From the NCBI RefSeq assembly GCF_947166265.1, contig NZ_CAMVDO010000002.1:186001-250000 (forward strand): a stretch of 64,000 nt of DNA, read 5' to 3'. Every line of letters begins with the position of its first letter. Position 1 is the first letter of the stretch. This document shows, one piece after another, positions 1 to 64,000 of the stretch. Position numbers and translations under genes: made by a program. Origin of the DNA: an uncultured Fibrobacter sp. Its GTDB lineage: Bacteria; Fibrobacterota; Fibrobacteria; Fibrobacterales; Fibrobacteraceae. The notes under the pieces were generated by a model. It did no database searches and was not told the DNA's origin. It saw only the letters and a list, made by a program, of their open reading frames with translations.

Positions 1-973
1 GCCAGGCGAAGAAATTCGCGAGCACCGTTCCGCTGATGGAATGGTAGGCACAGCTCAAGGCGCAAGGCACCATGCAAAGCACAGACTCGGGATTCTTCGC
101 CACGTTTTCGGGATTGGCAAAGAAAGCCATGGCAAGCACCGTTGCCATACCGGCATTCTGCACTCCGACCTCGATGGCGATGGTCCTTTTTTTTGCTGTA
201 TTGAACTTGAAGAGCTTACCCACGCCGTAGCCAAGCACATAGCCGAGCGCATTGTGGCAGAACACCACTGCAAGTACCAGGAAAATCAGGCCAAGACCGT
301 TCGCAAACAGTTGCGGACGCACCGTCACGACGACGCCACCCACAATCATCATGAGGCCAATCACGCTCACCGCGGGCATATTCGCCTGAATTTCCTTGAA
401 CACGGCGCGCTTGCCAAGGAAATAGTTGCAGAGGAACCCGATCGTGATCGGCGCAATCGTTACATAAAGAATGTTCAGGAACATTCCCTTCGCATTCACG
501 TCGATGCTCGTATCGGCGAGCCACAGCACAAGCAGCGGAGTCATGATCGGAGCAAGGAGCGTACTGACCATCGTCATGCTCACGGAGTACGTGACATCGC
601 CACGGGCCAAGAAGCTCATGACGTTGCTCGAAACACCGCCCGGGCAGCACCCCACCAGGATGATGCCCACGGCAAGGTAAGGGTCAAGCCCGAAAACCTT
701 CGTGAGGCCGAACGCGACAAACGGCATGATCGTGTACTGCGCAACCGCACCGAGCAAAATGTGAAGCGGTTGCTTCATCAGGTTACGAACATCGTCCGTA
801 GAAATGGTGAGGCCCATACTCAGCATGATGACGCCGAGAATGATGGAAGAAACATTCCCGTGAACCCAGCTGAAAGCGATGGGCACGAAGAATGCGACTA
901 TTGCGCTTGCGATAACAAAGGGGGAAGCGTAGTTAGAAAGCAGACGGCAAAAAGCCTTGATTACTTTAAACAT
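1..973 (-). CDS. BASS-family bile acid:sodium symporter-like transporter (3' end beyond window)
   Basis: The frame is open without a stop from the ATG at 971-973 down to base 1 (324 codons). It encodes a very hydrophobic protein starting MFKVIKAFCRLLSNYASPFV. Visible family features are the segment VGCCPGGVSSNVMSFLARGD near residue 110 and EVGVQNAGMATVLAMAFF near residue 270; these are the two conserved, substrate- and Na+-contacting regions of the SBF/BASS fold, which has about ten membrane helices. The family imports bile acids, pantothenate or keto acids with sodium; the substrate cannot be told here. The C-terminus lies outside the window. No clear ribosome-binding site precedes the ATG. 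It is followed by recD-side genes on the same strand, with no functional link visible. Confidence 0.88.
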   Translation of the reverse strand, partial: MFKVIKAFCRLLSNYASPFVIASAIVAFFVPIAFSWVHGNVSSIILGVIMLSMGLTISTDDVRNLMKQPLHILLGAVAQYTIMPFVAFGLTKVFGLDPYLAVGIILVGCCPGGVSSNVMSFLARGDVTYSVSMTMVSTLLAPIMTPLLVLWLADTSIDVNAKGMFLNILYVTIAPITIGFLCNYFLGKRAVFKEIQANMPAVSVIGLMMIVGGVVVTVRPQLFANGLGLIFLVLAVVFCHNALGYVLGYGVGKLFKFNTAKKRTIAIEVGVQNAGMATVLAMAFFANPENVAKNPESVLCMVPCALSCAYHSISGTVLANFFAW

Positions 974-1027
974 GCTACCAATATAGCAATTCACTCCAGA
1001 ATTTGAAATACACTAGTTTTCAAGTTC

Positions 1028-3163
1028 CTAGTCTTGATTGACGATTTCAATTCCCGTATCACGTTCGATGACTGTCTCGCAGGCCGCCTTGAAGGTTTCG
1101 GGAGTCGCGATGATGGTCACGGTCTTCTTCGCACGGGTGATTCCCGTGTAGAGAATCTGGTTGTTCAAAAGCGGGTGCCCTTTCTGTTTTGGTAGGAACA
1201 TCGTTACATGGTTGTATTCGGAACCCTGCGACTTGTGGATTGTAATCGCGAAGGCGCTCTCCACTGCATCGGCGGGCAAAAGGGCGAGGGGATACGCCAC
1301 AAAGTTACGTTCTTCTGCGCCCGTCTTGCCGTTCGGCTTTTTGAGCATAATATAGGGGACCGAATCCTTGAACAGGACAATTCCCGTATCGCCATTGTAT
1401 AGGCGATACATCGCCTGGTTTTTCGTCAGAATCAGAAGCTGACCTTCGAAATACTGAGAATTGGATTTGGGTTTCTTTTGGGAAGACTGTTCCTTACAAG
1501 GAGGATCCTTGATCAGGTTGCCGATAGTTTCGTTGATTTGTTCAACGCCTATGGCACCACGACGTTCCGCCGCCAAGATGCGTTTTTCTAAGGTCTTGTT
1601 CCAAACCGCATTACACAGGTCTTTCAGTTCATCAGAAGGATTCTCGAGCGCTTCGGGGTCAATCTTTGCCGCCATCCCGGGCAGTTTATCGAAATCTCCA
1701 ATCCAGCCCTCAAGAAACTTCGAGACATTCTCCTGTTCTTCTTTCTTTGTGGGAGTTTTTTCCAGTTCCTTGCCGGATTTGTCCTTTGATTTTTGGGGAA
1801 GCGTGTAATAATAAACGGCGTCCTCCGATTTTTTTTCATCGGTCTTTTTTCCCGAAAAAACAGGGTGCAACTCAAAAGTGACGTTGGGAGCCGAGATGTT
1901 TGGATCCTCTGCACAAGCCTTGATTGCCTTTGCAAGAACACCAATATTTGAATCGTCCGTATAGCGCACGGATTTGGTAAGCTTGGCAGTGAAATTCGTC
2001 CTAGAGGCGGATTCCAGAATGTTTCCCAACACGGCGCCTGCATCCACAGAAGGCAACTGATACGGGTCGCCCAGAATAAAGAGACGGGTGACCAAATCGC
2101 CGTTATCTTGACTTGGAATAGCTTGCAGCAGAGACGAGAACAGGTTCACGTCGATCATGCTCGCTTCGTCGATTACAAAGATTGACTTTTCGGGGAACTG
2201 GTTCTCGGCGTTGTAGGAAAAACCGTTGTCGGATCTGGAATACTTGAGCAGACGGTGAATTGTCATGCCTTCGAGATCCTTCAGCTTTGCATAAATCAGA
2301 GACTCTTTCAAGTCTTCATTTACATCATCGTTCAATCCTTTTTTCAGACTTTCAGACATACGGTCTGCGGCCTTGCCGCTCGGAGCAGCCAGGTAGATGG
2401 TGTACTCGCTGAGAGCCTTTGCTTGTTCCTTTAGAATCTCTTCGGAATTCAGGCCTTCGGTTTTAACATCTTTAACAATGTTCTCCAACACATGCCACAA
2501 GATATAAAGCACGACAGTTGTCTTGCCAGTGCCGGGACCACCTGTAATAATCAGATTCTCGTTCTGCCCGCGACGAACGACTTCTTCCTGTTCGGGGAAT
2601 AGAGATATGTCACTGATAGGTTTGAATTCCTCCGGATCCGTTCCCTTCTTTCCGAAAATACGGGCCATTGCGTCCTGAATTTCGCCTTTAGCCTTAAAGT
2701 GCTTCGCCATGTATAGGAACTGACAATGATACGGTTTGTCGTCAACCTTGGTGACGCCTTCTGCCTTCAGAAGGGGCGCATTATTGCCAATGATTTCCGA
2801 AAAATCGTTGCTATTCAAATCCGCGATGCCACTCTCGATAATTTCATTAAACGATTTTTCCAATTCGACAAAGTCAAAAGATTCCTCTTGACTTTTCTTT
2901 AATATCTTGAGGGCATCCCACTTTTTATTCCACTTTTCCTTGAACAATTTTGCATCAAGCGGGACGCGGGTGTTGCCGTCATCCCACAGCGAAAAGCAGA
3001 GGCAAAGGAACTTTTGCGTCGTTTCTGAAACAGAAGATTCCCCTTCAGATTTGCCTGATTTTATTTCAAGCAACAAGTGCAACAGGTGCCTATCCAATTC
3101 GGCAATGCCGCGCATTTCCTTCAGGTCGTTTATAAAAGAATCAATCTTGTTAAAGTTCATCAT
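1028..3163 (-). CDS. recD: Exodeoxyribonuclease V alpha subunit RecD (5'-3' helicase)
   Basis: 711-aa SF1B helicase, the 5'-3' motor of RecBCD, which processes double-strand breaks and degrades phage DNA. Walker A GGPGTGKT is at about residues 208-215, the DEAS Walker B at 332-335, a Gln-containing motif III (GDPYQLPSVDAG) follows, and the C-terminal UvrD-like domain carries HKSQGSEYNHV and YTGITRAKKTV (motifs V and VI). Length is slightly above the usual 600-650 aa, with a charged, low-similarity insert around residues 430-480. Last gene of recC-recB-recD; the gap to recB is only 16 bp, so it is surely cotranscribed. AAGGAG lies about 9 nt before the ATG at 3163, with a second ATG directly behind. 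Confidence 0.93.
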   Translation of the reverse strand: MMNFNKIDSFINDLKEMRGIAELDRHLLHLLLEIKSGKSEGESSVSETTQKFLCLCFSLWDDGNTRVPLDAKLFKEKWNKKWDALKILKKSQEESFDFVELEKSFNEIIESGIADLNSNDFSEIIGNNAPLLKAEGVTKVDDKPYHCQFLYMAKHFKAKGEIQDAMARIFGKKGTDPEEFKPISDISLFPEQEEVVRRGQNENLIITGGPGTGKTTVVLYILWHVLENIVKDVKTEGLNSEEILKEQAKALSEYTIYLAAPSGKAADRMSESLKKGLNDDVNEDLKESLIYAKLKDLEGMTIHRLLKYSRSDNGFSYNAENQFPEKSIFVIDEASMIDVNLFSSLLQAIPSQDNGDLVTRLFILGDPYQLPSVDAGAVLGNILESASRTNFTAKLTKSVRYTDDSNIGVLAKAIKACAEDPNISAPNVTFELHPVFSGKKTDEKKSEDAVYYYTLPQKSKDKSGKELEKTPTKKEEQENVSKFLEGWIGDFDKLPGMAAKIDPEALENPSDELKDLCNAVWNKTLEKRILAAERRGAIGVEQINETIGNLIKDPPCKEQSSQKKPKSNSQYFEGQLLILTKNQAMYRLYNGDTGIVLFKDSVPYIMLKKPNGKTGAEERNFVAYPLALLPADAVESAFAITIHKSQGSEYNHVTMFLPKQKGHPLLNNQILYTGITRAKKTVTIIATPETFKAACETVIERDTGIEIVNQD

Positions 3164-3179
3164 ATTTCGATTCTCCTTC

Positions 3180-6100
3180 TTATTTTTTGCCCTGCGTCAT
3201 CAGATCTTTAACGTTCTCATAGGCGGCTTCAAGGGTCTTGTAATCTTTCCAAGTTTGGGCGTAGATACCCTTGCCGGTTTTTCCATCAGTTCCGCGCAAG
3301 AAAGCATAGTAGATTCCGCCGAAATGCTTGTCGAAGATGTCTTTTTCCGACATGCCTTTGCAGAATGCGAAATTTTTAAGCCACTTGATTAAGCAGTAGC
3401 TGTAGAGCACGCGTTGCACGGAGTATTCCTCGTCGACCTTTTTCTTGACGCTGTCAGGATTATAGTCGTCAAGGAAGTCTGATTTCCAGTCCAGAATCGA
3501 ATAACGCTTATTGTCGCCTTCGCCACGCACGAACAAGAGGTCTATAAAGCCCTTGCACACGCGATGCAGTGTCACAAACGCTTCGGAGTTTTCGTCCTCG
3601 ACATCGGCGTTCAAGCCGAACTGCACTTCGGGCTTGTGAGCATTTTTATCCAGTTCTACCAATCGGAATGGAGGCGCCGATTCGGCAAATTTACCACCCG
3701 CAATAACGGGGAGCGTTGCATGCAGCGTGTTATAAAGATAACGGAGCGTGATATCCATCCATTCTTCTTCGTGAGTTGCAAGCGGAAGCGATTCTGCACC
3801 GAATTCTTCCTTGATGATGTTCTTCAGCTTTGCTGGAACATTTTTCTGCCATTTTTCAAATGGGGTATCGAGATCGCCAAAGTTTTCAAATTCAGATTTT
3901 TCCAACGTATTGTGCAACACGTTACCGATCTTTGCACCGCGGGGATATTTTTCTTCGGCTTGAGAGAGTTGCTCGGGTTCGCACAGTTCGGTGTCGGCAG
4001 CATTGCCTAAAACGACATCGGGGTCAATTTTCTTTTGTTCCTTTTTCGCCTCTTCCGAAGACACCTGAGGAGCGTCATCGGAATCGAACCGATGCAGTTC
4101 CTGAGTTTCAATTTCATTCTCTTCCGTTTTATTTTCTGAACCGGGCTTGGCAACGCGCGATGCAAGCGACGAGTACGAATACTGCAGAATCGCCTTGCCG
4201 GGAAGCGTTGACTGGAGGGTGGACATTTGATCAATAGCTGATTCTTTTGTACCTAGACTTATTTTACCATTAATCTCTCTCTGTTTTTTCAATATGTTAT
4301 TAATCAAAACTTCCTTTAAATCATTTGGTTTAAAGTCTTCTACAGAGGGCAAAATTTCATAATACGGGATTCCCGTTTCACCAACGTATTTATCACGACA
4401 GGTGTTTTTGAAATTTTCAATAGAGTTCTGTAAAAATTGATACTCTGGATACTTTAAACAACCATTTTTGTCTACTTCAATCCATTTTTTATATTGAGGC
4501 AAAATCAAAACAGACGAGGCTCTTGTAAAATCTACATAGAACAAACGCTTCCATTCTTCTAGTTCTTCAGCCTTTCTTTTTGCTTTTGCAGAATCACCAA
4601 ATCCAATATAAATGTTGTCTTTGTTATGGAACAACGACGGTTCAACAGGGTCCTGGTAATGATGCTTAAACCCTGCCGTCGAAATCACCACCGGGAACTC
4701 AAGACCCTTAGACGCATGGATTGTCATCAACTGAACAGCATCAAAATCCGATGCTTGCTCAACCAAATCTCCATTTTCGTCATCGGCGGATTCCTCATAG
4801 CGAGCAAGGCCATCTAAATGTCGAACTAAATCTTCTAAGGAGCACTTGTGGTTATACAAGTAATCTATCGCATAATTGCCAATCTGACGCAAGCGAGCCA
4901 GGCTCTGTAATCTGGAGACATCCATCAAACGTTTTTCAATTTCAGAATCCTTATACACCCGTTCCATCATTTCCGCATAACGATGCTTTAACGCAAGCAT
5001 GCGCCATTCGTAGATTCTTATACGATACTTATTATCGGGCCTATCAAAAACATCACTTTCAATGTAACGAAGTTTGTCAAGCCCATCAACATCAAAATGG
5101 AAGAAATCTGTGATAAGAGCTTCGCTCAAAAGCCGACGGTTCCAATAAGAGAAGTCGGGGGCACACAATGCATTGAATATCGCCACCCACTCTTTACATT
5201 CGCGACTTTTAAAAAGAGAATTTTCCTTATAATGCGTATACGGAATGCCTGCACGACGCATTGCATCTTTGAAAAATTCCATTTCTGGGCGAGATTTTGC
5301 AAGAATTGCAAAGTCTTTAAAAGACACATTTTTCAATTTATCCGTATGCCCAGGCTTACCAAAATCTTTATCAAATACCTGGAGTTTCGTTTTTTCGCCT
5401 TCAAACGCGCACCAATTTACAATTTGCGTTACGACGTTTTCTGCGAAAGATTGAGGTTCGCATTTTTCATTTATCCAGATTGACGGGATAACTTCGCCTA
5501 AAACCTTGGGTGGTTCTTTTTGCAAATCTTCTGCTGGCGGCAAAGACGACTTGAATTCAATTTTTTGTCCAGTTCCTTCTGGCGCAGAAAAATATTCGCC
5601 ACCAAAAAGAATATTGCACCCTTCAATAATTCCATTTGTAGATCTATAATTGTTTTCTAGCAGTCTACCTTCGCCAATTTTCGTGATTGCCTGTTGGTAA
5701 ACATTAACATCGGCTCCTTGGAAACTATAGATTGATTGTTTCGGATCTCCCACAACAAAAATGGAATGATCTGCGGCTTCTTGGAAAACCGATTTGAATA
5801 CATCCCACTGCAACTGGTTTGTATCCTGGAATTCATCGATAATGGCGAACAAATACTGCGCGCGGAGTTTTTCTTTCAGGGATGATCCAGCTGACATGAC
5901 TTCCTTATGCACGGAAAGAATCATATCATTATAAGACTGTAGTTTCTTTTCTGCCTTATCCTTTTGCCAAGCCTCAAAGAGTTCTCGCGTCGCATTGATT
6001 AAGAACTCATAGTGTTTCGAAGTATTTTCGCAAAAATCCTTGATCTGCTTCTGGAGATCTTTTAATTCGTAAAGTCTTGCAAAAACATATTTCAAGGATT

Positions 6101-6995
6101 TGCCAAAAGCATCTTCTGGGACTTCTATTAATTTTTTACCAATTTTTCCTTGCGTAAAAGGGTTTGCACCCGTACTTTTCCAAGATTTTACGGCCTTTAG
6201 TAGATTCGGCAGCGAAAAAGGCTGCACATCTAGAACTCCTCTACTTTCAAATTCAGCCCTGTATGAATCCACTCCACTATGTTCCAAAACATCTAAACAT
6301 TTTGCAAATGTTTTAAATTGGAGTAAATGTTCACTTTTTACTTCATCTTTCATCGTTTGAGCGACATCCAAACTGATTGAATCATCGGCCCACACGAATT
6401 CGCCTATATCCAATTTCACAATGTCCAGATTATCAGGTCCCTTGCCTTTATACATGTCAACTGATTTTTTTAATTTTTTCTTTAATCTGTTGACAAAAGT
6501 ATTCGCATCCTCTTCAGCGCTCAAAAGAACCTGATATTCAGGATTTTGAGGCCACACATCACGCACAAACCGATCAATCAAATCTTCAATTTTAGAATCA
6601 TCAACCACACCTACATCAAAGGGTCTACCCGCATCATACGCATATTCCTTCAATGTTTTTTGGCAGAAAGAATGTATCGTAAAAATAGCGGCGTTATCCA
6701 CATCTTGATACGCCTTACGGAAATAGCCCAATTGTTCTTCGGTCAACCGGTCTTCACCATTATCAATCAAGCCCTTTTCTAAGACTTCATCAATTTTCTT
6801 GCGAATACGGTCTTTTAGTTCACCTGCCGCTTTTTCCGTGTAGGTGACGATTAGAATTTTCTTTAGCGGAGTTCCTTCGGATATAAGCCTTGCAACCATC
6901 AACTGAATGGTATAAGTTTTGCCCGTTCCAGCAGAAGCTTCAATAAAAAGGTTCTGATAAGGCTTTCTAAAATCTTTAAATTCAAACGCTTTCAT
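3180..6995 (-). CDS. recB: Exodeoxyribonuclease V beta subunit RecB (3'-5' helicase and nuclease)
   Basis: 1271-aa UvrD/Rep-type helicase fused to a PD-(D/E)xK nuclease. Walker A ASAGTGKT sits at residues 20-27 and the DEFQDT motif near 390. Motif V/VI sequences appear as MTIHASKGLEFPVV and RLFYVDFTRA. The C-terminal nuclease looks intact: His in IGNVLHNTLEKS, Asp in GFIDLLF, and Asp/Lys in SILDWKSDF, matching the H-D-D-K residues of the family. In the complex RecB unwinds 3'-5' and cuts DNA. It lies 12 bp behind recC and 16 bp ahead of recD. Base composition is uneven by eye: the part encoding roughly the first two-thirds (about 4240-6995) is AT-richer than the rest, suggesting mosaic exchange. 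Confidence 0.93.
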   Translation of the reverse strand: MKAFEFKDFRKPYQNLFIEASAGTGKTYTIQLMVARLISEGTPLKKILIVTYTEKAAGELKDRIRKKIDEVLEKGLIDNGEDRLTEEQLGYFRKAYQDVDNAAIFTIHSFCQKTLKEYAYDAGRPFDVGVVDDSKIEDLIDRFVRDVWPQNPEYQVLLSAEEDANTFVNRLKKKLKKSVDMYKGKGPDNLDIVKLDIGEFVWADDSISLDVAQTMKDEVKSEHLLQFKTFAKCLDVLEHSGVDSYRAEFESRGVLDVQPFSLPNLLKAVKSWKSTGANPFTQGKIGKKLIEVPEDAFGKSLKYVFARLYELKDLQKQIKDFCENTSKHYEFLINATRELFEAWQKDKAEKKLQSYNDMILSVHKEVMSAGSSLKEKLRAQYLFAIIDEFQDTNQLQWDVFKSVFQEAADHSIFVVGDPKQSIYSFQGADVNVYQQAITKIGEGRLLENNYRSTNGIIEGCNILFGGEYFSAPEGTGQKIEFKSSLPPAEDLQKEPPKVLGEVIPSIWINEKCEPQSFAENVVTQIVNWCAFEGEKTKLQVFDKDFGKPGHTDKLKNVSFKDFAILAKSRPEMEFFKDAMRRAGIPYTHYKENSLFKSRECKEWVAIFNALCAPDFSYWNRRLLSEALITDFFHFDVDGLDKLRYIESDVFDRPDNKYRIRIYEWRMLALKHRYAEMMERVYKDSEIEKRLMDVSRLQSLARLRQIGNYAIDYLYNHKCSLEDLVRHLDGLARYEESADDENGDLVEQASDFDAVQLMTIHASKGLEFPVVISTAGFKHHYQDPVEPSLFHNKDNIYIGFGDSAKAKRKAEELEEWKRLFYVDFTRASSVLILPQYKKWIEVDKNGCLKYPEYQFLQNSIENFKNTCRDKYVGETGIPYYEILPSVEDFKPNDLKEVLINNILKKQREINGKISLGTKESAIDQMSTLQSTLPGKAILQYSYSSLASRVAKPGSENKTEENEIETQELHRFDSDDAPQVSSEEAKKEQKKIDPDVVLGNAADTELCEPEQLSQAEEKYPRGAKIGNVLHNTLEKSEFENFGDLDTPFEKWQKNVPAKLKNIIKEEFGAESLPLATHEEEWMDITLRYLYNTLHATLPVIAGGKFAESAPPFRLVELDKNAHKPEVQFGLNADVEDENSEAFVTLHRVCKGFIDLLFVRGEGDNKRYSILDWKSDFLDDYNPDSVKKKVDEEYSVQRVLYSYCLIKWLKNFAFCKGMSEKDIFDKHFGGIYYAFLRGTDGKTGKGIYAQTWKDYKTLEAAYENVKDLMTQGKK

Positions 6996-7007
6996 ATATC
7001 CTCTCTA

Positions 7008-10000
7008 TTATGCCCTGGGCTTGTTACTAGGAGCCATTTCGGCCATTTTTTTAACAGACTGTTTCCATTCTTCCAAGAAGGTCTCTGCTTCAAAGCCAAC
7101 ATCCTGAACAGGATCAAATAAATCCTTCTTCTCAAAGTTCGCCCAAGGGCCGTTGATGAGTTGATCTCGAAATTCATAAATCAACCCCTTAGAATTTCTC
7201 GGGGGATTTTCTATTTCTTCCTTGAAACTATTAAGCATTTCATAAGGAACGGCCTTACCAAAGACCTTTCCTTTTTCACCGACAAACGCCATCCTATAAA
7301 TGTCACATAGCATTTTGCGAGCATTTTCTGGCGTTGTCGAAACGGTCGCCTTCTTGGGTTTCTTAGCCTTTGAACAATAAAAATCAACCTTAATTGTTTT
7401 TTCTGCTTCGTCATCCTTTAAAGCAATCAAAGCCAAAGACTTGACATATGCAGACAACCAACGTTCACTACGAACAGAATCAGAGGTTGTGATTTCAATA
7501 AATTCATCAACCTTTTTAAGTTCCTTATTATTGCACCAGTCAAGAGAGCCCGTCAGTACCCAACGCACTCCATCCGTTTCAAACGAGAGATTTTGAATTT
7601 TCTCGCCATAGCTCCAATTTTCTTTTATAGAATTCACAAGATCCGGAGTTTTTTCTATTTGCTCCAAAAGCGATTTTCTTTCATTTTCCAAAAATTCCCA
7701 TTGTTTTTTTTCATAGTTGCCATCTGGCATTTTCCCTATTCTTTTTAGATCACTCTTAACATCGCTCTCTTTTTCATCCTTCGAAAGAGCTTCTACAAGC
7801 ATTTTTTTCAACACAATGCTTGAATCTAATGCATCAAAGCTTATTGGTTCAAATAATTCCTTTTCAACATTTTCTTCATCATCGCTTTTCAACATTTGAT
7901 TCACTCGGAACTGGAATGGATCAAACAAGAATTTTGACAACTGCGAAAAGGACACTCGTTCAGGAGGCTTTGGAAGTTTGCCTTTTAAAGAAGAAGCTTC
8001 CGTTTTCACCGAGCAACCGTCCACTTCATTTAGCGGGCTCTCCCCAATCATTGCAGAATACGCTTCCTTATTCCGCAAACTCTTCTGCGTCCAAAGATCA
8101 GTATAATCTCGATTTTCATCAAGGGAAATCGTTTCTTCTTTCCACTTGAGCGATTTTCCGTTAGCGTCTTTTTCCGCAACGGCTTCAATAAACTTGCGCA
8201 AGTCGTTTACCACCGAAGACGGGTAAAGTTCAGCATCTTTCTTGATGTCTTTATTCACGTAGCTCAAATGGAAGCTTTCGCTTGTGCTCATGAGCTGGCA
8301 AAGGAAAGCGTAGCGGTTCTTCGCTATCGGAGAATCGTCGCCGGGCCATGGGTAGCAGGACTTACGCAGGTCAAGCGTATTGCGCTGCTTTGCACCGGGG
8401 AAACTTGCCGCATCGGCACCGATAAAGAACAGGTGCTTTACGGGAATTGTCCTGTTCGGTACGAACTTCATAAAGGTGACTCCGTTCACGAACAGGTTAC
8501 CACAGCTATACTCCGTACCCTGTGCGGCAAGCAACAAACTCTGCTTGACGATGTTCATCGAAATTTTAGAAGCATTTGCGGAGAACTGGCAGTAAAGCTG
8601 TTCCAGCGCCTCGGCAACACGCTTGTGCACAATGTCTTCGCTCTTCAGGGACTTGGGCGTATTCTGCATTCCGATCCATTCATCCAAGAGCGCAGATAGC
8701 TCGCCCAATTGTTCGCGATCGATTTTCTTGCGGAAGTCGCTTTCCGTCTCGGATTTCTCGGATTCATCGCAGCCGAATTCTATCCAGCGTTCAAGGGATT
8801 CAATACATTCCACAAACCGGCAAAGCGAGGCCTTGTCCGAGCAGGCCATATCCGCGTAAGGTCTATATTCATTACCACCAAACGAGACATCGTCAGTCGT
8901 CATCTGCGCAAGGAGCAGACGCTTTACCACCTTGTCCCAGTCATCCTTCTTAACCAACTCATCCGCATCATTCTTCGTATCGCGTGTGCGGTAGGTATTC
9001 GTTTCGGCGACCCATTCCTGCCAGGCATCAATTTCTTCGTTTCTGATGCCGCGAGCAGTTTGTACCACGGGATTGCGAACCAATGCGAAAAAGTCCGGAC
9101 GCGTAATGCTCTTCTGCGCGAGAATTGAGAATAGATTGCTTAGCGCATTTTCTGTAAGCGAAGCCTTGGCAGGTGAATCGACAATCGCAAAACGTACGTG
9201 CAAGAAGCCATTTTCATTCTTGGAATCTTTTACGGGAGTCTGGTCAAAAACCATGTTGATTGCCGTGCGGTATTCATCCAGGCAAGGCGACACCACAAGG
9301 ACGTCTTCGACTCGTGCACCACCATTCAACAGTTCGCATATTCGAGTATGCAGATTTTCAATTTCGCGGATTTTTGTAGGTGCGGCAGTCACATCGAGAG
9401 ATTTATCGGACAAATCGCCTTCAGTCACGTCACTCAGTTTTTGGCGATGAGCGATGGAATACTGAACCTTGTGCAAGAGAGTATCTTGCTCTATTTCGGC
9501 TTCCTGACCGGACTCATCGACATTTCCCTTAAAATCAAAATCGTAATCCGACGCTATACACCAAAGCTTGATGTTGTCACGACCCGAGCGGCCCCAACTA
9601 GCAAGCAAGTCGTTTTCCTGGTTCAACGAATCGGCACATTCGGGGATATCATCAATATCCGTTTCAAACTTTCCTGCGGTCAACTGGGCAGGATCACGCA
9701 CCTGCATGCGTTCCTGAATTTGGTCGATATTTCCTGTTTCGGATTTCCAATTGCCTTTAGATACATTCCATCGGCGGCAAACAGAGTCTTTTTCAAGCTT
9801 TGTATCTTCCCAGAATTCCATACACGGGTTCTGAATGTAGGCATACACATCGTACTGGGCGGCAAACTTCTGCAAGATGACACGGTAGAATTGACCCATC
9901 CCCGAAAGCCCGAAAATAAACACCGGGAGAGGAGCACCATCACCACCCTTAGGCAATTTGTCCAAATTAAAATCGCCTTCGTTGCACGCCTTGAACAAAT

Positions 10001-10676
10001 ACGGAATTGTATTGTACTCCCTTTTTTCGCCTGTACGTCCGGCCTCTTTTTCAAAAACTTGCGTAAGCAGAGACTTGTTATTTGCTTGTGTATGGAATAT
10101 GGCGGAATAAAGCTTGCGTTGCCATTTCTCGCGAAGTTCCAAAGACTCCTTGGTTTCGGTAAAGAAGAGTCCATCTTTTTCACTTACGTCCTGTTTCCAC
10201 TTGTCCAGAAAGCCATCTTTTCCACCAACAAAACCCTTCGGTCGACTCGTTTCGTAGTCCAGGAACATTGAAGCCATTTTCGATGCAAAGTCGAAAAGAT
10301 GGTTATAGTCAAGCTTGCCGTCTACTTCCAAGTAACGGGTCACTTCGTCGTCGCCTTCGCTGCAGAGAGTCTTGTAGTTGTTGTCCTTTTCCAAATACGC
10401 AAGGATGACGTTCGTGAGCATTTCTGCCGTCAATTTTTTCTTGGAATCATCTTTTCCCACCAGGATATCGAACAGGAACCTGTCAATGGTACTCTTGTTC
10501 AAGTTGGCGAGAACGCCCTTCTTTTTCATCCAGCGCAGGCGGAACCATTGTTCAAGTTTCGGGTCCGGGAATATCACGACCGGCGCATTGAACGGATCCT
10601 TCCATTCTTTAGAGACAGCTTCAATCATCTCGTCAGCGAGATGTTCCAGATTCAGGGCAAATTTCAAGTGTAGCAT
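7008..10676 (-). CDS. recC: Exodeoxyribonuclease V gamma subunit RecC
   Basis: 1222-aa RecC, the subunit that recognises Chi and splits the duplex. The N-terminus (residues 1-60: APVVIFPDPKLEQWFRLRWM... STIDRFLFDIL) matches the degenerate helicase start of the family, with no Walker A. The middle holds VEDVLVVSPCLDEYRTAINMVF and FLHVRFAIVDSP, and the C-terminal half carries PERVSFSQLSKFLFDPFQFRVNQML, the typical lead into the inactivated nuclease-like domain. Identity rests also on length and on position directly ahead of recB and recD. It has its own near-consensus promoter at 10715-10743. The last third (about 7008-8050) is AT-rich like the adjoining recB part. Confidence 0.9.
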   Translation of the reverse strand: MLHLKFALNLEHLADEMIEAVSKEWKDPFNAPVVIFPDPKLEQWFRLRWMKKKGVLANLNKSTIDRFLFDILVGKDDSKKKLTAEMLTNVILAYLEKDNNYKTLCSEGDDEVTRYLEVDGKLDYNHLFDFASKMASMFLDYETSRPKGFVGGKDGFLDKWKQDVSEKDGLFFTETKESLELREKWQRKLYSAIFHTQANNKSLLTQVFEKEAGRTGEKREYNTIPYLFKACNEGDFNLDKLPKGGDGAPLPVFIFGLSGMGQFYRVILQKFAAQYDVYAYIQNPCMEFWEDTKLEKDSVCRRWNVSKGNWKSETGNIDQIQERMQVRDPAQLTAGKFETDIDDIPECADSLNQENDLLASWGRSGRDNIKLWCIASDYDFDFKGNVDESGQEAEIEQDTLLHKVQYSIAHRQKLSDVTEGDLSDKSLDVTAAPTKIREIENLHTRICELLNGGARVEDVLVVSPCLDEYRTAINMVFDQTPVKDSKNENGFLHVRFAIVDSPAKASLTENALSNLFSILAQKSITRPDFFALVRNPVVQTARGIRNEEIDAWQEWVAETNTYRTRDTKNDADELVKKDDWDKVVKRLLLAQMTTDDVSFGGNEYRPYADMACSDKASLCRFVECIESLERWIEFGCDESEKSETESDFRKKIDREQLGELSALLDEWIGMQNTPKSLKSEDIVHKRVAEALEQLYCQFSANASKISMNIVKQSLLLAAQGTEYSCGNLFVNGVTFMKFVPNRTIPVKHLFFIGADAASFPGAKQRNTLDLRKSCYPWPGDDSPIAKNRYAFLCQLMSTSESFHLSYVNKDIKKDAELYPSSVVNDLRKFIEAVAEKDANGKSLKWKEETISLDENRDYTDLWTQKSLRNKEAYSAMIGESPLNEVDGCSVKTEASSLKGKLPKPPERVSFSQLSKFLFDPFQFRVNQMLKSDDEENVEKELFEPISFDALDSSIVLKKMLVEALSKDEKESDVKSDLKRIGKMPDGNYEKKQWEFLENERKSLLEQIEKTPDLVNSIKENWSYGEKIQNLSFETDGVRWVLTGSLDWCNNKELKKVDEFIEITTSDSVRSERWLSAYVKSLALIALKDDEAEKTIKVDFYCSKAKKPKKATVSTTPENARKMLCDIYRMAFVGEKGKVFGKAVPYEMLNSFKEEIENPPRNSKGLIYEFRDQLINGPWANFEKKDLFDPVQDVGFEAETFLEEWKQSVKKMAEMAPSNKPRA

Positions 10677-10714
10677 AGCAAGAATATAGTTACTCGTTAA
10701 TCGTTTTTACATTT

Positions 10715-10743
10715 ATTATCGTTCAAAAATGGCGTTTTGTCAA
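10715..10743 (-). promoter_or_regulatory. Sigma-70 type promoter of recCBD
   Basis: Read on the minus strand: TTGACA (10738-10743), 17 bp, GATAAT (10715-10720). The -35 is perfect, the -10 has five of six consensus bases and the spacing is ideal. It overlaps the stop codon of the upstream DnaB-like gene and would start transcription about 30 nt before the recC ATG. recCBD can therefore be expressed constitutively, with possible extra read-through from the inducible promoter at 12112. Confidence 0.75.
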
Positions 10744-12089
10744 AAATTAGGTGTAAATCCCCTCTTGCGCGTAAAATGCAGGGGAATGTTTTTCGTAGAA
10801 TTGTCCGCAATCTTTATGATGGCAAGTTCCGCCTTGTCGCAGTCTTCATCGCGGTGGGTGCGCGTGTAGGCGCGGTCAAGCAGCCACACGGCATCGGCCT
10901 CTTGCGTAACGCCAGGGACTTCGATAAAGTCGGACAGCTGGGGACGTTCCTGTTCGGCAGAGTTTTTTCGGCTTAGCGGGCAGAGAAGTAGAATCGAAAT
11001 ATGTAATTCCATGGCAAGATTTTTAAGCGTCCAGATCGCCATCCTTAGGGATTCTGTCCTGTTTACACTAGATCGAACTTTCAGCAAATGCAGGTAATCG
11101 ATTATTAGAACATCCAGTACCTTAAGTTGTTTGTAAAGTCTCGCTTTTTGCGCAAGTTCAGTAAGACTCATATCAGCAGCGTCTTCTATTCGTAAATGCG
11201 AATGGATCATTTCACCCACCGCGGTCACAAGCATTTGGGTCTCGGTTTTATCAAGGGAATCCACGCGAATTTTACAGTAGTCCACATTCGCCCGCTGGCA
11301 AAGGAGTTGTTCGCCACGTTGCACACCGCTATTGTCTAGGTTGAAATAAACGACGCCCTTGCCGTCATCCAACGCTACGTTTTCCGCAACGTTCAGCGCA
11401 AACGTTTTCATTCCAATTCCCGGTCGCGCCGCAAGAACCGTCAACTCCCCTCGGCGAAAGCGACTTGACCAGTCCGCCTTTCCCTTGTAGAAGTTTTCCA
11501 TTTCGGCCTGTAGTTTTTTCAGTTGCCCGATTTTTTGCGGCAGGAACTTTTCGAGGCATTTCTTTTGTTTCACAAAAATTTTGTGGATAGCCGATTCAAG
11601 AGAAAGGGGCTCCATCAGCAGAGCCGCACACTGTGCATCGCCAGACTGTTCGTCAAGTTGCTTTTGCGCATACTCGTCAAATTCATGCCAAATGCTGGGT
11701 TTCGGGAACCATTCCGCAATGCTCGTGAGCGCAAACTTATGCGTATCCTGCAACATTCCGCGTTTTTTCGCAGCGTTTTCTACGCCGTCTTTATCAAGAA
11801 CCGCGACAATCGTCCGCATCGTTTCGTAAGCGTGGATAGTCCGCGTCATTTTGTCAAGCGCAACCGCCTTGGCAGTGGAATTTTCGTCAATGCCTTCAGC
11901 AGGCGGAAATTCTTTTTCTGCAGGGGCATACGCCGGATCGAAATCACCACAGTCGTCTTCAAAAACCAAATCTAACGAATCGCATAAATAGCCATGAAAT
12001 TCGCGTACGTAATTGTAGTAGCGGAAGGCTACGGCCATTTCCTTTTCGGCCAGTGCCTCGAAACTGTCTGTCATCTTGTCTTCGAACAT
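10740..12089 (-). CDS. DnaB-like helicase paralogue with altered Walker A
   Basis: 449 aa. The C-terminal half is a RecA-fold domain of DnaB type: ELTVLAARPGIGMKTFALN at about residues 215-233, Walker B LDVLIIDYLHLL, and the late motif RPQLSDFIEVPGVTQEADAV. In DnaB the P-loop reads ARPxMGKT; here it is ARPGIGMKT, so Met occupies the catalytic Lys position and Lys-Thr are shifted by one. The N-terminal 200 residues do not resemble the usual DnaB N-domain. The ATG at 12089 is chosen because GGAG lies 6 nt upstream and because the promoter -10 is at 12112; an in-frame ATG at 12134 would lie within the promoter. Probably not the main replicative helicase. It sits directly ahead of recCBD. Confidence 0.78.
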   Translation of the reverse strand: MFEDKMTDSFEALAEKEMAVAFRYYNYVREFHGYLCDSLDLVFEDDCGDFDPAYAPAEKEFPPAEGIDENSTAKAVALDKMTRTIHAYETMRTIVAVLDKDGVENAAKKRGMLQDTHKFALTSIAEWFPKPSIWHEFDEYAQKQLDEQSGDAQCAALLMEPLSLESAIHKIFVKQKKCLEKFLPQKIGQLKKLQAEMENFYKGKADWSSRFRRGELTVLAARPGIGMKTFALNVAENVALDDGKGVVYFNLDNSGVQRGEQLLCQRANVDYCKIRVDSLDKTETQMLVTAVGEMIHSHLRIEDAADMSLTELAQKARLYKQLKVLDVLIIDYLHLLKVRSSVNRTESLRMAIWTLKNLAMELHISILLLCPLSRKNSAEQERPQLSDFIEVPGVTQEADAVWLLDRAYTRTHRDEDCDKAELAIIKIADNSTKNIPLHFTRKRGFTPNF

Positions 12090-12111
12090 AAAGAGCTCCT
12101 TTTTTCCTATA

Positions 12112-12144
12112 AATATATTTTGCACATACGACAATTAGAGACGC
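12112..12144 (-). promoter_or_regulatory. WYL/PafBC-type promoter of the DnaB-like gene
   Basis: Minus strand: GCGTC-TCTAA-TTGTCG (12129-12144), 11 bp, TATATT (12112-12117). The arrangement TTGTCR-N11-TAnnnT equals the mycobacterial RecA-independent damage promoter (tTGTCRGTG-N8-TAnnnT). Transcription would start near 12105, giving a leader of about 16 nt that contains GGAG. The same element recurs at 15340, 22437, 24449 and 34018. Confidence 0.7.
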
Positions 12145-12158
12145 ATTCGATGCAGGAA

Positions 12159-13427
12159 CTATTCGCCTTTGGGGATGTATGTGACTCGGTTCCGTTTCAG
12201 TTCCTTGATCCATTTGCTGTTGGCGTCATAGGCGGACTTGCCGCATAGCACCCACAGAACATCGATGGGGCGTTTGGTATTGAACTTTGGCGGTGGAGCG
12301 TAACCGTCGCTAAAGTAGATGAGGCCGTCATATTCAGGGTGTGCGCAGTAGTAGTCGGCGGCAGGCTGAAAACTTGTACCGCCGCGACCCATGACTTTCA
12401 CCGTTTTGCATACTTTTTTTAACGGTTCTGGTTCGCCTTGAATTTTAGCATCGAACTGCAAAACATCCAATTTCTCAATGCCGTATTTGAAAAGTCGGTT
12501 AATCACCGAGAAAAAGAAGGATAGACTTTTGTCGGTCACGGAACCGCTCACATCAACTGCAATCAGCAAGTTCGTCGAAAGTTCGTAGCGGCTACCCATG
12601 GCATCAAAACCGAAACGACGATTCGGGCGCATACGCGTAAGGCGACGCTTACTTGAAATGACCGAAGTCTTGAACAGGCTCAACATTTTGCGGTAATCCA
12701 TGTCGACTTTCAGGCTCGCCTTGATAATACTCTGCAATTTACCCGAAATGGAGCCCCACTTGTTACCCGCTTCGGCAACTTCGATAAATCCATTTATGTC
12801 ACAACAGGACTCTTCATCTTCGTTCCAAAGTTCTGAAATCTGCGAATCTCGTACATCCTGCGCATTCGACTTTGTTTGAGCATCGCGAGAGACGCCGCCA
12901 TTATTCTCGCCACCTTTGCCATCGGCGGCGCATTCTCCTAGCTCGCCGACGCAGCCTTCGCCAGCATCACCCTCACTATAAGAGTCATGCTCGCCCAAAG
13001 CCCCGCCCATCGGCACCGACATTTCCTTGAGCAGAGCGTAATACTCCTCGAAACACAGCCCGCTAGGCAAATCTAGCTCCGCGCCGTTCATTTGAGCCTT
13101 TACATCTCGCGACACCTCATATACATCAGCAATCGTGACATTGCTCGCTCGCGTCAGTAACGATTTCACAGCAAAAGGAGGCTGCCGCTGATACGGGTGC
13201 TTGAGCAAAATGCGCAACATCTCCACTTTCAGAAATTCCGTCAGCGCCGCATCCGTTACATTCGCCAAAATTTCGGGAACGAATTCAACCTTCCTGTTTC
13301 CTGTTCGCATTGGCACGGTCAGCGACTCATTCTCGCGGAATTCGTGACTGCAAAACACCGCAAACAACAGCGGTTCCGTCAGGAACCACCGTTCACCAAT
13401 TTTTCTAATCCGCTCTATAACGCTCAT
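12159..13427 (-). CDS. VWA-like metallopeptidase-type protein (DUF2201 family)
   Basis: 422 aa. The C-terminal third is a von Willebrand A-like domain with a MIDAS start LLIAVDVSGSV near residue 290 and the distal motif VMGRGGTSFQPA. The N-terminal region (SLTVPMRTGNRKVEF..., LRILLKHPYQR) fits the DUF2201 putative metallopeptidase-like domain. A Gly/Glu/Asp-rich low-complexity linker lies at about 145-200. Partnership of VWA proteins with MoxR-type AAA ATPases is well known, and the MoxR gene lies immediately upstream (89-bp gap holding a short REP-like repeat). The pair probably acts as a chaperone or remodelling machine; the target is unknown. Most likely transcribed from the promoter at 15340. 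Confidence 0.75.
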   Translation of the reverse strand: MSVIERIRKIGERWFLTEPLLFAVFCSHEFRENESLTVPMRTGNRKVEFVPEILANVTDAALTEFLKVEMLRILLKHPYQRQPPFAVKSLLTRASNVTIADVYEVSRDVKAQMNGAELDLPSGLCFEEYYALLKEMSVPMGGALGEHDSYSEGDAGEGCVGELGECAADGKGGENNGGVSRDAQTKSNAQDVRDSQISELWNEDEESCCDINGFIEVAEAGNKWGSISGKLQSIIKASLKVDMDYRKMLSLFKTSVISSKRRLTRMRPNRRFGFDAMGSRYELSTNLLIAVDVSGSVTDKSLSFFFSVINRLFKYGIEKLDVLQFDAKIQGEPEPLKKVCKTVKVMGRGGTSFQPAADYYCAHPEYDGLIYFSDGYAPPPKFNTKRPIDVLWVLCGKSAYDANSKWIKELKRNRVTYIPKGE

Positions 13428-13462
13428 ATTGTAACCGATTATTCCATTTTTACATAATTCAA

Positions 13463-13516
13463 GTAGAGATTGCCGCGTCGCTACGCTCTAGAGTCGGTTC
13501 GGCATGCTCACCGACC
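13463..13516. repeat. REP-like repeat fragment between MoxR and VWA genes
   Basis: Contains GTCGCTACGCTCTAGAG followed by CGGTTCGGCATGCTCACCGA. The latter is a diverged copy of the GGTTCGACAAGCTCACC type repeat found elsewhere in the window (45.7, 52.9 kb). It separates the two genes of an otherwise tight operon. Confidence 0.4.
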
Positions 13517-14587
13517 TTAAATTGACTTGACAAACGCCGTAATTTTCTGGTACAATTCAGGACAATGCATAATCACAAATGACATCGTCGATGGATACAG
13601 CGAAGAGGAATATTGGCTTACAAAATGCGCCTGCGCCTCGCGGAACTTTTCACCCGAAAGGAATTCAAAATAAGCGGCAAAGTTTTTCGTGACCTTCGCG
13701 GCATCCTTTTCGTCATAGCCCTTCGTCTCAATAAAGCGGAAAATCGATTCGTTTACGGCGGCAAGCTCCGGCGTTATACACTTTTTAAGCGCTGTCTTCT
13801 GTTTCGCGAAATCGCCAAGCAGAATTTCCTTCGCGCTAGGCAAGTGTTTCTGATTAATTACCGCAAAGAACTTGGAAGCGGCAGGCATCCCGACAATGCC
13901 TGCAATCACCGTTTTCAGAAGCGGAGTCACCTCGTTCTTCTGCAGCACCTTCGACATGCGTTCCCATCCGCGGCGGTCGGGAGACTTTTCGAGTCCCTGG
14001 TCCTCGCGAGTAAAGGCGGCCCCGTCAAGCATTTCCGGGTTTTCAGAGATAAAATCGATTACGCGGCTATCCAATCCCGCCTTCGACGCCCACAGCAGCC
14101 ATTCCTGCACGGTGGGCTTGAATTCGTAGATATTGAAGCGACTCACGAGAGCAGGATCCAAATCGGTCAGCTGGTATTCTTCGCCATCGTTCACCGCGCT
14201 AATCACACGCGAGCCTTCGGGCAACTTACGGCCCGCAAGCATACGGTTCAACGTCAAATCCATAATGGTCTGCAACACCTCGGGACGGGCGCGGTTCAGT
14301 TCATCCAAGAACAGCACCACAGGCTTGCCGTCGGTCGGAAACCAGTATGGCGGCATAAACAGAGTTTTTCCTGTCGTCTCGTCAAGTCGCGGAAGCCCAA
14401 TCAGGTCGCCGGGATCGCTCATCTGCCCCAAAAACAGAATCACCACGCGTTCGCCGCGAGCCGTAAAGAACTTTTCCAGAATCTGCGATTTGCCGATTCC
14501 GTGTTTGCCCGTGAGCATAATGTTCTGCGATGCAGGAGTTGCAGCCAACAAACTTTCCAGTTCCCGCGCATTAATTTTTACCGACAT
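13517..14587 (-). CDS. MoxR-family AAA+ ATPase
   Basis: 356 aa. Walker A GKHGIGKS lies at about residues 29-36, Walker B VVLFLDELNRA near 93-103, sensor-1-like VISAVNDGEEY near 130, and the family hallmark LDPALVSRFNIYEF near 145-158. MoxR ATPases work with VWA-domain partners to remodel or activate protein targets; such a partner is the next gene. The start at 14587 is preferred over the GTG two codons earlier because GAGG lies 5 nt before this ATG. It is separated from the upstream hypothetical gene by 8 bp, so the three genes form one unit from the promoter at 15340. The C-terminal 130 residues are not recognised. Confidence 0.85.
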   Translation of the reverse strand: MSVKINARELESLLAATPASQNIMLTGKHGIGKSQILEKFFTARGERVVILFLGQMSDPGDLIGLPRLDETTGKTLFMPPYWFPTDGKPVVLFLDELNRARPEVLQTIMDLTLNRMLAGRKLPEGSRVISAVNDGEEYQLTDLDPALVSRFNIYEFKPTVQEWLLWASKAGLDSRVIDFISENPEMLDGAAFTREDQGLEKSPDRRGWERMSKVLQKNEVTPLLKTVIAGIVGMPAASKFFAVINQKHLPSAKEILLGDFAKQKTALKKCITPELAAVNESIFRFIETKGYDEKDAAKVTKNFAAYFEFLSGEKFREAQAHFVSQYSSSLYPSTMSFVIMHCPELYQKITAFVKSI

Positions 14588-14595
14588 AACCACCT

Positions 14596-15315
14596 CTAAT
14601 TTTTCAAAAATTCCTTTGTCATCGAAATGTCCACGGGGAACGGCATCGTTTCAAGCATACGTTCAATGTTTTTGAGCATCTCGAGCATAATGGGGATTCG
14701 CTTTGCAAAATTTTTATCGTTCAGCGAAATTTCTACCATCCGTTTCTGGGCCAATTCGACCCGAAGCAAGAAATATTTTCCCCTATCCGCCAAATCCCAT
14801 TCGTAACCCAATTGCGACATCATCTGGGCAACGCATGTTTTCAGGCTCAACCTCGCCATTTCCTTAAGCTTGGCGTTCTTCTCAAATTCGATTTTCTTCT
14901 TTTCGAGCGCAACAAGATGCGCAGGAAAATTGTTGACGAAATCCTCTATGTTTTTCATAGTCCGCGATAAGTCGCAGGTGTCGACCTGATGAGAGAAAGG
15001 GGCGACGCCATCGGTGTTAAAATGCACATAATACAGCGAAGACGCCAGAACAAATTCAACAGATGCCCCCGCATCTAGCGAAAAGACAATCCTGATTCCG
15101 CTTATTTTGTCGCCCGGCTGGACAATTTTCCCTTTCCCCGACCGCAATATATTGCAATTGCAATCTGGATGTCTCGTTTTCATGTCGTTATACATGCCAA
15201 GGACCTCCCCCTCGGAAGGCGCACACCCTCGCTCTCCGGGAACAAGAATCCCGCGCACCAGTTTTTCCCAGTACTTGCGGGCCTCCTGTTCAAAAGTTTG
15301 CTTTTTAAAAAACAT
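14596..15315 (-). CDS. Hypothetical protein, first gene of the MoxR/VWA operon
   Basis: 239 aa, no family recognised. The sequence is soluble-looking, with a charged N-terminus (MFFKKQTFEQEARKYWEKLV), a CNCN motif near residue 53, a central beta-rich stretch (SLDAGASVEFVLASSLYYVHF) and a Lys/Glu-rich segment near 140-155 that could form a helix or short coiled coil. No signal peptide or membrane segment. AAGGAAGG precedes the ATG by 5 nt. As leader gene of a MoxR-VWA unit driven by a damage-type promoter, it is a candidate client or adaptor of that ATPase; this is inference from context only. Confidence 0.7.
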   Translation of the reverse strand: MFFKKQTFEQEARKYWEKLVRGILVPGERGCAPSEGEVLGMYNDMKTRHPDCNCNILRSGKGKIVQPGDKISGIRIVFSLDAGASVEFVLASSLYYVHFNTDGVAPFSHQVDTCDLSRTMKNIEDFVNNFPAHLVALEKKKIEFEKNAKLKEMARLSLKTCVAQMMSQLGYEWDLADRGKYFLLRVELAQKRMVEISLNDKNFAKRIPIMLEMLKNIERMLETMPFPVDISMTKEFLKN

Positions 15316-15339
15316 ACAGTCCTTCCTTTTTCACTCTAT

Positions 15340-15372
15340 AATATAGCATTCACTTGCGACAAATAACGACGC
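15340..15372 (-). promoter_or_regulatory. WYL/PafBC-type promoter of the hypothetical-MoxR-VWA operon
   Basis: Minus strand: GCGTC-GTTAT-TTGTCG (15357-15372), 11 bp, TATATT (15340-15345). Same element and spacing as at 12112. The leader to the ATG at 15315 would be about 18 nt and holds AAGGAAGG. Confidence 0.7.
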
Positions 15373-15393
15373 AAACAGCATCGACGCTAAGAA

Positions 15394-15408
15394 CGACAAA
15401 TAATGTCA
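15394..15408. promoter_or_regulatory. Second operator-like site upstream of the 15340 promoter
   Basis: CGACAAATAATGTCA is an inverted GAC-N7-GTC site identical in core to the one at 34035. No -10 hexamer lies 11 bp from it, so it is not itself a promoter. It is centred about 37 bp upstream of the 15357 element and could bind a second regulator dimer. It ends right before the stop codon of the neighbouring gene. Confidence 0.45.
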
Positions 15409-15409
15409 T

Positions 15410-16069
15410 TTACTGCCTTTCCTGATACTCCCGCAGTTTCAATTCCGAAATCATCTTTTCCAGGCTGCAGAGTTCGTTCACCTTGCCGAAAACCCCCGAA
15501 GTAAAAGCCTGCGAGACCGCAGCTTCTTCGCTGTCGAGGGCATTCCGCACTTGCCGAACATAGTCACCAAAGGGTCTGCTCCGGATTCCGTGAATTTCGT
15601 TCTTGCAATGCGGACAAACGGCTCCGGCGACACTCATTCCCGTAAGCGGCGAACCACCGAAGGAGCGAATGTAGGCGGTATTCCCGCAACTGCAATCCAC
15701 CTTGTACGTCGCCATATCCCAAATGCCGAGAAGCGCACCCAGCGTGATATTGACCGTAACAGGAACCCCCGCGGCACAGAATTTCCTTCGCATCGCAATC
15801 GGGCCGATGTAGGCACCTCCACCACGCAACGCATAATGCGCATCGATCTTTGCATACCGAGGCGTATTCATGATTTCGTCACGGTGTCGCATGATCAAGT
15901 CGAGATTGTCAAACAGCAACTTGCGCTTACGCTCGTCGCGTTCCTTGTTTATCTCAAAAATCTTTTGCGATTCCATATTGTCGAGGGATTCGTCTTCGCC
16001 CTCGATGTACGCCTTCGCATCCATACGCCTGCTAAACAGCGCAAAACCTTCCTGTATCTTTACAGCCAT
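15410..16069 (-). CDS. Hypothetical zinc-ribbon protein (paralogue of the next gene)
   Basis: 219 aa. A four-cysteine set, CSC near residue 125 and CPHC near 150, suggests a zinc ribbon. Around it are the conserved blocks LDLIMRHRDEIMNTPRY, IDAHYALRGGGAYIG and GNTAYIRSFGGSPLTG. The same blocks occur in the gene upstream (16086-16820), so the two arose by duplication. No signal peptide. GGAGG lies 7 nt before the ATG at 16069; the gap to the upstream gene is 16 bp. Function unknown; the HxxEI/TPRYxxIDAHY block gives no recognisable enzyme family. Confidence 0.7.
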   Translation of the reverse strand: MAVKIQEGFALFSRRMDAKAYIEGEDESLDNMESQKIFEINKERDERKRKLLFDNLDLIMRHRDEIMNTPRYAKIDAHYALRGGGAYIGPIAMRRKFCAAGVPVTVNITLGALLGIWDMATYKVDCSCGNTAYIRSFGGSPLTGMSVAGAVCPHCKNEIHGIRSRPFGDYVRQVRNALDSEEAAVSQAFTSGVFGKVNELCSLEKMISELKLREYQERQ

Positions 16070-16085
16070 AATTAGACCTCCGTTT

Positions 16086-16820
16086 TTAAGCCTTTATTGC
16101 CTCTTCGAGTTCCTTCTGCCAAAATTCCTGCAGCAGAGTCTCGATATTGCAGACTTCACCGTCGCCCTTGAAATCACTCGCAATCTTCGGGTCTAGCCAA
16201 TTACCCTCGGCAACCTTCTTCTGGTATTCCACTTCGGCAACGGTCCACTTGGCGATAAGATTCTTCACCACCATTTCGATATCCTCGTTCAGCTTTCCCG
16301 CCGCAAAGAAGTGGTACTTGCCGAAACTACGGTTCTTGACATGGATTTCCGCCTTGCACTTGGGGCATATCGCCGATGCGTTCGACCCGCCCGAAAGCGG
16401 GGACCCGACAAAGCGCCGAATAACAGCAGTCTCCCCGCACCGGCACGCGACGCGGAACTGGCCTGTTTCCCAGATTTTGAGCAAGGTACCCAGCTTGAGA
16501 TTGAACGTGATAAGCGTCCCCGCGATGTTGATCCGCCTTGAGGTGCAGAGCCTGCCGACATAGCAGCCGCCGCCCTCCAGCAGGTAATGGGCATCAATGT
16601 TCGCATAGCGGGGCGTCGCGATGATTTCATCCTTATGCCTCATGATGAGGTCAAGGTTCTCGTAGAACAGGTTGTACTTGCGTTCGAACCGCTTTTCCTG
16701 GACATCGAGGAGTGCCTCCTGGTCCTTCTTTTCTTGTTTCTGGATTTCTCCGACAAGGAGCAAGCCTGCCTTCTGGCGCTTGCAGAACTGCGCAAACCCT
16801 TCTCTAATGATTTGGGACAT
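16086..16820 (-). CDS. Hypothetical zinc-ribbon protein (paralogue of 15410-16069)
   Basis: 244 aa from the ATG at 16820, chosen because AAAGGAG precedes it; an in-frame ATG at 16853 has no such site. It shares with its neighbour the blocks NLDLIMRHKDEIIATPRY, NIDAHYLLEGGGCYVG, the CRCG / ICPKCKAEIH zinc-ribbon cysteines and VIRRFVGSPLSGG. The C-terminal 60 residues differ and look helical. Probably heads a two-gene unit. No promoter of the TTGTCG-N11-TATATT type was found upstream, unlike most neighbours. Function not recognised. Confidence 0.7.
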   Translation of the reverse strand: MSQIIREGFAQFCKRQKAGLLLVGEIQKQEKKDQEALLDVQEKRFERKYNLFYENLDLIMRHKDEIIATPRYANIDAHYLLEGGGCYVGRLCTSRRINIAGTLITFNLKLGTLLKIWETGQFRVACRCGETAVIRRFVGSPLSGGSNASAICPKCKAEIHVKNRSFGKYHFFAAGKLNEDIEMVVKNLIAKWTVAEVEYQKKVAEGNWLDPKIASDFKGDGEVCNIETLLQEFWQKELEEAIKA

Positions 16821-16966
16821 AAAAATCTCCTTTTTTGCCTTTTTTACCACCATTTTGACGAAAAATGCCGCTTTTTACCACTTTTCGTCTCCTCTGGCGA
16901 CCTTGTTTATGCATACATATCAATATGCGCATAAATATTATCGGAAGACAAGGAGATTTTGTAAAA

Positions 16967-16993
16967 GGATTGTCAAAAAAATTTTGACAATCC
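16967..16993. repeat. Perfect 12-bp inverted repeat
   Basis: GGATTGTCAAAA, a 3-base AAA loop, then its exact complement. It lies between the divergently placed ends of the BspA-like gene (3') and the zinc-ribbon pair (5'). It could be an operator, or a weak AT-rich terminator for the BspA-like gene; no T-run follows on the minus strand. Nothing else was recognised in 16854-17039 apart from a repeated TTTTTACCAC at 16840 and 16872. Confidence 0.55.
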
Positions 16994-17039
16994 TATTCTA
17001 TTTTGTGAAACAGCCGTTTTTTTGTAGGTTTTCGATAGA

Positions 17040-18338
17040 TTACTTTTTGTACCACTTGGGGAGTTTGCCCAGTTTTTTCAATGCGGATTTTTCGAACATA
17101 TCGTCCATCCACGTATCACTAGACACGTTCCACTTGCTTATATTGCCGCTAAATTTGGATCTGAAGAACATACTTCTCATATCCTTGACTTTGGACACGT
17201 TCCACTTGCTAATGTCCCCGTCAAATTGAGAATCCATGAACATGTGTATCATTCTCGTCACGTTGGAAACATTCCACTTACTGATGTTGCCATTGAATTT
17301 AGAATTCTCGAACATGGCATACATGTCCTCGACTTTAGATACATTCCACTTGCTGATGTCGCCGTTGAATTTTGCGCTGTAGAACATATAAGGCATTTTT
17401 GTTACGTTGGACACGTTCCATTCGCTGATATCACCCTTGAATTCCGATTGGGCGAACATGCCAGTCATATCCGTTACCTTGGATACATTCCATTTACTGA
17501 TATCACCCTTGAATCGTGACCCCCTGAACATGCGATACATGTTGGTCACATTAGATACGTCCCACTTACTGATGTCACCATTAAAGGAATCTAAAATTCT
17601 GCTATCATTCCTTCTGTCATTAGCAGCAAACAATTCTGACATATCAGTCACCTTAGAAACATCAATGTCGTTCAGATCGCAATCATAGCCTCTGGACTTA
17701 ATTCGCGATTTGATTAGACTTTGCAGATGTTGTTTGTCCTTGGCAACAGTCATTTTTTGGGGTGCAGAAGCGACTTTATCCTTTGCAGGACTCTTAGAAC
17801 TTGAGGAAGCCGTTTTTGTCTTTTTCTTTTTGCTACTCGGCTTACCAAAGCTGTAAGCAGAATTTTTAAACATATCTGTTGTCATGACCCTAGGATGCAA
17901 AGTCCAATTGCTAATGTCATGATTAAATTGAGAATTCTGGAACATCCCCTTCATGAACAATACATTAGACACATCCCATTCGCTGATATCGCCATTGAAT
18001 TGAGAGCCACTAAACATGTACGCCATATCTTTAACTTTTGAAACGTTCCATTTGCTGATGTCACCATTAAAAGCTCCTGAAAGTCGCATTTCATCGAACA
18101 AGGTTGACATATCTTTCACTTGGGACACATCAATAAAATTCAGATCACATTCAAAGCCATATTTTTTTATAGCCTCTTCAACGAGAACCCTGAGATGATC
18201 CCCATTTTGAGCAACGACCTTTGCGGGAGCCTTGCGTGTTCTTTTCGCATTAGCACTTTTAGCAGTAGCTTTAAGCGCTTTGGTTAGCGCACTTTTTGGC
18301 ACTGTTACAACCTTTGGCATTTTGGCTTTCTTTTCCAT
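17040..18338 (-). CDS. BspA-family (DUF285) repeat protein without signal peptide
   Basis: 432 aa built from about ten copies of a roughly 24-residue repeat of the type FNGDISKWNVSKVTDMxxMF, the DUF285/BspA leucine-rich-like unit. Two blocks are visible, residues about 65-165 and 215-425. Each opens with a related cap (YGFECDLNFIDVSQVKDMS and RGYDCDLNDIDVSKVTDMS) and they are split by a Lys/Ser-rich linker. The N-terminal 45 residues are Lys/Ala-rich (KALKATAKSANAKRTRKAP) and no hydrophobic signal is present, unlike typical surface BspA proteins. AGGAGA stands 9 nt before the ATG. It may act inside the cell, perhaps binding nucleic acid or protein. The tandem repeats make length variation likely. 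Confidence 0.85.
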   Translation of the reverse strand: MEKKAKMPKVVTVPKSALTKALKATAKSANAKRTRKAPAKVVAQNGDHLRVLVEEAIKKYGFECDLNFIDVSQVKDMSTLFDEMRLSGAFNGDISKWNVSKVKDMAYMFSGSQFNGDISEWDVSNVLFMKGMFQNSQFNHDISNWTLHPRVMTTDMFKNSAYSFGKPSSKKKKTKTASSSSKSPAKDKVASAPQKMTVAKDKQHLQSLIKSRIKSRGYDCDLNDIDVSKVTDMSELFAANDRRNDSRILDSFNGDISKWDVSNVTNMYRMFRGSRFKGDISKWNVSKVTDMTGMFAQSEFKGDISEWNVSNVTKMPYMFYSAKFNGDISKWNVSKVEDMYAMFENSKFNGNISKWNVSNVTRMIHMFMDSQFDGDISKWNVSKVKDMRSMFFRSKFSGNISKWNVSSDTWMDDMFEKSALKKLGKLPKWYKK

Positions 18339-18516
18339 GGGAACTTTCTCCTATATATATTCACCTCTAAAAAAACATCATTTTTGAGAAAAAATCACAA
18401 GAAAGCACGTTTTGGGGAATAATATCCGCATGTACATAGAGCGGTTACTCTAGAAACATTGCCATATAGTACGGCAGTGTAACCATCAACTTCACGGCAG
18501 ATCGATATGATTCTAT

Positions 18517-19596
18517 TTACTTCTTTTCCAGCATCGCAATAATGCTGTGATACGCCAGCGAACATTCGATCTGCATAATGGTGGTAATCTTGTTGCCAGC
18601 ATCTTTTGAAGACGCACCACAATGGAACAATTTTTCGCCAGCCAGCCCATAATCCAAGAAAATGTAGCGGTCGTGGAATTTGCCATTTGTCTCGTTTATG
18701 ACTAGTTTCACATCGGGACGCACCGCAAGAAAATCCTTCCGCATCTGTTCCGTCAGCGTTTCAAAACCGCGTCCATCGCTGAAAATCTTTACGGAAACAT
18801 CCTTGGCAATTTCACGCAACAGGTCCAGCGTCTTTACACCCACATAGTCATCAATAATCATAATGGACTTCTTCGCCATGCCGTAAATCTGCGTATACGC
18901 GATATCCGCTTCCAACTTACGGCCATTCAGAATCAAAAAATGCTTGTAAGTCGATGGATCAATGAAATTGTCCATGACCGTCTGGAGATCCGCATTCATC
19001 TTGCTGAATTCACCCCGCATCTCATGAACTTCGCCAGAAAGCGCCTTGACATCCGAGGATACAGCGGAGATATCCCTTGTGTTTTGGGCAGTCGCCAAAG
19101 AAAGACCAACTAACTCGTTAGAACCAAGAAGATTTCTGTTTGATGCGAGAAAATGCCGCATTTCAACAAAAGCATCCATAATCTGAAGAGAAACACGAAC
19201 TGCAGTTTCACTTCGAAGAACTGAAGCCAACATAGCGCCCCCTTGTTCTGCAAACGCAAAAGGCAACTTCTTGATATGTAGTCCGCGCTTATTACCGCTT
19301 TCGTTTAAAGTCACAATTTGTGACTTTAAAGAATCTGGCATTTCGTCACGATTTAGCTGAAAACAATTCCTTTCAGGAAATCGTTCCAAATTCCTTTTTA
19401 CCGCCTGGTTCAGGACCTTCGTTTCTACCCCATAGAGCATTGCCAAATCGCGATCAAGCATAACCTGCTTACCGCGGATAATATATATCCGTGACTTGAG
19501 CAGATTTTCGTCTATCAGGGGAAAATCAGACTTCGCCGAAGCAGAAACTTCGCTAACAGCAGCCTTTTCGGCGGTCGCAACAACTTTTTTCATCAT
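18517..19596 (-). CDS. ORF6N-domain protein, copy 1
   Basis: 359 aa. Residues about 30-80 (LLKSRIYIIRGKQVMLDRDLA..YGVETKVLNQAVKRN) form an ORF6N DNA-binding domain, common in phage and mobile-element proteins. KKLPFAFAEQGGAMLASVL continues the usual ORF6N pattern. The C-terminal 150 residues (ILNGRKLEADIAYTQIYG, SIMIIDDYVGVKTLDLL, KFHDRYIFLDYG, HCGASSKDAGNKIT) form a separate domain that resembles PLD-like HxD blocks, without the usual lysine. A close paralogue lies at 24494-27070. Upstream, homology to that copy ends right behind CATCATTCA, where the McrC remnant begins. This copy has lost the ribosome-binding site and promoter of copy 2 and may be silent. Confidence 0.75.
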   Translation of the reverse strand: MMKKVVATAEKAAVSEVSASAKSDFPLIDENLLKSRIYIIRGKQVMLDRDLAMLYGVETKVLNQAVKRNLERFPERNCFQLNRDEMPDSLKSQIVTLNESGNKRGLHIKKLPFAFAEQGGAMLASVLRSETAVRVSLQIMDAFVEMRHFLASNRNLLGSNELVGLSLATAQNTRDISAVSSDVKALSGEVHEMRGEFSKMNADLQTVMDNFIDPSTYKHFLILNGRKLEADIAYTQIYGMAKKSIMIIDDYVGVKTLDLLREIAKDVSVKIFSDGRGFETLTEQMRKDFLAVRPDVKLVINETNGKFHDRYIFLDYGLAGEKLFHCGASSKDAGNKITTIMQIECSLAYHSIIAMLEKK

Positions 19597-19607
19597 TCAA
19601 GCAAGCA

Positions 19608-20069
19608 ATGGAAAATAACTCGTACCCCACACCATGGAAAGTTTCCTTACAAGACAAAAAGTATTACTTGTTTAATGCAAAAAGCGACTGGTCCGGCATA
19701 AATTATTTTGGACTCAAGCCCGACATTGTCGTACGCTCTAGTGACCGCACCGTAATACTTGATACGAAATGGAAATCCCTAGATTCCAACAAGCCAAATT
19801 ACGGGATATCCCAATCGGATATGTACCAGATGTATGGATACGCGCATGAATACCATACACCGGAAATATTCCTCCTATATCCATTAAATGCCGAAATGAA
19901 AAACCGGGGCGCAATAGAATTTTACGGTTCCAATAGAAACCTGATTGACGGCAAACAAATTCACATTAAGGTTTTCTTTGTGGATTTGGAAACAATTCTT
20001 TCAAAATCAACTATGGTTCAGCCCAATTGGCTTAACCAGCTGGTTAAAAAAATTAACGCCTTTACTTAG
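19608..20069 (+). pseudogene. 5'-truncated McrC-type restriction component
   Basis: 153 codons matching only the C-terminal part of McrC, the nuclease subunit of 5-methylcytosine-dependent McrBC restriction. Visible are GLKPDIVVRSSDRTVILDTKWK (PD-DxK catalytic core), then SQSDMYQMYGYAHEY and EIFLLYP, the standard order in this family. A full McrC has roughly 350-450 residues, so more than half is missing. No McrB GTPase gene is present and no ribosome-binding site precedes the ATG. It begins 11 bp from the start of the divergent ORF6N gene, at the point where the two ORF6N copies stop matching. It is best read as a recombination scar of a lost McrBC system. Confidence 0.72.
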
Positions 20070-20096
20070 TTGAAATTTTAAAAACGACAAATAAAA

Positions 20097-21107
20097 TTAT
20101 TCGCCGTAGTTATCCAGCAGGTATTTCGCATAGTCCTTAAGACTATTACGTAAAGAGACGGGCTTTATGACGCGGGCGGAATCCGTAAAAGAAACAATCC
20201 AGTTGAACAGGAGTTGATTCACTTCGGCTTTCAATTTCACCGTAACTTTTCCGTTCTTCGGCTTGCCAATTTTCATAGAACGGTTAAACGGGTTTTCTTC
20301 GAGATAGAGAATTGTCCGACTTTTGAACTCAATCTCTATATCTTCAAGTTTCGGTTCCTGACTCCCCATAAATGCAGCTCCGGACACCACCTGCCTGCGG
20401 AGCTTGTCAAGAACCTTTGGATCTTCGACAAACGGTTCTTTCGAAAGCTTGACGTTCTTGATTCGGCGGAACTTGAGCGTATAGGTATCGCCGTCCTGCC
20501 GTTGACAGCCTACATAAAGGTCGTCTTCGTAGATGATGATCATTAGCGGAATTCGAACCGATTGTCTTTCGCCTTCTTCCGTTTTGTAGGTCACATCGAT
20601 TTTACGATGTTCGTGAATGGCCTGCAAAATAATCCGGATTTTTTCGCTGGAGTCTTCTTCAAAATCCGGAGGAGCACCCATAAAAAGAATTTTGGTATTC
20701 AACGCTTTGCCGAGTATTTGGAGCGATTTTTGCTCGCTGTGCGGCAAGCTCTTTTCAATGCGCTCTAAGAGTTGCGAAACGATTTCGCTAGTGGCCGGAT
20801 AGATATTCGCGATGCGTTTCAGGAACACGAAATGCAACATCGTATTTTCGAAGTTCGGGAACAGCAATCTTTCTGCATTGTGAAGCGCCGAGGTATAGTA
20901 TGCCGTGCGCCCCACCGTTTCTACGGCGATGTAGCGTCCGCCATCCATCTCCGAGAGGAAACGCATATCACGTTGAACATTGCGACGTTCGCCTTCGGGA
21001 ATCTCAAACGATGTCATCAAGTCGCTAACAGTAAATTTCTTGTCGGGGCTTGAAATCACCTTCGCAAAGAGTTGCACCGTCCTTTCGCCACGAGTCATAT
21101 CTGCCAT
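20097..21107 (-). CDS. HTH-WYL domain transcriptional regulator
   Basis: 336 aa. The N-terminal winged helix (residues about 5-60, FTVSDLMTSFEIPEGERRNVQRDMRFLSE) is followed by a WYL domain around 165-240 (KIRIILQAIHEHRKIDVTYK, LYVGCQRQDGDTYTLKFRRI) and a WCX-like C-terminus. WYL proteins include PafB/PafC and DriD (DNA-damage activators) and BrxR/CapW (phage-defence repressors), which sense nucleic-acid ligands. TCCAGGAGA lies 4 nt before the ATG. Its own upstream region carries a GAC-N7-GTC element like those in front of five island operons, so autoregulation and control of those operons are likely. It is the only regulator of this type in the window. Confidence 0.88.
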   Translation of the reverse strand: MADMTRGERTVQLFAKVISSPDKKFTVSDLMTSFEIPEGERRNVQRDMRFLSEMDGGRYIAVETVGRTAYYTSALHNAERLLFPNFENTMLHFVFLKRIANIYPATSEIVSQLLERIEKSLPHSEQKSLQILGKALNTKILFMGAPPDFEEDSSEKIRIILQAIHEHRKIDVTYKTEEGERQSVRIPLMIIIYEDDLYVGCQRQDGDTYTLKFRRIKNVKLSKEPFVEDPKVLDKLRRQVVSGAAFMGSQEPKLEDIEIEFKSRTILYLEENPFNRSMKIGKPKNGKVTVKLKAEVNQLLFNWIVSFTDSARVIKPVSLRNSLKDYAKYLLDNYGE

Positions 21108-21132
21108 ATTTTCTCCTGGATTTGTTTTCCAC

Positions 21133-21163
21133 TAAATATATATAAAATATGACAAATAGCGTC
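21133..21163 (-). promoter_or_regulatory. Variant WYL/PafBC-type promoter of the regulator gene
   Basis: Minus strand: GACGCTATTTGTCA (21150-21163) with an AT-rich -10 region. At the standard 11-bp spacing the hexamer is TATTTA (21133-21138); TATATT is reached with 9 bp. The GAC-N7-GTC core is an inverted repeat here. The leader to the ATG at 21107 is about 20 nt. This suggests autoregulation. Confidence 0.55.
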
Positions 21164-21183
21164 GTATAGTCTTATTTATTCTT

Positions 21184-21678
21184 TTATTTAAACTTTTCTC
21201 CATTCCTCAACAAAATCCACTTTCTGAACCACTCCGGTTCATTTTCGACATTGTCCACAAGCGTCTTGACTTTACGTTTCCCTAAACGGGCATCAAGTAC
21301 CGCCAGTAATCGAATGAAATAGTTGTCATTGTTAATGGCCTGATCGATAGAAAGTTCGGTCAGATATTCATGAATATAGCCCATTGCGCGAGTTTCCCAA
21401 AAACCTCCTGCGACTAATCCCGTTTCACGGATAATCTCATTATCGCTTTTTTCTTCAAAACAGTAAACTCCGTCACGAAAAAATTGCCGATAAAACTGCG
21501 GATTCGTGCAAAACCAAGCTTCACCATCAACGACAATGGACAGAACATGCATTTCAGTCCACCAATCGTGTTTTTCCTTGCACCCTTTTGTTCGGTAAAC
21601 ATCGTAATGGTAGCTTACGCGCCCCTTTAGTCCCTCTGCAAGCCTGCTTTCCAAGATTTGTCTTGTTTTACTCCACAT
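21184..21678 (-). CDS. Hypothetical protein (SF0329-like)
   Basis: 164 aa. The start MWSKTRQILESRLAEGLKGRVSYHYDVYR, then WWTEMHVLSIVVDGEAWFCTNPQF, recalls the small family called SF0329 in enterobacteria. I am not certain of that link and no function is known for it. No signal peptide, no membrane segment, aromatic-rich. AGGGGGT precedes the ATG. It follows the 21689-22408 gene by 10 bp and so belongs to the operon from the promoter at 22437. Confidence 0.6.
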   Translation of the reverse strand: MWSKTRQILESRLAEGLKGRVSYHYDVYRTKGCKEKHDWWTEMHVLSIVVDGEAWFCTNPQFYRQFFRDGVYCFEEKSDNEIIRETGLVAGGFWETRAMGYIHEYLTELSIDQAINNDNYFIRLLAVLDARLGKRKVKTLVDNVENEPEWFRKWILLRNGEKFK

Positions 21679-21688
21679 AATCTACCCC

Positions 21689-22408
21689 CTAAAGAGAAAT
21701 ATCATAGTTGAGATAAAAACACCTCAAGTCCATATTCACGATATCGCTGTAAGAATAGAGACTATGGTGCAGATTATCCATCAAATGGCACAGGAACTTC
21801 GTCATTCCGTTTTTTACGAAATAGTCGTATTTCAGCCATTTTCCCCATGCTTTGAAAACGCAGTTCTCGTTATCGCGCGGATTTTCCGGTTCTTGCCCAT
21901 CGCCAAAGGTAAACCAATCGAGCGCACGCATATCCGCATAATCTTGCAGCAAACCGCAGAGCCAGTCGTATTTCTGTTCGTGTTCATCGTCGTCGATGTA
22001 CATCGCATCGTAATTGATCTCGCCAGTAACCTGGTAATCCTTGTAAACATCGAATCCCTGCGAAATGAGGCCGTCCAGATTCCGCTTGATTTCGACGAAC
22101 TTCTGGTACATTTCGTATTCCAGCTTGCGGATGTGCTGATCGAGCCGAATCAACTTGTCTAGGTTTTCTTCGGTCCAGACAAATTTCGAGTTCAGCTTTC
22201 TATAACGATCAAACAGGAATTCCTTATTCACTTCTGCATAGCGCATTTTATATGCATAATAAGGCTCAATCGTATCCTTGTCATCTTTTAGGTCGCAATA
22301 CCGCTTCATCCTCTCGACTTTTTCCAAGCCGCCCTCAACGCCCTTGTAGAAATCCTCAAGAACCTTCCAGTCGGTATGCCTAGCAATCATATACATATTA
22401 CGATTCAT
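21689..22408 (-). CDS. Hypothetical protein, paralogue of 30940-31575
   Basis: 239 aa, mostly helical and highly charged. The central stretch ENLDKLIRLDQHIRKLEYEMYQKF and the C-terminal LHHSLYSYSDIVNMDLRCFYLNYDISL line up with ENIDKLLQINRRLHELQDECAK and ADGSYSLEDAMRMKLEDFHIY of the protein at 30940-31575. A middle acidic segment containing EPENPRDNE / EPDDYRELN also corresponds. The two are therefore members of one unrecognised family, both in operons with the same promoter type. AAGGAGCC lies 3 nt before the ATG. First gene of a two-gene unit with 21184-21678. Function unknown. Confidence 0.7.
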   Translation of the reverse strand: MNRNMYMIARHTDWKVLEDFYKGVEGGLEKVERMKRYCDLKDDKDTIEPYYAYKMRYAEVNKEFLFDRYRKLNSKFVWTEENLDKLIRLDQHIRKLEYEMYQKFVEIKRNLDGLISQGFDVYKDYQVTGEINYDAMYIDDDEHEQKYDWLCGLLQDYADMRALDWFTFGDGQEPENPRDNENCVFKAWGKWLKYDYFVKNGMTKFLCHLMDNLHHSLYSYSDIVNMDLRCFYLNYDISL

Positions 22409-22436
22409 CGCGGCTCCTTGTTAAGTGCCGAATGTA

Positions 22437-22469
22437 AATATATACACGCTATGCGACAGCTACTGACGC
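22437..22469 (-). promoter_or_regulatory. WYL/PafBC-type promoter of the 22408-21184 operon
   Basis: Minus strand: GCGTC-AGTAG-CTGTCG (22454-22469), 11 bp, TATATT (22437-22442). The first base of the TTGTCG element is C; otherwise it is identical in layout to the other island promoters. Confidence 0.66.
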
Positions 22470-22480
22470 ATATTATAGGT

Positions 22481-23227
22481 TTAAACAATCCGCGTCATTT
22501 CCGCGATATCGAGGCATTGATAAAGCGTATTTTGGCAATTACCTTCATAATGGCAGTGATAATGGCCGTAAAACCACAAGGTCGGATTGACTATTTGCAA
22601 AACATAATCCAGATACTTGCGAGATTCGACAATTTTTAGCCATGTTTCATCTCGCACATAACCGGCCCGCACAAGGGGCGGTTCAAAAGAAAGCGGGGCC
22701 TCGTGCGACACGACAATATCAACGCTTTCGGGAAATAAGGTCCTTGAGTTTGTCGAAGGGGCCGAATCAGTCGAAGGCGCCTCATCCGGCCACCAGACAC
22801 GTTTGGAAGAGCCGAACTTGATTAAGGAATCGTTTATCATTCGTCGCGACTTTCGACTCAGCGGGTCAACCATGTCAATATCGGCAGAAACTGCCCCACC
22901 GACGGGGTAAATTCTCTTGCCGCACAATTCAATTATGCAGTAATCCGGCAGAAAATGCAACCGTTCAAAATCGTGCTTACCATCGAAAAATGCAGGATCG
23001 TCGTGATTGCCACGAATCGTGTATATGCAAATGTCATTTTTTTCTAGAGCCGCACGCACTTTGCCATAGGCGACATCCATCGATTTCGGGCGACCGAAAC
23101 CCGCACCGAAATCACCGACAACCAGGATATCAACGCACGATATCCCACGATTCACCGCTTTCCGGACAAACCCAGATATTTCGCCGTGAATGTCCCCGCA
23201 TATCCATAGTTGTCGTTCGTTGCGCAT
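22481..23227 (-). CDS. Calcineurin-like metallophosphoesterase
   Basis: 248 aa with the full set of metallophosphoesterase motifs in order: GDIHGE (near residue 10), VVGDFG (near 36), RGNHDD (near 73), SHEAP (near 190) and GHYHCH (near 230). The family cleaves phosphomonoesters or phosphodiesters, nucleotides included. The start at 23227 is chosen because GGGG lies just upstream and the ATG stands 2 bp behind the stop of the Fic gene; a GTG overlapping that stop is the alternative. Residues about 166-182 (APSTDSAPSTNSRTLFPES) are encoded by a REP-like repeat inserted in frame between two motifs. Third gene of the hypothetical-Fic-phosphoesterase unit. Confidence 0.85.
   Translation of the reverse strand: MRNERQLWICGDIHGEISGFVRKAVNRGISCVDILVVGDFGAGFGRPKSMDVAYGKVRAALEKNDICIYTIRGNHDDPAFFDGKHDFERLHFLPDYCIIELCGKRIYPVGGAVSADIDMVDPLSRKSRRMINDSLIKFGSSKRVWWPDEAPSTDSAPSTNSRTLFPESVDIVVSHEAPLSFEPPLVRAGYVRDETWLKIVESRKYLDYVLQIVNPTLWFYGHYHCHYEGNCQNTLYQCLDIAEMTRIV
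22738..22785. repeat. REP-like repeat inserted in frame in the phosphoesterase gene
   Basis: Plus strand AGGTCCTTGAGTTTGTCGAA then GGGGCC, followed by a second arm TCAGTCGAAGGCGCC. This is the same family as GGCCCTTCGGCAGGCTCAGG elsewhere in the window. It adds Ser/Thr/Pro-rich residues to a protein otherwise conserved. Confidence 0.6.
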
Positions 23228-23229
23228 AA

Positions 23230-23766
23230 TCACCCCATTAGGTTCACCACGACCTTCACCATCATTTCCATGTCTTCGGGACGGCTCTCCGCAATCATCA
23301 GCGTCATAGTCACGAGTGTCGCATCGGCGATTCGCTTGGAACCGTCATCCTTGTACAAGATGCCATTATTCAGCAAAAACCACAAAAAGAGCGTCGCCGC
23401 AATGCGCTTGTTACCATCACTGAATGAATGATTCTTCGTAACGAGGTAAAGGAGCATCGCAGCCTTCTGCTCAACGCTCGGGTAAAGCTCCACACCGCCA
23501 AAGGTCTGGTAAATCTGCCCGATACTGCTCTTGAAGGATTCGTCCTTCTCGTGCCCGAACAATTCGCTACCACCGAACTTTTCCTTGAGTCCCTGAATTG
23601 CCGCCATTGCATTCTCATAAGTCGCATGGAACTTTTCTGCGGCCGTACTTTTTCGAAGCACAAGTCTCTGGTGGTCGTAATCATCAAGCGTATCGAGCGC
23701 AAAGGCGTAATCCGTCACCACATAAACCAGCGACTGCGTATCTTTATCAAATTTTTCGTTCTGCAT
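23230..23766 (-). CDS. Fic/Doc-family protein
   Basis: 178 aa. The active-site loop reads HSFSDGNKRIAATLFLWFL near residues 120-138, matching the Fic/Doc consensus HxFxDGNxR; catalytic His, the two anion-binding positions and Arg are present. Fic proteins transfer AMP or other nucleotide parts to protein targets, Doc phosphorylates EF-Tu; many are toxins. The start at 23766 is supported by AAGGAAAC 3 nt upstream; an ATG 75 nt earlier would overlap the preceding gene. No inhibitory (S/T)xxxE(G/N) helix was seen in the N-terminus with confidence, so the partner in the operon may act as antidote. Middle gene of a three-gene unit. Confidence 0.85.
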   Translation of the reverse strand: MQNEKFDKDTQSLVYVVTDYAFALDTLDDYDHQRLVLRKSTAAEKFHATYENAMAAIQGLKEKFGGSELFGHEKDESFKSSIGQIYQTFGGVELYPSVEQKAAMLLYLVTKNHSFSDGNKRIAATLFLWFLLNNGILYKDDGSKRIADATLVTMTLMIAESRPEDMEMMVKVVVNLMG

Positions 23767-23779
23767 ATAGTTTCCTTTT

Positions 23780-24427
23780 TTAGGCATTTTTCTGAGCCGC
23801 GTTAGGTTCAATTCCAAGTTCTTCCATAATCTTCTGGGCAATCTGCGAAATCATGTACTTGCCCATATTATTGTACCCTGCCCAAGTATCTATGCAGGTC
23901 ATTTTCTGCAAGTCCACGTCTTTAAAGTTCAGAGGCATTCCCAATGGGCTAAAAGCTCGCTGCAAAATTTCGACCAGCGGAATATTATCCATAAACGACC
24001 CAGAAGGCTCTCGCTGCTCGACATCAAAACCGACACCCAGTTTGTATGCTTCTTGAGAACCCGCATCCTTGACGATTACAGATTCCTGATTGAATGCCTT
24101 GGCAAGTTTCTGCACATTTTTGAAAAAATCCGGCTTACAGCCCGTGTTGATAAAGACATAGCAATTATCACCTATCGCTACGGCATAGCGCAACTTGAGG
24201 GCCACAGCATATAGTTTGCGGTCCCAATCCTGCCGGTACGTCTGCGGTACAAAGCCGGAATTTTTGTATTCCCCGCTTTCTGTATACTCCCGAATTTTGC
24301 TATAGACACCATAGCCCATAGCCTCGATACGGTCAGGGAATTTGCAAACCACCGCACATTCGAACTGCTCAAAATATCTTGCGATTTTTTCTACAATAGA
24401 ATAGTCCAATTCGTGCCTATATCTCAT
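23780..24427 (-). CDS. Hypothetical protein, first gene of the Fic operon
   Basis: 215 aa, no family recognised. Begins MRYRHELDYSIVEKIARYFEQF; includes RYAVAIGDNCYVFINTGCKPDFFKNVQKLAK and a C-terminal KMTCIDTWAGYNNMGKYMISQIAQKIMEEL. No signal or membrane segment. The ATG at 24427 is preferred: AAGGAACC lies 6 nt upstream, and the in-frame ATG at 24457 would overlap the promoter -10. Position ahead of a Fic gene (13-bp gap) makes it a candidate antitoxin or target-recognition partner; at 215 aa it is larger than usual antitoxins. Confidence 0.66.
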   Translation of the reverse strand: MRYRHELDYSIVEKIARYFEQFECAVVCKFPDRIEAMGYGVYSKIREYTESGEYKNSGFVPQTYRQDWDRKLYAVALKLRYAVAIGDNCYVFINTGCKPDFFKNVQKLAKAFNQESVIVKDAGSQEAYKLGVGFDVEQREPSGSFMDNIPLVEILQRAFSPLGMPLNFKDVDLQKMTCIDTWAGYNNMGKYMISQIAQKIMEELGIEPNAAQKNA

Positions 24428-24448
24428 ATCGGTTCCTTGTCTGCCGAT

Positions 24449-24481
24449 AATATACATAGGCTATGCGACAATTACTGACTC
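24449..24481 (-). promoter_or_regulatory. WYL/PafBC-type promoter of the hypothetical-Fic-phosphoesterase operon
   Basis: Minus strand: GAGTC-AGTAA-TTGTCG (24466-24481), 11 bp, TATATT (24449-24454). Leader of about 15 nt carrying AAGGAACC. Confidence 0.7.
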
Positions 24482-24493
24482 ATAAAATCAGTC

Positions 24494-25283
24494 TCATTCC
24501 AGCATATCAATCATCGCATGGTAAATTTCCGTGCATTCTACCTGCATAATGGTGGTAATTTTATTGCCGGCATCCTTGGAAGAAGCGCCGCAGTGGAACA
24601 ATTTTTCACCCTTTGAACCATAATCCAGAAAAATATAGCGGTCGTGAAATATTCCGTTCGTCGTTTTCATTTTTAGCGAAACATCGGGCCGCGCCTTCAA
24701 AAAATCCTTCTGCATCTGTTCCGTCAGCGTCTCAAAACCGCGCCCATCGCTGTAAATCGTTACAGAAACGTTCTTGGCAATTTCACGCAACAAATCTAGT
24801 GTTTTGACCCCCACATAATCGTCAATGATCAAGATGGACTTCTTCGCCATGCCATAAATCTGCGTGTACGCGATATCAGCTTCCAGCTTGCGACCATTCA
24901 GAATCAAGAAATGCTTGTAAGTCGACGGATCGATGAAATTATCCATGACCTTCTGCAAATCCGCATTCATCTTGCTGAATTCGCCCCGCATCTCATGAAC
25001 TTCTCCAGAAAGGATCTTGACGTCCGTCGATACAGCGGCAACATCCCTTGTGTTTTGGGCTGTTTGCAACGCCAGCGGAGTGACTTCTGAACCACTGAGC
25101 AGCAAGCCCTCCGAAACGGCATAATCTTTCAGCCGTTTGAAAAGACGGATGAGCGCCATACTTTGTTGTATCGCCAAATCACCTTTCAACACAGTCATAA
25201 GCATATAAATGCCTTGTTCTGTAAAAGCAAAGGGGGCATACTTGATATTAGATCCGCGAGAGCCTTTGTTCAAGGTCAAAAAT
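24494..25283 (-). pseudogene. ORF6N-domain protein copy 2, 3' part (split by IS)
   Basis: The reading frame continues from the IS end as SPFLTLNKGSRGSNIKYAPF and AFTEQGIYMLMTVL, then a C-terminal domain nearly identical to copy 1 (ILNGRKLEADIAYTQIYGM, FHDRYIFLDYG, HCGASSKDAGNKIT). The matching 5' part is at 26739-27070. Removing the IS and one AAT repeat restores an uninterrupted frame reading SRSKFLTLNKGSRG across the junction. The IS end supplies an ATG, so a truncated C-terminal product starting inside the IS remains possible. Confidence 0.8.
25281..25283. repeat. Target-site duplication AAT, left copy
   Basis: AAT directly abuts the left IS end; the second copy is at 26739-26741. A 3-bp duplication is usual for many IS3-family elements. 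The insertion lies in a palindromic target (GGTCAAAATTTTTGACC when restored), which makes the IS ends look longer than they are. Confidence 0.7.
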
Positions 25284-26738
25284 GGGGATGCGGACGAATA
25301 GTTGGACACAACTTGAGGACGCATCATGTACTTTACTGAAGAACAAATCGCCAAGGCGTTGGAAAAATTCCATGATTTAAAGTCAGCGACAAAGGTTGTA
25401 AGAGAACTCGGTTATCCATCGACAAAACAGTTGTACAAGTGGATAAAGAGGGAAGGCCAACCACGTCAGGAAAGAAAAAAGCATCATAAGATCATAAACA
25501 CCCCAGAGCATCCGGCACATGCCCCTCTCATGATTAAGCTCGAGGCCATCCACAGATGCTACGAAATGGGCGAACCGATGATTTCTGTCGCCAAGGATAT
25601 TGGATATACGTACGCAAGTATCTATTATTGGTATCAGAGCTATAAAAAGTACGGACTTATGGGACTGCAGAACAAACCAAGACCAACGAAGCGGAAGCAG
25701 GCGAAAGAAAAGGATCTTTCTTCTGAAGACGCGAAGGCGCTGAACGAGAAAATCCGAAGTCTCCAGCTGGAAGTTGACATACTGAAGGAGACGCTGAACA
25801 TAATAAAAAAAGACCCAGGCGTTGACCTGTCTGCCCTTCGGAACAGGGAAAAAACACAGCTCGTCAACGCCTTACGCAACCGCTACGAATTAAGGGATAT
25901 CCTGCTCGCGCTGGGAATGTCTCGAAGCGTCTATTATTACAACGTAAAGCATCTGGACGACCGCAACAACAAGGATCGTCAGTTGCTCAAGGAACTTGTC
26001 CCCATATTCGACGAGTCCAACAAGACCTACGGCTACAGGCGAATCCACAGCGAACTTTCAAGGATCGGAAGGACTGTTTCCGAGAAGGTTGTCAGACGCG
26101 CAATGAAACTCGGCAACCTCGTTGTCTACAAGCCCAAGAAGCTGAAGTACAGTTCGTACAAGGGCGAGATTACGCCCGCCGTTCCCAATATCCTCAACCG
26201 TAATTTTCACGCCGACGCCCCCAATCAAAAATGGCTGACAGACATAACGGAGTTCCCGCTGCACGACGGCAAGGTGTACCTATCGCCAATTATCGACTGC
26301 TTCGACGGGGCGCCTGTGTGCTGGACAATCGGGGAGTCCCCTGACGCGACTCTAGTCGACGAGATGCTGGACAAGGCCGTCGCGACACTCCATGAGGGCG
26401 AAGCCCCGATTATCCATACGGACAGAGGGAGTCATTACAGATGGCCCGGATGGATCGAGAGGATGAAAAAGTACGGACTGACACGATCCATGTCAAGGAA
26501 GGGCTACACTCCCGACAATGCAGCCTGCGAGGGCTTTTTCGGTATACTCAAGAACGAGTTCTTCTACAGCAGAAATTGGAGAAAAGTCGACAAGGAAGAG
26601 TTCAAGGCCGAGCTTGAAAAATATCTAGAATGGTTTTGCTCGAAACGGATAAAGGTCGGGCTCAACGGAATGAGCCCAGCGGATTACCGGAAACTATATT
26701 TGGACAAGCAATCTGTCTAAATTATTGTCCGCATCCCC
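25284..26738 (+). mobile_element. IS3-family-like insertion sequence, 1455 bp
   Basis: Bounded by perfect 12-bp terminal inverted repeats GGGGATGCGGAC / GTCCGCATCCCC with more similarity inside (GAATA / AATAA), and flanked by AAT duplications. It holds one transposase gene. It splits ORF6N copy 2. Ends, duplication and gene look intact, so it may be active and recent. Confidence 0.87.
25326..26720 (+). CDS. IS3-family transposase (single fused frame)
   Basis: 464 aa. N-terminal helix-turn-helix segments (ALEKFHDLKSATKVVRELGY, ISVAKDIGYTYASIYYWYQ), a Lys/Glu-rich coiled coil near 130-160 (LNEKIRSLQLEVDILKETLN), then an HTH_21-like TYGYRRIHSEL and the rve integrase core. The DDE residues are in KWLTDITEF, LSPIIDCFDG and DNAACEGFFGILKNE. 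Most IS3 elements make the full enzyme by frameshifting between orfA and orfB; here both parts are in one frame. GRTVS and MSPADYRKLY at the end are typical of the IS150/IS3 groups. Confidence 0.9.
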   Translation: MYFTEEQIAKALEKFHDLKSATKVVRELGYPSTKQLYKWIKREGQPRQERKKHHKIINTPEHPAHAPLMIKLEAIHRCYEMGEPMISVAKDIGYTYASIYYWYQSYKKYGLMGLQNKPRPTKRKQAKEKDLSSEDAKALNEKIRSLQLEVDILKETLNIIKKDPGVDLSALRNREKTQLVNALRNRYELRDILLALGMSRSVYYYNVKHLDDRNNKDRQLLKELVPIFDESNKTYGYRRIHSELSRIGRTVSEKVVRRAMKLGNLVVYKPKKLKYSSYKGEITPAVPNILNRNFHADAPNQKWLTDITEFPLHDGKVYLSPIIDCFDGAPVCWTIGESPDATLVDEMLDKAVATLHEGEAPIIHTDRGSHYRWPGWIERMKKYGLTRSMSRKGYTPDNAACEGFFGILKNEFFYSRNWRKVDKEEFKAELEKYLEWFCSKRIKVGLNGMSPADYRKLYLDKQSV

Positions 26739-27070
26739 AATTTTGACCTTGAAACGCCGTTGTTTTCTAATCCCGTGTTCAAGGTGCAAAATTTGCACCT
26801 TGAAAGTTCTTCGATTTCTTTATTAGATAATTGGAATCGGAAATCATCCGCAAAACGCTCAATATTATTTTTGACCTGCTGATTGAACGCCTTGGTACTA
26901 TACCCGTAAATCTCCGCCAAATCGGCGTCAAGCATAACCTTAACACCTCGAATCGTATATATTCGAGACTTGAGCAGACTCTCGTCTATCAGGGAAAATT
27001 CAGACTTCGCCGAAGCGGAAACTTCACTAACCACAGCCATTCCAGCGGCAGCAACTACTTTTTTCATCAT
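26739..27070 (-). pseudogene. ORF6N-domain protein copy 2, 5' part (split by IS)
   Basis: Encodes MMKKVVAAAGMAVVSEVSAS, then LLKSRIYTIRGVKVMLDADLAEIYGYSTKAFNQQVKNN, the ORF6N domain, ending at the IS. AAAGGAG precedes the tandem ATGs at 27070, a site missing from copy 1. The first 40 residues are almost the same as in copy 1 (18517-19596). Confidence 0.8.
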
Positions 27071-27187
27071 TCACTCCTTTGCGGAACAAGCAAAAAATCC
27101 GCAAATACACATTTCCGCCACCAAAGATACACAAATGTTCACCATTCGTCAAGAGATAAACGCAAAAATTCGCCCAAATTCATCATT

Positions 27188-27210
27188 TTGTCAAAAATAT
27201 ATGCTATTTT
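27188..27210 (+). promoter_or_regulatory. Possible promoter of the restriction/modification gene
   Basis: Plus strand TTGTCA (27188-27193), 11 bp, TATTTT (27205-27210), fitting TTGTCR-N11-TAnnnT about 90 nt ahead of the ATG at 27302. The second half-site present at the other island promoters is absent here (ATTCA in place of GxGTC), so membership in the regulon is doubtful. Confidence 0.3.
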
Positions 27211-27301
27211 GATATTGACATAGCCCCGTACCGAATTGTTCGGAGCGACCAGAATTTTTGAGATTACAAATTCCACGCCTTTTTAATGAGGATACCCAAA
27301 T

Positions 27302-30085
27302 ATGCTGACGCCGAGAGAACAACAACAGGCAGCAAAGAAATTCGCTAACGATTGGAAAGATAAAGGCAAGGAAATTGGCGAAAGTCAAAAGTTTTGGTGT
27401 GACCTTCTCTGTCATGTTTTTGGAATCCAAGATTTTGCTAATTACATAGATTTTGAAATCAATGTACAACTAGACCATTCTTCTCGTGCTGACGGATATA
27501 TTTCCGCTACGAGAGTCCTTATAGAACAGAAAAGCGTTGACAAAGATTTGAAAGAGCCCATCAAGCAATCGGATGGTTCGCTTCTAGACCCATTCTCACA
27601 AGCAAAGCGCTACGCTATGGAGTTGGGATTTTCCAAATATCCACGATGGATCATTACCTGCAATTTCAAGTCATTCCTAATCTATGATATGGAAAATCCT
27701 CATAAAGATCCCGAAGAAATCTTATTGAAGAACCTTGAAAAAGAATATTACCGATTGTCATTCCTTGTAAACGACAAGAATATACATTTGCAAAAAGAAT
27801 TTGAAGTATCTGTAAAAGCGGGCGACATCATCGGGGAATTGTACAACTTGATAAAAGCCCAGTATCGCGATGCAGATAATCCAAGCCCCGCGACATTGAG
27901 AAGCCTAAATATGCTATGTGTCCGCATAGTCTTTTGCCTTTATGCCGAGGACGCGGGAGTATTCGGGAGTAAATCTAGTTTCGGGGATTATCTATCTAAT
28001 TGCGACGCATCCGATTTACGGGATGCCTTGTTGCAACTATTTAAGGTATTAGATCAAAGACCTGAACATCGTGACGTGTATATGAAACCTGTTCTTGCAG
28101 CATTTCCTTATGTAAATGGAGGATTATTTACAGAAGAAGATACAACCATACCGCAACTAACGGATGAAATCAAGAACTTACTTGTCAAGCAGGCTTCTAA
28201 TGATTTTGATTGGTCGGAAATCAGCCCGACAATTTTTGGAGCAATCTTTGAAAGCACCTTGAACCCTGTTACAAGACGTGAAGGGGGAATGCACTACACT
28301 AGCATTGAAAACATCCATAAAGTCATAGACCCCTTATTTTTAAACGACTTGCTACTTGAATTTGAAGACATCAAGAAGATTAGGAGTAAGACCGAACAAA
28401 CAAATGCTATTATCGCATTTCAAAAGAAATTAGGTTCTCTTAAATTTCTTGACCCAGCTAGTGGCAGTGGCAATTTCTTGACGGAAACATATCTGTGTCT
28501 TCGCCGTCTAGAAAATGAATGTTTGAAAATACGTTTTAATAACAAAATAATGCTTGATGTATTTGATGATGCGATTTATGTAAGCATTAACCAATTTTAT
28601 GGTATAGAGATTAATGACTTTGCAGTAGTGGTTGCAAAGACCGCTTTGTGGATTGCGGAACATCAAATGTTGAAAGAAACCGCAAATATCATACAAAAAG
28701 ATTTGAACTTTTTGCCTTTAAAAAGTTATGCAAATATTGTAGAAGCGAATGCATTGACTTTTGATTGGGAAACTGTTGTTCCTAAAAGCGAGTTAAATTA
28801 CATTGTAGGTAATCCTCCTTTTGTAGGGGCAATGAAAATGAATAAAGTTCAACACGAAGAAATATCAAAGATATTTCCCGAATGCGAAAAGTCGGGTGAG
28901 ATTGACTACGTTGCAGGGTGGTACGTGAAAGCATCTCACTACATACAAGGAAGCCAGATCGAGTGTGCCCTAGTATCTACAAATTCTATTTGCCAAGGGC
29001 AACAGGTGGCTTTGATTTGGAAGCCCCTATTTGAGAAATATAAGGTTGAATTTAATTATGCATATAGGACGTTTAGATGGGATAGCGAAGCAAATATAAA
29101 GGCTAAAGTTCACTGCATTATCATTGGTTTTTGCTGTTTCCATAAGAATAAGCAGAAAATCATTTATCGTATAAATAAACCAGAAATATATGCAAAGAAT
29201 ATCAATGGCTATTTAACAGAACTTGACAATGTTTTCATCGTTTCCAATACGGAACCAATTTCAAATATGCCAAAGATGCATATGGGAGTCATGCCTCGTG
29301 ATGGCGGAAATTTGATTCTATCACAAGAAGAATATCAAGAATATATCAAAAAAGAACCTTTAGGGAAAAAATGGATTCGAGCATACACAATGGGGGAAGA
29401 ATTTATAAACAATATTCCACGTTATTGCTTTTGGCTAGTGGATGCAGACCCTAAAGAAATGCAGAAGTGTCCATTATTGTTAAAACGAATAGAATGTGTA
29501 CGATCTTCTAGATTAGGCAGCAAAGCTTTAGACACACAAAAGAAAGCTGACACGCCACATTTATTTGCTCAAAGAGCGCAACCTACTCAAAACTTCCTTG
29601 CTTTTCCAAAAGTTTCTTCAGGACAAAGAAAATACATACCTATAGGTTTTTTAACTCCCGATATAATTGTTGGGGATAAAGTGTTTGTTGTAGAAAACGC
29701 AACCCTTTATCACTTTGGCGTTTTGACTTCTTGCGTTCACAATGCTTGGATGAGAGCCGTTGCAGGGCGATTGAAAAGTGATTATAGTTATTCCAACACA
29801 ATCGTATACAACAACTTCCCATGGTGTAGCCCTACAGCCAAACAGAAAGAAAAGATTGAGCAAACAGCCCAAGCAATACTAGACGCTAGGCAAAAGTATG
29901 CTGATAGTTCTTTGGCAGATATGTATGGTGAGAATATGTATCTATATACAGACTTGCTAGAAGCTCATCGAGCTAATGACAAGGCTGTTATGCAAGCTTA
30001 TGGGTTCAAAGAGACAATGAGCGAAATGGATGTAGTTACAAAATTGCTGCAAATGTACGAGAAGTCGGCAAGTAAAACGAAGTAG
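27302..30085 (+). CDS. MmeI-like type II restriction enzyme/adenine methyltransferase
   Basis: 927 aa, the length of MmeI-type single-chain (type IIL/IIG) enzymes. The N-terminal nuclease domain has D..ExK in RADGYISATRVLIEQKSVD near residues 65-82. The methyltransferase domain has motif I FLDPASGSGNFL near 382 and motif IV NYIVGNPPFVG near 500. The C-terminal third (from about 640) would be the target-recognition domain. One protein methylates one strand of its site and cuts unmodified DNA, acting as a phage barrier. GAGGA lies about 12 nt before the ATG. The gene is visibly AT-richer than its surroundings, suggesting horizontal gain. No separate specificity subunit nearby. Confidence 0.88.
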   Translation: MLTPREQQQAAKKFANDWKDKGKEIGESQKFWCDLLCHVFGIQDFANYIDFEINVQLDHSSRADGYISATRVLIEQKSVDKDLKEPIKQSDGSLLDPFSQAKRYAMELGFSKYPRWIITCNFKSFLIYDMENPHKDPEEILLKNLEKEYYRLSFLVNDKNIHLQKEFEVSVKAGDIIGELYNLIKAQYRDADNPSPATLRSLNMLCVRIVFCLYAEDAGVFGSKSSFGDYLSNCDASDLRDALLQLFKVLDQRPEHRDVYMKPVLAAFPYVNGGLFTEEDTTIPQLTDEIKNLLVKQASNDFDWSEISPTIFGAIFESTLNPVTRREGGMHYTSIENIHKVIDPLFLNDLLLEFEDIKKIRSKTEQTNAIIAFQKKLGSLKFLDPASGSGNFLTETYLCLRRLENECLKIRFNNKIMLDVFDDAIYVSINQFYGIEINDFAVVVAKTALWIAEHQMLKETANIIQKDLNFLPLKSYANIVEANALTFDWETVVPKSELNYIVGNPPFVGAMKMNKVQHEEISKIFPECEKSGEIDYVAGWYVKASHYIQGSQIECALVSTNSICQGQQVALIWKPLFEKYKVEFNYAYRTFRWDSEANIKAKVHCIIIGFCCFHKNKQKIIYRINKPEIYAKNINGYLTELDNVFIVSNTEPISNMPKMHMGVMPRDGGNLILSQEEYQEYIKKEPLGKKWIRAYTMGEEFINNIPRYCFWLVDADPKEMQKCPLLLKRIECVRSSRLGSKALDTQKKADTPHLFAQRAQPTQNFLAFPKVSSGQRKYIPIGFLTPDIIVGDKVFVVENATLYHFGVLTSCVHNAWMRAVAGRLKSDYSYSNTIVYNNFPWCSPTAKQKEKIEQTAQAILDARQKYADSSLADMYGENMYLYTDLLEAHRANDKAVMQAYGFKETMSEMDVVTKLLQMYEKSASKTK

Positions 30086-30269
30086 CAGGAGGCTTTTTCC
30101 TAATCTACTCAAACTTCTGAACGGAATAGCCTTCACGGAATCAGGCATTGTGTAGTAGGAATTATGAGTAAATCAGGTTCCATTAGGAGAACCGGCTTTT
30201 CTTTCGCGACCACCTGCAGCACGGTCATGGATTTCGGAACTTAGCCACAAATCAAGAACTCATTATGTC

Positions 30270-30923
30270 CTAAAAAAGCCTCCTATAATCCGGCATGGGC
30301 AAGTTGAGAGGCTGCATACGGCCTTCGTCAATGCCTTCAACTTCATTGTTGAAGGCCCAGACGGCAGCTTGCCATACATTGTGAACACCGTCGCAACAGT
30401 TATCTTTCGGCGATTTTAGGAACTCGCACAAGATTTCTTTTTCGCGGTCATCCAGGACCCAGATGGACTTGTTGTACGAAGCACCCAATTCATATTTCGG
30501 CTCCAAGAAGGAGATTCGCGCACACTTGGTCGCAAGCCCGGGGCGCCAATGATTGTATAGCACGAAGTATGATTTCTTTTTCGGACCCATATCAACGTAC
30601 GCACGGATATTGAGATTAAGTTCCCTGCTCCATCCCGCCCCACATGAGACCATGTTAAATTCCTTGATCTGCAACTTGCCATCGGGCGAATAGACATTTA
30701 TCTTGCGCTCGGACAGGTAATCCAAATCGTTATTCAGCGGAAGAAACTGAATGGAATAGCAATAGACGGGGCAATAGAAATCGCCGTTTTTCACAAAATC
30801 CTTCAGTTGCTTCTTGGCTTCGCGCAACGTCGTCCAGATTCCAAGATCGTGCTGGACCTTTTCGCCATCAACGCCATTCGGAAGAATCGTCGCCACTAAT
30901 TGATAAACGCTTGTCATGTGCAT
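30270..30923 (-). CDS. Hypothetical protein, third gene of the AAA operon
   Basis: 217 aa, not recognised. Contains DNCCDGVHNVWQAAVWAFNN, EVEGIDEGRMQPLNLPMPDY near the C-terminus and a beta-rich middle (YFVLYNHWRPGLATKCARISF). No signal or membrane segment. GAGG lies 4 nt before the ATG; it follows the preceding gene by 16 bp. Expressed with the tandem AAA ATPase, so it may be a substrate or effector. The 184 bp between it and the converging restriction gene hold nothing recognisable. Confidence 0.65.
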   Translation of the reverse strand: MHMTSVYQLVATILPNGVDGEKVQHDLGIWTTLREAKKQLKDFVKNGDFYCPVYCYSIQFLPLNNDLDYLSERKINVYSPDGKLQIKEFNMVSCGAGWSRELNLNIRAYVDMGPKKKSYFVLYNHWRPGLATKCARISFLEPKYELGASYNKSIWVLDDREKEILCEFLKSPKDNCCDGVHNVWQAAVWAFNNEVEGIDEGRMQPLNLPMPDYRRLF

Positions 30924-30939
30924 AAAGCCTCACTATACC

Positions 30940-31575
30940 CTATATATGAATCTTCGTATAAATATGAAAATCTTCTAATTTCATGCGCATGGCGTCTTCG
31001 AGGGAGTAACTGCCATCGGCAAAGAACTTATGCATTGCAAAGCAGATATATTCGTCCTTGAATTCAGGTAGGTCAAGCCCTTCGATGTTCCAGCTCAGTT
31101 CCTCATGCCAGGCGTTCAATTCCCTGTAATCATCGGGCTCCTTGCCGGGGGCATCATTTAAATCAACTTCAAAACGGTTCGTCTTGTCATAGGAATCGTA
31201 AAGACCGGAAACTTCTCCTTCCCAATTTTCTTCTGACTCGTATACGATATACGTCTCGATACAGAAAGTCTTGTAATACGACTTGCCCTGCGCCATGAGA
31301 GCCATCATATCCTTATACATGTTGAAGGCGACTTTTGCACATTCGTCCTGCAGTTCATGGAGACGTCTGTTAATTTGCAACAGCTTGTCGATATTTTCCT
31401 TACTGTGTTCAAAGCGGGCATTGGCAATAACCTTCCGCGCCAAGAGTTGCAAGTCCTGATGGTGTTCATCTTCAAACTCGCATTTCTTTCGTTCCTTGAG
31501 CCAGCCTCTTTCCTCAATCAGGAGTTTCATTATACTATCAATGTATTCTTGACTTCTGCGTTCTTCGTATTTCAT
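30940..31575 (-). CDS. Hypothetical protein, second gene of the AAA operon; paralogue of 21689-22408
   Basis: 211 aa, charged and helical. HSKENIDKLLQINRRLHELQDE near residue 60 and FADGSYSLEDAMRMKLEDFHIY at the C-terminus correspond to blocks of the 239-aa protein at 21689-22408. A strong GGGGAGG lies 5 nt before the ATG. It starts 11 bp behind the AAA gene. Two members of the same unknown family, each in an operon with the TTGTCG-type promoter, argue for a shared role. Confidence 0.68.
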   Translation of the reverse strand: MKYEERRSQEYIDSIMKLLIEERGWLKERKKCEFEDEHHQDLQLLARKVIANARFEHSKENIDKLLQINRRLHELQDECAKVAFNMYKDMMALMAQGKSYYKTFCIETYIVYESEENWEGEVSGLYDSYDKTNRFEVDLNDAPGKEPDDYRELNAWHEELSWNIEGLDLPEFKDEYICFAMHKFFADGSYSLEDAMRMKLEDFHIYTKIHI

Positions 31576-31586
31576 AGTTACCTCCC

Positions 31587-33917
31587 CTACAGCCCCATGG
31601 TTCTTCCTTCGCGGCCGTCCTTGTAGGCGATTTCGGACTTGAGGGCATTCAAGATGGCATCGGCGGTGAGTTCGCTTTCATCGTAGAAGCGGAGCGTGCT
31701 ATAGGCGGCATTGAAGTCGCCGGGGGCGAGCATGCGCATATTCCTTGCGGCATCGGGGCAGGCCACCGAAGGGAAAAATCCGCGCCAAAGCGATTCGATT
31801 CCTTCGGGCTTAAGGTAGCCGAACTTTACCTTGAGTGCAAAGCGGCGGCGAGAGGCCATGTCGAGCGTGCCGTCAAAGTTGGTCGCAGCGATAAAGATTC
31901 CCTTGAAGTTCTCCATCTGCGTAAGCATCTCGTTCACCTGGGTCACTTCCCAGCTGTGGTTTGCACCGCTACGGTCGCGAATCAGGCTGTCGGCTTCGTC
32001 GAGGAATAATATCGCCTTCGATTCTTCGGCGTCCTTGAACATTTTGCGGATATTCTTTTCGGTGTCGCCTACGTAACAGTTCAACAGATCGCTCGCCTTT
32101 TTGACAACGAGCTTGCGGTTGAGCGTTCGCGCAAGGTGTTTTGCGAATTCGGTCTTGCCGGTACCCGGCGGCCCGTAAAGGAGCATATTCAGGCTATCGG
32201 GGCGGTCACCTTCCTTCATCTGTTTCCAGCGTACGTCAAAGGCGTTCATCGTCTTCAAAATCCTGGGCATGTCAGCATCGGTGTTGATTGCATCGAGCAA
32301 GTAACGCGGTGCGCGACTTTCCTTGTCACGGTTCACGTATTCCAATTCCAACTTCAGAAGTTCCGCCTGCGCCTCGGCAATGGTACGCACACTCTGCACG
32401 GGGTCAATGTCGCAACCCGCCATGACAAGGCGCTTCGTGCCCGCCACGGCCTGCGTAATGCCTCCCGCTGTAATCGGCAATTCTGCCGAAAGCTGCCTAA
32501 TGGTATTTTGCGACAGAAGTGACTTGGCGTCCTGTTCGCGCACCACCGATTTCCACACCTGCAAACGCTTTTCGGCATCGGGGCGTTCAAAATGAATGGA
32601 ATAGTCGAAGCGGCGCAAGGTGCTTTTTTCAATATTCTCCACCATGTTCGAAATCCAGATGACGGGCACCTTGATCTGTTCCAGGAAAAAGTTGAGCGCA
32701 CCCTTTTCGCAGTTGTTCAGAATGATGTCAGATTCGTCAACAAGCAAAATAGCCTTCTGGTTCTTGTACTTGGTGGCCGCAAAAAGGATACTCCCCATGC
32801 GTTCCTGCAACGACTCATTTTCAAGATTATTCCTGTGAATTCCCTTAGTGCTAATATTGGTGAGCACCAGGGGGCGGTGCAGCTTACTGGCAATGGACTT
32901 GGCAAGTTCCGTCTTGCCGGTTCCTTCAACGCCGTAAAAGAACAGGTTGAGTCCTTGCCCCTTTTGGGCGTACTTGAGCATATTATAGGCAATCTGAATT
33001 TTCGGATTGTCGCGGCAAAGCGTCTTGTACGGAACCGAATCACCTTCGTAAACCTGAAAATAGAGCGAATCGAGGTCGTCTCCCGACTGCCCGTCCAAAA
33101 AACGATCGACACGCATCGTTGTATCCAGGTGCTCATCGAGCAGGCCCATCTGCTTAAGGGGACCCCGGCAAGAAATTGCCTTTTCAAATTCGAGGTCTGG
33201 AAACAGCAACGGAAAAATATCAGACGGCGACGGATCGCTAAACCGATTGTCGGACTTGAAAGCCCGCAACAGGCATTCACACTGCGACTTGTTAAAGAAA
33301 ATCCACGAGAACATAAGGACTTCCATTTCGGTGTCGTTCAGGCAGAAGCTACGCTGCATAATATTCAGGCGCCTAAAGTAATCGTCATGGAAGTTCGGAT
33401 TATTGAACATAATCGTAACGAGTTCGTCTATTACGCTATCGTAAAAAACCTTTTGAGAGCTCTTGTCGAAAATACCCTCGCCATTCAGATAATTTTCAAC
33501 ATAGCCGCTGACTTCGGAGCCCGAACAACCACGATCCATAAGGTACTTAAAGCGGTTTATGGCCTTGCGGCGGCGCTGGTAGGCAATGGATTTATTCTCG
33601 TCATCTGTATCGATCCGCTTGCCGATATACTTGTCGTTGGATTCCCTGATAAACGCCATTCGCTCGCTTGGCGACATCGCGTCTTCTTCGTCATTGATTT
33701 TTGTAAAATGCGCCGAAAGCGCGTTGAAGATTCTTGCCACGCTCTCCTTAGGGAAAATCCGGATGCAGTCATCGGGATCGGGGTAGCACTCGGAATAGCG
33801 AATTACACGAATCCAGTATTCGTAGGTCTTGAGCAGGATAAAGTTGAGGGAGGCCCTGGCATCTTTATTGAACTGCAGCAGGGAATTTGCGACATTCTTG
33901 AAGTAATCCGGTCTCAT
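31587..33917 (-). CDS. Tandem AAA+ ATPase
   Basis: 776 aa. N-terminal 300 residues are helical and unrecognised. D1: Walker A YGVEGTGKT ending at residue 336, Walker B ILLVDESD near 390-397, arginine motif TLRRFDY near 434. D2: Walker A GPPGTGKT 582-589, Walker B ILFLDEAD 636-643, sensor 1 IAATNFDG near 677, ASRRRFALK near 688. Both sites look catalytic. Double-ring AAA proteins unfold or disassemble protein targets. The two genes behind it (gaps 11 and 16 bp) are unknown proteins. A perfect AAGGAGG precedes the ATG; the leader from the promoter at 34018 is about 95 nt, longer than in the sister operons. Confidence 0.87.
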   Translation of the reverse strand: MRPDYFKNVANSLLQFNKDARASLNFILLKTYEYWIRVIRYSECYPDPDDCIRIFPKESVARIFNALSAHFTKINDEEDAMSPSERMAFIRESNDKYIGKRIDTDDENKSIAYQRRRKAINRFKYLMDRGCSGSEVSGYVENYLNGEGIFDKSSQKVFYDSVIDELVTIMFNNPNFHDDYFRRLNIMQRSFCLNDTEMEVLMFSWIFFNKSQCECLLRAFKSDNRFSDPSPSDIFPLLFPDLEFEKAISCRGPLKQMGLLDEHLDTTMRVDRFLDGQSGDDLDSLYFQVYEGDSVPYKTLCRDNPKIQIAYNMLKYAQKGQGLNLFFYGVEGTGKTELAKSIASKLHRPLVLTNISTKGIHRNNLENESLQERMGSILFAATKYKNQKAILLVDESDIILNNCEKGALNFFLEQIKVPVIWISNMVENIEKSTLRRFDYSIHFERPDAEKRLQVWKSVVREQDAKSLLSQNTIRQLSAELPITAGGITQAVAGTKRLVMAGCDIDPVQSVRTIAEAQAELLKLELEYVNRDKESRAPRYLLDAINTDADMPRILKTMNAFDVRWKQMKEGDRPDSLNMLLYGPPGTGKTEFAKHLARTLNRKLVVKKASDLLNCYVGDTEKNIRKMFKDAEESKAILFLDEADSLIRDRSGANHSWEVTQVNEMLTQMENFKGIFIAATNFDGTLDMASRRRFALKVKFGYLKPEGIESLWRGFFPSVACPDAARNMRMLAPGDFNAAYSTLRFYDESELTADAILNALKSEIAYKDGREGRTMGL

Positions 33918-34017
33918 TTACGCCTCCTTTTTTTGCGAATTTCTTTTTGCGTGTTTCGCTATGAAATCGCCATTATATATCGAATTTTTAATTCATATTG
34001 TCTAAAAGTTCGATAAA

Positions 34018-34050
34018 AATATAGAAGGTAAATACGACAAATAATGTCGC
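34018..34050 (-). promoter_or_regulatory. WYL/PafBC-type promoter of the tandem-AAA operon
   Basis: Minus strand: GCGAC-ATTAT-TTGTCG (34035-34050), 11 bp, TATATT (34018-34023). The core GACATTATTTGTC is an inverted repeat, the same as the operator at 15394. Confidence 0.7.
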
Positions 34051-34109
34051 AAGACTGTTTCAAAAATATAGATAGCTATTTTTAGGCGGAACCGAGCCGC
34101 CGTTTGGCG

Positions 34110-35240
34110 CTATTCGTTTTTTTCGAATTCGAGAATGTCGGCCTGCAGGGTGACATCGTCCGGGAAATACCCCTGGGCGGTGCGCAGCAGGCGCAAGGCC
34201 TCGTCGTCGCGTTTCTGGGCATGGGCGTCGTAGGCCATATTCTTGTAGCCGAATACGGCTTCGGCGTTACCCTGCTTGGCGGCGAGTTCGTAAGCGGATT
34301 CGGCGCGGTCGAGGAACTTGGCGTCGTAGGCCAAATTTCCGAGGAAGATGGCAGCATCGCTAAAATCGGATTTGATTTGCACCAAATTGTTGAGCACATC
34401 CATCGCGACAAAGGGCTTGTTATCTTCGGCGAGAACGTCTGCGAGTTTGTACATCGTGGGTGCATCATCGGGACGCACACCCAGAGCCTCGCGATAAGCG
34501 GCAGCGCTTTCTTCGTACTGCTTATTCAAGCGATAAACATCACCCAGGTAAACCAGGAAGTCGATTTCTTCGGGATGGGCGGCATAGCCTTCGCGAATGA
34601 CGGCAACGGCGCGTTCAAAATCGTTGAGCGAGATGTTCGCTTCGGAAAGCTGATACACGATGCTGATATCATCTTTGTCAAGCTGGTAGGCCTTTTCGAT
34701 GGCACGCAGGGCGCCGACCGCGTCGCCGGTTTTACTGTAGGCTTCGCCTAAGTAAAGCCAACCGGAAACATTTTCCGGTTCCAGTTTCAACGCACGGTGA
34801 TACGCCGCCACGCATTCCGGATACTGCTTGAGCCGAAAATAGACGCTCGCCATGTTAAAGAGCGCGGGCGAAAAAGCTCCATTAGAAAAGTCGATTGCCT
34901 TGCGATAAGTGGCGGCGGCTTCGGGTAATTTTTCTAACTGGTAGTAACTATTGGCGATGTTGAAACTGGTGGCGACGGGGTCGGCGCCGCGAGATTCCGC
35001 CTTGCGGTAAAGCGTGATCGCCTGCTTGAATTTTCCGTCGCGGTAAAGGGCGTTCGCACGTTCCATCAAGTCGTAAGAAGACTGTGCAGCGAAGGAGGAT
35101 GCGGCAAGGAAAAGCAAAACAGACGAGAGACGAAAGACGAGAGACGAGAGAGATGCAATACAAGAATCTCCCATCAAACCATTGTACTTACTTATCATTC
35201 CTTTCATCATCATTTTTAAACTCTTTGCGCAAAGCGCCAT
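34110..35240 (-). CDS. TPR-repeat protein of the TonB cluster
   Basis: About 376 aa with an uncertain start. A hydrophobic signal (VLLFLAASSFAAQSS) is followed by at least eight tetratricopeptide units, for example YDLMERANALYRDGKFKQAITLYRKAE, ATSFNIANSYYQLEKLPEAAATYRKA and PALFNMASVYFRLKQYPECVAAYHRA. A periplasmic TPR protein as last gene of a TonB cluster is known from TtpC-containing (TonB2) systems. The 5' end overlaps a run of TCTCGTC-type repeats at 35124-35155, so residues before the signal may be repeat-derived and translation may begin later, for example at the Met before GDSCIASLSS. Confidence 0.82.
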   Translation of the reverse strand: MALCAKSLKMMMKGMISKYNGLMGDSCIASLSSLVFRLSSVLLFLAASSFAAQSSYDLMERANALYRDGKFKQAITLYRKAESRGADPVATSFNIANSYYQLEKLPEAAATYRKAIDFSNGAFSPALFNMASVYFRLKQYPECVAAYHRALKLEPENVSGWLYLGEAYSKTGDAVGALRAIEKAYQLDKDDISIVYQLSEANISLNDFERAVAVIREGYAAHPEEIDFLVYLGDVYRLNKQYEESAAAYREALGVRPDDAPTMYKLADVLAEDNKPFVAMDVLNNLVQIKSDFSDAAIFLGNLAYDAKFLDRAESAYELAAKQGNAEAVFGYKNMAYDAHAQKRDDEALRLLRTAQGYFPDDVTLQADILEFEKNE

Positions 35241-35290
35241 TATAATTCTTTCGTCTCTAGTCTGTAGGACCGTAGGTCCGTTCTCTCGTC
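35124..35290. repeat. TCTCGTC/TTCGTCT-type repeats across the TPR gene start
   Basis: AGACGAGAGACGAAAGACGA runs inside the 5' coding part of the TPR gene, and a second copy with the palindrome GGACCGTAGGTCC (35269-35281) lies in the gap to tonB. The same heptamer runs occur at 38970-39000 and 54330-54380. Confidence 0.55.
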
Positions 35291-35294
35291 TAAA

Positions 35295-35942
35295 TCAGTC
35301 CCTAAATTTCACTTCGAACGGTTGTTCCATTCCGCAAAAGGGCACCGCCTTGCCCGCCTTTTCGGCCGGAGTAAACGTCATGCGAGAAAGGGCTTCTCGA
35401 CCCGCCTGCGCAAGGCCAGAACCTGCAGGAGATTCTTCAAGCACCTTGATGTCGTAGGCCTTACCGCTTACGTCCACGCAAAAGCTCAGGCGGAGCGTCG
35501 CATCGATTTCGCTATCGCGAATCTTGGGAGGTACCTGGAAATTCGCCATGCTACGGCTTTCGGGTTTCTTGTCGACATCGCCCTTTTCCGTCGAAAGAGC
35601 ACCGCCACGGAAATCGGCCACCAGGTCGCGGCTTACGGCAGCGCCGCCGTTACCCGAAGCGGCACCCAAATTCATCGCAAAACGCGGGCCCGCCTTGGGT
35701 GAACGGGAATTTGACTTCATGCGATTGGGCTTGCGGGCAGGCTTTTTCTTTTCGACCTTTTTCTCGACTTCGTCCACCTTCTTGATCGCGACTTCGGTCT
35801 TGGTGTATTTCTTTTCATGGAACACCTTGCCCGTCAGGAACAAGTTCGCCATCGTCACCGAGAACACGAGAAGCATACTTGCGAGAACCGCTGCAAGCAA
35901 AATGCTAAAACGCTTCACTAATTTCTTCAAAAACTTCAACAT
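35295..35942 (-). CDS. tonB: TonB-like energy transducer
   Basis: 215 aa. One N-terminal membrane helix (ILLAAVLASMLLVFSVTMAN), a Lys/Glu/Pro periplasmic stretch (VEKKVEKKKPARKPNRMK), then a C-terminal TonB/AgmX-type domain: IDATLRLSFCVDVSGKAYDIKVLEESPAGSGLAQAGREALSRMTFTPA. It would pass proton-motive energy from ExbB/ExbD to outer-membrane receptors. A Gly/Ala segment MNLGAASGNGGAA and ADFRGG lie in the middle. Fourth envelope gene after exbD, with a 200-bp gap full of repeats. Confidence 0.82.
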   Translation of the reverse strand: MLKFLKKLVKRFSILLAAVLASMLLVFSVTMANLFLTGKVFHEKKYTKTEVAIKKVDEVEKKVEKKKPARKPNRMKSNSRSPKAGPRFAMNLGAASGNGGAAVSRDLVADFRGGALSTEKGDVDKKPESRSMANFQVPPKIRDSEIDATLRLSFCVDVSGKAYDIKVLEESPAGSGLAQAGREALSRMTFTPAEKAGKAVPFCGMEQPFEVKFRD

Positions 35943-35944
35943 TA

Positions 35945-36135
35945 CAAAGCCCTAGATCCTTCGACTTCGCCCGATTCTATCGCTTCGCTCTAGAATGACA
36001 GGCTACGCTCAGGATGACACTTCCATTTTTCATTCTTCATAACTCACGGCCCTTCGGCAGGCTCAGGGACCTTAATAAGGTTAACGAGCTAGCGAAGCTC
36101 TGGATCCCCTAACCACTAATCACTAACCACTGTCT
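35945..36135. repeat. Mosaic intergenic repeats between exbD and tonB
   Basis: Several repeat types are joined: TATCGCTTCGCTCTAGAATG, GGCCCTTCGGCAGGCTCAGG (36048-36067), TTAACGAGCTAGCGAAGCTC and CTAACCACTAATCACTAACC. Relatives stand at 37249, 45716, 47940 and 59464. No gene was found here. Confidence 0.6.
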
Positions 36136-36142
36136 ACTAATT

Positions 36143-36547
36143 CTACTCCGCTTGCGCTGCGATGGAGACCTTTTTTACTCCGGCCAAGTTGCACATGTCA
36201 ATCACCTGCACCAGCACCCCCGTTTCCGCTTCCTTGTCCGCAATCACGACCGCTTCACGGTCCGGGGCCTTCGCAAGCGACTGTTTCAAGATATCCTGCA
36301 GACTCGCCAAATCCACCTGGCGTTCGTTCATGTGAATCGTGCCTTCGCGCGTAATGGCAATCAGCAGGTTTTCCTTTTCGAGCTGGCTTGCAGACTGTGC
36401 CTGCGGCTTAGTCACGTCCACACCCGTTTCGCGCGTGAACGAAGACGTCACCACAAAGAAAATGAGCAAGATGAACACGATATCCATCAGCGGGCCCATT
36501 TCGATGCCCATGTCTTTCTGCTTTTTTCTCGGCAAATTGAATTCCAT
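36143..36547 (-). CDS. exbD: ExbD/TolR biopolymer transport protein
   Basis: 134 aa, usual length. The single N-terminal helix GPLMDIVFILLIFFVVTSSF contains the conserved Asp (LMDIVF) needed for proton flow. The C-terminal periplasmic domain ends ADKEAETGVLVQVIDMCNLAGVKKVSIA, typical of ExbD. Starts 9 bp behind exbB. Works with the ExbB protein encoded upstream to energise TonB. Confidence 0.92.
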   Translation of the reverse strand: MEFNLPRKKQKDMGIEMGPLMDIVFILLIFFVVTSSFTRETGVDVTKPQAQSASQLEKENLLIAITREGTIHMNERQVDLASLQDILKQSLAKAPDREAVVIADKEAETGVLVQVIDMCNLAGVKKVSIAAQAE

Positions 36548-36556
36548 AACTAGCCT

Positions 36557-37234
36557 TCAGCCTTTTTCTACAAAATAATTCTCTATTACAGTCGCGCCGA
36601 GTTCCATCTTCTGGCGCAAAATTTCAACACGTTCATCCAGGCGCTGTTTCAGAAGCGTGAGCGGGAATGCGACAAGCAAACCACTCTGCGTCGAAATCAG
36701 CGCTTCGGAAATGCCATCGGCCATGAGCACCGGGTTCTGGTTTCCATAAAGCGTAATCACTTCAAAGGTCGAGACCATGCCCGTCACGGTTCCAAGGAGC
36801 CCCAGGAGCGGTGCCGCCGAGGCCATCACCGACACAATGTGGTTTCCCTGCTCCATGTAGCGCACCGTTTTCATCATGCGCACTTGCATGTAGTCGCGGA
36901 AACCTTCGGGATTTTCATTCGCCACCTTAATCGCATAGCTCAGCTCGCGGCCCAAAAGTCCGCCACGCTTGCGGAGTCTGCGCAGGGCCTTTTCGACACT
37001 CGGGGGTTCCGCATTCTTTTCATATTCTTCGTTACCGCCGTTCAAGTCAAGGCGCATACGCTTGATGACCCTGTGAATGTCGGCGCGGAAGAAATCACTC
37101 CCGATACGGAACCAGCTCGAAAACAGGAAGTAGAATCCGATAACGCCCGCCAAGAGAATCGGGAGCATGACCACACCGCCCGCCTGGTAGGTGTTCTGCA
37201 AGGACTCCAGGAATATGTAATGCGTGTTGCTCAT
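36557..37234 (-). CDS. exbB: ExbB/TolQ proton-channel subunit
   Basis: 225 aa from the ATG at 37234 (a TTG three codons earlier is possible). Three membrane regions: AGGVVMLPILLAGVIGFYFLF, MASAAPLLGLLGTVTGMVSTF with the ExbB signature, and ISTQSGLLVAFPLTLL. It assembles with ExbD into the proton-driven motor for TonB. A Fibrobacter-type repeat (GAGATTGCTTCGCTACGCTC, 37249-37268) sits directly upstream in place of a clear ribosome-binding site. Confidence 0.9.
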   Translation of the reverse strand: MSNTHYIFLESLQNTYQAGGVVMLPILLAGVIGFYFLFSSWFRIGSDFFRADIHRVIKRMRLDLNGGNEEYEKNAEPPSVEKALRRLRKRGGLLGRELSYAIKVANENPEGFRDYMQVRMMKTVRYMEQGNHIVSVMASAAPLLGLLGTVTGMVSTFEVITLYGNQNPVLMADGISEALISTQSGLLVAFPLTLLKQRLDERVEILRQKMELGATVIENYFVEKG

Positions 37235-37248
37235 AAAATTCAACTAGA

Positions 37249-37323
37249 GATTGCTTCGCTACGCTCGCAATGACATTTAACGTGTCGTTCGCAACGATTT
37301 TTCATATCCGCTCGCAATGACGT
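37249..37323. repeat. Intergenic repeat between the two ExbB-type genes
   Basis: GAGATTGCTTCGCTACGCTC and TCCGCTCGCAATGACGTTTA, related to the repeats at 13463 and 35945. Confidence 0.55.
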
Positions 37324-39006
37324 TTAATCCTTCTTCCCGAAGATTCGGTTCAAAAGCGAGGTGCTCTGCACATACATTTCGCTCGTGACCTTTTCAATCT
37401 TTTCGCTCAAGAGGCCGTGCAAAATCATCACCGGAATGGCAATCACCAAGCCCGTTTCCGTCGTCACCAGGGCTTCGGAAATGCCGCCAGCCAAGACGCG
37501 GGCATCGTTCGTGCCGACTTCGGTAATCACGGTAAACAACGTAATGATACCGGTCACCGTACCGAGCAAGCCAAGCAGCGGGGCAATCGTCCCCATGGCA
37601 GCCAACAGGCCCATGCGGCGTTCCAATTTCGGCTGTTCTCGCAACATTGCCTCTTGCAGCGAACGTTCAGCATCTTCACGCTTGTCGCGGGCGCGGTTCA
37701 GCACGGCAAATAGCACCAGCGAAAGGCTCGTTTCCTTTTTCAGGCAAAGGTTTGCGGCATCTTCGTAACGGGATTCCTTGACAAGCGCATTCAGCTTTTT
37801 GAGGAAGCGGCGACCCAGATGTCCGCGGAAAGAGAGCACCAAGAAGCGTTCCAAGCAAAGGAGCAAGGCAAAGATTGCCACCAGCATGAGCGGGTACATC
37901 ACAATACCGCCCTTCTTGAAGAATTCCTTGAACTGTTCAGTCACCGTGAGTTCCTTGGTGTCGGTAATCGCATTCTTTATCGCCTTGTTCTGGAGCACGT
38001 CCAGCGGAATCACGACTGTCGCAGCACCTTCGGCATTCCCGGCCTGCACCACAGCCTGCTTTACGTTACCGGCCATTTCGGGCGGGAGCGTAGCGTTCCA
38101 TTCGAAAACCTTGCCCTGCAAGGCGCCAGAACGGAGCAACGCCTGCACATCGCCATTATCCTGTGCGACTTCGCCAAGAAACACGGTACCCAGACGCAAG
38201 CGGTTCACCTTCACATCGGGGCGACTCCCCACTTGCGAAACTTCGCGACCGTAAGACTGCGTATACGTCAGTTCGTGGCGAATCAGCAAGTCATCCATAA
38301 AGCCCTGCACGGCGCCGATGGTATTCGGGACCTTCTTGTCCGCTTCGGCGGCAGCCTGCCTAAGCCTAATCAGGCGACCGTTCATACCGACCGGGTAATC
38401 GCCCATGACATCGCCAAGCGTCTTGTCGACAGAAAGCTTCACCTGCGTATTCAAGGCATCGTATGCGGATTCTTCGGACTGAGCCTTTTCTTCGGCTTCT
38501 TCGGTCAGACTCTTACTCGCCGCAACCTCTTCGCTCACGCGGCCCAAATCCGTAGATAGCTTGGAATAGCGGGCGTCGAGTTCGCGCGAGGCCGTCTGGT
38601 GTTCTTCGGTCAGCTGCGACTCGGCATAACGCTTGCGCCAGTGTTCGGCTTCGAGCTTTTCAAGCGAATCGGCCTTCTGCAGACGAATACGGGTAAGCGC
38701 ATCCACTTCGCGCTGCAAGTTACGAACTTCTTCCAGCTGCAGGGAATCCTTGATTCGCGCCTGGTCTTCGGCAGAGGCCTTCTTTTCGCCCGAACCCGAC
38801 CACGGCCACGCAAAAGCAGATGTCACCGAAAGGAAAAAGATTGTTGCAAATAATGCGACTCTGGATCCCGTCAGTCGCGAAGCTCCTTCCAGGATGACAT
38901 TCCCCTTCGACCCTTCGGCCCCTCGACAAGCTCGGGGACCTTGATAAGGGTTGTGAACTTGCCAAAGCACGCTCTCGTCTCTCGTCTCTCGTCTTTCGTC
39001 TAACAT
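37324..39006 (-). CDS. ExbB-like protein of TtpC type with large periplasmic N-domain
   Basis: 560 aa as read from the ATG at 39006, which overlaps the stop of the DUF3450 gene (TAATG). A signal-like helix VALFATIFFLSVTSAFAWPW at about 50-70 is followed by a coiled coil (LEEVRNLQREVDALTRIRLQ..., to about 185), a DUF3450-like region, then a C-terminal ExbB part with MYPLMLVAIFALLLCLERFL and MGTIAPLLGLLGTVTGIITLF. This layout equals TtpC of Vibrio TonB2 systems. Residues about 3-48 are encoded by dispersed repeats (RRETRDES..., GNVILEGASRLTGS) that lie between the coupled ATG and the signal helix, so the true N-terminus is doubtful. Confidence 0.85.
   Translation of the reverse strand: MLDERRETRDESVLWQVHNPYQGPRACRGAEGSKGNVILEGASRLTGSRVALFATIFFLSVTSAFAWPWSGSGEKKASAEDQARIKDSLQLEEVRNLQREVDALTRIRLQKADSLEKLEAEHWRKRYAESQLTEEHQTASRELDARYSKLSTDLGRVSEEVAASKSLTEEAEEKAQSEESAYDALNTQVKLSVDKTLGDVMGDYPVGMNGRLIRLRQAAAEADKKVPNTIGAVQGFMDDLLIRHELTYTQSYGREVSQVGSRPDVKVNRLRLGTVFLGEVAQDNGDVQALLRSGALQGKVFEWNATLPPEMAGNVKQAVVQAGNAEGAATVVIPLDVLQNKAIKNAITDTKELTVTEQFKEFFKKGGIVMYPLMLVAIFALLLCLERFLVLSFRGHLGRRFLKKLNALVKESRYEDAANLCLKKETSLSLVLFAVLNRARDKREDAERSLQEAMLREQPKLERRMGLLAAMGTIAPLLGLLGTVTGIITLFTVITEVGTNDARVLAGGISEALVTTETGLVIAIPVMILHGLLSEKIEKVTSEMYVQSTSLLNRIFGKKD
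38850..39003. repeat. Repeats forming the 5' coding end of the TtpC-like gene
   Basis: GGATCCCGTCAGTCGCGAAG, CCTTCGGCCCCTCGACAAGC and CTCTCGTCTCTCGTCTTTCG follow each other. They keep the frame open between the coupled start codon and the signal helix. Confidence 0.6.
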
Positions 39007-39851
39007 TATCTTTCACCCCCCACCACAGAAAGGCTTACGGGCAGCTTCACGACCTGAGGCGGCTTTTTCGCCTGCTTCACGTCGAGCGCGAGCTTTACCG
39101 CAGCACGTTCTTCCAAATTCAAATCTTCGTTCCATTCGTAGACGATCTTGCCATCTACCATCTTGCGCACGAGCGTTCCGAAAACGGTGCCATTGTCGTC
39201 GCTGTAAACCATCCACTGGTTACCGATGCGTAGAATCGCAGCATTAATGAGTTCGCCGTCTTTACGGGTCAGCGGACTGTTGATAATCGCCACCTCGTCG
39301 CCGAACTTGGTTTCTTCGGCTACAAGCGACTTGAGGCGAGAAAAGGCTTCTTCTTCGCTGGCGTTACCGCTTTCGATATCGCGGGTGAGCGATTTGACGC
39401 GGTCTAGCCTGCTTTCGCGTTCCCAGGGAAGCGTCTGCGCGACTTGCGCCTCTAAACGCTTGCTAATGCCAACGAGTTCCGCACGCAACGCCTTGCGCTT
39501 TGCAGCCACGTTGTCACTCTTGTTTTTTGCACGGGCCTGTTTGTTACGTTCCGTCTGCAAACTAGCGGCCACGTTCCTGATTTTTGCGTTCAGGGTATCG
39601 ATTTCGTTGCGACGGCGTTCCGTATCGGCCTTGTAGCGGGCCTGCAACGTCTTGTAGCGGGAATCATCCGCCTTGAGCATCGAATCGGTCGAGGCAATCT
39701 GGCGGTTCAGTTTCTGAATCTCGGAATTCAGCTTGTCTTTTTCGAGTTTCAGATCGCGAATTTCGGCTTCACGGTCGGCAAACGCAGCCCCCGAAAACAG
39801 GAGCACCACAAGCACAAAAGGCGCAAAGGACGATATTTTCAAATGTTTCAT
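39006..39851 (-). CDS. DUF3450-like periplasmic coiled-coil protein
   Basis: 281 aa from the ATG at 39851 (GGAAAG 3 nt upstream). Signal peptide FAPFVLVVLLFSGAAFADRE; residues 35-170 form a long coiled coil (RDLKLEKDKLNSEIQKLNRQI, ADTERRRNEIDTLNAKIRNVAAS); the C-terminal domain includes GNQWMVYSDDNGTVFGTLVRK. It matches the DUF3450 proteins that head TonB2-type operons next to a TtpC-like ExbB. Stop overlaps the next start. Upstream lies a promoter block shared with the lipoprotein gene at 44258. Confidence 0.8.
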   Translation of the reverse strand: MKHLKISSFAPFVLVVLLFSGAAFADREAEIRDLKLEKDKLNSEIQKLNRQIASTDSMLKADDSRYKTLQARYKADTERRRNEIDTLNAKIRNVAASLQTERNKQARAKNKSDNVAAKRKALRAELVGISKRLEAQVAQTLPWERESRLDRVKSLTRDIESGNASEEEAFSRLKSLVAEETKFGDEVAIINSPLTRKDGELINAAILRIGNQWMVYSDDNGTVFGTLVRKMVDGKIVYEWNEDLNLEERAAVKLALDVKQAKKPPQVVKLPVSLSVVGGER

Positions 39852-39879
39852 AGCTTTCCACAATAAGTTGGACATCGAA

Positions 39880-39922
39880 ATTTACATATTTAAAACACCC
39901 GTTCTCCCACAAAGTGTCACCC
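39880..39922 (-). promoter_or_regulatory. Promoter block shared with 44270-44312
   Basis: Minus strand GGTGACACTTTGTGGGAGAA then CGGGTGTTTTAAATATGTAA. The block at 44270 reads GGTGACACTTTCGCGGAGTT then CGGGTGTTTTAATTATGTAA. The ends are invariant and the middle five or six bases vary, as expected of a promoter or operator. Confidence 0.55.
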
Positions 39923-40007
39923 GAAAGGCCCATTTTTCTCTTTTTTTTAACATTCCTCCCAAAGCACACCTGGAGAACAGTTTATTCCGCGCGACATTAT
40001 TTTAATA

Positions 40008-40035
40008 TTGACATAACATAAAAAATGTCTATATT
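40008..40035 (+). promoter_or_regulatory. Sigma-70 type promoter of the 40063 lipoprotein gene
   Basis: TTGACA (40008-40013), 16 bp, TATATT (40030-40035). GAGG lies ahead of the ATG at 40063. Confidence 0.6.
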
Positions 40036-40062
40036 TATTTTTACAAAAAACAGAGGTGTTTT

Positions 40063-41115
40063 ATGAAAAGTTTGATTTCAAAACGGATCGTTTCGGCCGG
40101 CGCCATCGCCACTCTCGCACTTCTCGCCGCCTGCGGTGACGACTCCAGCAGTTCCGCCACCCCCGACGATCAGAACAGCTCCAGTTCCGAAGAAATTTCC
40201 AGTTCTTCCGCCAAGGAATCCTCTAGCAAGGACAAGAGCAGCTCCAGTGTCGCGAAAAGTTCCGACTCCAAGATCGAAAGCTCTTCCGAAAGCGCCGAAA
40301 GCAAGGAGATGATTTCTTGCTACATGTATATTGTTGACGCAGATGACGCCGACGACATCGAAGAATCCTGCATGGAAACTCCCGTTGACAATCCCAAGGC
40401 CGATTCGTTGAAGATCATGTGCAAAGAGCTTAAAAGTATGTTCACGGAAACCGCTGCCAGCAAGGCTGAACTCGGCAAGGGATGCCCCGCACAAAAGCCC
40501 AAACCGCTCTACTCCTGCAATACGGAAGACTACCTGGGCGACAATAAAAACGTACCGGAAAACGTAACTTACCATTATTACACTTTGGATAGCGACAGGT
40601 CCAAGCTGGTCGTCAAGGGCGACAAGCTCTCCACATGCGAAAACCTCATCGACTTCGAAAATACCGAAGACGAGGAAGAAGAAACGGAAATAGTATCCTG
40701 CTACATCTACTTCACCGATAGCGAAACCAGCGAAGCCGAAGAATTCTGTGTAGAATCCGTCACGAGCGATACCTACGCCGAGTCCATCGAATCCTTGTGC
40801 GACGACGCCAAGGAAGCCCTCAGCGAAGAAGACGATGCCAAGGTCATATTCGGCAAGGGATGCCACGAAATAAAATCGGAACCTCTCTACAGCTGCTTCG
40901 CAGGGGAATACGTTAGCGAAGGTGGCAACGACGAAGAACATGTTCTAGTCTATAACTACTACACCCTCAATAGCGAAAAGGCAAGCTTGGTAGTCGAAGG
41001 CGACAAGGATGCCACCTGCGCAAACCTCCTCGAAAGCGAACTCAGTGACGACGAAGAAGAAGAGGAAGCCTCCCTCCCCGAACAGGACCCCAACGGTTCC
41101 GAAGGTGAAGAATAA
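40063..41115 (+). CDS. Ser-rich lipoprotein with internal duplication
   Basis: 350 aa. Lipoprotein signal ending LALLAACGDDSSSS, then a Ser-rich linker to about residue 85, the style typical of Fibrobacter surface lipoproteins. Two homologous domains follow: ISCYMYIVDADDADD ... YSCNTEDYL ... YHYYTLDSDRSKLVV (about 86-205) and VSCYIYFTDSETSE ... YSCFAGEYV ... YNYYTLNSEKASLVV (about 215-330), each with the same cysteine spacing. The tail is very acidic (DDEEEEEASLPEQD). Function unknown. A terminator follows at 41143. Confidence 0.85.
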   Translation: MKSLISKRIVSAGAIATLALLAACGDDSSSSATPDDQNSSSSEEISSSSAKESSSKDKSSSSVAKSSDSKIESSSESAESKEMISCYMYIVDADDADDIEESCMETPVDNPKADSLKIMCKELKSMFTETAASKAELGKGCPAQKPKPLYSCNTEDYLGDNKNVPENVTYHYYTLDSDRSKLVVKGDKLSTCENLIDFENTEDEEEETEIVSCYIYFTDSETSEAEEFCVESVTSDTYAESIESLCDDAKEALSEEDDAKVIFGKGCHEIKSEPLYSCFAGEYVSEGGNDEEHVLVYNYYTLNSEKASLVVEGDKDATCANLLESELSDDEEEEEASLPEQDPNGSEGEE

Positions 41116-41142
41116 CTTCGGCGAAAAAGCCCTATTACACGG

Positions 41143-41170
41143 AAGGCCCTTAGCGGGGCCTTTTATTATA
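41143..41170 (+). terminator. Rho-independent terminator behind the 40063 lipoprotein gene
   Basis: AAGGCCCTTAGCGGGGCCTT followed by TTATTATA. GC-rich stem of about 6 bp with an immediate T-rich run. Confidence 0.7.
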
Positions 41171-41202
41171 TTTAGGCAGAAGAAAAACTAAGAAGGTAGC
41201 TT

Positions 41203-42396
41203 ATGAATTTCACAAAGAAATCGCAGAACCGGATTCCGAACTCCAGAATGACTTCATCTTGGAAGGGAGCCACCGTAGCCCTGTCACTTGCCATGGCCCT
41301 CGCGGCCTGCAGCAACGACACCCTGGACGTGTCTTCGGCAGTGACTTCAGGAACAAGTTCCAACAAAGAAATCATCACGGAACGCACGGCTCCGGCCTTC
41401 CTGAAAAAAGGGGACAAGATCGCCCTCATTTCGCCCTCTTATACCACACCCGATTCCACCGTCAAGGCAACCGCCGATGTCATCAAGAAATGGGGTTTTA
41501 CCCCCGTCATCGGGAAAAACGTAGACAAGCTTGACGCGGGCAAGTATGCGGGCACCGTCGAGGAACGCGCCGCCGACTTTACCAACGCACTCAAGGATAC
41601 AAGTATCAAGGCCATTCTCTGCAACCGCGGCGGTTATGGCACCATCCAGCTGGTGGACCTCGTCGAACCTAAGCTTATCAAGGAAAATCCCAAGTGGGTC
41701 ATCGGCTACAGCGACATCACGACGCTGCACGCCATGCAGACTGAAGCGGGCGTCATGAGCATTCACGGCACCATGAGCTCAAGCATCGCAAAGACCGGCG
41801 GCAAAGATGAAAACAGTACGCTCCTGCGCGACCTGCTCAAGGGCGAAGTTCCTACATACAAGGTTCCCAAGCATAAGTACAACCAGAACGGAAAAGCCGA
41901 AGGCATTCTCGTAGGCGGCAACATGTCGACCTTCGTCCCGCTTATCGGAACTTCCGACATAGACGTTTTCCAGAACGACGGCATTATCCTCTTCATGGAA
42001 GAAATCGGCGAAAACCTGCGCAACATCGACCGCATGTTCCATTCGATTGAACTGCACGGTGTCATGGAGAACGTGAAGGGCGTTATCCTCGGCGAATTCG
42101 TCGATTCCGGCACCGACCTCGACTACGAAAGCACCGAGGCCATGCTCTCCCAGTACCTCGAGAAATACGACATTCCCGTCATGTGCGGTTTCCCGGCTGG
42201 CCACGACGACGTGAACCTTCCGCTCGTGATGGGCGCAAAGGTCAAAATGAATGTTTCCAGCAAGGGCGCCACGCTCGCCTTCGACATCGACGGGAAAAAG
42301 AAAGAAGTCGAAACAAGCAAGCTAACGTCACAGACAAAGTCTTCCAAGGCGCTTCTCAAGATGCTTTCGGGCAAGACGTTTGCCGTCGAAGAATAA
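41203..42396 (+). CDS. LD-carboxypeptidase, peptidase family S66 (lipoprotein)
   Basis: 397 aa. A lipoprotein signal ends LAMALAACSNDT. The S66 fold is clear: GDKIALISPSYT, AILCNRGGYGTIQLVDLV, the catalytic Ser in WVIGYSDITTLH (near residue 170), HGTMSS, the Glu in ILFMEEIGENLRNIDRMF (near 265) and the His in GFPAGHDDVNLPL (near 335). The family removes the terminal D-residue from murein tetrapeptides, or cleaves microcin C-like compounds (MccF). Attachment to the periplasmic side is unusual, as LdcA is normally cytoplasmic, but such lipoproteins are known in this group. AAGG stands ahead of the ATG. A terminator lies at 42425. Confidence 0.88.
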   Translation: MNFTKKSQNRIPNSRMTSSWKGATVALSLAMALAACSNDTLDVSSAVTSGTSSNKEIITERTAPAFLKKGDKIALISPSYTTPDSTVKATADVIKKWGFTPVIGKNVDKLDAGKYAGTVEERAADFTNALKDTSIKAILCNRGGYGTIQLVDLVEPKLIKENPKWVIGYSDITTLHAMQTEAGVMSIHGTMSSSIAKTGGKDENSTLLRDLLKGEVPTYKVPKHKYNQNGKAEGILVGGNMSTFVPLIGTSDIDVFQNDGIILFMEEIGENLRNIDRMFHSIELHGVMENVKGVILGEFVDSGTDLDYESTEAMLSQYLEKYDIPVMCGFPAGHDDVNLPLVMGAKVKMNVSSKGATLAFDIDGKKKEVETSKLTSQTKSSKALLKMLSGKTFAVEE

Positions 42397-42424
42397 AGCA
42401 GAAACGCAAGCCATAACCGTATAA

Positions 42425-42461
42425 AAAAATCCGCATTGACATCATCGTCATGCGGATTTTT
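42425..42461. terminator. Bidirectional terminator
   Basis: AAAAATCCGCATTGAC, loop, then GTCATGCGGATTTTT. A long stem with A-run before and T-run after can end transcripts from both sides (S66 gene on plus, 42594 gene on minus). Confidence 0.75.
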
Positions 42462-42593
42462 ATTTTAAATCGACAAGAAATTTCGATTAGCGCTTAAATG
42501 GATTTCTGCTAGAAACTTGCCAAGGCAACACCTCGACGTAAATGTAACAAAACATCGTGCAGGTGCAATTTTTCAACAGGCGTTATTTTTCAA

Positions 42594-44258
42594 TTACCGG
42601 CAAGACGCCTCGCCGTCGTCAAGTTCACACCAGTTCGAGCATATCGGATAATAAAACTCGTTTTCAGAGTCCATTCCAACATACGCCGGCTGACTGCAGA
42701 CTTCTTCAATTTCGCGATGGATGATGCTTGACTTCTGTTCTTCCAGATAGTAACGGCTCACCAAGGCAGAACGACATTGAGCATAGCTTTCCAAGTCCCA
42801 GTCACGGTCGGCGCACCATATCCACAGGTATTCCTTGCAGTTGTTCTTTTCGGAGTCTTCCAGACATTCCTTTTCGAGTTCGGAACAGTCCGCGATATGG
42901 TTACTTTCAAAGTTGCTCGCGACACAGTAGCGCTTGAGTCCATCGGCATACGCTTCGGCCTTGTCTTCGGCATTGACCGTATCGGGCAGGAAAAGCGACC
43001 ACTTCGTAGTATCGAGCATCATCGCCGCCTTTACATGCGAAGGATAGCACGCCTTGACGCCCCTGTTGATATAATAGGAAGAATCCCTATAACCTTCGTA
43101 TGCATACGCATTCGCTCCAAGCAAGCCACTGGAACGATAATCACCGGAGAGAAGCGAATTTCCCGCACAGACGGCATCCTCGTAAAGCCTGCAGCCCCTA
43201 GAATCCCAGCTATCCGCAAAATCACCCGACTTGTTTTCGCAATTGTGAATCGCAATATGGTCCAGTGCGACGCCATCACCGACTACATCCAGGAAAAGAG
43301 AGGTTTTCGACGTTCCGAAAAATACGCCCATGCCGTTTTCAATATTCGATTCCGGCACAATTCGCGAATCGCTCACCGACTCTTTCACCTTCCCTTCGTA
43401 ATCTACATACGCGTGGTCGGTTGTATACAAATTCACATAAACCCGACCCAAGGGCAGCATCATGTTCATCAAGTAAAGCGTATCCAAGCTATTGAACCCT
43501 GCAATCCTGCGGTTTTCCGTAAAGCCGAAATTCTGTTCACTTTCAAGCGGGTCATGCATTGCAATTCCCCGATACCCCGCAGAATCCGCTTCGGTCATTC
43601 CACTGAACATTTCGTTGATGGTCGTATTGACAGATTCCTCGTTTTCGATGCCATAATACAGCACCGACACGACACCGCCCACCGTCTTGTCGTAATCAAG
43701 GGCGCATTTCACGAACTCCATATCCATCGGATATTCGAGGAACTTGAAGCGATATTCATTGTACTTGTTGGCTTTATGCCACTCATAGCCGCCATCTTGC
43801 AAAGGGACATTCAGCCCCTTGACTTCCACCGGGTTCGGAATCGTCGCCACGGCCTGGTAGCGGGATTCCACCTTGTGCCCTGCGCTGTCCCATTCGAAAT
43901 AGGCGTCCAGCTTATAGGATTCACCAACAATTCCCGCGTAGCCGCTTTTAGAGAAACAGTTCGCTCCAGAAAGCACAAGGGTCGTATCCACCTCTTCTCG
44001 CCGATAGCTGAAACGCCCCTTCAGCGTGACATGGGCGCTATCGTAAAACGCAAAGCTTTCTGCAGAAGCCTCGTCCAGCTCGTAGACCTTCGAAAAGCAG
44101 ATTTCAGGGTCAGAAAAATCGGACACGTAGCCGTAAGTGTAAATTCCCGTGTAGATTTCGCGTTCCTCGGGGAAATATTCCCACGGGCCGTTAAAGTCAC
44201 AGGCCGAAATCGAAAGGCCAAGGACCGCAAGAAACGAGAATTTAAGCAACTTTTTCAT
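42594..44258 (-). CDS. Hypothetical lipoprotein
   Basis: 554 aa. Signal with lipobox ending LGLSISACDFNGPW. No catalytic motif recognised. Visible parts: many aromatic/acidic strands, cysteines in the second half (CENKSGDF, CRLYEDAVCAG, CADRDWDLESYAQC, PICSNWCELDDGEASC) suggesting disulphides, and repeated Tyr/Asp-rich patches. The ATG at 44258 is preferred over one four codons earlier. It shares its upstream promoter block with the DUF3450/TonB cluster, so it may be expressed with it. Probably outer-membrane attached. Confidence 0.78.
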   Translation of the reverse strand: MKKLLKFSFLAVLGLSISACDFNGPWEYFPEEREIYTGIYTYGYVSDFSDPEICFSKVYELDEASAESFAFYDSAHVTLKGRFSYRREEVDTTLVLSGANCFSKSGYAGIVGESYKLDAYFEWDSAGHKVESRYQAVATIPNPVEVKGLNVPLQDGGYEWHKANKYNEYRFKFLEYPMDMEFVKCALDYDKTVGGVVSVLYYGIENEESVNTTINEMFSGMTEADSAGYRGIAMHDPLESEQNFGFTENRRIAGFNSLDTLYLMNMMLPLGRVYVNLYTTDHAYVDYEGKVKESVSDSRIVPESNIENGMGVFFGTSKTSLFLDVVGDGVALDHIAIHNCENKSGDFADSWDSRGCRLYEDAVCAGNSLLSGDYRSSGLLGANAYAYEGYRDSSYYINRGVKACYPSHVKAAMMLDTTKWSLFLPDTVNAEDKAEAYADGLKRYCVASNFESNHIADCSELEKECLEDSEKNNCKEYLWIWCADRDWDLESYAQCRSALVSRYYLEEQKSSIIHREIEEVCSQPAYVGMDSENEFYYPICSNWCELDDGEASCR

Positions 44259-44269
44259 TTTACCCTGCA

Positions 44270-44312
44270 AATTTACATAATTAAAACACCCGAACTCCGC
44301 GAAAGTGTCACC
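44270..44312 (-). promoter_or_regulatory. Promoter block shared with 39880-39922
   Basis: See 39880: same GGTGACACTTT and CGGGTGTTTTAAnTATGTAAAT sequence. Here the block ends only 12 bp before the ATG. Confidence 0.55.
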
Positions 44313-44376
44313 ACTATTTCATTTTTAGAGCGGGATCGGAGAATCTTAAATACGCAAAGGGAACATTGAAGGCGAC

Positions 44377-45543
44377 TTAGGCAAAGCTGATTCCGAACGA
44401 CTTGGGAATCACGATTTCCCTATAGACATTCATCAAGTAGTCATCAGTCATTCCAGAAACGTAGTCGGCGACAACGCGCAGTTTCGACGTGGACTCCTTA
44501 TATTCATTGCTCATCGAATCGAACCAGTGATTAATCGTAGTGACATTTCTACCAGAACCGAGTTCCCCGAGACATTCCTCCAGGACCGCCCGGAACATCG
44601 CCTTGATTTTTTCGTCCTGCGAGGACTTTTTCGGATTATGGTAGATGTTCTCGTAATTCCACTTTTTCAGTCGGTCGAGCGCCTCGAAAACAGCTGGCGA
44701 AAAAGAAAGTGAATCCTTGTCGATGCTGTTGCTGACAAGGTCCGTAATGAGCGTATTGACAATCTCCTTATTTGTACCGCCAAGAACTTCCGTAATTTCC
44801 TTAGGGAGGTCATCGCGCTTCACCAGTTTCAATATAATGGCATCCTCGATGTCGCGGCCAACGTAGGCGATTACGTCCGAAATCCTCATGACGCAACCTT
44901 CTAACGTCATCGGGACCATGTCCTTTGATTTAAAGGTTCCGCCTAGGCTTTCGCGGTATTCCGTCAGCAATTTTTCGGGAGTCTTGTTCCGATCGCAGCC
45001 ATATTCATTTTTCAGAATTTCGCCGTTGTGACAGATGATTCCGTCGAGCACCTGTGCGGTAAGGTTCAGCCCCTTGCCGTACGCTTCGAGGTCGTGGAAC
45101 AGCCTAAAGCTTTGAACGTTGTGTTCAAAAACGCCTTCGCCCTGCTCCTGCAAAAATCCCGAAATAATCCGTTCACCGTCATGTCCAAAAGGAGTGTGGC
45201 CAACATCGTGCCCCAACGAAATCGCCTCGATCAAGTCCTCGTTCAAGTTCAAGAAACGCCCGATGGTTCGCGCAATTTTGGAAACCAGCTGCACATGCAA
45301 CACGCGGTGCGTGATGTGGTCATTTTCGACAAGGTAAAACACCTGCGTCTTGTCGATGTAACGGCTGTAGCAATAGGAATGGATAATCCTATCCGAATCA
45401 TGAAAAAAGCTCGGGCGGATATCGTCTTCTGCATTTCGAAGCCAAATCGCATCCGAAGACTTGCAGGCATAAGGGGCAAGCATCCGCTCCCTATCCTTCT
45501 GGCGAGATTCAATCTGATTCTTGACGGCAGCATTCCATTCCAT
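44377..45543 (-). CDS. dgt: Deoxyguanosinetriphosphate triphosphohydrolase-like protein (HD domain)
   Basis: 388 aa. HD-domain signature: HRVLHVQLVSKIARTIG, then ISLGHDVGHTPFGHDGE near residues 110-126 and EHNVQSFRLF, matching dGTPase. Enzymes of this type hydrolyse dNTPs to deoxynucleosides and triphosphate, influencing dNTP pools and, in some bacteria, phage replication. The N-terminus has YACKSSDAIWLRNAEDDIRPSFFHDSDRI, the family's substrate-site region. Single gene; a hairpin lies upstream at 45599. Confidence 0.88.
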   Translation of the reverse strand: MEWNAAVKNQIESRQKDRERMLAPYACKSSDAIWLRNAEDDIRPSFFHDSDRIIHSYCYSRYIDKTQVFYLVENDHITHRVLHVQLVSKIARTIGRFLNLNEDLIEAISLGHDVGHTPFGHDGERIISGFLQEQGEGVFEHNVQSFRLFHDLEAYGKGLNLTAQVLDGIICHNGEILKNEYGCDRNKTPEKLLTEYRESLGGTFKSKDMVPMTLEGCVMRISDVIAYVGRDIEDAIILKLVKRDDLPKEITEVLGGTNKEIVNTLITDLVSNSIDKDSLSFSPAVFEALDRLKKWNYENIYHNPKKSSQDEKIKAMFRAVLEECLGELGSGRNVTTINHWFDSMSNEYKESTSKLRVVADYVSGMTDDYLMNVYREIVIPKSFGISFA

Positions 45544-45598
45544 AAGGCGACTCCACTAAACAACTTTATATTGGCAAAATATAATTTAACTTACGAAT

Positions 45599-45674
45599 AA
45601 AGACCGCAGCGGCTAGGCTACGGTCTTTAGATGTTTATGGATCCCCTCCCGCGCTTCGCTTGGTCGAGGATGAC
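45599..45674. repeat. 76-bp direct repeat, copy 1, with terminator hairpin
   Basis: Begins AAAGACCGCAGCGG, loop, CTACGGTCTTT (a strong symmetric hairpin, 45599-45628), then ATGTTTATGGATCCCCTCCC and so on to GATGAC. Copy 2 at 47851-47926 differs in one base by eye. The two copies flank the M13 peptidase gene; this one serves as its terminator. Confidence 0.8.
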
Positions 45675-45715
45675 TCGTAATGTAAAGGCCCTTCGCTTCA
45701 ACTTCGCCCTGCACA

Positions 45716-45797
45716 GGCCCTTCGGCAGGCTCAGGGACCTACAAGGTTAGCGAGCTTGCGAAGCGTGAGCTTGTCGAACCACAGTGCAGGCAGGGAC
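45716..45797. repeat. REP-like cluster downstream of the M13 gene
   Basis: GGCCCTTCGGCAGGCTCAGG then GCGTGAGCTTGTCGAACCAC, two arms of the REP-like family seen across the window. Confidence 0.65.
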
Positions 45798-45798
45798 C

Positions 45799-47808
45799 TT
45801 ACCAGATTTTCACGCGGTCTTCCGGCTTCACGTAAAGTTCGTCTCCCGGTTCTACACCGAATAGCGTGTACCAGTCATCTATAAGGCGCGAAATACCATT
45901 CACGCGGACATGGTCGGCTGCATGTTCATCTATTTTATGATATTCTAAAAGAGTCTCTTCGTCGGCATCGGATTGCCAAAGGTTGGCGAGCCCCAAGAAA
46001 AACTCACGCTGCCGATGACGTAGTTCCTCGTCCGTAAGGCCATCGGCTTCCAACTTATCGTTCCACACCTGCCAGGCGAGATTGAATCCTCCCAAATCGG
46101 CAATATTTTCATCCAATGTTTTCTCTCCGTCCGTTTTTACACCGGGCAAAACTTCCAGGTCACTATAGAGATCAACCATCTGTTTCTTGCGTTCTTCAAA
46201 TTTTTTTTCGTCTTCAGCAGTCCACCAATTTGATTTTGTTCCGGTTTTATCATAAGTTGCCCCAAATCCATCAAAGCCATGCGTCATTTCATGACCGAAC
46301 ACGCAAAGCGTTACATAGCGCATCACATCGTCATTATCTTTAGGGAAGAGCTCGCTACGAATAAAGGCGGGGAAAATGAAAATTTGATTGAGTTCAGCTA
46401 GATACATGGCATTTACATTATCAATGCCTATCCCTGCAAAACTATTCATCACAGACTCCCAGCCATAGTCTTTTGTTTTTTTACCCGCCAGGACCGTTCG
46501 CACATATTCATCAACCTGTCGACTATACTGTACAAAATCTTCAACAGGTGTTTTTCCGGTCAACTTAAAGTTGGCATTAAACATCTTTTCAGGAGCACAG
46601 ACATTGAACTTCATGGCCTGTAATTTTTCTATTGCCTTCTGTTTCGTTGCCGTGCCGAGCCAATCAAGATTATTGATGCGATCCGTCATTTTTTCCCGCA
46701 ACAGTTCTAGCATCTGATATGCACCATCAATATCGGCATCCTTGCAAAGAGCCGATGCTTGATAATCAAGGAATGTCGAAGGTAGGAGTTCATTCATATT
46801 CTCATAAATTTCTTCTGCAATTTTTTCCGTTTTAAACACAACCTGTCCAAGTCGATAAAGGGTATAGAACACCATGTAGTTATGCCAAGTCATAGCATCA
46901 TACTTACCCAACATATCAAATACCTTTTCCACTTCAGGTAGGTAATAGGTCTGATTGTCAACATGGAAAGCCTTTTTAAATGCAGTTTCTAGATTTTTGC
47001 CACCAGCCGTCAATCCGCTACGAATGGTTAAGTTAGATGCAAGAAGAAGGGATGAATTTTTGACAATACGACTTTTACCTTTAAAAGATGGAACGGGATC
47101 CGACCAATCTTTCTGAAGCTCATGCAACTCAGTTTCAATATTCGCTATCGCCTTGATGGAAGACTTCATCTCCGAAGACGACACGTCATAGCCCCATTGC
47201 AAGAATGTCTCCATCACTTCCATCTTTATTCCTTCCATCGTCATAATTTCGAACGCATCTGAAGAAACAGCACTAACGCCAGGAATAAGCACATACTTCA
47301 GCGTTCCATTGATGTTGGTGATTTCATGACCGAAAATCGAGTTGAATTTCAAATCGGCGAGTTTTCCCGCATCATAAATCACATCTTCCATAGTGATGTC
47401 AGGATCATCATTTAGTAAAGACAACACATCGTTCACTGCGGCAGTTTCATCATCTGGAGACGGAGTCGGCCCTGCAATCAACTTCAAAATGTGTCCTGTT
47501 CCAGAAGATTTAGCACTGGACATGCCGTCATGCAAATCTTCTTTGATACTCATTTGGACATAGTCCATAAGTCCATCATCACTTTGAGAATGCTTTTTCA
47601 GCCACCTGCCGAGGGCGTATTTCCAAAAGGAATCGCCGGGCTTGACAGAACGGTCCATCCATTCGTCATGTAGAAATTTTTCGCCACTTAATTCTTCAGC
47701 GGCATCAAAAGATTCAGCCGAGGAACCATCAACATTGCTACAAGAAGTGAATACCGCTGTTCCCCAAACAAGAGAAACGGTCAACAGCCATCGGGTTATT
47801 TTTTTCAT
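45799..47808 (-). CDS. M13-family zinc metallopeptidase (neprilysin/PepO type), lipoprotein
   Basis: 669 aa, normal for the family. Lipoprotein signal MKKITRWLLT..AVFTSCSNV. Zinc site: FGHEMTHGFDGFG near residue 505 (HExxH as HEMTH) with the third ligand in DENIADLGG near 565. NAMYLAELNQIFIFPAFI replaces the usual NAxY motif for substrate binding. C-terminal DHVRVNGISRLIDDWYTLF carries the conserved Arg and late residues. It would cut peptides on the periplasmic or outer face. AAGGAA precedes the ATG. Flanked on both sides by a 76-bp repeat. Confidence 0.93.
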   Translation of the reverse strand: MKKITRWLLTVSLVWGTAVFTSCSNVDGSSAESFDAAEELSGEKFLHDEWMDRSVKPGDSFWKYALGRWLKKHSQSDDGLMDYVQMSIKEDLHDGMSSAKSSGTGHILKLIAGPTPSPDDETAAVNDVLSLLNDDPDITMEDVIYDAGKLADLKFNSIFGHEITNINGTLKYVLIPGVSAVSSDAFEIMTMEGIKMEVMETFLQWGYDVSSSEMKSSIKAIANIETELHELQKDWSDPVPSFKGKSRIVKNSSLLLASNLTIRSGLTAGGKNLETAFKKAFHVDNQTYYLPEVEKVFDMLGKYDAMTWHNYMVFYTLYRLGQVVFKTEKIAEEIYENMNELLPSTFLDYQASALCKDADIDGAYQMLELLREKMTDRINNLDWLGTATKQKAIEKLQAMKFNVCAPEKMFNANFKLTGKTPVEDFVQYSRQVDEYVRTVLAGKKTKDYGWESVMNSFAGIGIDNVNAMYLAELNQIFIFPAFIRSELFPKDNDDVMRYVTLCVFGHEMTHGFDGFGATYDKTGTKSNWWTAEDEKKFEERKKQMVDLYSDLEVLPGVKTDGEKTLDENIADLGGFNLAWQVWNDKLEADGLTDEELRHRQREFFLGLANLWQSDADEETLLEYHKIDEHAADHVRVNGISRLIDDWYTLFGVEPGDELYVKPEDRVKIW

Positions 47809-47850
47809 GATTGATTTTCCTTCTTAGATCTTAAACGTGACAAATATAAA

Positions 47851-47926
47851 AAAGACCGCAGCGGTTAGGCTACGGTCTTTAGATGTTTATGGATCCCCTC
47901 CCGCGCTTCGCTTGGTCGAGGATGAC
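47851..47926. repeat. 76-bp direct repeat, copy 2, with terminator hairpin
   Basis: Same as 45599-45674 apart from one base (GGTTAGG in place of GGCTAGG). Its hairpin (47851-47880) lies downstream of leuS and would terminate that transcript. A REP-like GGCCCTTCGGCAGGCTCAGG follows at 47940. Confidence 0.8.
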
Positions 47927-47964
47927 GTATCGATGCAAAGGCCCTTCGGCAGGCTCAGGGACCT

Positions 47965-50652
47965 TTATTTGACAACGATGTTCACGAGCTTGCCGGGCAC
48001 GACAATGGACTTCACGACGGTCTTGCCTGCCATAAACTCCTTCATGCGGTCATTTTCCATGGCGAGCTTTTCGAGGGCGGCCTTGTCCATGTCCTTCGCG
48101 ACAGATGCCTTCGCGCGGACCTTGCCGTTCACCTGGAACACGACTTCCACGGTGTTTTCCACGGCCTTGGAGTGGTCGGCTTCGGGCCAGGCGACGTTCG
48201 TGAGCGATTCGTTGTGACCGAGGATGCTCCACATTTCTTCGGCGATGTGCGGGGCAAACGGGTGCAGCAACTTCACGAAGGTTTCGCACGGTTCGCGGTA
48301 GCGCTTGTCCATCTTCATCATTTCGTTGTTGAAAATCATCAACTGGCTGATGGCGGTGTTGAAGCTCATGTTTTCGATGTCGCTTGTGACCTTGATGACG
48401 GTCTGGTGCATCACCTTCTCGATAGCTTCCGGAGCGGTTTCGTCAACGAACACCGGGGCTTCGTCAGAATCGCCCACCACGGAGCGCCAGGCGCGGCCGA
48501 GGAAGCGGTTCATACCTTCAATGCCCTTGGTCTGCCACGGCTTCACGGCATCCAGCGGACCCATGAACATTTCATACAAACGAAGACTGTCGGCACCGTA
48601 ATCGCGCACCACATCATCCGGGTTCACGACGTTCTTCAGGGATTTACTCATCTTCGCCACAATCTGCTTGAGCTCGATGTCGGTTCCCTTCTTGAAGAAC
48701 TTTCCGTTCTTTTCTTCGACTTCGTCGGTCGGGACCTTGGAGCCAGCGGCATCTTCGTAAGCGAAGGCGAGAATCATGCCCTGGTTGAAGAGCTTCTGGA
48801 ACGGTTCGTCGGTAGAGACGAGGCCGAGATCGAACAGGACCTTATGCCAGAAACGGCTGTAGAGCAAGTGGAGCACGGCGTGTTCGGCACCGCCCACGTA
48901 GAGGTCCACGGGCATCCAGTACTTTTCAAGTTCCTTTGCGACAAATGCGTCGCCGTTGCAGGCATCGATGTAGCGGAGGTAATACCAGCAGGAGCCAGCC
49001 CACTGCGGCATGGTGTTCGTTTCGCGGATACCCTTGCGGCCGTTCTTGTCCGTGACCTGGAGCCATTCGGTGGCGTTTGCGAGCGGGGACTGTCCGCCGT
49101 CACCCGGCTTGTAGTCCTTGAGTTCCGGCAACAGCACCGGCAGTTCGGAATCATCGACGGTAGAGATTTCGCCATCTTCCCAGTGGATAATCGGGAACGG
49201 TTCGCCCCAGTAGCGCTGACGGCTGAAGAGCCAGTCGCGGAGCTTGTAGTTCACGGTGGCCTTGCCGATCTTGTTGGCTTCGAGCCATTCGATGACCTTC
49301 GCGATGCCCTGCTTCTTGTTGAGGCCGTTCAGGCAAAGCGTGTCGTTCTGGCTGTTGATGTAGGTGCCGTCAGCAGCCCAGCAAGCTTCACCGGCGAGGA
49401 CCTTCGGGCGAACGTCTTCGGGGCAGCTTGCATCGGGTTCCATGATGCAAATGACAGGCAAATTAAAATTCTTTGCAAAGTCGAAGTCACGAGTATCGTG
49501 AGCAGGCACGGCCATGATAGCGCCGGTGCCATAGCCCGTCAAAACATAGTCGGCAACCCACACCGGAATCTTCGTGCCGGTAAGCGGGTTCACGGCATAA
49601 GAACCAGTGAACACACCGGTCTTTTCCTTGGCGAGTTCCGTACGGTCGAGGTCGCTCTTCAAGGCGGCGGCGTGCACGTATTCTTCCACGGCGGCCTTCT
49701 GTTCGGCAGTCGTGAGTTCCGGGACCATCGCGTGTTCCGGAGCGACGACCATGTAGGTTGCACCGAACAGCGTATCGCAACGGGTCGTGTAAACGCGGAG
49801 CTTCTTTTCGGTCGGCTTGCCTTCAGCGTCGGCAATCGGGAAATCCACTTCGGCACCGTAGCTCTTGCCGATCCAGTTCTTCTGCATGTCCTTCACGCCC
49901 TGCGGCCAGTCGAGCTTGTCGAGGCCCTTCAGCAGGCGGTCGCCATACAGCGGGATGCGCATGAGCCACTGCTTGAGGTTACGGCGTTCGACTTCCTTGG
50001 TGCCGCACTTTTCGTGAGAGCCGTCGTTCAAGACTTCTTCGTTGGCGCACACAATCTTGCAGTGTTTGCACCACCACACCTGAGCATCGGCGTAATAAGC
50101 GAGGCGCTTGCCGTCCTTGTACTTGCGGACTTCGGCAGCACCCTTAGCTTCAACATCAGCTGGGATCGGGAGTTCTTCAATCGGGCGGCCCTTCTGCTGG
50201 TCTTCATCGAACCAGGTGCCGTAAAGGCGCTTGAAAATCCACTGCGTCCACTTGTAATACTTCGGATCGGTGGTGTTGACTTCCTTGTTCCAGTCGTAAG
50301 AGAGACCAAGGCGCTTGATCTGGCGGCGGAAATTGTCGCAGTTTTTCTTAGTGGTAATGGCCGGATGCGTACCGGTCTGAATGGCGTACTGTTCCGCAGG
50401 GAGGCCGAATGCGTCCCAACCCATGGGGTGGAGCACATTGAAGCCACGGCTGCGCTTGTAGCGGCAAATGATATCGGTGGCAGTGTAACCTTCGGGGTGA
50501 CCCACATGGAGTCCAGCGCCACTCGGGTACGGGAACATGTCCAGGCAGTAATACTTGGGCTTGGACTTATCGGTGCCCGTCTTGAAAGTTTCGTGAGCAT
50601 CCCAGTAGGCTTGCCACTTGGTTTCGATTTCTTGCGGATTGTACTTAGCCAT
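47965..50652 (-). CDS. leuS: Leucyl-tRNA synthetase
   Basis: 895 aa class I synthetase charging tRNA-Leu. HIGH-type motif [11 protein letters not shown] near residue 50, [17 protein letters not shown], the CP1 editing domain with [18 protein letters not shown], and the KMSKS loop AKMSKSLKN near 650; C-terminal anticodon domain ends with [11 protein letters not shown]. The ATG at 50652 ([17 protein letters not shown]) is chosen because GAGGAAATA stands directly before it; the longer reading frame upstream runs through intergenic repeats. Housekeeping gene, useful as phylogenetic anchor. Confidence 0.97.
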
Positions 50653-50798
50653 TATTTCCTCAGCAGTGAGCGGTGAGCAATGAGCGCGGAAACCTGCGGT
50701 TTCCTTTGAGCAATTTCTCATACCTCAAAGCACACGAAGTGTGCGACCTCATGGCTCATAGCTCTTTGTTTTTCGGGCTAAAATTTAGAAAAAAGAAA

Positions 50799-50833
50799 AA
50801 AGCCCCGGCAGGCCCAAGCCAAACCGAGGCTGA
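50799..50833 (-). terminator. Terminator behind the SH3-like gene
   Basis: Minus strand AGCCTCGGTTTGGC, loop, GCCGGGGCTTTTTTC: an imperfect GC stem followed by a T-run, just downstream of the stop at 50852. Confidence 0.65.
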
Positions 50834-50851
50834 TTATACAAGTCAATAAAG

Positions 50852-51295
50852 TCAGTTTTCGCCGTTATGCATCTCCGTCTGCTCGCGATCCATGGTGTAC
50901 GTCAGGTACTCCCTGAAATCGCGGTCAATCGTCACGCCATCGAAATCAGCCGCGTCATCTTCGAGAACGAAAATACCGGTAGGATTGTCGATCCAGGCCT
51001 GCACATTGAATTCCGACATATTATAAACCTTGTCGCCAGGACCCGCAGCCACATATTCGACCTTGGACTTGGCAACCCATCCCTGCCCACAGCGCCCCTT
51101 GACAAGCACCTCGGTTCCGGAATCCCTGACAATGGTCAGCTCGTCATTAAAGCTAGCCGTGCAAACCACCTTGCCGCCCCCCTTTTCAGAGGTGACATCG
51201 ATGTCGCCCAGCTTCGACTTGACAAGCCTCGCGCCAAAGGATTCTGTAACCAAAAAAGCGAGGGCTATAAACATGATCAACTTTGCGCACTTCAT
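50852..51295 (-). CDS. Periplasmic SH3-like hypothetical protein
   Basis: 147 aa from the ATG at 51295 (AAGGAGG 6 nt upstream). Signal peptide KLIMFIALAFLVTESFGA. The mature part KLGDIDVTSEKGGGKVVCTA and TIVRDSGTEVLVKGRCGQGWVAKSKVEYV looks like one bacterial SH3 unit. The tail FREYLTYTMDREQTEMHNGEN is unique. Binding of cell wall or protein is likely; no enzyme motif. A 17-bp palindrome stands upstream at 51377. Confidence 0.72.
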   Translation of the reverse strand: MKCAKLIMFIALAFLVTESFGARLVKSKLGDIDVTSEKGGGKVVCTASFNDELTIVRDSGTEVLVKGRCGQGWVAKSKVEYVAAGPGDKVYNMSEFNVQAWIDNPTGIFVLEDDAADFDGVTIDRDFREYLTYTMDREQTEMHNGEN

Positions 51296-51376
51296 GATGG
51301 ACCTCCTTGAATAAGGGACGAACATCCGTCCACCCCGCAAAATACAAACTAGACTTTACAAAAACCAACATTTGAT

Positions 51377-51393
51377 TATTCCAAGTTGGAATA
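51377..51393. repeat. 17-bp palindrome, possible operator
   Basis: TATTCCAAGTTGGAATA, perfect apart from its centre base, about 80 bp ahead of the SH3-like gene. No other copy was noticed. Confidence 0.5.
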
Positions 51394-51406
51394 GGGGGGA
51401 TGAGCT

Positions 51407-51547
51407 CTATTCTATCATAGTAGTTGTCCAATACATTTGAACGCGGCAGAAATTAACGCTCCTAACAGCATTTTTCCGCGCGGTCTCGATGATTTGTCTG
51501 GCATCTTGAACCAACTTCGCCGAGATAACTTCTTTAGACTTCATCAT
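51407..51547 (-). pseudogene. DUF1016 (PDDEXK/YhcG-type) N-terminal remnant
   Basis: 46 codons from tandem ATGs with GGAGG upstream: MMKSKEVISAKLVQDARQII, then ETARKNAVRSVNFCRVQMYW, then TTTMIE and stop. The block ending VNxxxVxxYW is the start of DUF1016_N, whose proteins normally continue with IGRRI and run to about 350 aa. Homology ends at YW, so it is a truncated relic. The rest of 51296-51713 holds a 24-codon open frame ahead of it (51618, MAVELRKKDSSNIDW) that may belong to the same lost gene, and the porin terminator. Confidence 0.5.
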
Positions 51548-51657
51548 AGCCTCCATATAGCCGCAATTTGCGACCAGTCGATGTTAGAGGAGTCCTTTTT
51601 TCTTAATTCAACGGCCATATAAGCGATAAAAAATGTATTGAACTGTTTGGTCGTATA

Positions 51658-51695
51658 AAAAAAAGGACCGCGGCTATTGCCACAGTCCCCTTTTC
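51658..51695 (-). terminator. Terminator behind the porin gene
   Basis: Minus strand GGGGACTGTGGC, AATA loop, GCCGCGGTCCTTTTTTTTT: near-perfect stem and long T-run. Confidence 0.8.
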
Positions 51696-51713
51696 GAGCA
51701 TCATGAGAGGCTA

Positions 51714-53156
51714 TTAGAAGCTGAACACCGTTTCAAGGCCGAAACGCAGAGCGTCATCGTCTTCGTTATCCTGCACGGCGACATCCACCATGCCGAAAGC
51801 CGTGAGTTCCAGGTTTTCGATCGGAATGATGTAGATGCGGCCACCGACATCGAATGTTGCAGCGGCCTTGTTGTCGTCATCCAAGGTGTGCGTGTGATAT
51901 TCTACAGGGATACCAAGCTTGATGAATTCAGCAATCTTGAAAGCCGGTTCGGCATACACGAAGAAGTATTCCGGAATTTCGCCGTTGTCAAGGTCGCTTG
52001 CTTCTTCGGCGGCATCACCCCTGTCGATGAGGGCGTAGAAGGCCGTCGTCTTGATATCGAACATACCCACTTCGAAAGTCGGTTCAGCCAAGAACGTGTG
52101 AGCGATAGAAGTCCAATCCTGGCCTTCCACGACATCGCCGTCGTCACCCAGGTAGTCGGCATGGAAACCATACACAGCCCTAAAGCCAAAGCCACCGAGA
52201 GAGAGGCCCGCTTCGACACCGGCATGGAGTTCGTTATGCTGAACGCTCTGATAGCTCTTGTAGTCCACATACGGACGCAAGTGCTGACCGGCGTAGTCGA
52301 ATTCGTAGGCGGCATGGACATCGTAAACCTTGGCACCTTCATCATCGGCCCAGTCGTTATCGCCGCTGCCAAAGCCGAAGCCAAGGATAAAGCCAGCGAG
52401 GTCGATTTCAAGACCGCGGATGTCGTGTTCCTTCATACCGGCAGCGTTATCGGCAGGATCATCGTAGTCATAGTAGGCGACGAATGCACCTTCCGAGAAG
52501 GTCAGGTCACCCAGCTTGACCGCGAAGAAATCAGCCGGCTGATACTGAATGTAGGCGCCATTGTAAATGGATGCCGGGTCAGTCGTTTCGCCATCGGCTT
52601 CGAGGCCCACGAATGCAGACCACTTTTCGTTGAACTTGACTTCAAAATTCAGGTCGAAGGTAGAAGCGTAGGAATGGTTCAGATCATCGTCTTTCCAGAC
52701 ATTGCCCGTGTAGGCGTCAAATTCAACTTCACCATTATACTTGACTTCCATCTGTGCTTCAGATGTACCTTCGTTCATGCTGGCCTTGAGCATGTCAAGT
52801 GCGTTTCCAGCGGCATCAGCGACTTCGCCCGGATTGGTATTTTCGGCAGGAGCAGATTCAGTCACTTCGGCAGGCTCAGCGACCTTGTCGGTTGGTGAGC
52901 TTGTCGAACCATCGGCAGGAGCGGCAGCGGTCTGAGCAGGAGTTTCCTGCACCGGAGCGGCCTGTTCAACGGGGGATGCAGCAGGGGCTTCCTGGGCAGG
53001 AGCCGGAGCGGCCTGAGTTTCAGCAGGGGCGGCGGCAGGAGCTGCAGCAGCGGGTGCTTCGGCGGCAGGGGCAGCTTCCTGCGCAAATGCAGACACGGCA
53101 AAGAAGGAAGCGGCTGCAAGGCCGAACAAAAGATTAGACGTCAAACGGTTTTTCAT
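51714..53156 (-). CDS. Outer-membrane porin-like beta-barrel protein
   Basis: 480 aa. Signal LLFGLAAASFFAVSAFAQE, then a 90-residue Ala/Pro-rich linker, then a region of alternating strands rich in Tyr/Phe and Asp (FDLNFEVKFNEKWSAFVGLEA, GAYIQYQPADFFAVKLGDLTF, GFGFRAVYGFHADYLGD) ending in the aromatic FGLETVFSF, the usual C-terminal Phe of outer-membrane barrels. The linker includes ADGSTSSPTDKVAEPAEV encoded by a REP-like repeat in frame. GGGAG precedes the ATG at 53156. A TTAG-N6-CTAA iron-box-like site lies 150 bp upstream, so expression may respond to iron. Pore specificity unknown. Confidence 0.8.
   Translation of the reverse strand: MKNRLTSNLLFGLAAASFFAVSAFAQEAAPAAEAPAAAAPAAAPAETQAAPAPAQEAPAASPVEQAAPVQETPAQTAAAPADGSTSSPTDKVAEPAEVTESAPAENTNPGEVADAAGNALDMLKASMNEGTSEAQMEVKYNGEVEFDAYTGNVWKDDDLNHSYASTFDLNFEVKFNEKWSAFVGLEADGETTDPASIYNGAYIQYQPADFFAVKLGDLTFSEGAFVAYYDYDDPADNAAGMKEHDIRGLEIDLAGFILGFGFGSGDNDWADDEGAKVYDVHAAYEFDYAGQHLRPYVDYKSYQSVQHNELHAGVEAGLSLGGFGFRAVYGFHADYLGDDGDVVEGQDWTSIAHTFLAEPTFEVGMFDIKTTAFYALIDRGDAAEEASDLDNGEIPEYFFVYAEPAFKIAEFIKLGIPVEYHTHTLDDDNKAAATFDVGGRIYIIPIENLELTAFGMVDVAVQDNEDDDALRFGLETVFSF
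52864..52912. repeat. REP-like repeat in frame inside the porin linker
   Basis: CTTCGGCAGGCTCAGCGACC followed by GGTTGGTGAGCTTGTCGAAC. Two complementary arms of the dispersed repeat, translated as part of the Ala/Pro linker. Confidence 0.65.
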
Positions 53157-53304
53157 TTTTCTCTCCCTTGACGGATTTATTTTCTGTTTTTGTAACACTC
53201 CGTCAGGTTTTTTACAAATAGTGCTACAAAAACGCTTGGCTATCGCCTTCTGTGTGCTATTGTTGCAAAATGCGTGCCAAGATGTTTCAGTTTAGTTCCA
53301 GAAA

Positions 53305-53318
53305 TTAGACTAATCTAA
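53305..53318. promoter_or_regulatory. DtxR-type iron box near the porin gene
   Basis: TTAGACTAATCTAA, a TTAG-N6-CTAA palindrome identical in form to the five boxes ahead of the dtxR-feo operon. Confidence 0.5.
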
Positions 53319-53334
53319 TTCAAGACTTTTAATG

Positions 53335-53367
53335 AAGGGCCGGCAGGTTTTGGGCCTACCAGCCCTT
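53335..53367. terminator. Hairpin behind feoB
   Basis: AAGGGCCGGCAGG, loop TTTTGGG, CCTACCAGCCCTT: a 13-bp imperfect stem just downstream of the feoB stop. The T-run is weak. Confidence 0.5.
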
Positions 53368-53389
53368 AATAGTTCTTGATTCTAAAAGA

Positions 53390-56233
53390 TTAGTCTTCGA
53401 ATCTCTTTTCCTTATTGGCCTTCATGCCGAAGAGCTTGAGGAAGATTCCCGTACCCACAAGAGCCACGATAGCAGCGACGATCCACTTGGTATCGCCTCC
53501 AACGGGCACCTGGTAGAGGAGAACTGCCACAGCCCAGGCAAGAATCGTCTGAACCGTTGCCATCAGGATGGCAAGACCGAGGCCGATTTCGCGGGCAACC
53601 ACACCCATAGCGGCAAGGCACGGCACGTAAAGCAAAATAAAGATGAGGAATGCAAACACCTGCCAGTTAAAGCCATCCACCGGGTTACCGTTCTTGTCCG
53701 GATTGTGGAAGTAGGAGCGGAGGTTGGCGTAGATGTCGGCGGTTTCAGAAAGGTCGCCTTCTTCGAGAGCGCCCATTTCGTCTTCGGAGAGTTCGAGACC
53801 TGCGGCAGCGAGCTTTGCGAACACGGCCTCGCGGGTCTTTTCGTCCTCTTCTTCTTCGCCGAAGGTTTCGATGGCTGCATATTCTTCGCAGGTCAGCACC
53901 TTGGCGTCGGTAATCTTGTCCAGAGTTTCCTTCTTGAGTTCGGCGGCTTCCTGGCCTTCCAATTCGCCGGTGGTTCCGAGCGGGTCGGTGAGCGAACCGA
54001 TAACTTCGGCGAGGTTAGCAGGAATCGAGCCGAGAGCTTCGAGCACAGCGCCCTTGATATCGGGAGCGCCGCCCTCTTCCTCTTCTTCGGCGGGGCATTC
54101 ATCGATGCCTACGATAAGCGGTTTTTCTTCTGCAGCAGGTTCCGCGACGGGTTCTGCGGAGGCGGCAATGGAGGAATCAGCAGCGGCAACAGCAGAATCT
54201 GTGGTAGCGGCAACTTCACTGGATCCTTCGCTAGCTTCGGGGCGTTGCGGGGTGTCCCCGCTAGAAGGGGTAGCGGATGCCGCGTCAGTGGCAGGAGCGA
54301 GGGGAAGGCCTTCCCCTTCCGGTTTCGCAACATCTCTCTCGTCTCTCGTCTGTAGCGAGCTTGCGAGCGTTCTCTCGTCTTCATCCCCCGCCATCGAATA
54401 CAGCGAGTTCATGGTACCGATAACGGCTTCCTTGGCCAACAGGCCCGTGAACAGCGACACAGATGCGGGCCAGTTTTCCTTTTCGACGCCAAAGGGTTCG
54501 AACACCGGCGTAATCGCCTTGCCGATGGTAGAAAGCAGGCTGTTTTCGGAGTCACCGTTACCGGCTGTAAATTCAAAACCTGCCGGTTCATCGGCCGGAG
54601 CATTTTCGTCCGCAGCCTTCTCCACAATGCCGAAGCTGTTGAGGAAGCCAAGTATTGCAACGGCAAGCGTAATCACCTTACCGGCGCGCCAGATGTAGTC
54701 ACGCAGGCGCTGCCAGCAGTGAATCATCAAGGACTTGAACTTGGGCAAGTGATACGGCGGAAGTTCCATCACAAAGTTGCTGGCCTGGCCCTGGAAAAGC
54801 GATTTTTTCAGGAACAAACCGTAAACGATAGCGAACAGCACACCGGCGAGGTAAAGCAGGAACACCACCGTGCCCGCCATCTTGCCGAAGAATGCAGCAG
54901 CAAACAGCGCATACACCGGGAGACGTGCGCCGCAGCTCATGAACGGCACCAGGAAAATGGTGAGGAAACGTTCACGCTTGGATTCCAGCACGCGGGAGCC
55001 CATAATGCCCGGCACGCCGCAACCGAAGCCCACCATCATCGGCACGAAGGCACGACCCGGGAGCCCGAGGAAACGCATGAAGCGGTCAGCAACGAAAGCC
55101 GCGCGGGCCATGTAACCCGAGTCTTCGAGGAACGAAAGGCACAGGAACATGAAGAAGATGACCGGGATGAAGGTCGAAACCGTCTGGATACCGGCACCGA
55201 TACCGTCGGCGAGAATTGCCGCCACAAAGCCCGGCGCATGGAGGACATCCGTAAGCACGTAGCCCAGGCCATCCACGAAAATCGCACCGAACAGCACATC
55301 AAAGAAATCAATAAACGCAGAACCGATGGTAACCGCAATCCAGAACACCAGATACATCACCACAAGGAAGATCGGGAGAGTGGCCCAACGGTTCAAAAGC
55401 ACAGCATCAAGCTTATCCGAGAAAGTCTTCTTGGCACGTGCCGCGACAATCGCCTTGCCCGCCACACTATGCGAAATGGAATAGCGATTTTCGGCCATTG
55501 CAAATTCCGGCTCTTCGCCCAGAATCTTTACGACTTCGGCCTTGTCGAGCTTTACGCCCGCTTCGGCGAATTTGTCTGCATAGCTCTTCTGGTTGCCCAA
55601 GTACATGAGCGAAACCCAACGGGAGTCCGCATCCAAAAGCTTTGCGACCGGTGCGACCTTCGGTTCCAAAACCTTCACGGCCTCTTCAACCTTGTCGCCG
55701 TAAACCATCTGCTTCGGGAGCGGCATCGGGCTCGCAAGCACGTGGCCCATCTGGCTAATAAAGTTAGTGACGCTCTTTTCGCTCACGGCAGAAAGCGGAA
55801 TGCACGGCACGCCGTAGAAATCAGAAAGTTCGTCGAGATCCAGCTGGATTCCGCGATTTTCGGCAATGTCCATCATGTTGACGGCAATCACCATCGGAAT
55901 CTTCATGTCGGCAAGCTGGCTCGTAAGGAACAGGTTGCGTTCCAGGTTCGTCGCATCGACAATGTTGATAATCAGGCTCGCTTCGCGGCTGAGCAAGTAA
56001 TCGACAGCAGCGCGTTCGTCCTCGGCATTTGCGAACAAAGCGTAAGTACCCGGAAGGTCCACCAGGCGAATCTGGCGGTCGCCCAGTTCAAAGTAACCTT
56101 CCTTCTTTTCGACCGTCACGCCGGGCCAGTTACCCACACGCTGGCGTGCACCCGTAAGGGCGTTAAAGAGAGCCGTCTTACCGCAGTTCGGGTTACCGGC
56201 AATTGCAATCGTCAAAAGTTTTCTGGCAGCCAT
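53390..56233 (-). CDS. feoB: Ferrous iron transporter FeoB with a long insert
   Basis: 947 aa; most FeoB proteins have 700-780. G-domain: G1 GNPNCGKT (12-19), G3 DLPGTYAL, G4 NMMD; then the helical regulatory part and the membrane domain with FFMFLCLSFLEDSGYMARAAF, PGRAFVPMMVGFGCGVPGIMGSR and PFMSCGARLPVYALF, the last two with the conserved Cys. An insert of about 200 residues (about 620-820) splits the membrane half: first a repeat-derived, low-complexity part (TRDERDVAKPEGEG, AASATPSSGDTPQRPEASEG), then an acidic helical segment. Imports Fe(II) with GTP use. Start overlaps the feoA stop (TAATG). Confidence 0.95.
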   Translation of the reverse strand: MAARKLLTIAIAGNPNCGKTALFNALTGARQRVGNWPGVTVEKKEGYFELGDRQIRLVDLPGTYALFANAEDERAAVDYLLSREASLIINIVDATNLERNLFLTSQLADMKIPMVIAVNMMDIAENRGIQLDLDELSDFYGVPCIPLSAVSEKSVTNFISQMGHVLASPMPLPKQMVYGDKVEEAVKVLEPKVAPVAKLLDADSRWVSLMYLGNQKSYADKFAEAGVKLDKAEVVKILGEEPEFAMAENRYSISHSVAGKAIVAARAKKTFSDKLDAVLLNRWATLPIFLVVMYLVFWIAVTIGSAFIDFFDVLFGAIFVDGLGYVLTDVLHAPGFVAAILADGIGAGIQTVSTFIPVIFFMFLCLSFLEDSGYMARAAFVADRFMRFLGLPGRAFVPMMVGFGCGVPGIMGSRVLESKRERFLTIFLVPFMSCGARLPVYALFAAAFFGKMAGTVVFLLYLAGVLFAIVYGLFLKKSLFQGQASNFVMELPPYHLPKFKSLMIHCWQRLRDYIWRAGKVITLAVAILGFLNSFGIVEKAADENAPADEPAGFEFTAGNGDSENSLLSTIGKAITPVFEPFGVEKENWPASVSLFTGLLAKEAVIGTMNSLYSMAGDEDERTLASSLQTRDERDVAKPEGEGLPLAPATDAASATPSSGDTPQRPEASEGSSEVAATTDSAVAAADSSIAASAEPVAEPAAEEKPLIVGIDECPAEEEEEGGAPDIKGAVLEALGSIPANLAEVIGSLTDPLGTTGELEGQEAAELKKETLDKITDAKVLTCEEYAAIETFGEEEEDEKTREAVFAKLAAAGLELSEDEMGALEEGDLSETADIYANLRSYFHNPDKNGNPVDGFNWQVFAFLIFILLYVPCLAAMGVVAREIGLGLAILMATVQTILAWAVAVLLYQVPVGGDTKWIVAAIVALVGTGIFLKLFGMKANKEKRFED
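54235..54380. repeat. TCTCGTC-type repeats in frame inside feoB
   Basis: ATCTCTCTCGTCTCTCGTCT and GCGAGCGTTCTCTCGTCTTC lie in the coding sequence and encode part of the hydrophilic insert. Confidence 0.55.
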
Positions 56234-56517
56234 TATACCCTCCTCAACTTGAGAACGTTGGCTTCTTCTTTGCGGAGCGAGAGTCTATAAGAAAGCACCG
56301 CCACCTCGATCGGATCGCCGAGGGGGGCCACCTGCAAGACTTCCATTTGAACGCCACGCACAAGGCCCATCGAAAGCAACTTGGACTTATAAGCAGAATC
56401 GCCCTCGTTATAACCGACGATTTCTACCTTGTCGCCCTTCTTGAGTTCCGAGAACTTGGGCTCGGTACTCCACTTTTTCGTTTGCGACTTTCCGCCGCAA
56501 CCACAATTACAGCTCAT
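56233..56517 (-). CDS. feoA: FeoA
   Basis: 94 aa SH3-fold protein that assists FeoB. Core: FSELKKGDKVEIVGYNEGDSAYKSKLLSMGLVRGVQMEVLQVAPLGDPIEV. The N-terminus MSCNCGCGGKSQ carries four cysteines in a short Gly-rich stretch, which could bind a metal or iron-sulphur cluster. Stop and feoB start overlap. The repressor gene lies 48 bp upstream in the same direction. Confidence 0.93.
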   Translation of the reverse strand: MSCNCGCGGKSQTKKWSTEPKFSELKKGDKVEIVGYNEGDSAYKSKLLSMGLVRGVQMEVLQVAPLGDPIEVAVLSYRLSLRKEEANVLKLRRV

Positions 56518-56565
56518 ATCATCCTCATATAAAAACGGGAAAACTCTTGAGCGGAGCCTTCCTGT

Positions 56566-57003
56566 TTACTTTGTGTTTTTGACAACCCTTAGTTTTTTCA
56601 CCGAAGAAACTTTTGCCGAGGCAATCGCATTCGACGGTTTCACAAAATCTTCAATCTTACCGAGCGTTTCTGCCGAAAGAATATGTTCCATACTGCAAGC
56701 ATCCTTGTCGGCAATCGCCTCGGACACGCCCAGCTTAATCAGGAAACCCTTCAGAAGAATATGACGGTTCAAAATCATGGCGGCAACGCGTTCGCCCTCT
56801 TCGGTGAGTTCCACGCCGCTGTAAGGTTCCTGCCTTACAAGGCCCATCTTCTTGAGTTCAACCATGGCCTTTGCGACCGACGGCATTTTCACGGCAAGAG
56901 CCGCCGCAATATCCTTGACGCGGGCAAGCCCGTTCGCCAGGCGCAACATATGCACCATTTCCAGGTAATCTTCTAAGCTTTGAGTCAGTTTTGTATGGTC
57001 CAT
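56566..57003 (-). CDS. DtxR/MntR-family iron-dependent repressor
   Basis: 145 aa. Winged helix (residues 1-60: SLEDYLEMVHMLRLANGLARVKDIAAALAVKMPSVAKAMVELKKMGLV) and dimerisation/metal-binding domain with HILLKGFLIKLGVSEAIADKDACSMEHILS, which has the usual Cys/Glu/His ligand positions. It lacks a C-terminal SH3 domain, though FeoA next door has that fold. It would repress feoAB when Fe(II) is abundant. Two TTAG-N6-CTAA boxes overlap its own promoter, so it is autoregulated. Confidence 0.88.
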   Translation of the reverse strand: MDHTKLTQSLEDYLEMVHMLRLANGLARVKDIAAALAVKMPSVAKAMVELKKMGLVRQEPYSGVELTEEGERVAAMILNRHILLKGFLIKLGVSEAIADKDACSMEHILSAETLGKIEDFVKPSNAIASAKVSSVKKLRVVKNTK

Positions 57004-57018
57004 TTCAACCAGCCTTAT

Positions 57019-57192
57019 TTAGACGCGGCTAATATAGTTTAATAAATCTAATTAGGCAAGGCTAAAAATATTACCGATTTCGTATTTATTTAGATTAGAC
57101 TAATTTTATAAGAAAAAATTTACATTATTTTTTGCCATTTTACCCTTGTTTTTACAGTTAGTTTTATCTAACTTTTGATTAGACAAGTCTAA
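57019..57192. promoter_or_regulatory. Five iron boxes (TTAG-N6-CTAA) over two divergent promoters
   Basis: Boxes: TTAGACGCGGCTAA (57019-57032), TTAGGCAAGGCTAA (57052-57065), TTAGATTAGACTAA (57090-57103), TTAGTTTTATCTAA (57158-57171), TTAGACAAGTCTAA (57179-57192). Minus-strand promoter TTGCCT-N17-TATATT (57031-57059) drives dtxR-feoAB, with box 2 on its -35 and box 1 at the start point. A plus-strand promoter TTTACA-N17-TTTGAT (57151-57179) is straddled by boxes 4 and 5. DtxR-family operators are of the form TTAGG...CCTAA. Confidence 0.72.
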
Positions 57193-57320
57193 CTCTGGTT
57201 GTTGCCATAGCATTCAGACTCAAGCTTGTTTGGTTGAATCAAAAAAATCAATTCCCTCTTTTGTGTCTCTTTGGGAATAAAGGTGCCCCCGCTCAAGTAG
57301 CTCTGAGCAGGGGCATTTTT
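57188..57320 (+). ncRNA. Candidate iron-regulated small RNA
   Basis: No gene lies in this stretch, but a plus-strand promoter with two iron boxes starts here. The region ends in a strong terminator (TGCCCCCGCTCA, loop, TGAGCAGGGGCA, TTTTT; 57284-57320) with the T-run on the plus strand. A second hairpin ATTCCC...GGGAAT lies at 57251-57278. About 130 nt. An iron-repressed RNA of this kind would resemble RyhB in logic. The alternative is that the hairpin simply ends the P-type ATPase transcript from the other side. Confidence 0.35.
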
Positions 57321-57373
57321 ACAATAATTTAAGCGATTTCAGGCAATTTTAGCCGTTTTTTTACGACGCGGGC

Positions 57374-59455
57374 CTACACCCGCTTCAGCGGCGTCATGCT
57401 CTTGGCGCAAATCGCCATGGTCGAGAGGTTGTGCAGCAGGGCCGAAGTCGAGGGGGCTAGTATTCCGAAGAAACCTGCGGCCAGGAGCGACGTGTTGAAG
57501 GCGACGATAAAACGGTAATTTGCCTGGATGCGCTCCATGAGCTGAGTACTCAGCGTACGGAGTTCGGCGAGGTCGCGCAGGTCTTCGCTGCGGAGGGTCA
57601 CGTCGGCGGTTTCGCGGGCAATGTCGCTGGCATCGCTCATGGCAACCGACACGTTCGCGGCGGCCAATGCAGGCGCATCGTTGATTCCATCGCCCACCAT
57701 AATCACGCGGCGGCCTTCGGCCTTCATCTTTTCCACATAGCGGTGCTTGTCTTCGGGCAGCACCTGCGCAAAGAAGGTGTCGATGCCCAAAAGTTGCGCC
57801 GTGCGTTCAGCGGCCTTTTGGCTGTCGCCGGTAATCATCGCCACATGCTTGATTCCGCGTTCGCGCAGCATGCGAATGGCTTCGGCAGCTTCGTCACGCG
57901 GAGGATCGCTAATGCAAAGCACGCCCGCAAGGTTCCCGCCAATGGCAAGGTAAATCACGGATGCGGCTCCGGCGAGTTCGTCGATCTTTTTCTGTTCCGC
58001 CTCGCCCACTGCAATTTTTTCGTCTTCAACGACGAAATGCTTGCTGCCGATAACGGCGCGTTCACCGTCGAGAGTCGTCGCGATTCCATGCGCCACAATG
58101 TACTTGACATCGGCGTGTTCTTCTTCGTGGTCGATTCCCCGTTCGGCGGCCCCGCGCACAATGGCGCGCGCCATGCTATGCGGGAAATGTTCCTCGATGC
58201 AGGCGGCAGTGCGAAGCACCTCTTCTTCGCTGCGGCCACCGAACGGAATAACGCGTTCAAGTTTCGGTTCCGCCTTGGTGAGCGTCCCCGTCTTATCGAA
58301 AACAATAGTATCTGCGAGAGCAAATTCTTCGAGATACTTGCCGCCCTTTACGGTCATGTTGCGGTCAGCCGCTTCGCGCAGCGCCGAAATCACCGAGATC
58401 GGAGTGGAAAGCTTGATGGCGCAAGAATAGTCCACCATCAGAATCGAAACCGCCTTGGTAATATTGCGCGTAAACAAGAGTGTAAGACCGAAACCGAGGA
58501 AACTGAACGGCACAATACCATCAGCCAAGCGCTCGGCACGACTCTGGATAGAAGCCTTTAGATCTTCGGAGCGGTCAATGAGTTCAATGATTTTCTGAAT
58601 CTTGGTGTTACCGCTCACGGCCCGCACCGACACGACAATCGAGCCTTCGTCCACGATGGTGCCTGCAAAAACGGACTTTCCGACCGTCTTATGAACCGCC
58701 TGCGATTCGCCCGTCATGGTCGCTTCGTTCACAAAGGCATCGCCTTCGGCAACGGTTCCATCCACCGGAATCATGCTACCAGAACGTACACGCACGAGGT
58801 CGCCCACCTGAACATCCTGCATACGCACCTGGACATCGACACCGTCCTTGACAACCCACACGCGGTCTACCTTCACGGCTAGGCTTGCCGTAAGGGCCGT
58901 GCGGGTACGCGCCTTGGTGTAATCTTCCAAGAGGCTACTCACGTTCAGCAGGAACATGATGGTTCCCGCAGATTCGTAATTGCGCTGCAAGATGCTAGCC
59001 CCGATGGCAGCACCGTCCAACACCTCGACAGAAAGCTTTCCTTCGCCAAGGCAGTTCAAGCCTTTCGCCACGAACTTGAGGCCCCTGTAAATCAGGTGCA
59101 CCGTGCGGATAGGAGCTGGAATAAACAACTTGGCAAGGTAACGCCGCGCAATCATAAACGCGAGCTTATTCTTGAAATCAGAATCAAGAGCCTGTAGCTG
59201 GTACTCGGTATCGGGTTCGCTTTCAGGGAGACTCGCGACGTTTAGATTTCGAACGAAATCAATCACCTGTTCACGACAGCCGTTTTCGTATTCCAGCAGA
59301 ATGCCGCCGTTTTCCGAATGGACTACCGCTTTCTGGACATAAGGTTCACTCACGCATGCCTTGTGGATGCGCGGTTCATGCACTTTCTCAAATGCGTAGG
59401 CCCCCGCCCGAAAGCGGATACGCCCCGGCTGATCGTAAACGATTCTAGACTTCAT
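57374..59455 (-). CDS. P1B-type metal-transporting ATPase
   Basis: 693 aa. Order of parts: N-terminal HMA-like domain without CxxC (about 1-75), A-domain TMTGESQAVHK, the ion-binding helix SILMVDYSCAIKLSTP, phosphorylation site VFDKTGTLT near 390, HP motif in EEHFPHSMARAI, GDGINDAPALAAANV and a final ANYRFIVAFNTS. In copper, zinc and iron pumps the helix carries CPC, SPC or TPC; here it is SCA-K, and the metal cannot be assigned. Neighbours (feoAB, TonB receptor, DUF6110-like protein) make iron or manganese export a fair guess. Weak ribosome-binding site; a short repeat (GGTTAGTGATTAGTGG type) lies upstream. Confidence 0.9.
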   Translation of the reverse strand: MKSRIVYDQPGRIRFRAGAYAFEKVHEPRIHKACVSEPYVQKAVVHSENGGILLEYENGCREQVIDFVRNLNVASLPESEPDTEYQLQALDSDFKNKLAFMIARRYLAKLFIPAPIRTVHLIYRGLKFVAKGLNCLGEGKLSVEVLDGAAIGASILQRNYESAGTIMFLLNVSSLLEDYTKARTRTALTASLAVKVDRVWVVKDGVDVQVRMQDVQVGDLVRVRSGSMIPVDGTVAEGDAFVNEATMTGESQAVHKTVGKSVFAGTIVDEGSIVVSVRAVSGNTKIQKIIELIDRSEDLKASIQSRAERLADGIVPFSFLGFGLTLLFTRNITKAVSILMVDYSCAIKLSTPISVISALREAADRNMTVKGGKYLEEFALADTIVFDKTGTLTKAEPKLERVIPFGGRSEEEVLRTAACIEEHFPHSMARAIVRGAAERGIDHEEEHADVKYIVAHGIATTLDGERAVIGSKHFVVEDEKIAVGEAEQKKIDELAGAASVIYLAIGGNLAGVLCISDPPRDEAAEAIRMLRERGIKHVAMITGDSQKAAERTAQLLGIDTFFAQVLPEDKHRYVEKMKAEGRRVIMVGDGINDAPALAAANVSVAMSDASDIARETADVTLRSEDLRDLAELRTLSTQLMERIQANYRFIVAFNTSLLAAGFFGILAPSTSALLHNLSTMAICAKSMTPLKRV

Positions 59456-59546
59456 AACTCAAGTGGTTGGTGGTTGGTGATTAGTGGTTAGGATTACTAT
59501 TAGAATGTTCTTTCTTCATTCCTGTTTACTAACCACTAGCCACTAT

Positions 59547-59768
59547 TTACTTACCTGCTTCTTTCTTCGCGTCGTTGCAGATGTCGGCAGCTTCGTCCTT
59601 CATATCCTGGAAGGCAGCCTTGGCGTCGGCAGTGAACTTCATGCCCTGAGCGAGTCCCTTGACGGCACATTCGCGAGTCTTCGGAGCCTTGAGGATCTTC
59701 TTTGCAATAGCGGAGCCAACAGCACCCGCCACGACCAACCAGAACTTTTCATTTTTCCATACGGACAT
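59547..59768 (-). CDS. Small DUF6110-like protein
   Basis: 73 aa. An N-terminal hydrophobic segment (WLVVAGAVGSAIAKKIL) is followed by an amphipathic helix ending DMKDEAADICNDAKKEAGK. It resembles DUF6110, a small family often found next to heavy-metal P-type ATPases, and indeed lies just upstream of one. AAAGGAG precedes the ATG. May be an accessory subunit. Confidence 0.7.
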   Translation of the reverse strand: MSVWKNEKFWLVVAGAVGSAIAKKILKAPKTRECAVKGLAQGMKFTADAKAAFQDMKDEAADICNDAKKEAGK

Positions 59769-59813
59769 AGTTTACTCCTTTTGTTTCGCCCTAATGTCAT
59801 CCACACTACAATC

Positions 59814-59839
59814 GGCCCTTCGGCAAGTTCAGGGACCTT
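59814..59839. repeat. REP-like repeat copy
   Basis: GGCCCTTCGGCAAGTTCAGG plus GACCTT. The rest of 59769-60061 holds TTAGTT motifs and nothing else recognised. Confidence 0.55.
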
Positions 59840-60061
59840 AGTAAAGAATCCATTAGAACATTGTTGTTATTTGCTTAAATAATCTACCTAAAAATACATC
59901 AAAAAGCAACTTACAAACAAATTAACAAACAGACTTCAAGCCTAGGTCCCATAAGCTTTCCGAGCGACTAACATTGTTGCAAAAAATCAATTTAGTTCAG
60001 GCTATGCAACTTAGTTTCCGGTCAGACAACTTAGTTAGCGTAAACTATCCAAAGTTAGATT

Positions 60062-62320
60062 CTATCTAAAACTGTACCTAATCTTTGTCGCGAAAGTGCG
60101 TCCCGGTTTAGATTCACCATATTTATCGTAAACGGTTTCGTCCATAAAGTTATCGACTTCAAAGTTCCAGGCGAGTTTATTATCCCACACGGAATATTCG
60201 ACGCCTAAATCCTGCGTGAACGAAGCTTCAATTTTTCTGCTCTGGCGGGAGCTGACTTTCCAACCGTAATAGTATTCATCCGTGTAATTTGCGGCCCACC
60301 AGAACTTGACAAAATCGTTCTTGTTGAGTATATCGCCCATGTGGAATTCCGCCATATAATTCATAAAGAATCGGGGAATATTCGGGATAATCGCATCTTC
60401 GGAAATTCCCTGCTTGGCATTATAATCTATATTGCGCAAATCCTGGAAAGTCCAGTTCGTTCCGAGCAACACCCATTCATTCACATCAAGTTTCACGTCA
60501 CCTTCGTAGCCCCAGCCGCGAATCGGATCCATATTAAAGTACGGCACCGACATCTGCGAAGTACCCATATAATGAATGCGATTCTTGTAATAGGAATAAA
60601 AAACGTCTCCGTCAAATCGGAATCTTGCCACCAGCGGAATTTCTTGCAAATCAAGAGACAGGCCCACGTTAAAATTGTCCGCTTCTTCGGGCTTGAGGCT
60701 TGTCGCGGCACTCACGCGCACGCCATCGCCAAAAAGTTCATCCGGGGTGGGCAAGCGCACCGCATGCTGGTAGGAACCCTTGATCGCAAGCGGCTTTACA
60801 ATCCTAAACATCAAGCTTTCATCGTAGCTGAAATCCTTATAATCATTCGATTCTACAGAGGCCTGTTGTAACAGACTCGTGGACGTATTAGAAATTTCAG
60901 CATTCAAATAGTGGAACTTGACGCCTATCAAGTTCTGCAGCCTAGAATCAAAGAAATTATCTTCAAGCGAAAGGCCTGTCGTCACAGAAGCCGTCTTTCC
61001 CGGGAAACCCGCTGTATTGAAGCCCACCATTTCGGAACCCACATCATCTTCGGGATCTTCCTTATGGTACCGGAAAAGCGTATTCCAGTAAATAAACTGA
61101 TTCTTGAAGAACTGATAATCCAGATTCAGCAAATTGTTAAAGTCATACGCCAGCACCGTCCTCAGTTTCGGAAGTCCCATCGAAGATAGCTCCCCCACGT
61201 TCTTCTTGGCAGTATCGCAGCTAAACCAGTTGCGGCAATGGACGCGGCTAGTATCAATCACCTTATTTTCGCTATACCCAAACGAAAAATGGTTCCCAAA
61301 ATTCAGATCCTTCACAAAAATATTTTTCTTGTCTAATCCAAATGTCGCACCGATATTGTGTCCCTCGGATTTCGCATCGGCAATGCGGCTTGCGTCGCCC
61401 TGTATTTCCTTGTCAAATGCACCATAACTTGCGCCCAGTGAAACCTGATCAAACCATACATTCATCAAGTTCGCAAAAGCCTGCACATTGTAAGAGGTGT
61501 AATGGTCATGATCGCGAACGACGCTCGTGTCCTTACCCGAAGCCCCCTTCATGTAAGGCGAAGTAAATTTATAATCGTTGTCGGAATGGTTAAAATACCC
61601 CGATACGCCCACCTCGAGATCTGCACCGCCAACAATGCTATCAATCAAGTGACTTGCAGAAACAGAAGCCTTGTGCGTATTGAAACTCGAAAGGCTGTAG
61701 GACGCATCTACCGAATTGACCGAACGTTTCTTGGTAATGATATTGATGGCACCACCCGCACCATCCGTCGCGAAACGCGCCGGAACATAGCCCTTGTAGA
61801 CTTCGATATCGGCAATCTGGTCGATGGGAATGTCGTCTAGACCCAAGTTACCCTGAGTCTCGACAGGAACACCGTTCACCAGCACCTTGATATTCTTGCC
61901 TTCCATGCCGCGAATATTGATTTTGCCTTCGCTGCCCATACCGCCCGACTTACGCACTTTCACGCCCGAGGCCGAATTTATTGCCTTCGAAACAGTCTTG
62001 CTGGTATTCTGCATTTCAGCGGCATCAATCGTCGCAACCGATTCCGCCTTTTTGGCCTGTTTCGCCTGTTCCGCCTCTATTTCAGATTCCACCGAGAGTT
62101 CATCCAACTGCGTAACCCCCGACGCACTTGGAGCAGAAGCATCCGATTGAACGGCCATACCATTCGCGTCATCATTTGTCGCAGTATTTTCTGGAGACGT
62201 TTCTTCCAGAAAATCATCTATCGAGGTAATTTCATCTTCTTGGGCGTGGGCAGAAACAGCACCAACCGTAGCAAAAATAAAGGCAAGAGTCGCTGCCTTG
62301 TAAAAAAGCATCTTTTTCAT
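60062..62320 (-). CDS. TonB-dependent outer-membrane receptor
   Basis: 752 aa from the ATG at 62320. Signal LAFIFATVGAVSAHAQE; the plug domain (about 95-210) has the run KVRKSGGMGSEGKINIRGMEGKNIKVLVNGVPVETQ and IADIEVYKGYVPARFATDGAGGAINIITKK. The beta-barrel follows and ends GRTFATKIRYSFR with the C-terminal aromatic. Takes up siderophores, haem or similar with energy from TonB. A 45-residue low-complexity stretch precedes the plug. It shares a promoter motif with the lipoprotein gene behind it, and a weak iron-box-like sequence lies upstream; iron substrate is therefore likely. Confidence 0.92.
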   Translation of the reverse strand: MKKMLFYKAATLAFIFATVGAVSAHAQEDEITSIDDFLEETSPENTATNDDANGMAVQSDASAPSASGVTQLDELSVESEIEAEQAKQAKKAESVATIDAAEMQNTSKTVSKAINSASGVKVRKSGGMGSEGKINIRGMEGKNIKVLVNGVPVETQGNLGLDDIPIDQIADIEVYKGYVPARFATDGAGGAINIITKKRSVNSVDASYSLSSFNTHKASVSASHLIDSIVGGADLEVGVSGYFNHSDNDYKFTSPYMKGASGKDTSVVRDHDHYTSYNVQAFANLMNVWFDQVSLGASYGAFDKEIQGDASRIADAKSEGHNIGATFGLDKKNIFVKDLNFGNHFSFGYSENKVIDTSRVHCRNWFSCDTAKKNVGELSSMGLPKLRTVLAYDFNNLLNLDYQFFKNQFIYWNTLFRYHKEDPEDDVGSEMVGFNTAGFPGKTASVTTGLSLEDNFFDSRLQNLIGVKFHYLNAEISNTSTSLLQQASVESNDYKDFSYDESLMFRIVKPLAIKGSYQHAVRLPTPDELFGDGVRVSAATSLKPEEADNFNVGLSLDLQEIPLVARFRFDGDVFYSYYKNRIHYMGTSQMSVPYFNMDPIRGWGYEGDVKLDVNEWVLLGTNWTFQDLRNIDYNAKQGISEDAIIPNIPRFFMNYMAEFHMGDILNKNDFVKFWWAANYTDEYYYGWKVSSRQSRKIEASFTQDLGVEYSVWDNKLAWNFEVDNFMDETVYDKYGESKPGRTFATKIRYSFR

Positions 62321-62350
62321 CGCAGCGCAATTGAGCAAATTTTAGCACAA

Positions 62351-62364
62351 AATTCTACTCCAAA
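62351..62364 (-). promoter_or_regulatory. Promoter motif shared with 63745-63758
   Basis: Minus strand TTTGGAGTAGAATT; TAGAAT could be the -10. The same 14 bases stand ahead of the DUF4374-like gene. Confidence 0.5.
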
Positions 62365-62390
62365 TAGTCTACTAAAAACCCAAATAGTTA

Positions 62391-62420
62391 AAAATCCGCT
62401 CCCGCATTGAGCAGGAACGG
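62391..62420 (-). terminator. Terminator behind the DUF4374-like gene
   Basis: Minus strand CCGTTCCTGC, TCAAT loop, GCGGGAGCGG, ATTTTT: 10-bp stem with two G-T pairs, then a T-run. Confidence 0.7.
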
Positions 62421-62466
62421 AGATTGTGTTTATGAGGATAATGAGGTTTTATGGAGAAATGTTTGC

Positions 62467-63669
62467 TTACTTGAGCGGAACAATCCACATCGGGATCTGC
62501 TTGACATCGGCAATCTTTTCAGCCTTTTCAGACTTTGGATCATAGCGGAAGTAAGCGTTACCGTCTTCTTCGGTAGAGACTGCGAAAATCACGGTGCCAT
62601 CTTCATCGAGGTACTTGCCGTAGCTAGCCCAGCTGGAAGAATAATTGATGGGAAGAGCCTTCATTTTCTTCTTGGCGAGGTCGATTTCCACCGGCTTGCA
62701 GGTGTTGTTGTGGTAGCTGTCCATATCGGTCCAAACCTGCTGCAGGTCCACCATCACGTTCAAGAACGCGTACACCTTGGTGCCGTTTGCGTAGGTGGCA
62801 GGGCTCAGATACTTGAAGTTACCCTTCTTGGTGACACCTTCGATAGCGACTTGCTTGGTCACGAGCCATGCATAGTCCTTATCGAACTTGGTTTCGCCCA
62901 CCTTGATGCGGAGGAAACCGTCAACCTGGCCGGGAGCGTAGCCCCAAGAGGCGTTACTATAGCAGTAAATGTAACCGTCAGCAACGATGAACGCCTGGTT
63001 CTGCGAGTCGTCAAGCGAGCCCACGGCGGCAACGCGGTCATCTTCGGCGACGGCAATCACCTTATCCTTCTTGATATCGATAATAGCGACCTGAGCGGTG
63101 TTGCCGGTAGCGTAATCGCTTATGTTCTGCAACAGGCCCACATAGAGGCGACCATTTTCAATCACGCCCGTGCCAGGGCTTACAGCAAGAGCATCCTTAT
63201 TCTTATACTTGGAAAGGTCGATTGCACCTGTACGCTTCATGGTTTTCGGGTTGATAATGAGGAGCGAATCAAGCATGCCGCCCAAGTAGGCCTTTTCTTC
63301 GTTCACAAAGTAAATGTGGTTCACCCAGACACCCGGAATCGAGAGTTCCGCAGTTTTCTTGCCAATTTTATTGTTTGCATCGAGGCTATAGCGCGTAATG
63401 GAGCCAGCGTCAAGGTCGGCGATAAACAGGGAACCGTCGTAATAGACGACGCCCGCACGGGTGCCGACTTCGATAAAATCCGTACCGATTTCATCCGTAT
63501 GGTCCAGCGACATCGTGCCGATGAACATCGTTTCGCCGGTAGAGATGGATGTCGCAAAGTCGCGCTTGTATTCGCCATCGTCTCCGCTAGCCGAAGAGGA
63601 AGAATCGTTACCGCAAGCAGCGAGCATGCCAAGCGAAACAGCAAGAGCCGCCAAGAATCTTTTTTTCAT
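62467..63669 (-). CDS. DUF4374-like beta-propeller lipoprotein
   Basis: 400 aa. Lipoprotein signal SLGMLAACGNDSSSS. Repeated strands such as GVVYYDGSLFIADLDAGSITRYSLD, NEEKAYLGGMLDSLLIINPKTM and DGYIYCYSNASWGYAPGQVDGFLRIKVGE indicate a seven-bladed-type propeller. It resembles DUF4374 proteins, which in Bacteroidota accompany TonB-dependent iron/haem receptors, as here. AAGGAG precedes the ATG. Probably an outer-membrane partner in substrate capture. Confidence 0.78.
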   Translation of the reverse strand: MKKRFLAALAVSLGMLAACGNDSSSSASGDDGEYKRDFATSISTGETMFIGTMSLDHTDEIGTDFIEVGTRAGVVYYDGSLFIADLDAGSITRYSLDANNKIGKKTAELSIPGVWVNHIYFVNEEKAYLGGMLDSLLIINPKTMKRTGAIDLSKYKNKDALAVSPGTGVIENGRLYVGLLQNISDYATGNTAQVAIIDIKKDKVIAVAEDDRVAAVGSLDDSQNQAFIVADGYIYCYSNASWGYAPGQVDGFLRIKVGETKFDKDYAWLVTKQVAIEGVTKKGNFKYLSPATYANGTKVYAFLNVMVDLQQVWTDMDSYHNNTCKPVEIDLAKKKMKALPINYSSSWASYGKYLDEDGTVIFAVSTEEDGNAYFRYDPKSEKAEKIADVKQIPMWIVPLK

Positions 63670-63744
63670 AAATACTCCTTGAAAAAGTCGCGGAAAAACC
63701 GCAGTTGTTAATTTTGCGGTGCATTTTAGAAATGTCTTCGCGGG

Positions 63745-63758
63745 AATTCTACTCCAAA
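63745..63758 (-). promoter_or_regulatory. Promoter motif shared with 62351-62364
   Basis: Minus strand TTTGGAGTAGAATT, about 75 bp ahead of the ATG at 63669. Two one-mismatch iron boxes (TTAGATTTGGCTTA 63893-63906, TAAGACTAGACTAA 63912-63925) lie further upstream, nearer to the divergent gene at 63959. Confidence 0.45.
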
Positions 63759-63958
63759 TGGTATCGGAAAAATCCGATTAGATTTCCTTATATAATCCCA
63801 TTCAGTCATTTTCAAGCCCATTTAGACAGAATTGTATCCAAAAAAAGAGAGTATCGAAACAAAATTAGCCTTGACGAAGTTTTGTTTACTAATTAGATTT
63901 GGCTTACTTTTTAAGACTAGACTAACAAAGCCGGTTTAAAGAGATTTATGAGGAAAAC

Positions 63959-64000
63959 ATGCTGAACATTAACGGAATTGAATGGCTGCACAAAATCGGG
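63959..64000 (+). CDS. Start of an unknown gene (cut by window end)
   Basis: ATG with GAGGAAAAC directly upstream; only 14 codons are inside (MLNINGIEWLHKIG). Two imperfect iron boxes stand 35-65 bp ahead, so it is probably an iron-controlled gene. Product cannot be named. Confidence 0.45.
   Translation, partial: MLNINGIEWLHKIG

Follow-up and report, generated by a model that had tools for sequence, protein, structure and literature searches.

The window analysed here is a stretch of 64,000 nucleotides from a Fibrobacter genome (G000), whose RNA-bearing relatives are labelled Fibrobacter succinogenes or Fibrobacter sp. Near one end of the window, a minus-strand operon consisting of dtxR (for a metal-dependent repressor of the DtxR/MntR family that lacks an SH3 domain), feoA and feoB is separated by an intergenic stretch from a gene for a heavy-metal P-type ATPase on the other side of the locus (Table 1). 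An initial annotation, made from the sequence alone, had placed five iron boxes and two divergent promoters in this interval and had proposed that a gene-free stretch ending in a strong terminator might encode an iron-regulated small RNA. All five boxes are exact matches to TTAG-N6-CTAA and lie where they had been placed, within 57019-57192, and the minus-strand promoter TTGCCT-N17-TATATT of dtxR-feoAB is present as described.

Table 1. Features of the dtxR-feoAB and putative small RNA locus (window coordinates)
Feature	Position	Strand	Basis
feoB	53390..56233	-	
feoA	56233..56517	-	
dtxR, DtxR/MntR-family repressor	56566..57003	-	Pfam/NCBIfam identities
Box 1, adjoins -10 of dtxR promoter	57019..57032	-	box count, conservation profile
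dtxR-feoAB promoter	57031..57059	-	
Box 2, across -35 of dtxR promoter	57052..57065	-	box count, conservation profile
Box 3, between both promoters	57090..57103	.	box count, conservation profile
Probable small RNA promoter, TTGTTT-N17-TAACTT	57146..57174 (57146-57151 / 57169-57174)	+	conservation profile
Box 4, TTAGTTTTATCTAA, across spacer and -10 of small RNA promoter	57158..57171	+	kept even in relocated copy L058
Box 5, TTAGACAAGTCTAA, across predicted +1; same bases form 5′ arm of stem 1	57179..57192	+	
Putative small RNA gene, about 140 nt	57181..57320	+	5′ end predicted from -10, 3′ end from T tract
Stem-loop 1	57183..57232	+	two-sided changes at seven pairs of helices 1 and 2
Conserved single-stranded linker, GGTTGAA...	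57234..57250	+	conservation
Stem-loop 2, TTCCC...GGGAA, invariant loop TTGTGTCTCTTT as proposed seed	57252..57277	+	
Rho-independent terminator, hairpin (57284-57315) and T tract	57284..57320	+	covariation, conservation
Heavy-metal P-type ATPase	57374-59455	-	

The boxes are of the DtxR type and cluster non-randomly at metal genes. The window contains six copies of TTAGN6CTAA where dinucleotide shuffles, none of which reached six, predict 0.54, and the whole window genome contains only 21. Two boxes precede a second dtxR-feoA-feoB operon (L086; G000:C10:64500-69700), beside which no copy of the RNA was found, and another is located directly behind a TTGACA-N18-TATATT promoter that serves a DUF3793-flavodoxin operon (L085, 1940-3120; G000:C2, about 10 kb beyond the small RNA gene). 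Because flavodoxin replaces ferredoxin under iron shortage and its operon carries the same box, the boxes look like iron boxes, and the operon is likely to encode an iron-starvation flavodoxin. A nuoB-like (complex I) gene also has a box about 100 nt upstream (L084, about 1400-1540; G000:C1:173741).

With regard to the regulator, its best family and structure matches are to MntR, below the NCBIfam cut-off, and it resembles MntR more than DtxR; the metal sensed could be manganese instead of iron. An RNA controlled by a manganese sensor of the MntR type would answer manganese shortage in the manner of RsaC from Staphylococcus aureus, but this is an improbable reading given that the regulator is encoded in an operon with feoAB, that its box is shared with the second dtxR-feoAB operon and with the flavodoxin operon, and that a cysteine occupies the position of MntR Glu99, which corresponds to Cys102 of the iron-sensing DtxR.

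The evidence for an RNA gene comes from comparison among relatives. The starting set consisted of 14 dtxR loci, in all of which a conserved element follows boxes 4 and 5, and a covariance model applied to 121 genomes recovered 29 copies in 28 Fibrobacter genomes and none in other genera. Pairwise identity averages 0.65 in the spacer that precedes the promoter and rises to 0.97 at the -35 and 0.93 at box 4 and the -10; stem-loop 2 has 0.92, the terminator 0.94 and the T tract 1.00, with a fall to 0.21 just after, such that a near-invariant promoter and core with covarying helices and a terminator are bordered by an unconserved flank in the 28 genomes. The plus-strand promoter of the initial annotation, TTTACA (57151)-N17-TTTGAT (57174), exists as a pair of strings, but these are unconserved and probably the wrong hexamers; the likelier promoter is TTGTTT-N17-TAACTT, which lies five bases upstream and hardly varies among relatives. 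With this promoter, box 4 overlaps the spacer and the -10 and box 5 covers the predicted +1, and both operator-type boxes are conserved together with the gene. Judged from this arrangement, the RNA is very probably under the control of a DtxR-family protein, and iron would be the presumptive signal.

The predicted RNA folds into three hairpins, the middle of which holds the invariant UUGUGUCUCUUUGGG; the linker and the terminator loop are also invariant. Two-sided compensatory changes are seen at 13 of 38 pairs in 28 aligned copies versus 5.3 in shuffles, in an alignment that was fitted to the structure model and therefore favours structure somewhat. Sliding of the pairing partners destroys the pairing in the same alignment, and the fold z-score is -4.2. 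The strong terminator of the initial annotation is borne out by a real hairpin that is followed on the plus strand by an invariant TTTTT and on the minus strand by only CCTTTATT, in a tail region that is variable, unlike the plus-strand T tract. In four loci (L050, L051, L054 and L060) box 5 is degenerate as an operator, and both arms of stem 1 have changed together so that the bases still pair. Loss of the box with retention of the stem indicates that operator and RNA stem can come apart. One copy (L049) has a 20-nt tandem duplication (CCGGGCTTGTCTGGTTGAAG) within the stem 1/linker part. A coding function for the conserved stretch, as the mRNA of a small protein, could be sought in a 32-codon frame with a TTG start at 57234-57332, but this frame crosses the terminator and, in the most conserved part, is disrupted by indels of one or two bases among relatives, which excludes the protein reading for practical purposes.

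For INDEPENDENCE from neighbours, dtxR lies divergently upstream in 26 of the 29 loci, has been lost with feoA kept in two, and is absent together with feoA in one (L058, G090:C138), where the RNA gene stands alone at an unrelated site to which it may have moved or been transferred. This relocated copy retains the promoter, boxes 4 and 5 and the loop, and its terminator has a different sequence with the same kind of pairing. The initial annotation had named as an alternative that ATPase transcripts end at the hairpin. By this account there would be no small RNA and the extra boxes would merely strengthen repression of dtxR; in its favour, the window's ATPase gene ends at 57374, which on the minus strand is a short way upstream of the hairpin. 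The ATPase is adjacent in only 12 of the 29 loci, however, and the element is kept in the 17 others; together with the relocated copy and the strand bias of the T tract, this leaves the ATPase-terminator account very little probability. Persistence of the element without the ATPase, without dtxR and at a new site indicates an independent RNA gene that is neither a leader nor an ATPase terminator. Conservation, covariation, independence from neighbours and a box-overlapped promoter thus support the initial proposal, and the interval from about 57181 to 57320 on the plus strand is almost certainly a small RNA gene.

The gene appears to be confined to Fibrobacter. A pattern scan of GTDB contigs found only Fibrobacter copies apart from two apparent chance matches and one contig that is probably misbinned: the matches in Enterococcus and Coprenecus are flanked by sequence that does not resemble the RNA, and the contig, assigned to Clostridia (RGIG6213; L078, JAFWZN010000087.1), holds an almost identical Fibrobacter copy, promoter included, probably through a binning error. 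A weak covariance-model match in one genome (G073) was rejected on its flanks, which are unlike the RNA. In genomes lacking the RNA, a wider model (R2) detected no diverged homologue, and matches to the bare loop there fell for the most part on the antisense strand of gene starts, among them those of sdhC and sodB. No Rfam family matches at gathering level, with only SNORA32 (E 0.99) and RsaE (E 3.1) in a permissive scan, and a literature search of an open library found no reports of Fibrobacter small RNAs; the gene seems to be previously unlisted.

Candidate targets, which like the loop do not figure in the initial annotation, were sought as occurrences of AARGAGACAC, the complement of the invariant loop, in nine RNA-bearing genomes, with every place examined and gene identities assigned by Pfam and NCBIfam; one assembly (G001), which is probably mixed in that several of its genes resemble another species, was left out of the counts. 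Eight of the nine genomes have the loop complement at the start of sdhC/frdC, the cytochrome b gene; in the ninth, that of the window, the sdhC start is unassembled at a contig end. The complement also lies at the starts of nifH (5/9), the gene for an Fe-superoxide dismutase, sodB (4/9), a class I fumarase gene (1/9) and a rubrerythrin gene (1/9). The sodB and fumA sites are patchy among species, and in the window genome only the nifH site was seen, sodB and fumA being without one. Iron enzymes account for about 18 of the 28 start-site matches in the nine genomes, a share that greatly exceeds the few per cent generally to be expected. In a wider check, GAGACA was found in the fumA leader of six of 18 genomes with the RNA and in none of 10 without it.

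For each of three loop variants tested, the predicted duplex between the RNA and sdhC has an energy of -23.3 kcal/mol over 15 contiguous pairs, and it uses exactly the invariant loop bases. Compared with 298 start regions from a 400-kb sample of one relative (G003), none of which contains GAGACAC, the sdhC, nifH and sodB sites rank within the best 0.3-0.7%. No shuffled loop among 300 matched the pairing with the targets, a comparison that is circular because the targets were picked by complementarity; for the same reason the energy of pairing does not count as independent support. What escapes this circularity is which genes carry the sites and that the pairing draws on precisely the invariant bases.

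These facts also bear on whether the complementarity to iron-enzyme leaders could be incidental in an RNA that is real and metal-regulated, whose loop would then serve as a general anti-Shine-Dalgarno seed aimed mainly at other targets, or would bind a protein. Such a function would accommodate the sites at non-iron genes (phosphoglycerate mutase and secreted proteins are among the remaining matches), the invariance of the linker and terminator loop, and the occurrence of AAGGAGACA at sdhC and nifH in genomes without the RNA: the sdhC motif is present in six Fibrobacter genomes lacking a detectable copy and the full nifH motif in one. Incidental pairing is nonetheless unlikely, although it is the least easily set aside of the alternatives, when the preponderance of iron enzymes, the fit of the sdhC duplex to the invariant bases and the distribution of fumA sites are considered. 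The motif may be older than the RNA, in which case the RNA would have adapted to it. The target set touches on the manganese reading as well, in that the phosphoglycerate mutase candidate (iPGM) belongs to a metalloenzyme superfamily, but most candidates are iron enzymes. A DtxR-repressed, iron-sparing RNA that acts like RyhB is the probable interpretation of the sequence comparisons.

From the computed boxes, conserved promoter, covarying structure, terminator, neighbour independence and long leader duplexes we infer a circuit of transcription, metal-dependent repression and translational block. In iron-replete cells, the DtxR-family protein with its metal bound would occupy boxes 4 and 5, which cover the -10 and the transcription start of the RNA, as well as boxes 1 and 2 across its own promoter, shutting off both the RNA and dtxR-feoAB. 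Under iron shortage, the two promoters would be released, iron uptake would increase, and the RNA would present the invariant loop of its middle hairpin to the Shine-Dalgarno regions of mRNAs for iron-rich enzymes (sdhC/frdC, nifH, Fe-sodB, fumarase and rubrerythrin, depending on the species). Ribosome binding to the paired mRNAs would be blocked, resulting in an iron-sparing response without detectable Hfq. Searches for Hfq (PF17209) found none in 41 genomes including the window's, with positive controls in five reference genomes, and a 15-pair duplex may be able to do without it. Should this circuit operate, the succinate dehydrogenase/fumarate reductase and nitrogenase would be placed under one iron-starvation RNA, a major fibre digester of the rumen would have succinate production and nitrogen fixation, both of them costly, governed by iron, and operator bases would double as an RNA stem.

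Succinate dehydrogenase and fumarase are RyhB targets in enterobacteria, overlapping with the candidates described here. The RyhB family of enterobacteria (RF00057) also resembles the Fibrobacter RNA in its iron-sparing logic, in its divergent arms of iron uptake and sparing, and in a target class that includes Fe-superoxide dismutase (PMC9294342). RyhB is, however, Fur-controlled and Hfq-dependent, whereas the Fibrobacter RNA has a DtxR-family box and no Hfq was found; with no Hfq and no Rfam match, the RNA falls outside the RyhB family. The nearest analogue in logic appears to be MrsI of Mycobacterium tuberculosis, an iron-sparing RNA with a promoter site for the DtxR-family regulator IdeR in a bacterium that lacks Hfq (PMC8628891, PMC9410917). 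MrsI differs in its named targets (hypF, bfrA and fprA) and in its location (blaI-rv1847), its sequence being compared via Rfam only. FsrA of Bacillus subtilis and IsrR of staphylococci likewise direct a pyrimidine-rich unpaired seed against the Shine-Dalgarno sequences of iron-enzyme mRNAs, and IsrR is Hfq-independent (PMC9410917), but both are Fur-controlled with C-rich motifs, FsrA uses FbpABC, and neither shares synteny or an Rfam match with the Fibrobacter RNA. RsaC is tied to MntR, a DtxR-family protein, and to control of superoxide dismutase (PMC9294342); it differs in being manganese-responsive, and its sequence was compared via Rfam only. RyhB, PrrF, FsrA, IsrR and MrsI are mutually unrelated RNAs that have converged on the same targets (PMC9410917), and the Fibrobacter RNA is proposed to act like them. 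Despite the IdeR site of MrsI (PMC8628891), one review names no small RNA for an iron-sensing DtxR (PMC9294342). On balance, we lean towards a RyhB-like iron-sparing system of independent origin in Fibrobacter, in which a DtxR-family repressor would stand in for Fur, Hfq would be dispensed with, and the loop would have been fitted to a Shine-Dalgarno motif already common to the iron enzymes of the genus; a case of this kind in the Fibrobacterota without detectable Hfq would widen the known convergence of iron-sparing RNAs.

Two other parts of the window contain features that may be related to metals. The sixth box, TTAGACTAATCTAA at 53305-53318, lies behind the end of feoB and before the gene for a 494-aa protein (51714-53198, minus strand) that has a signal-like N-terminus and no Pfam match; this gene may be iron-regulated too. 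Beyond the ATPase, the segment at 59547-62338 encodes a small, weakly DUF1490-like protein and a TonB-dependent receptor, which perhaps mark a metal-handling cluster.
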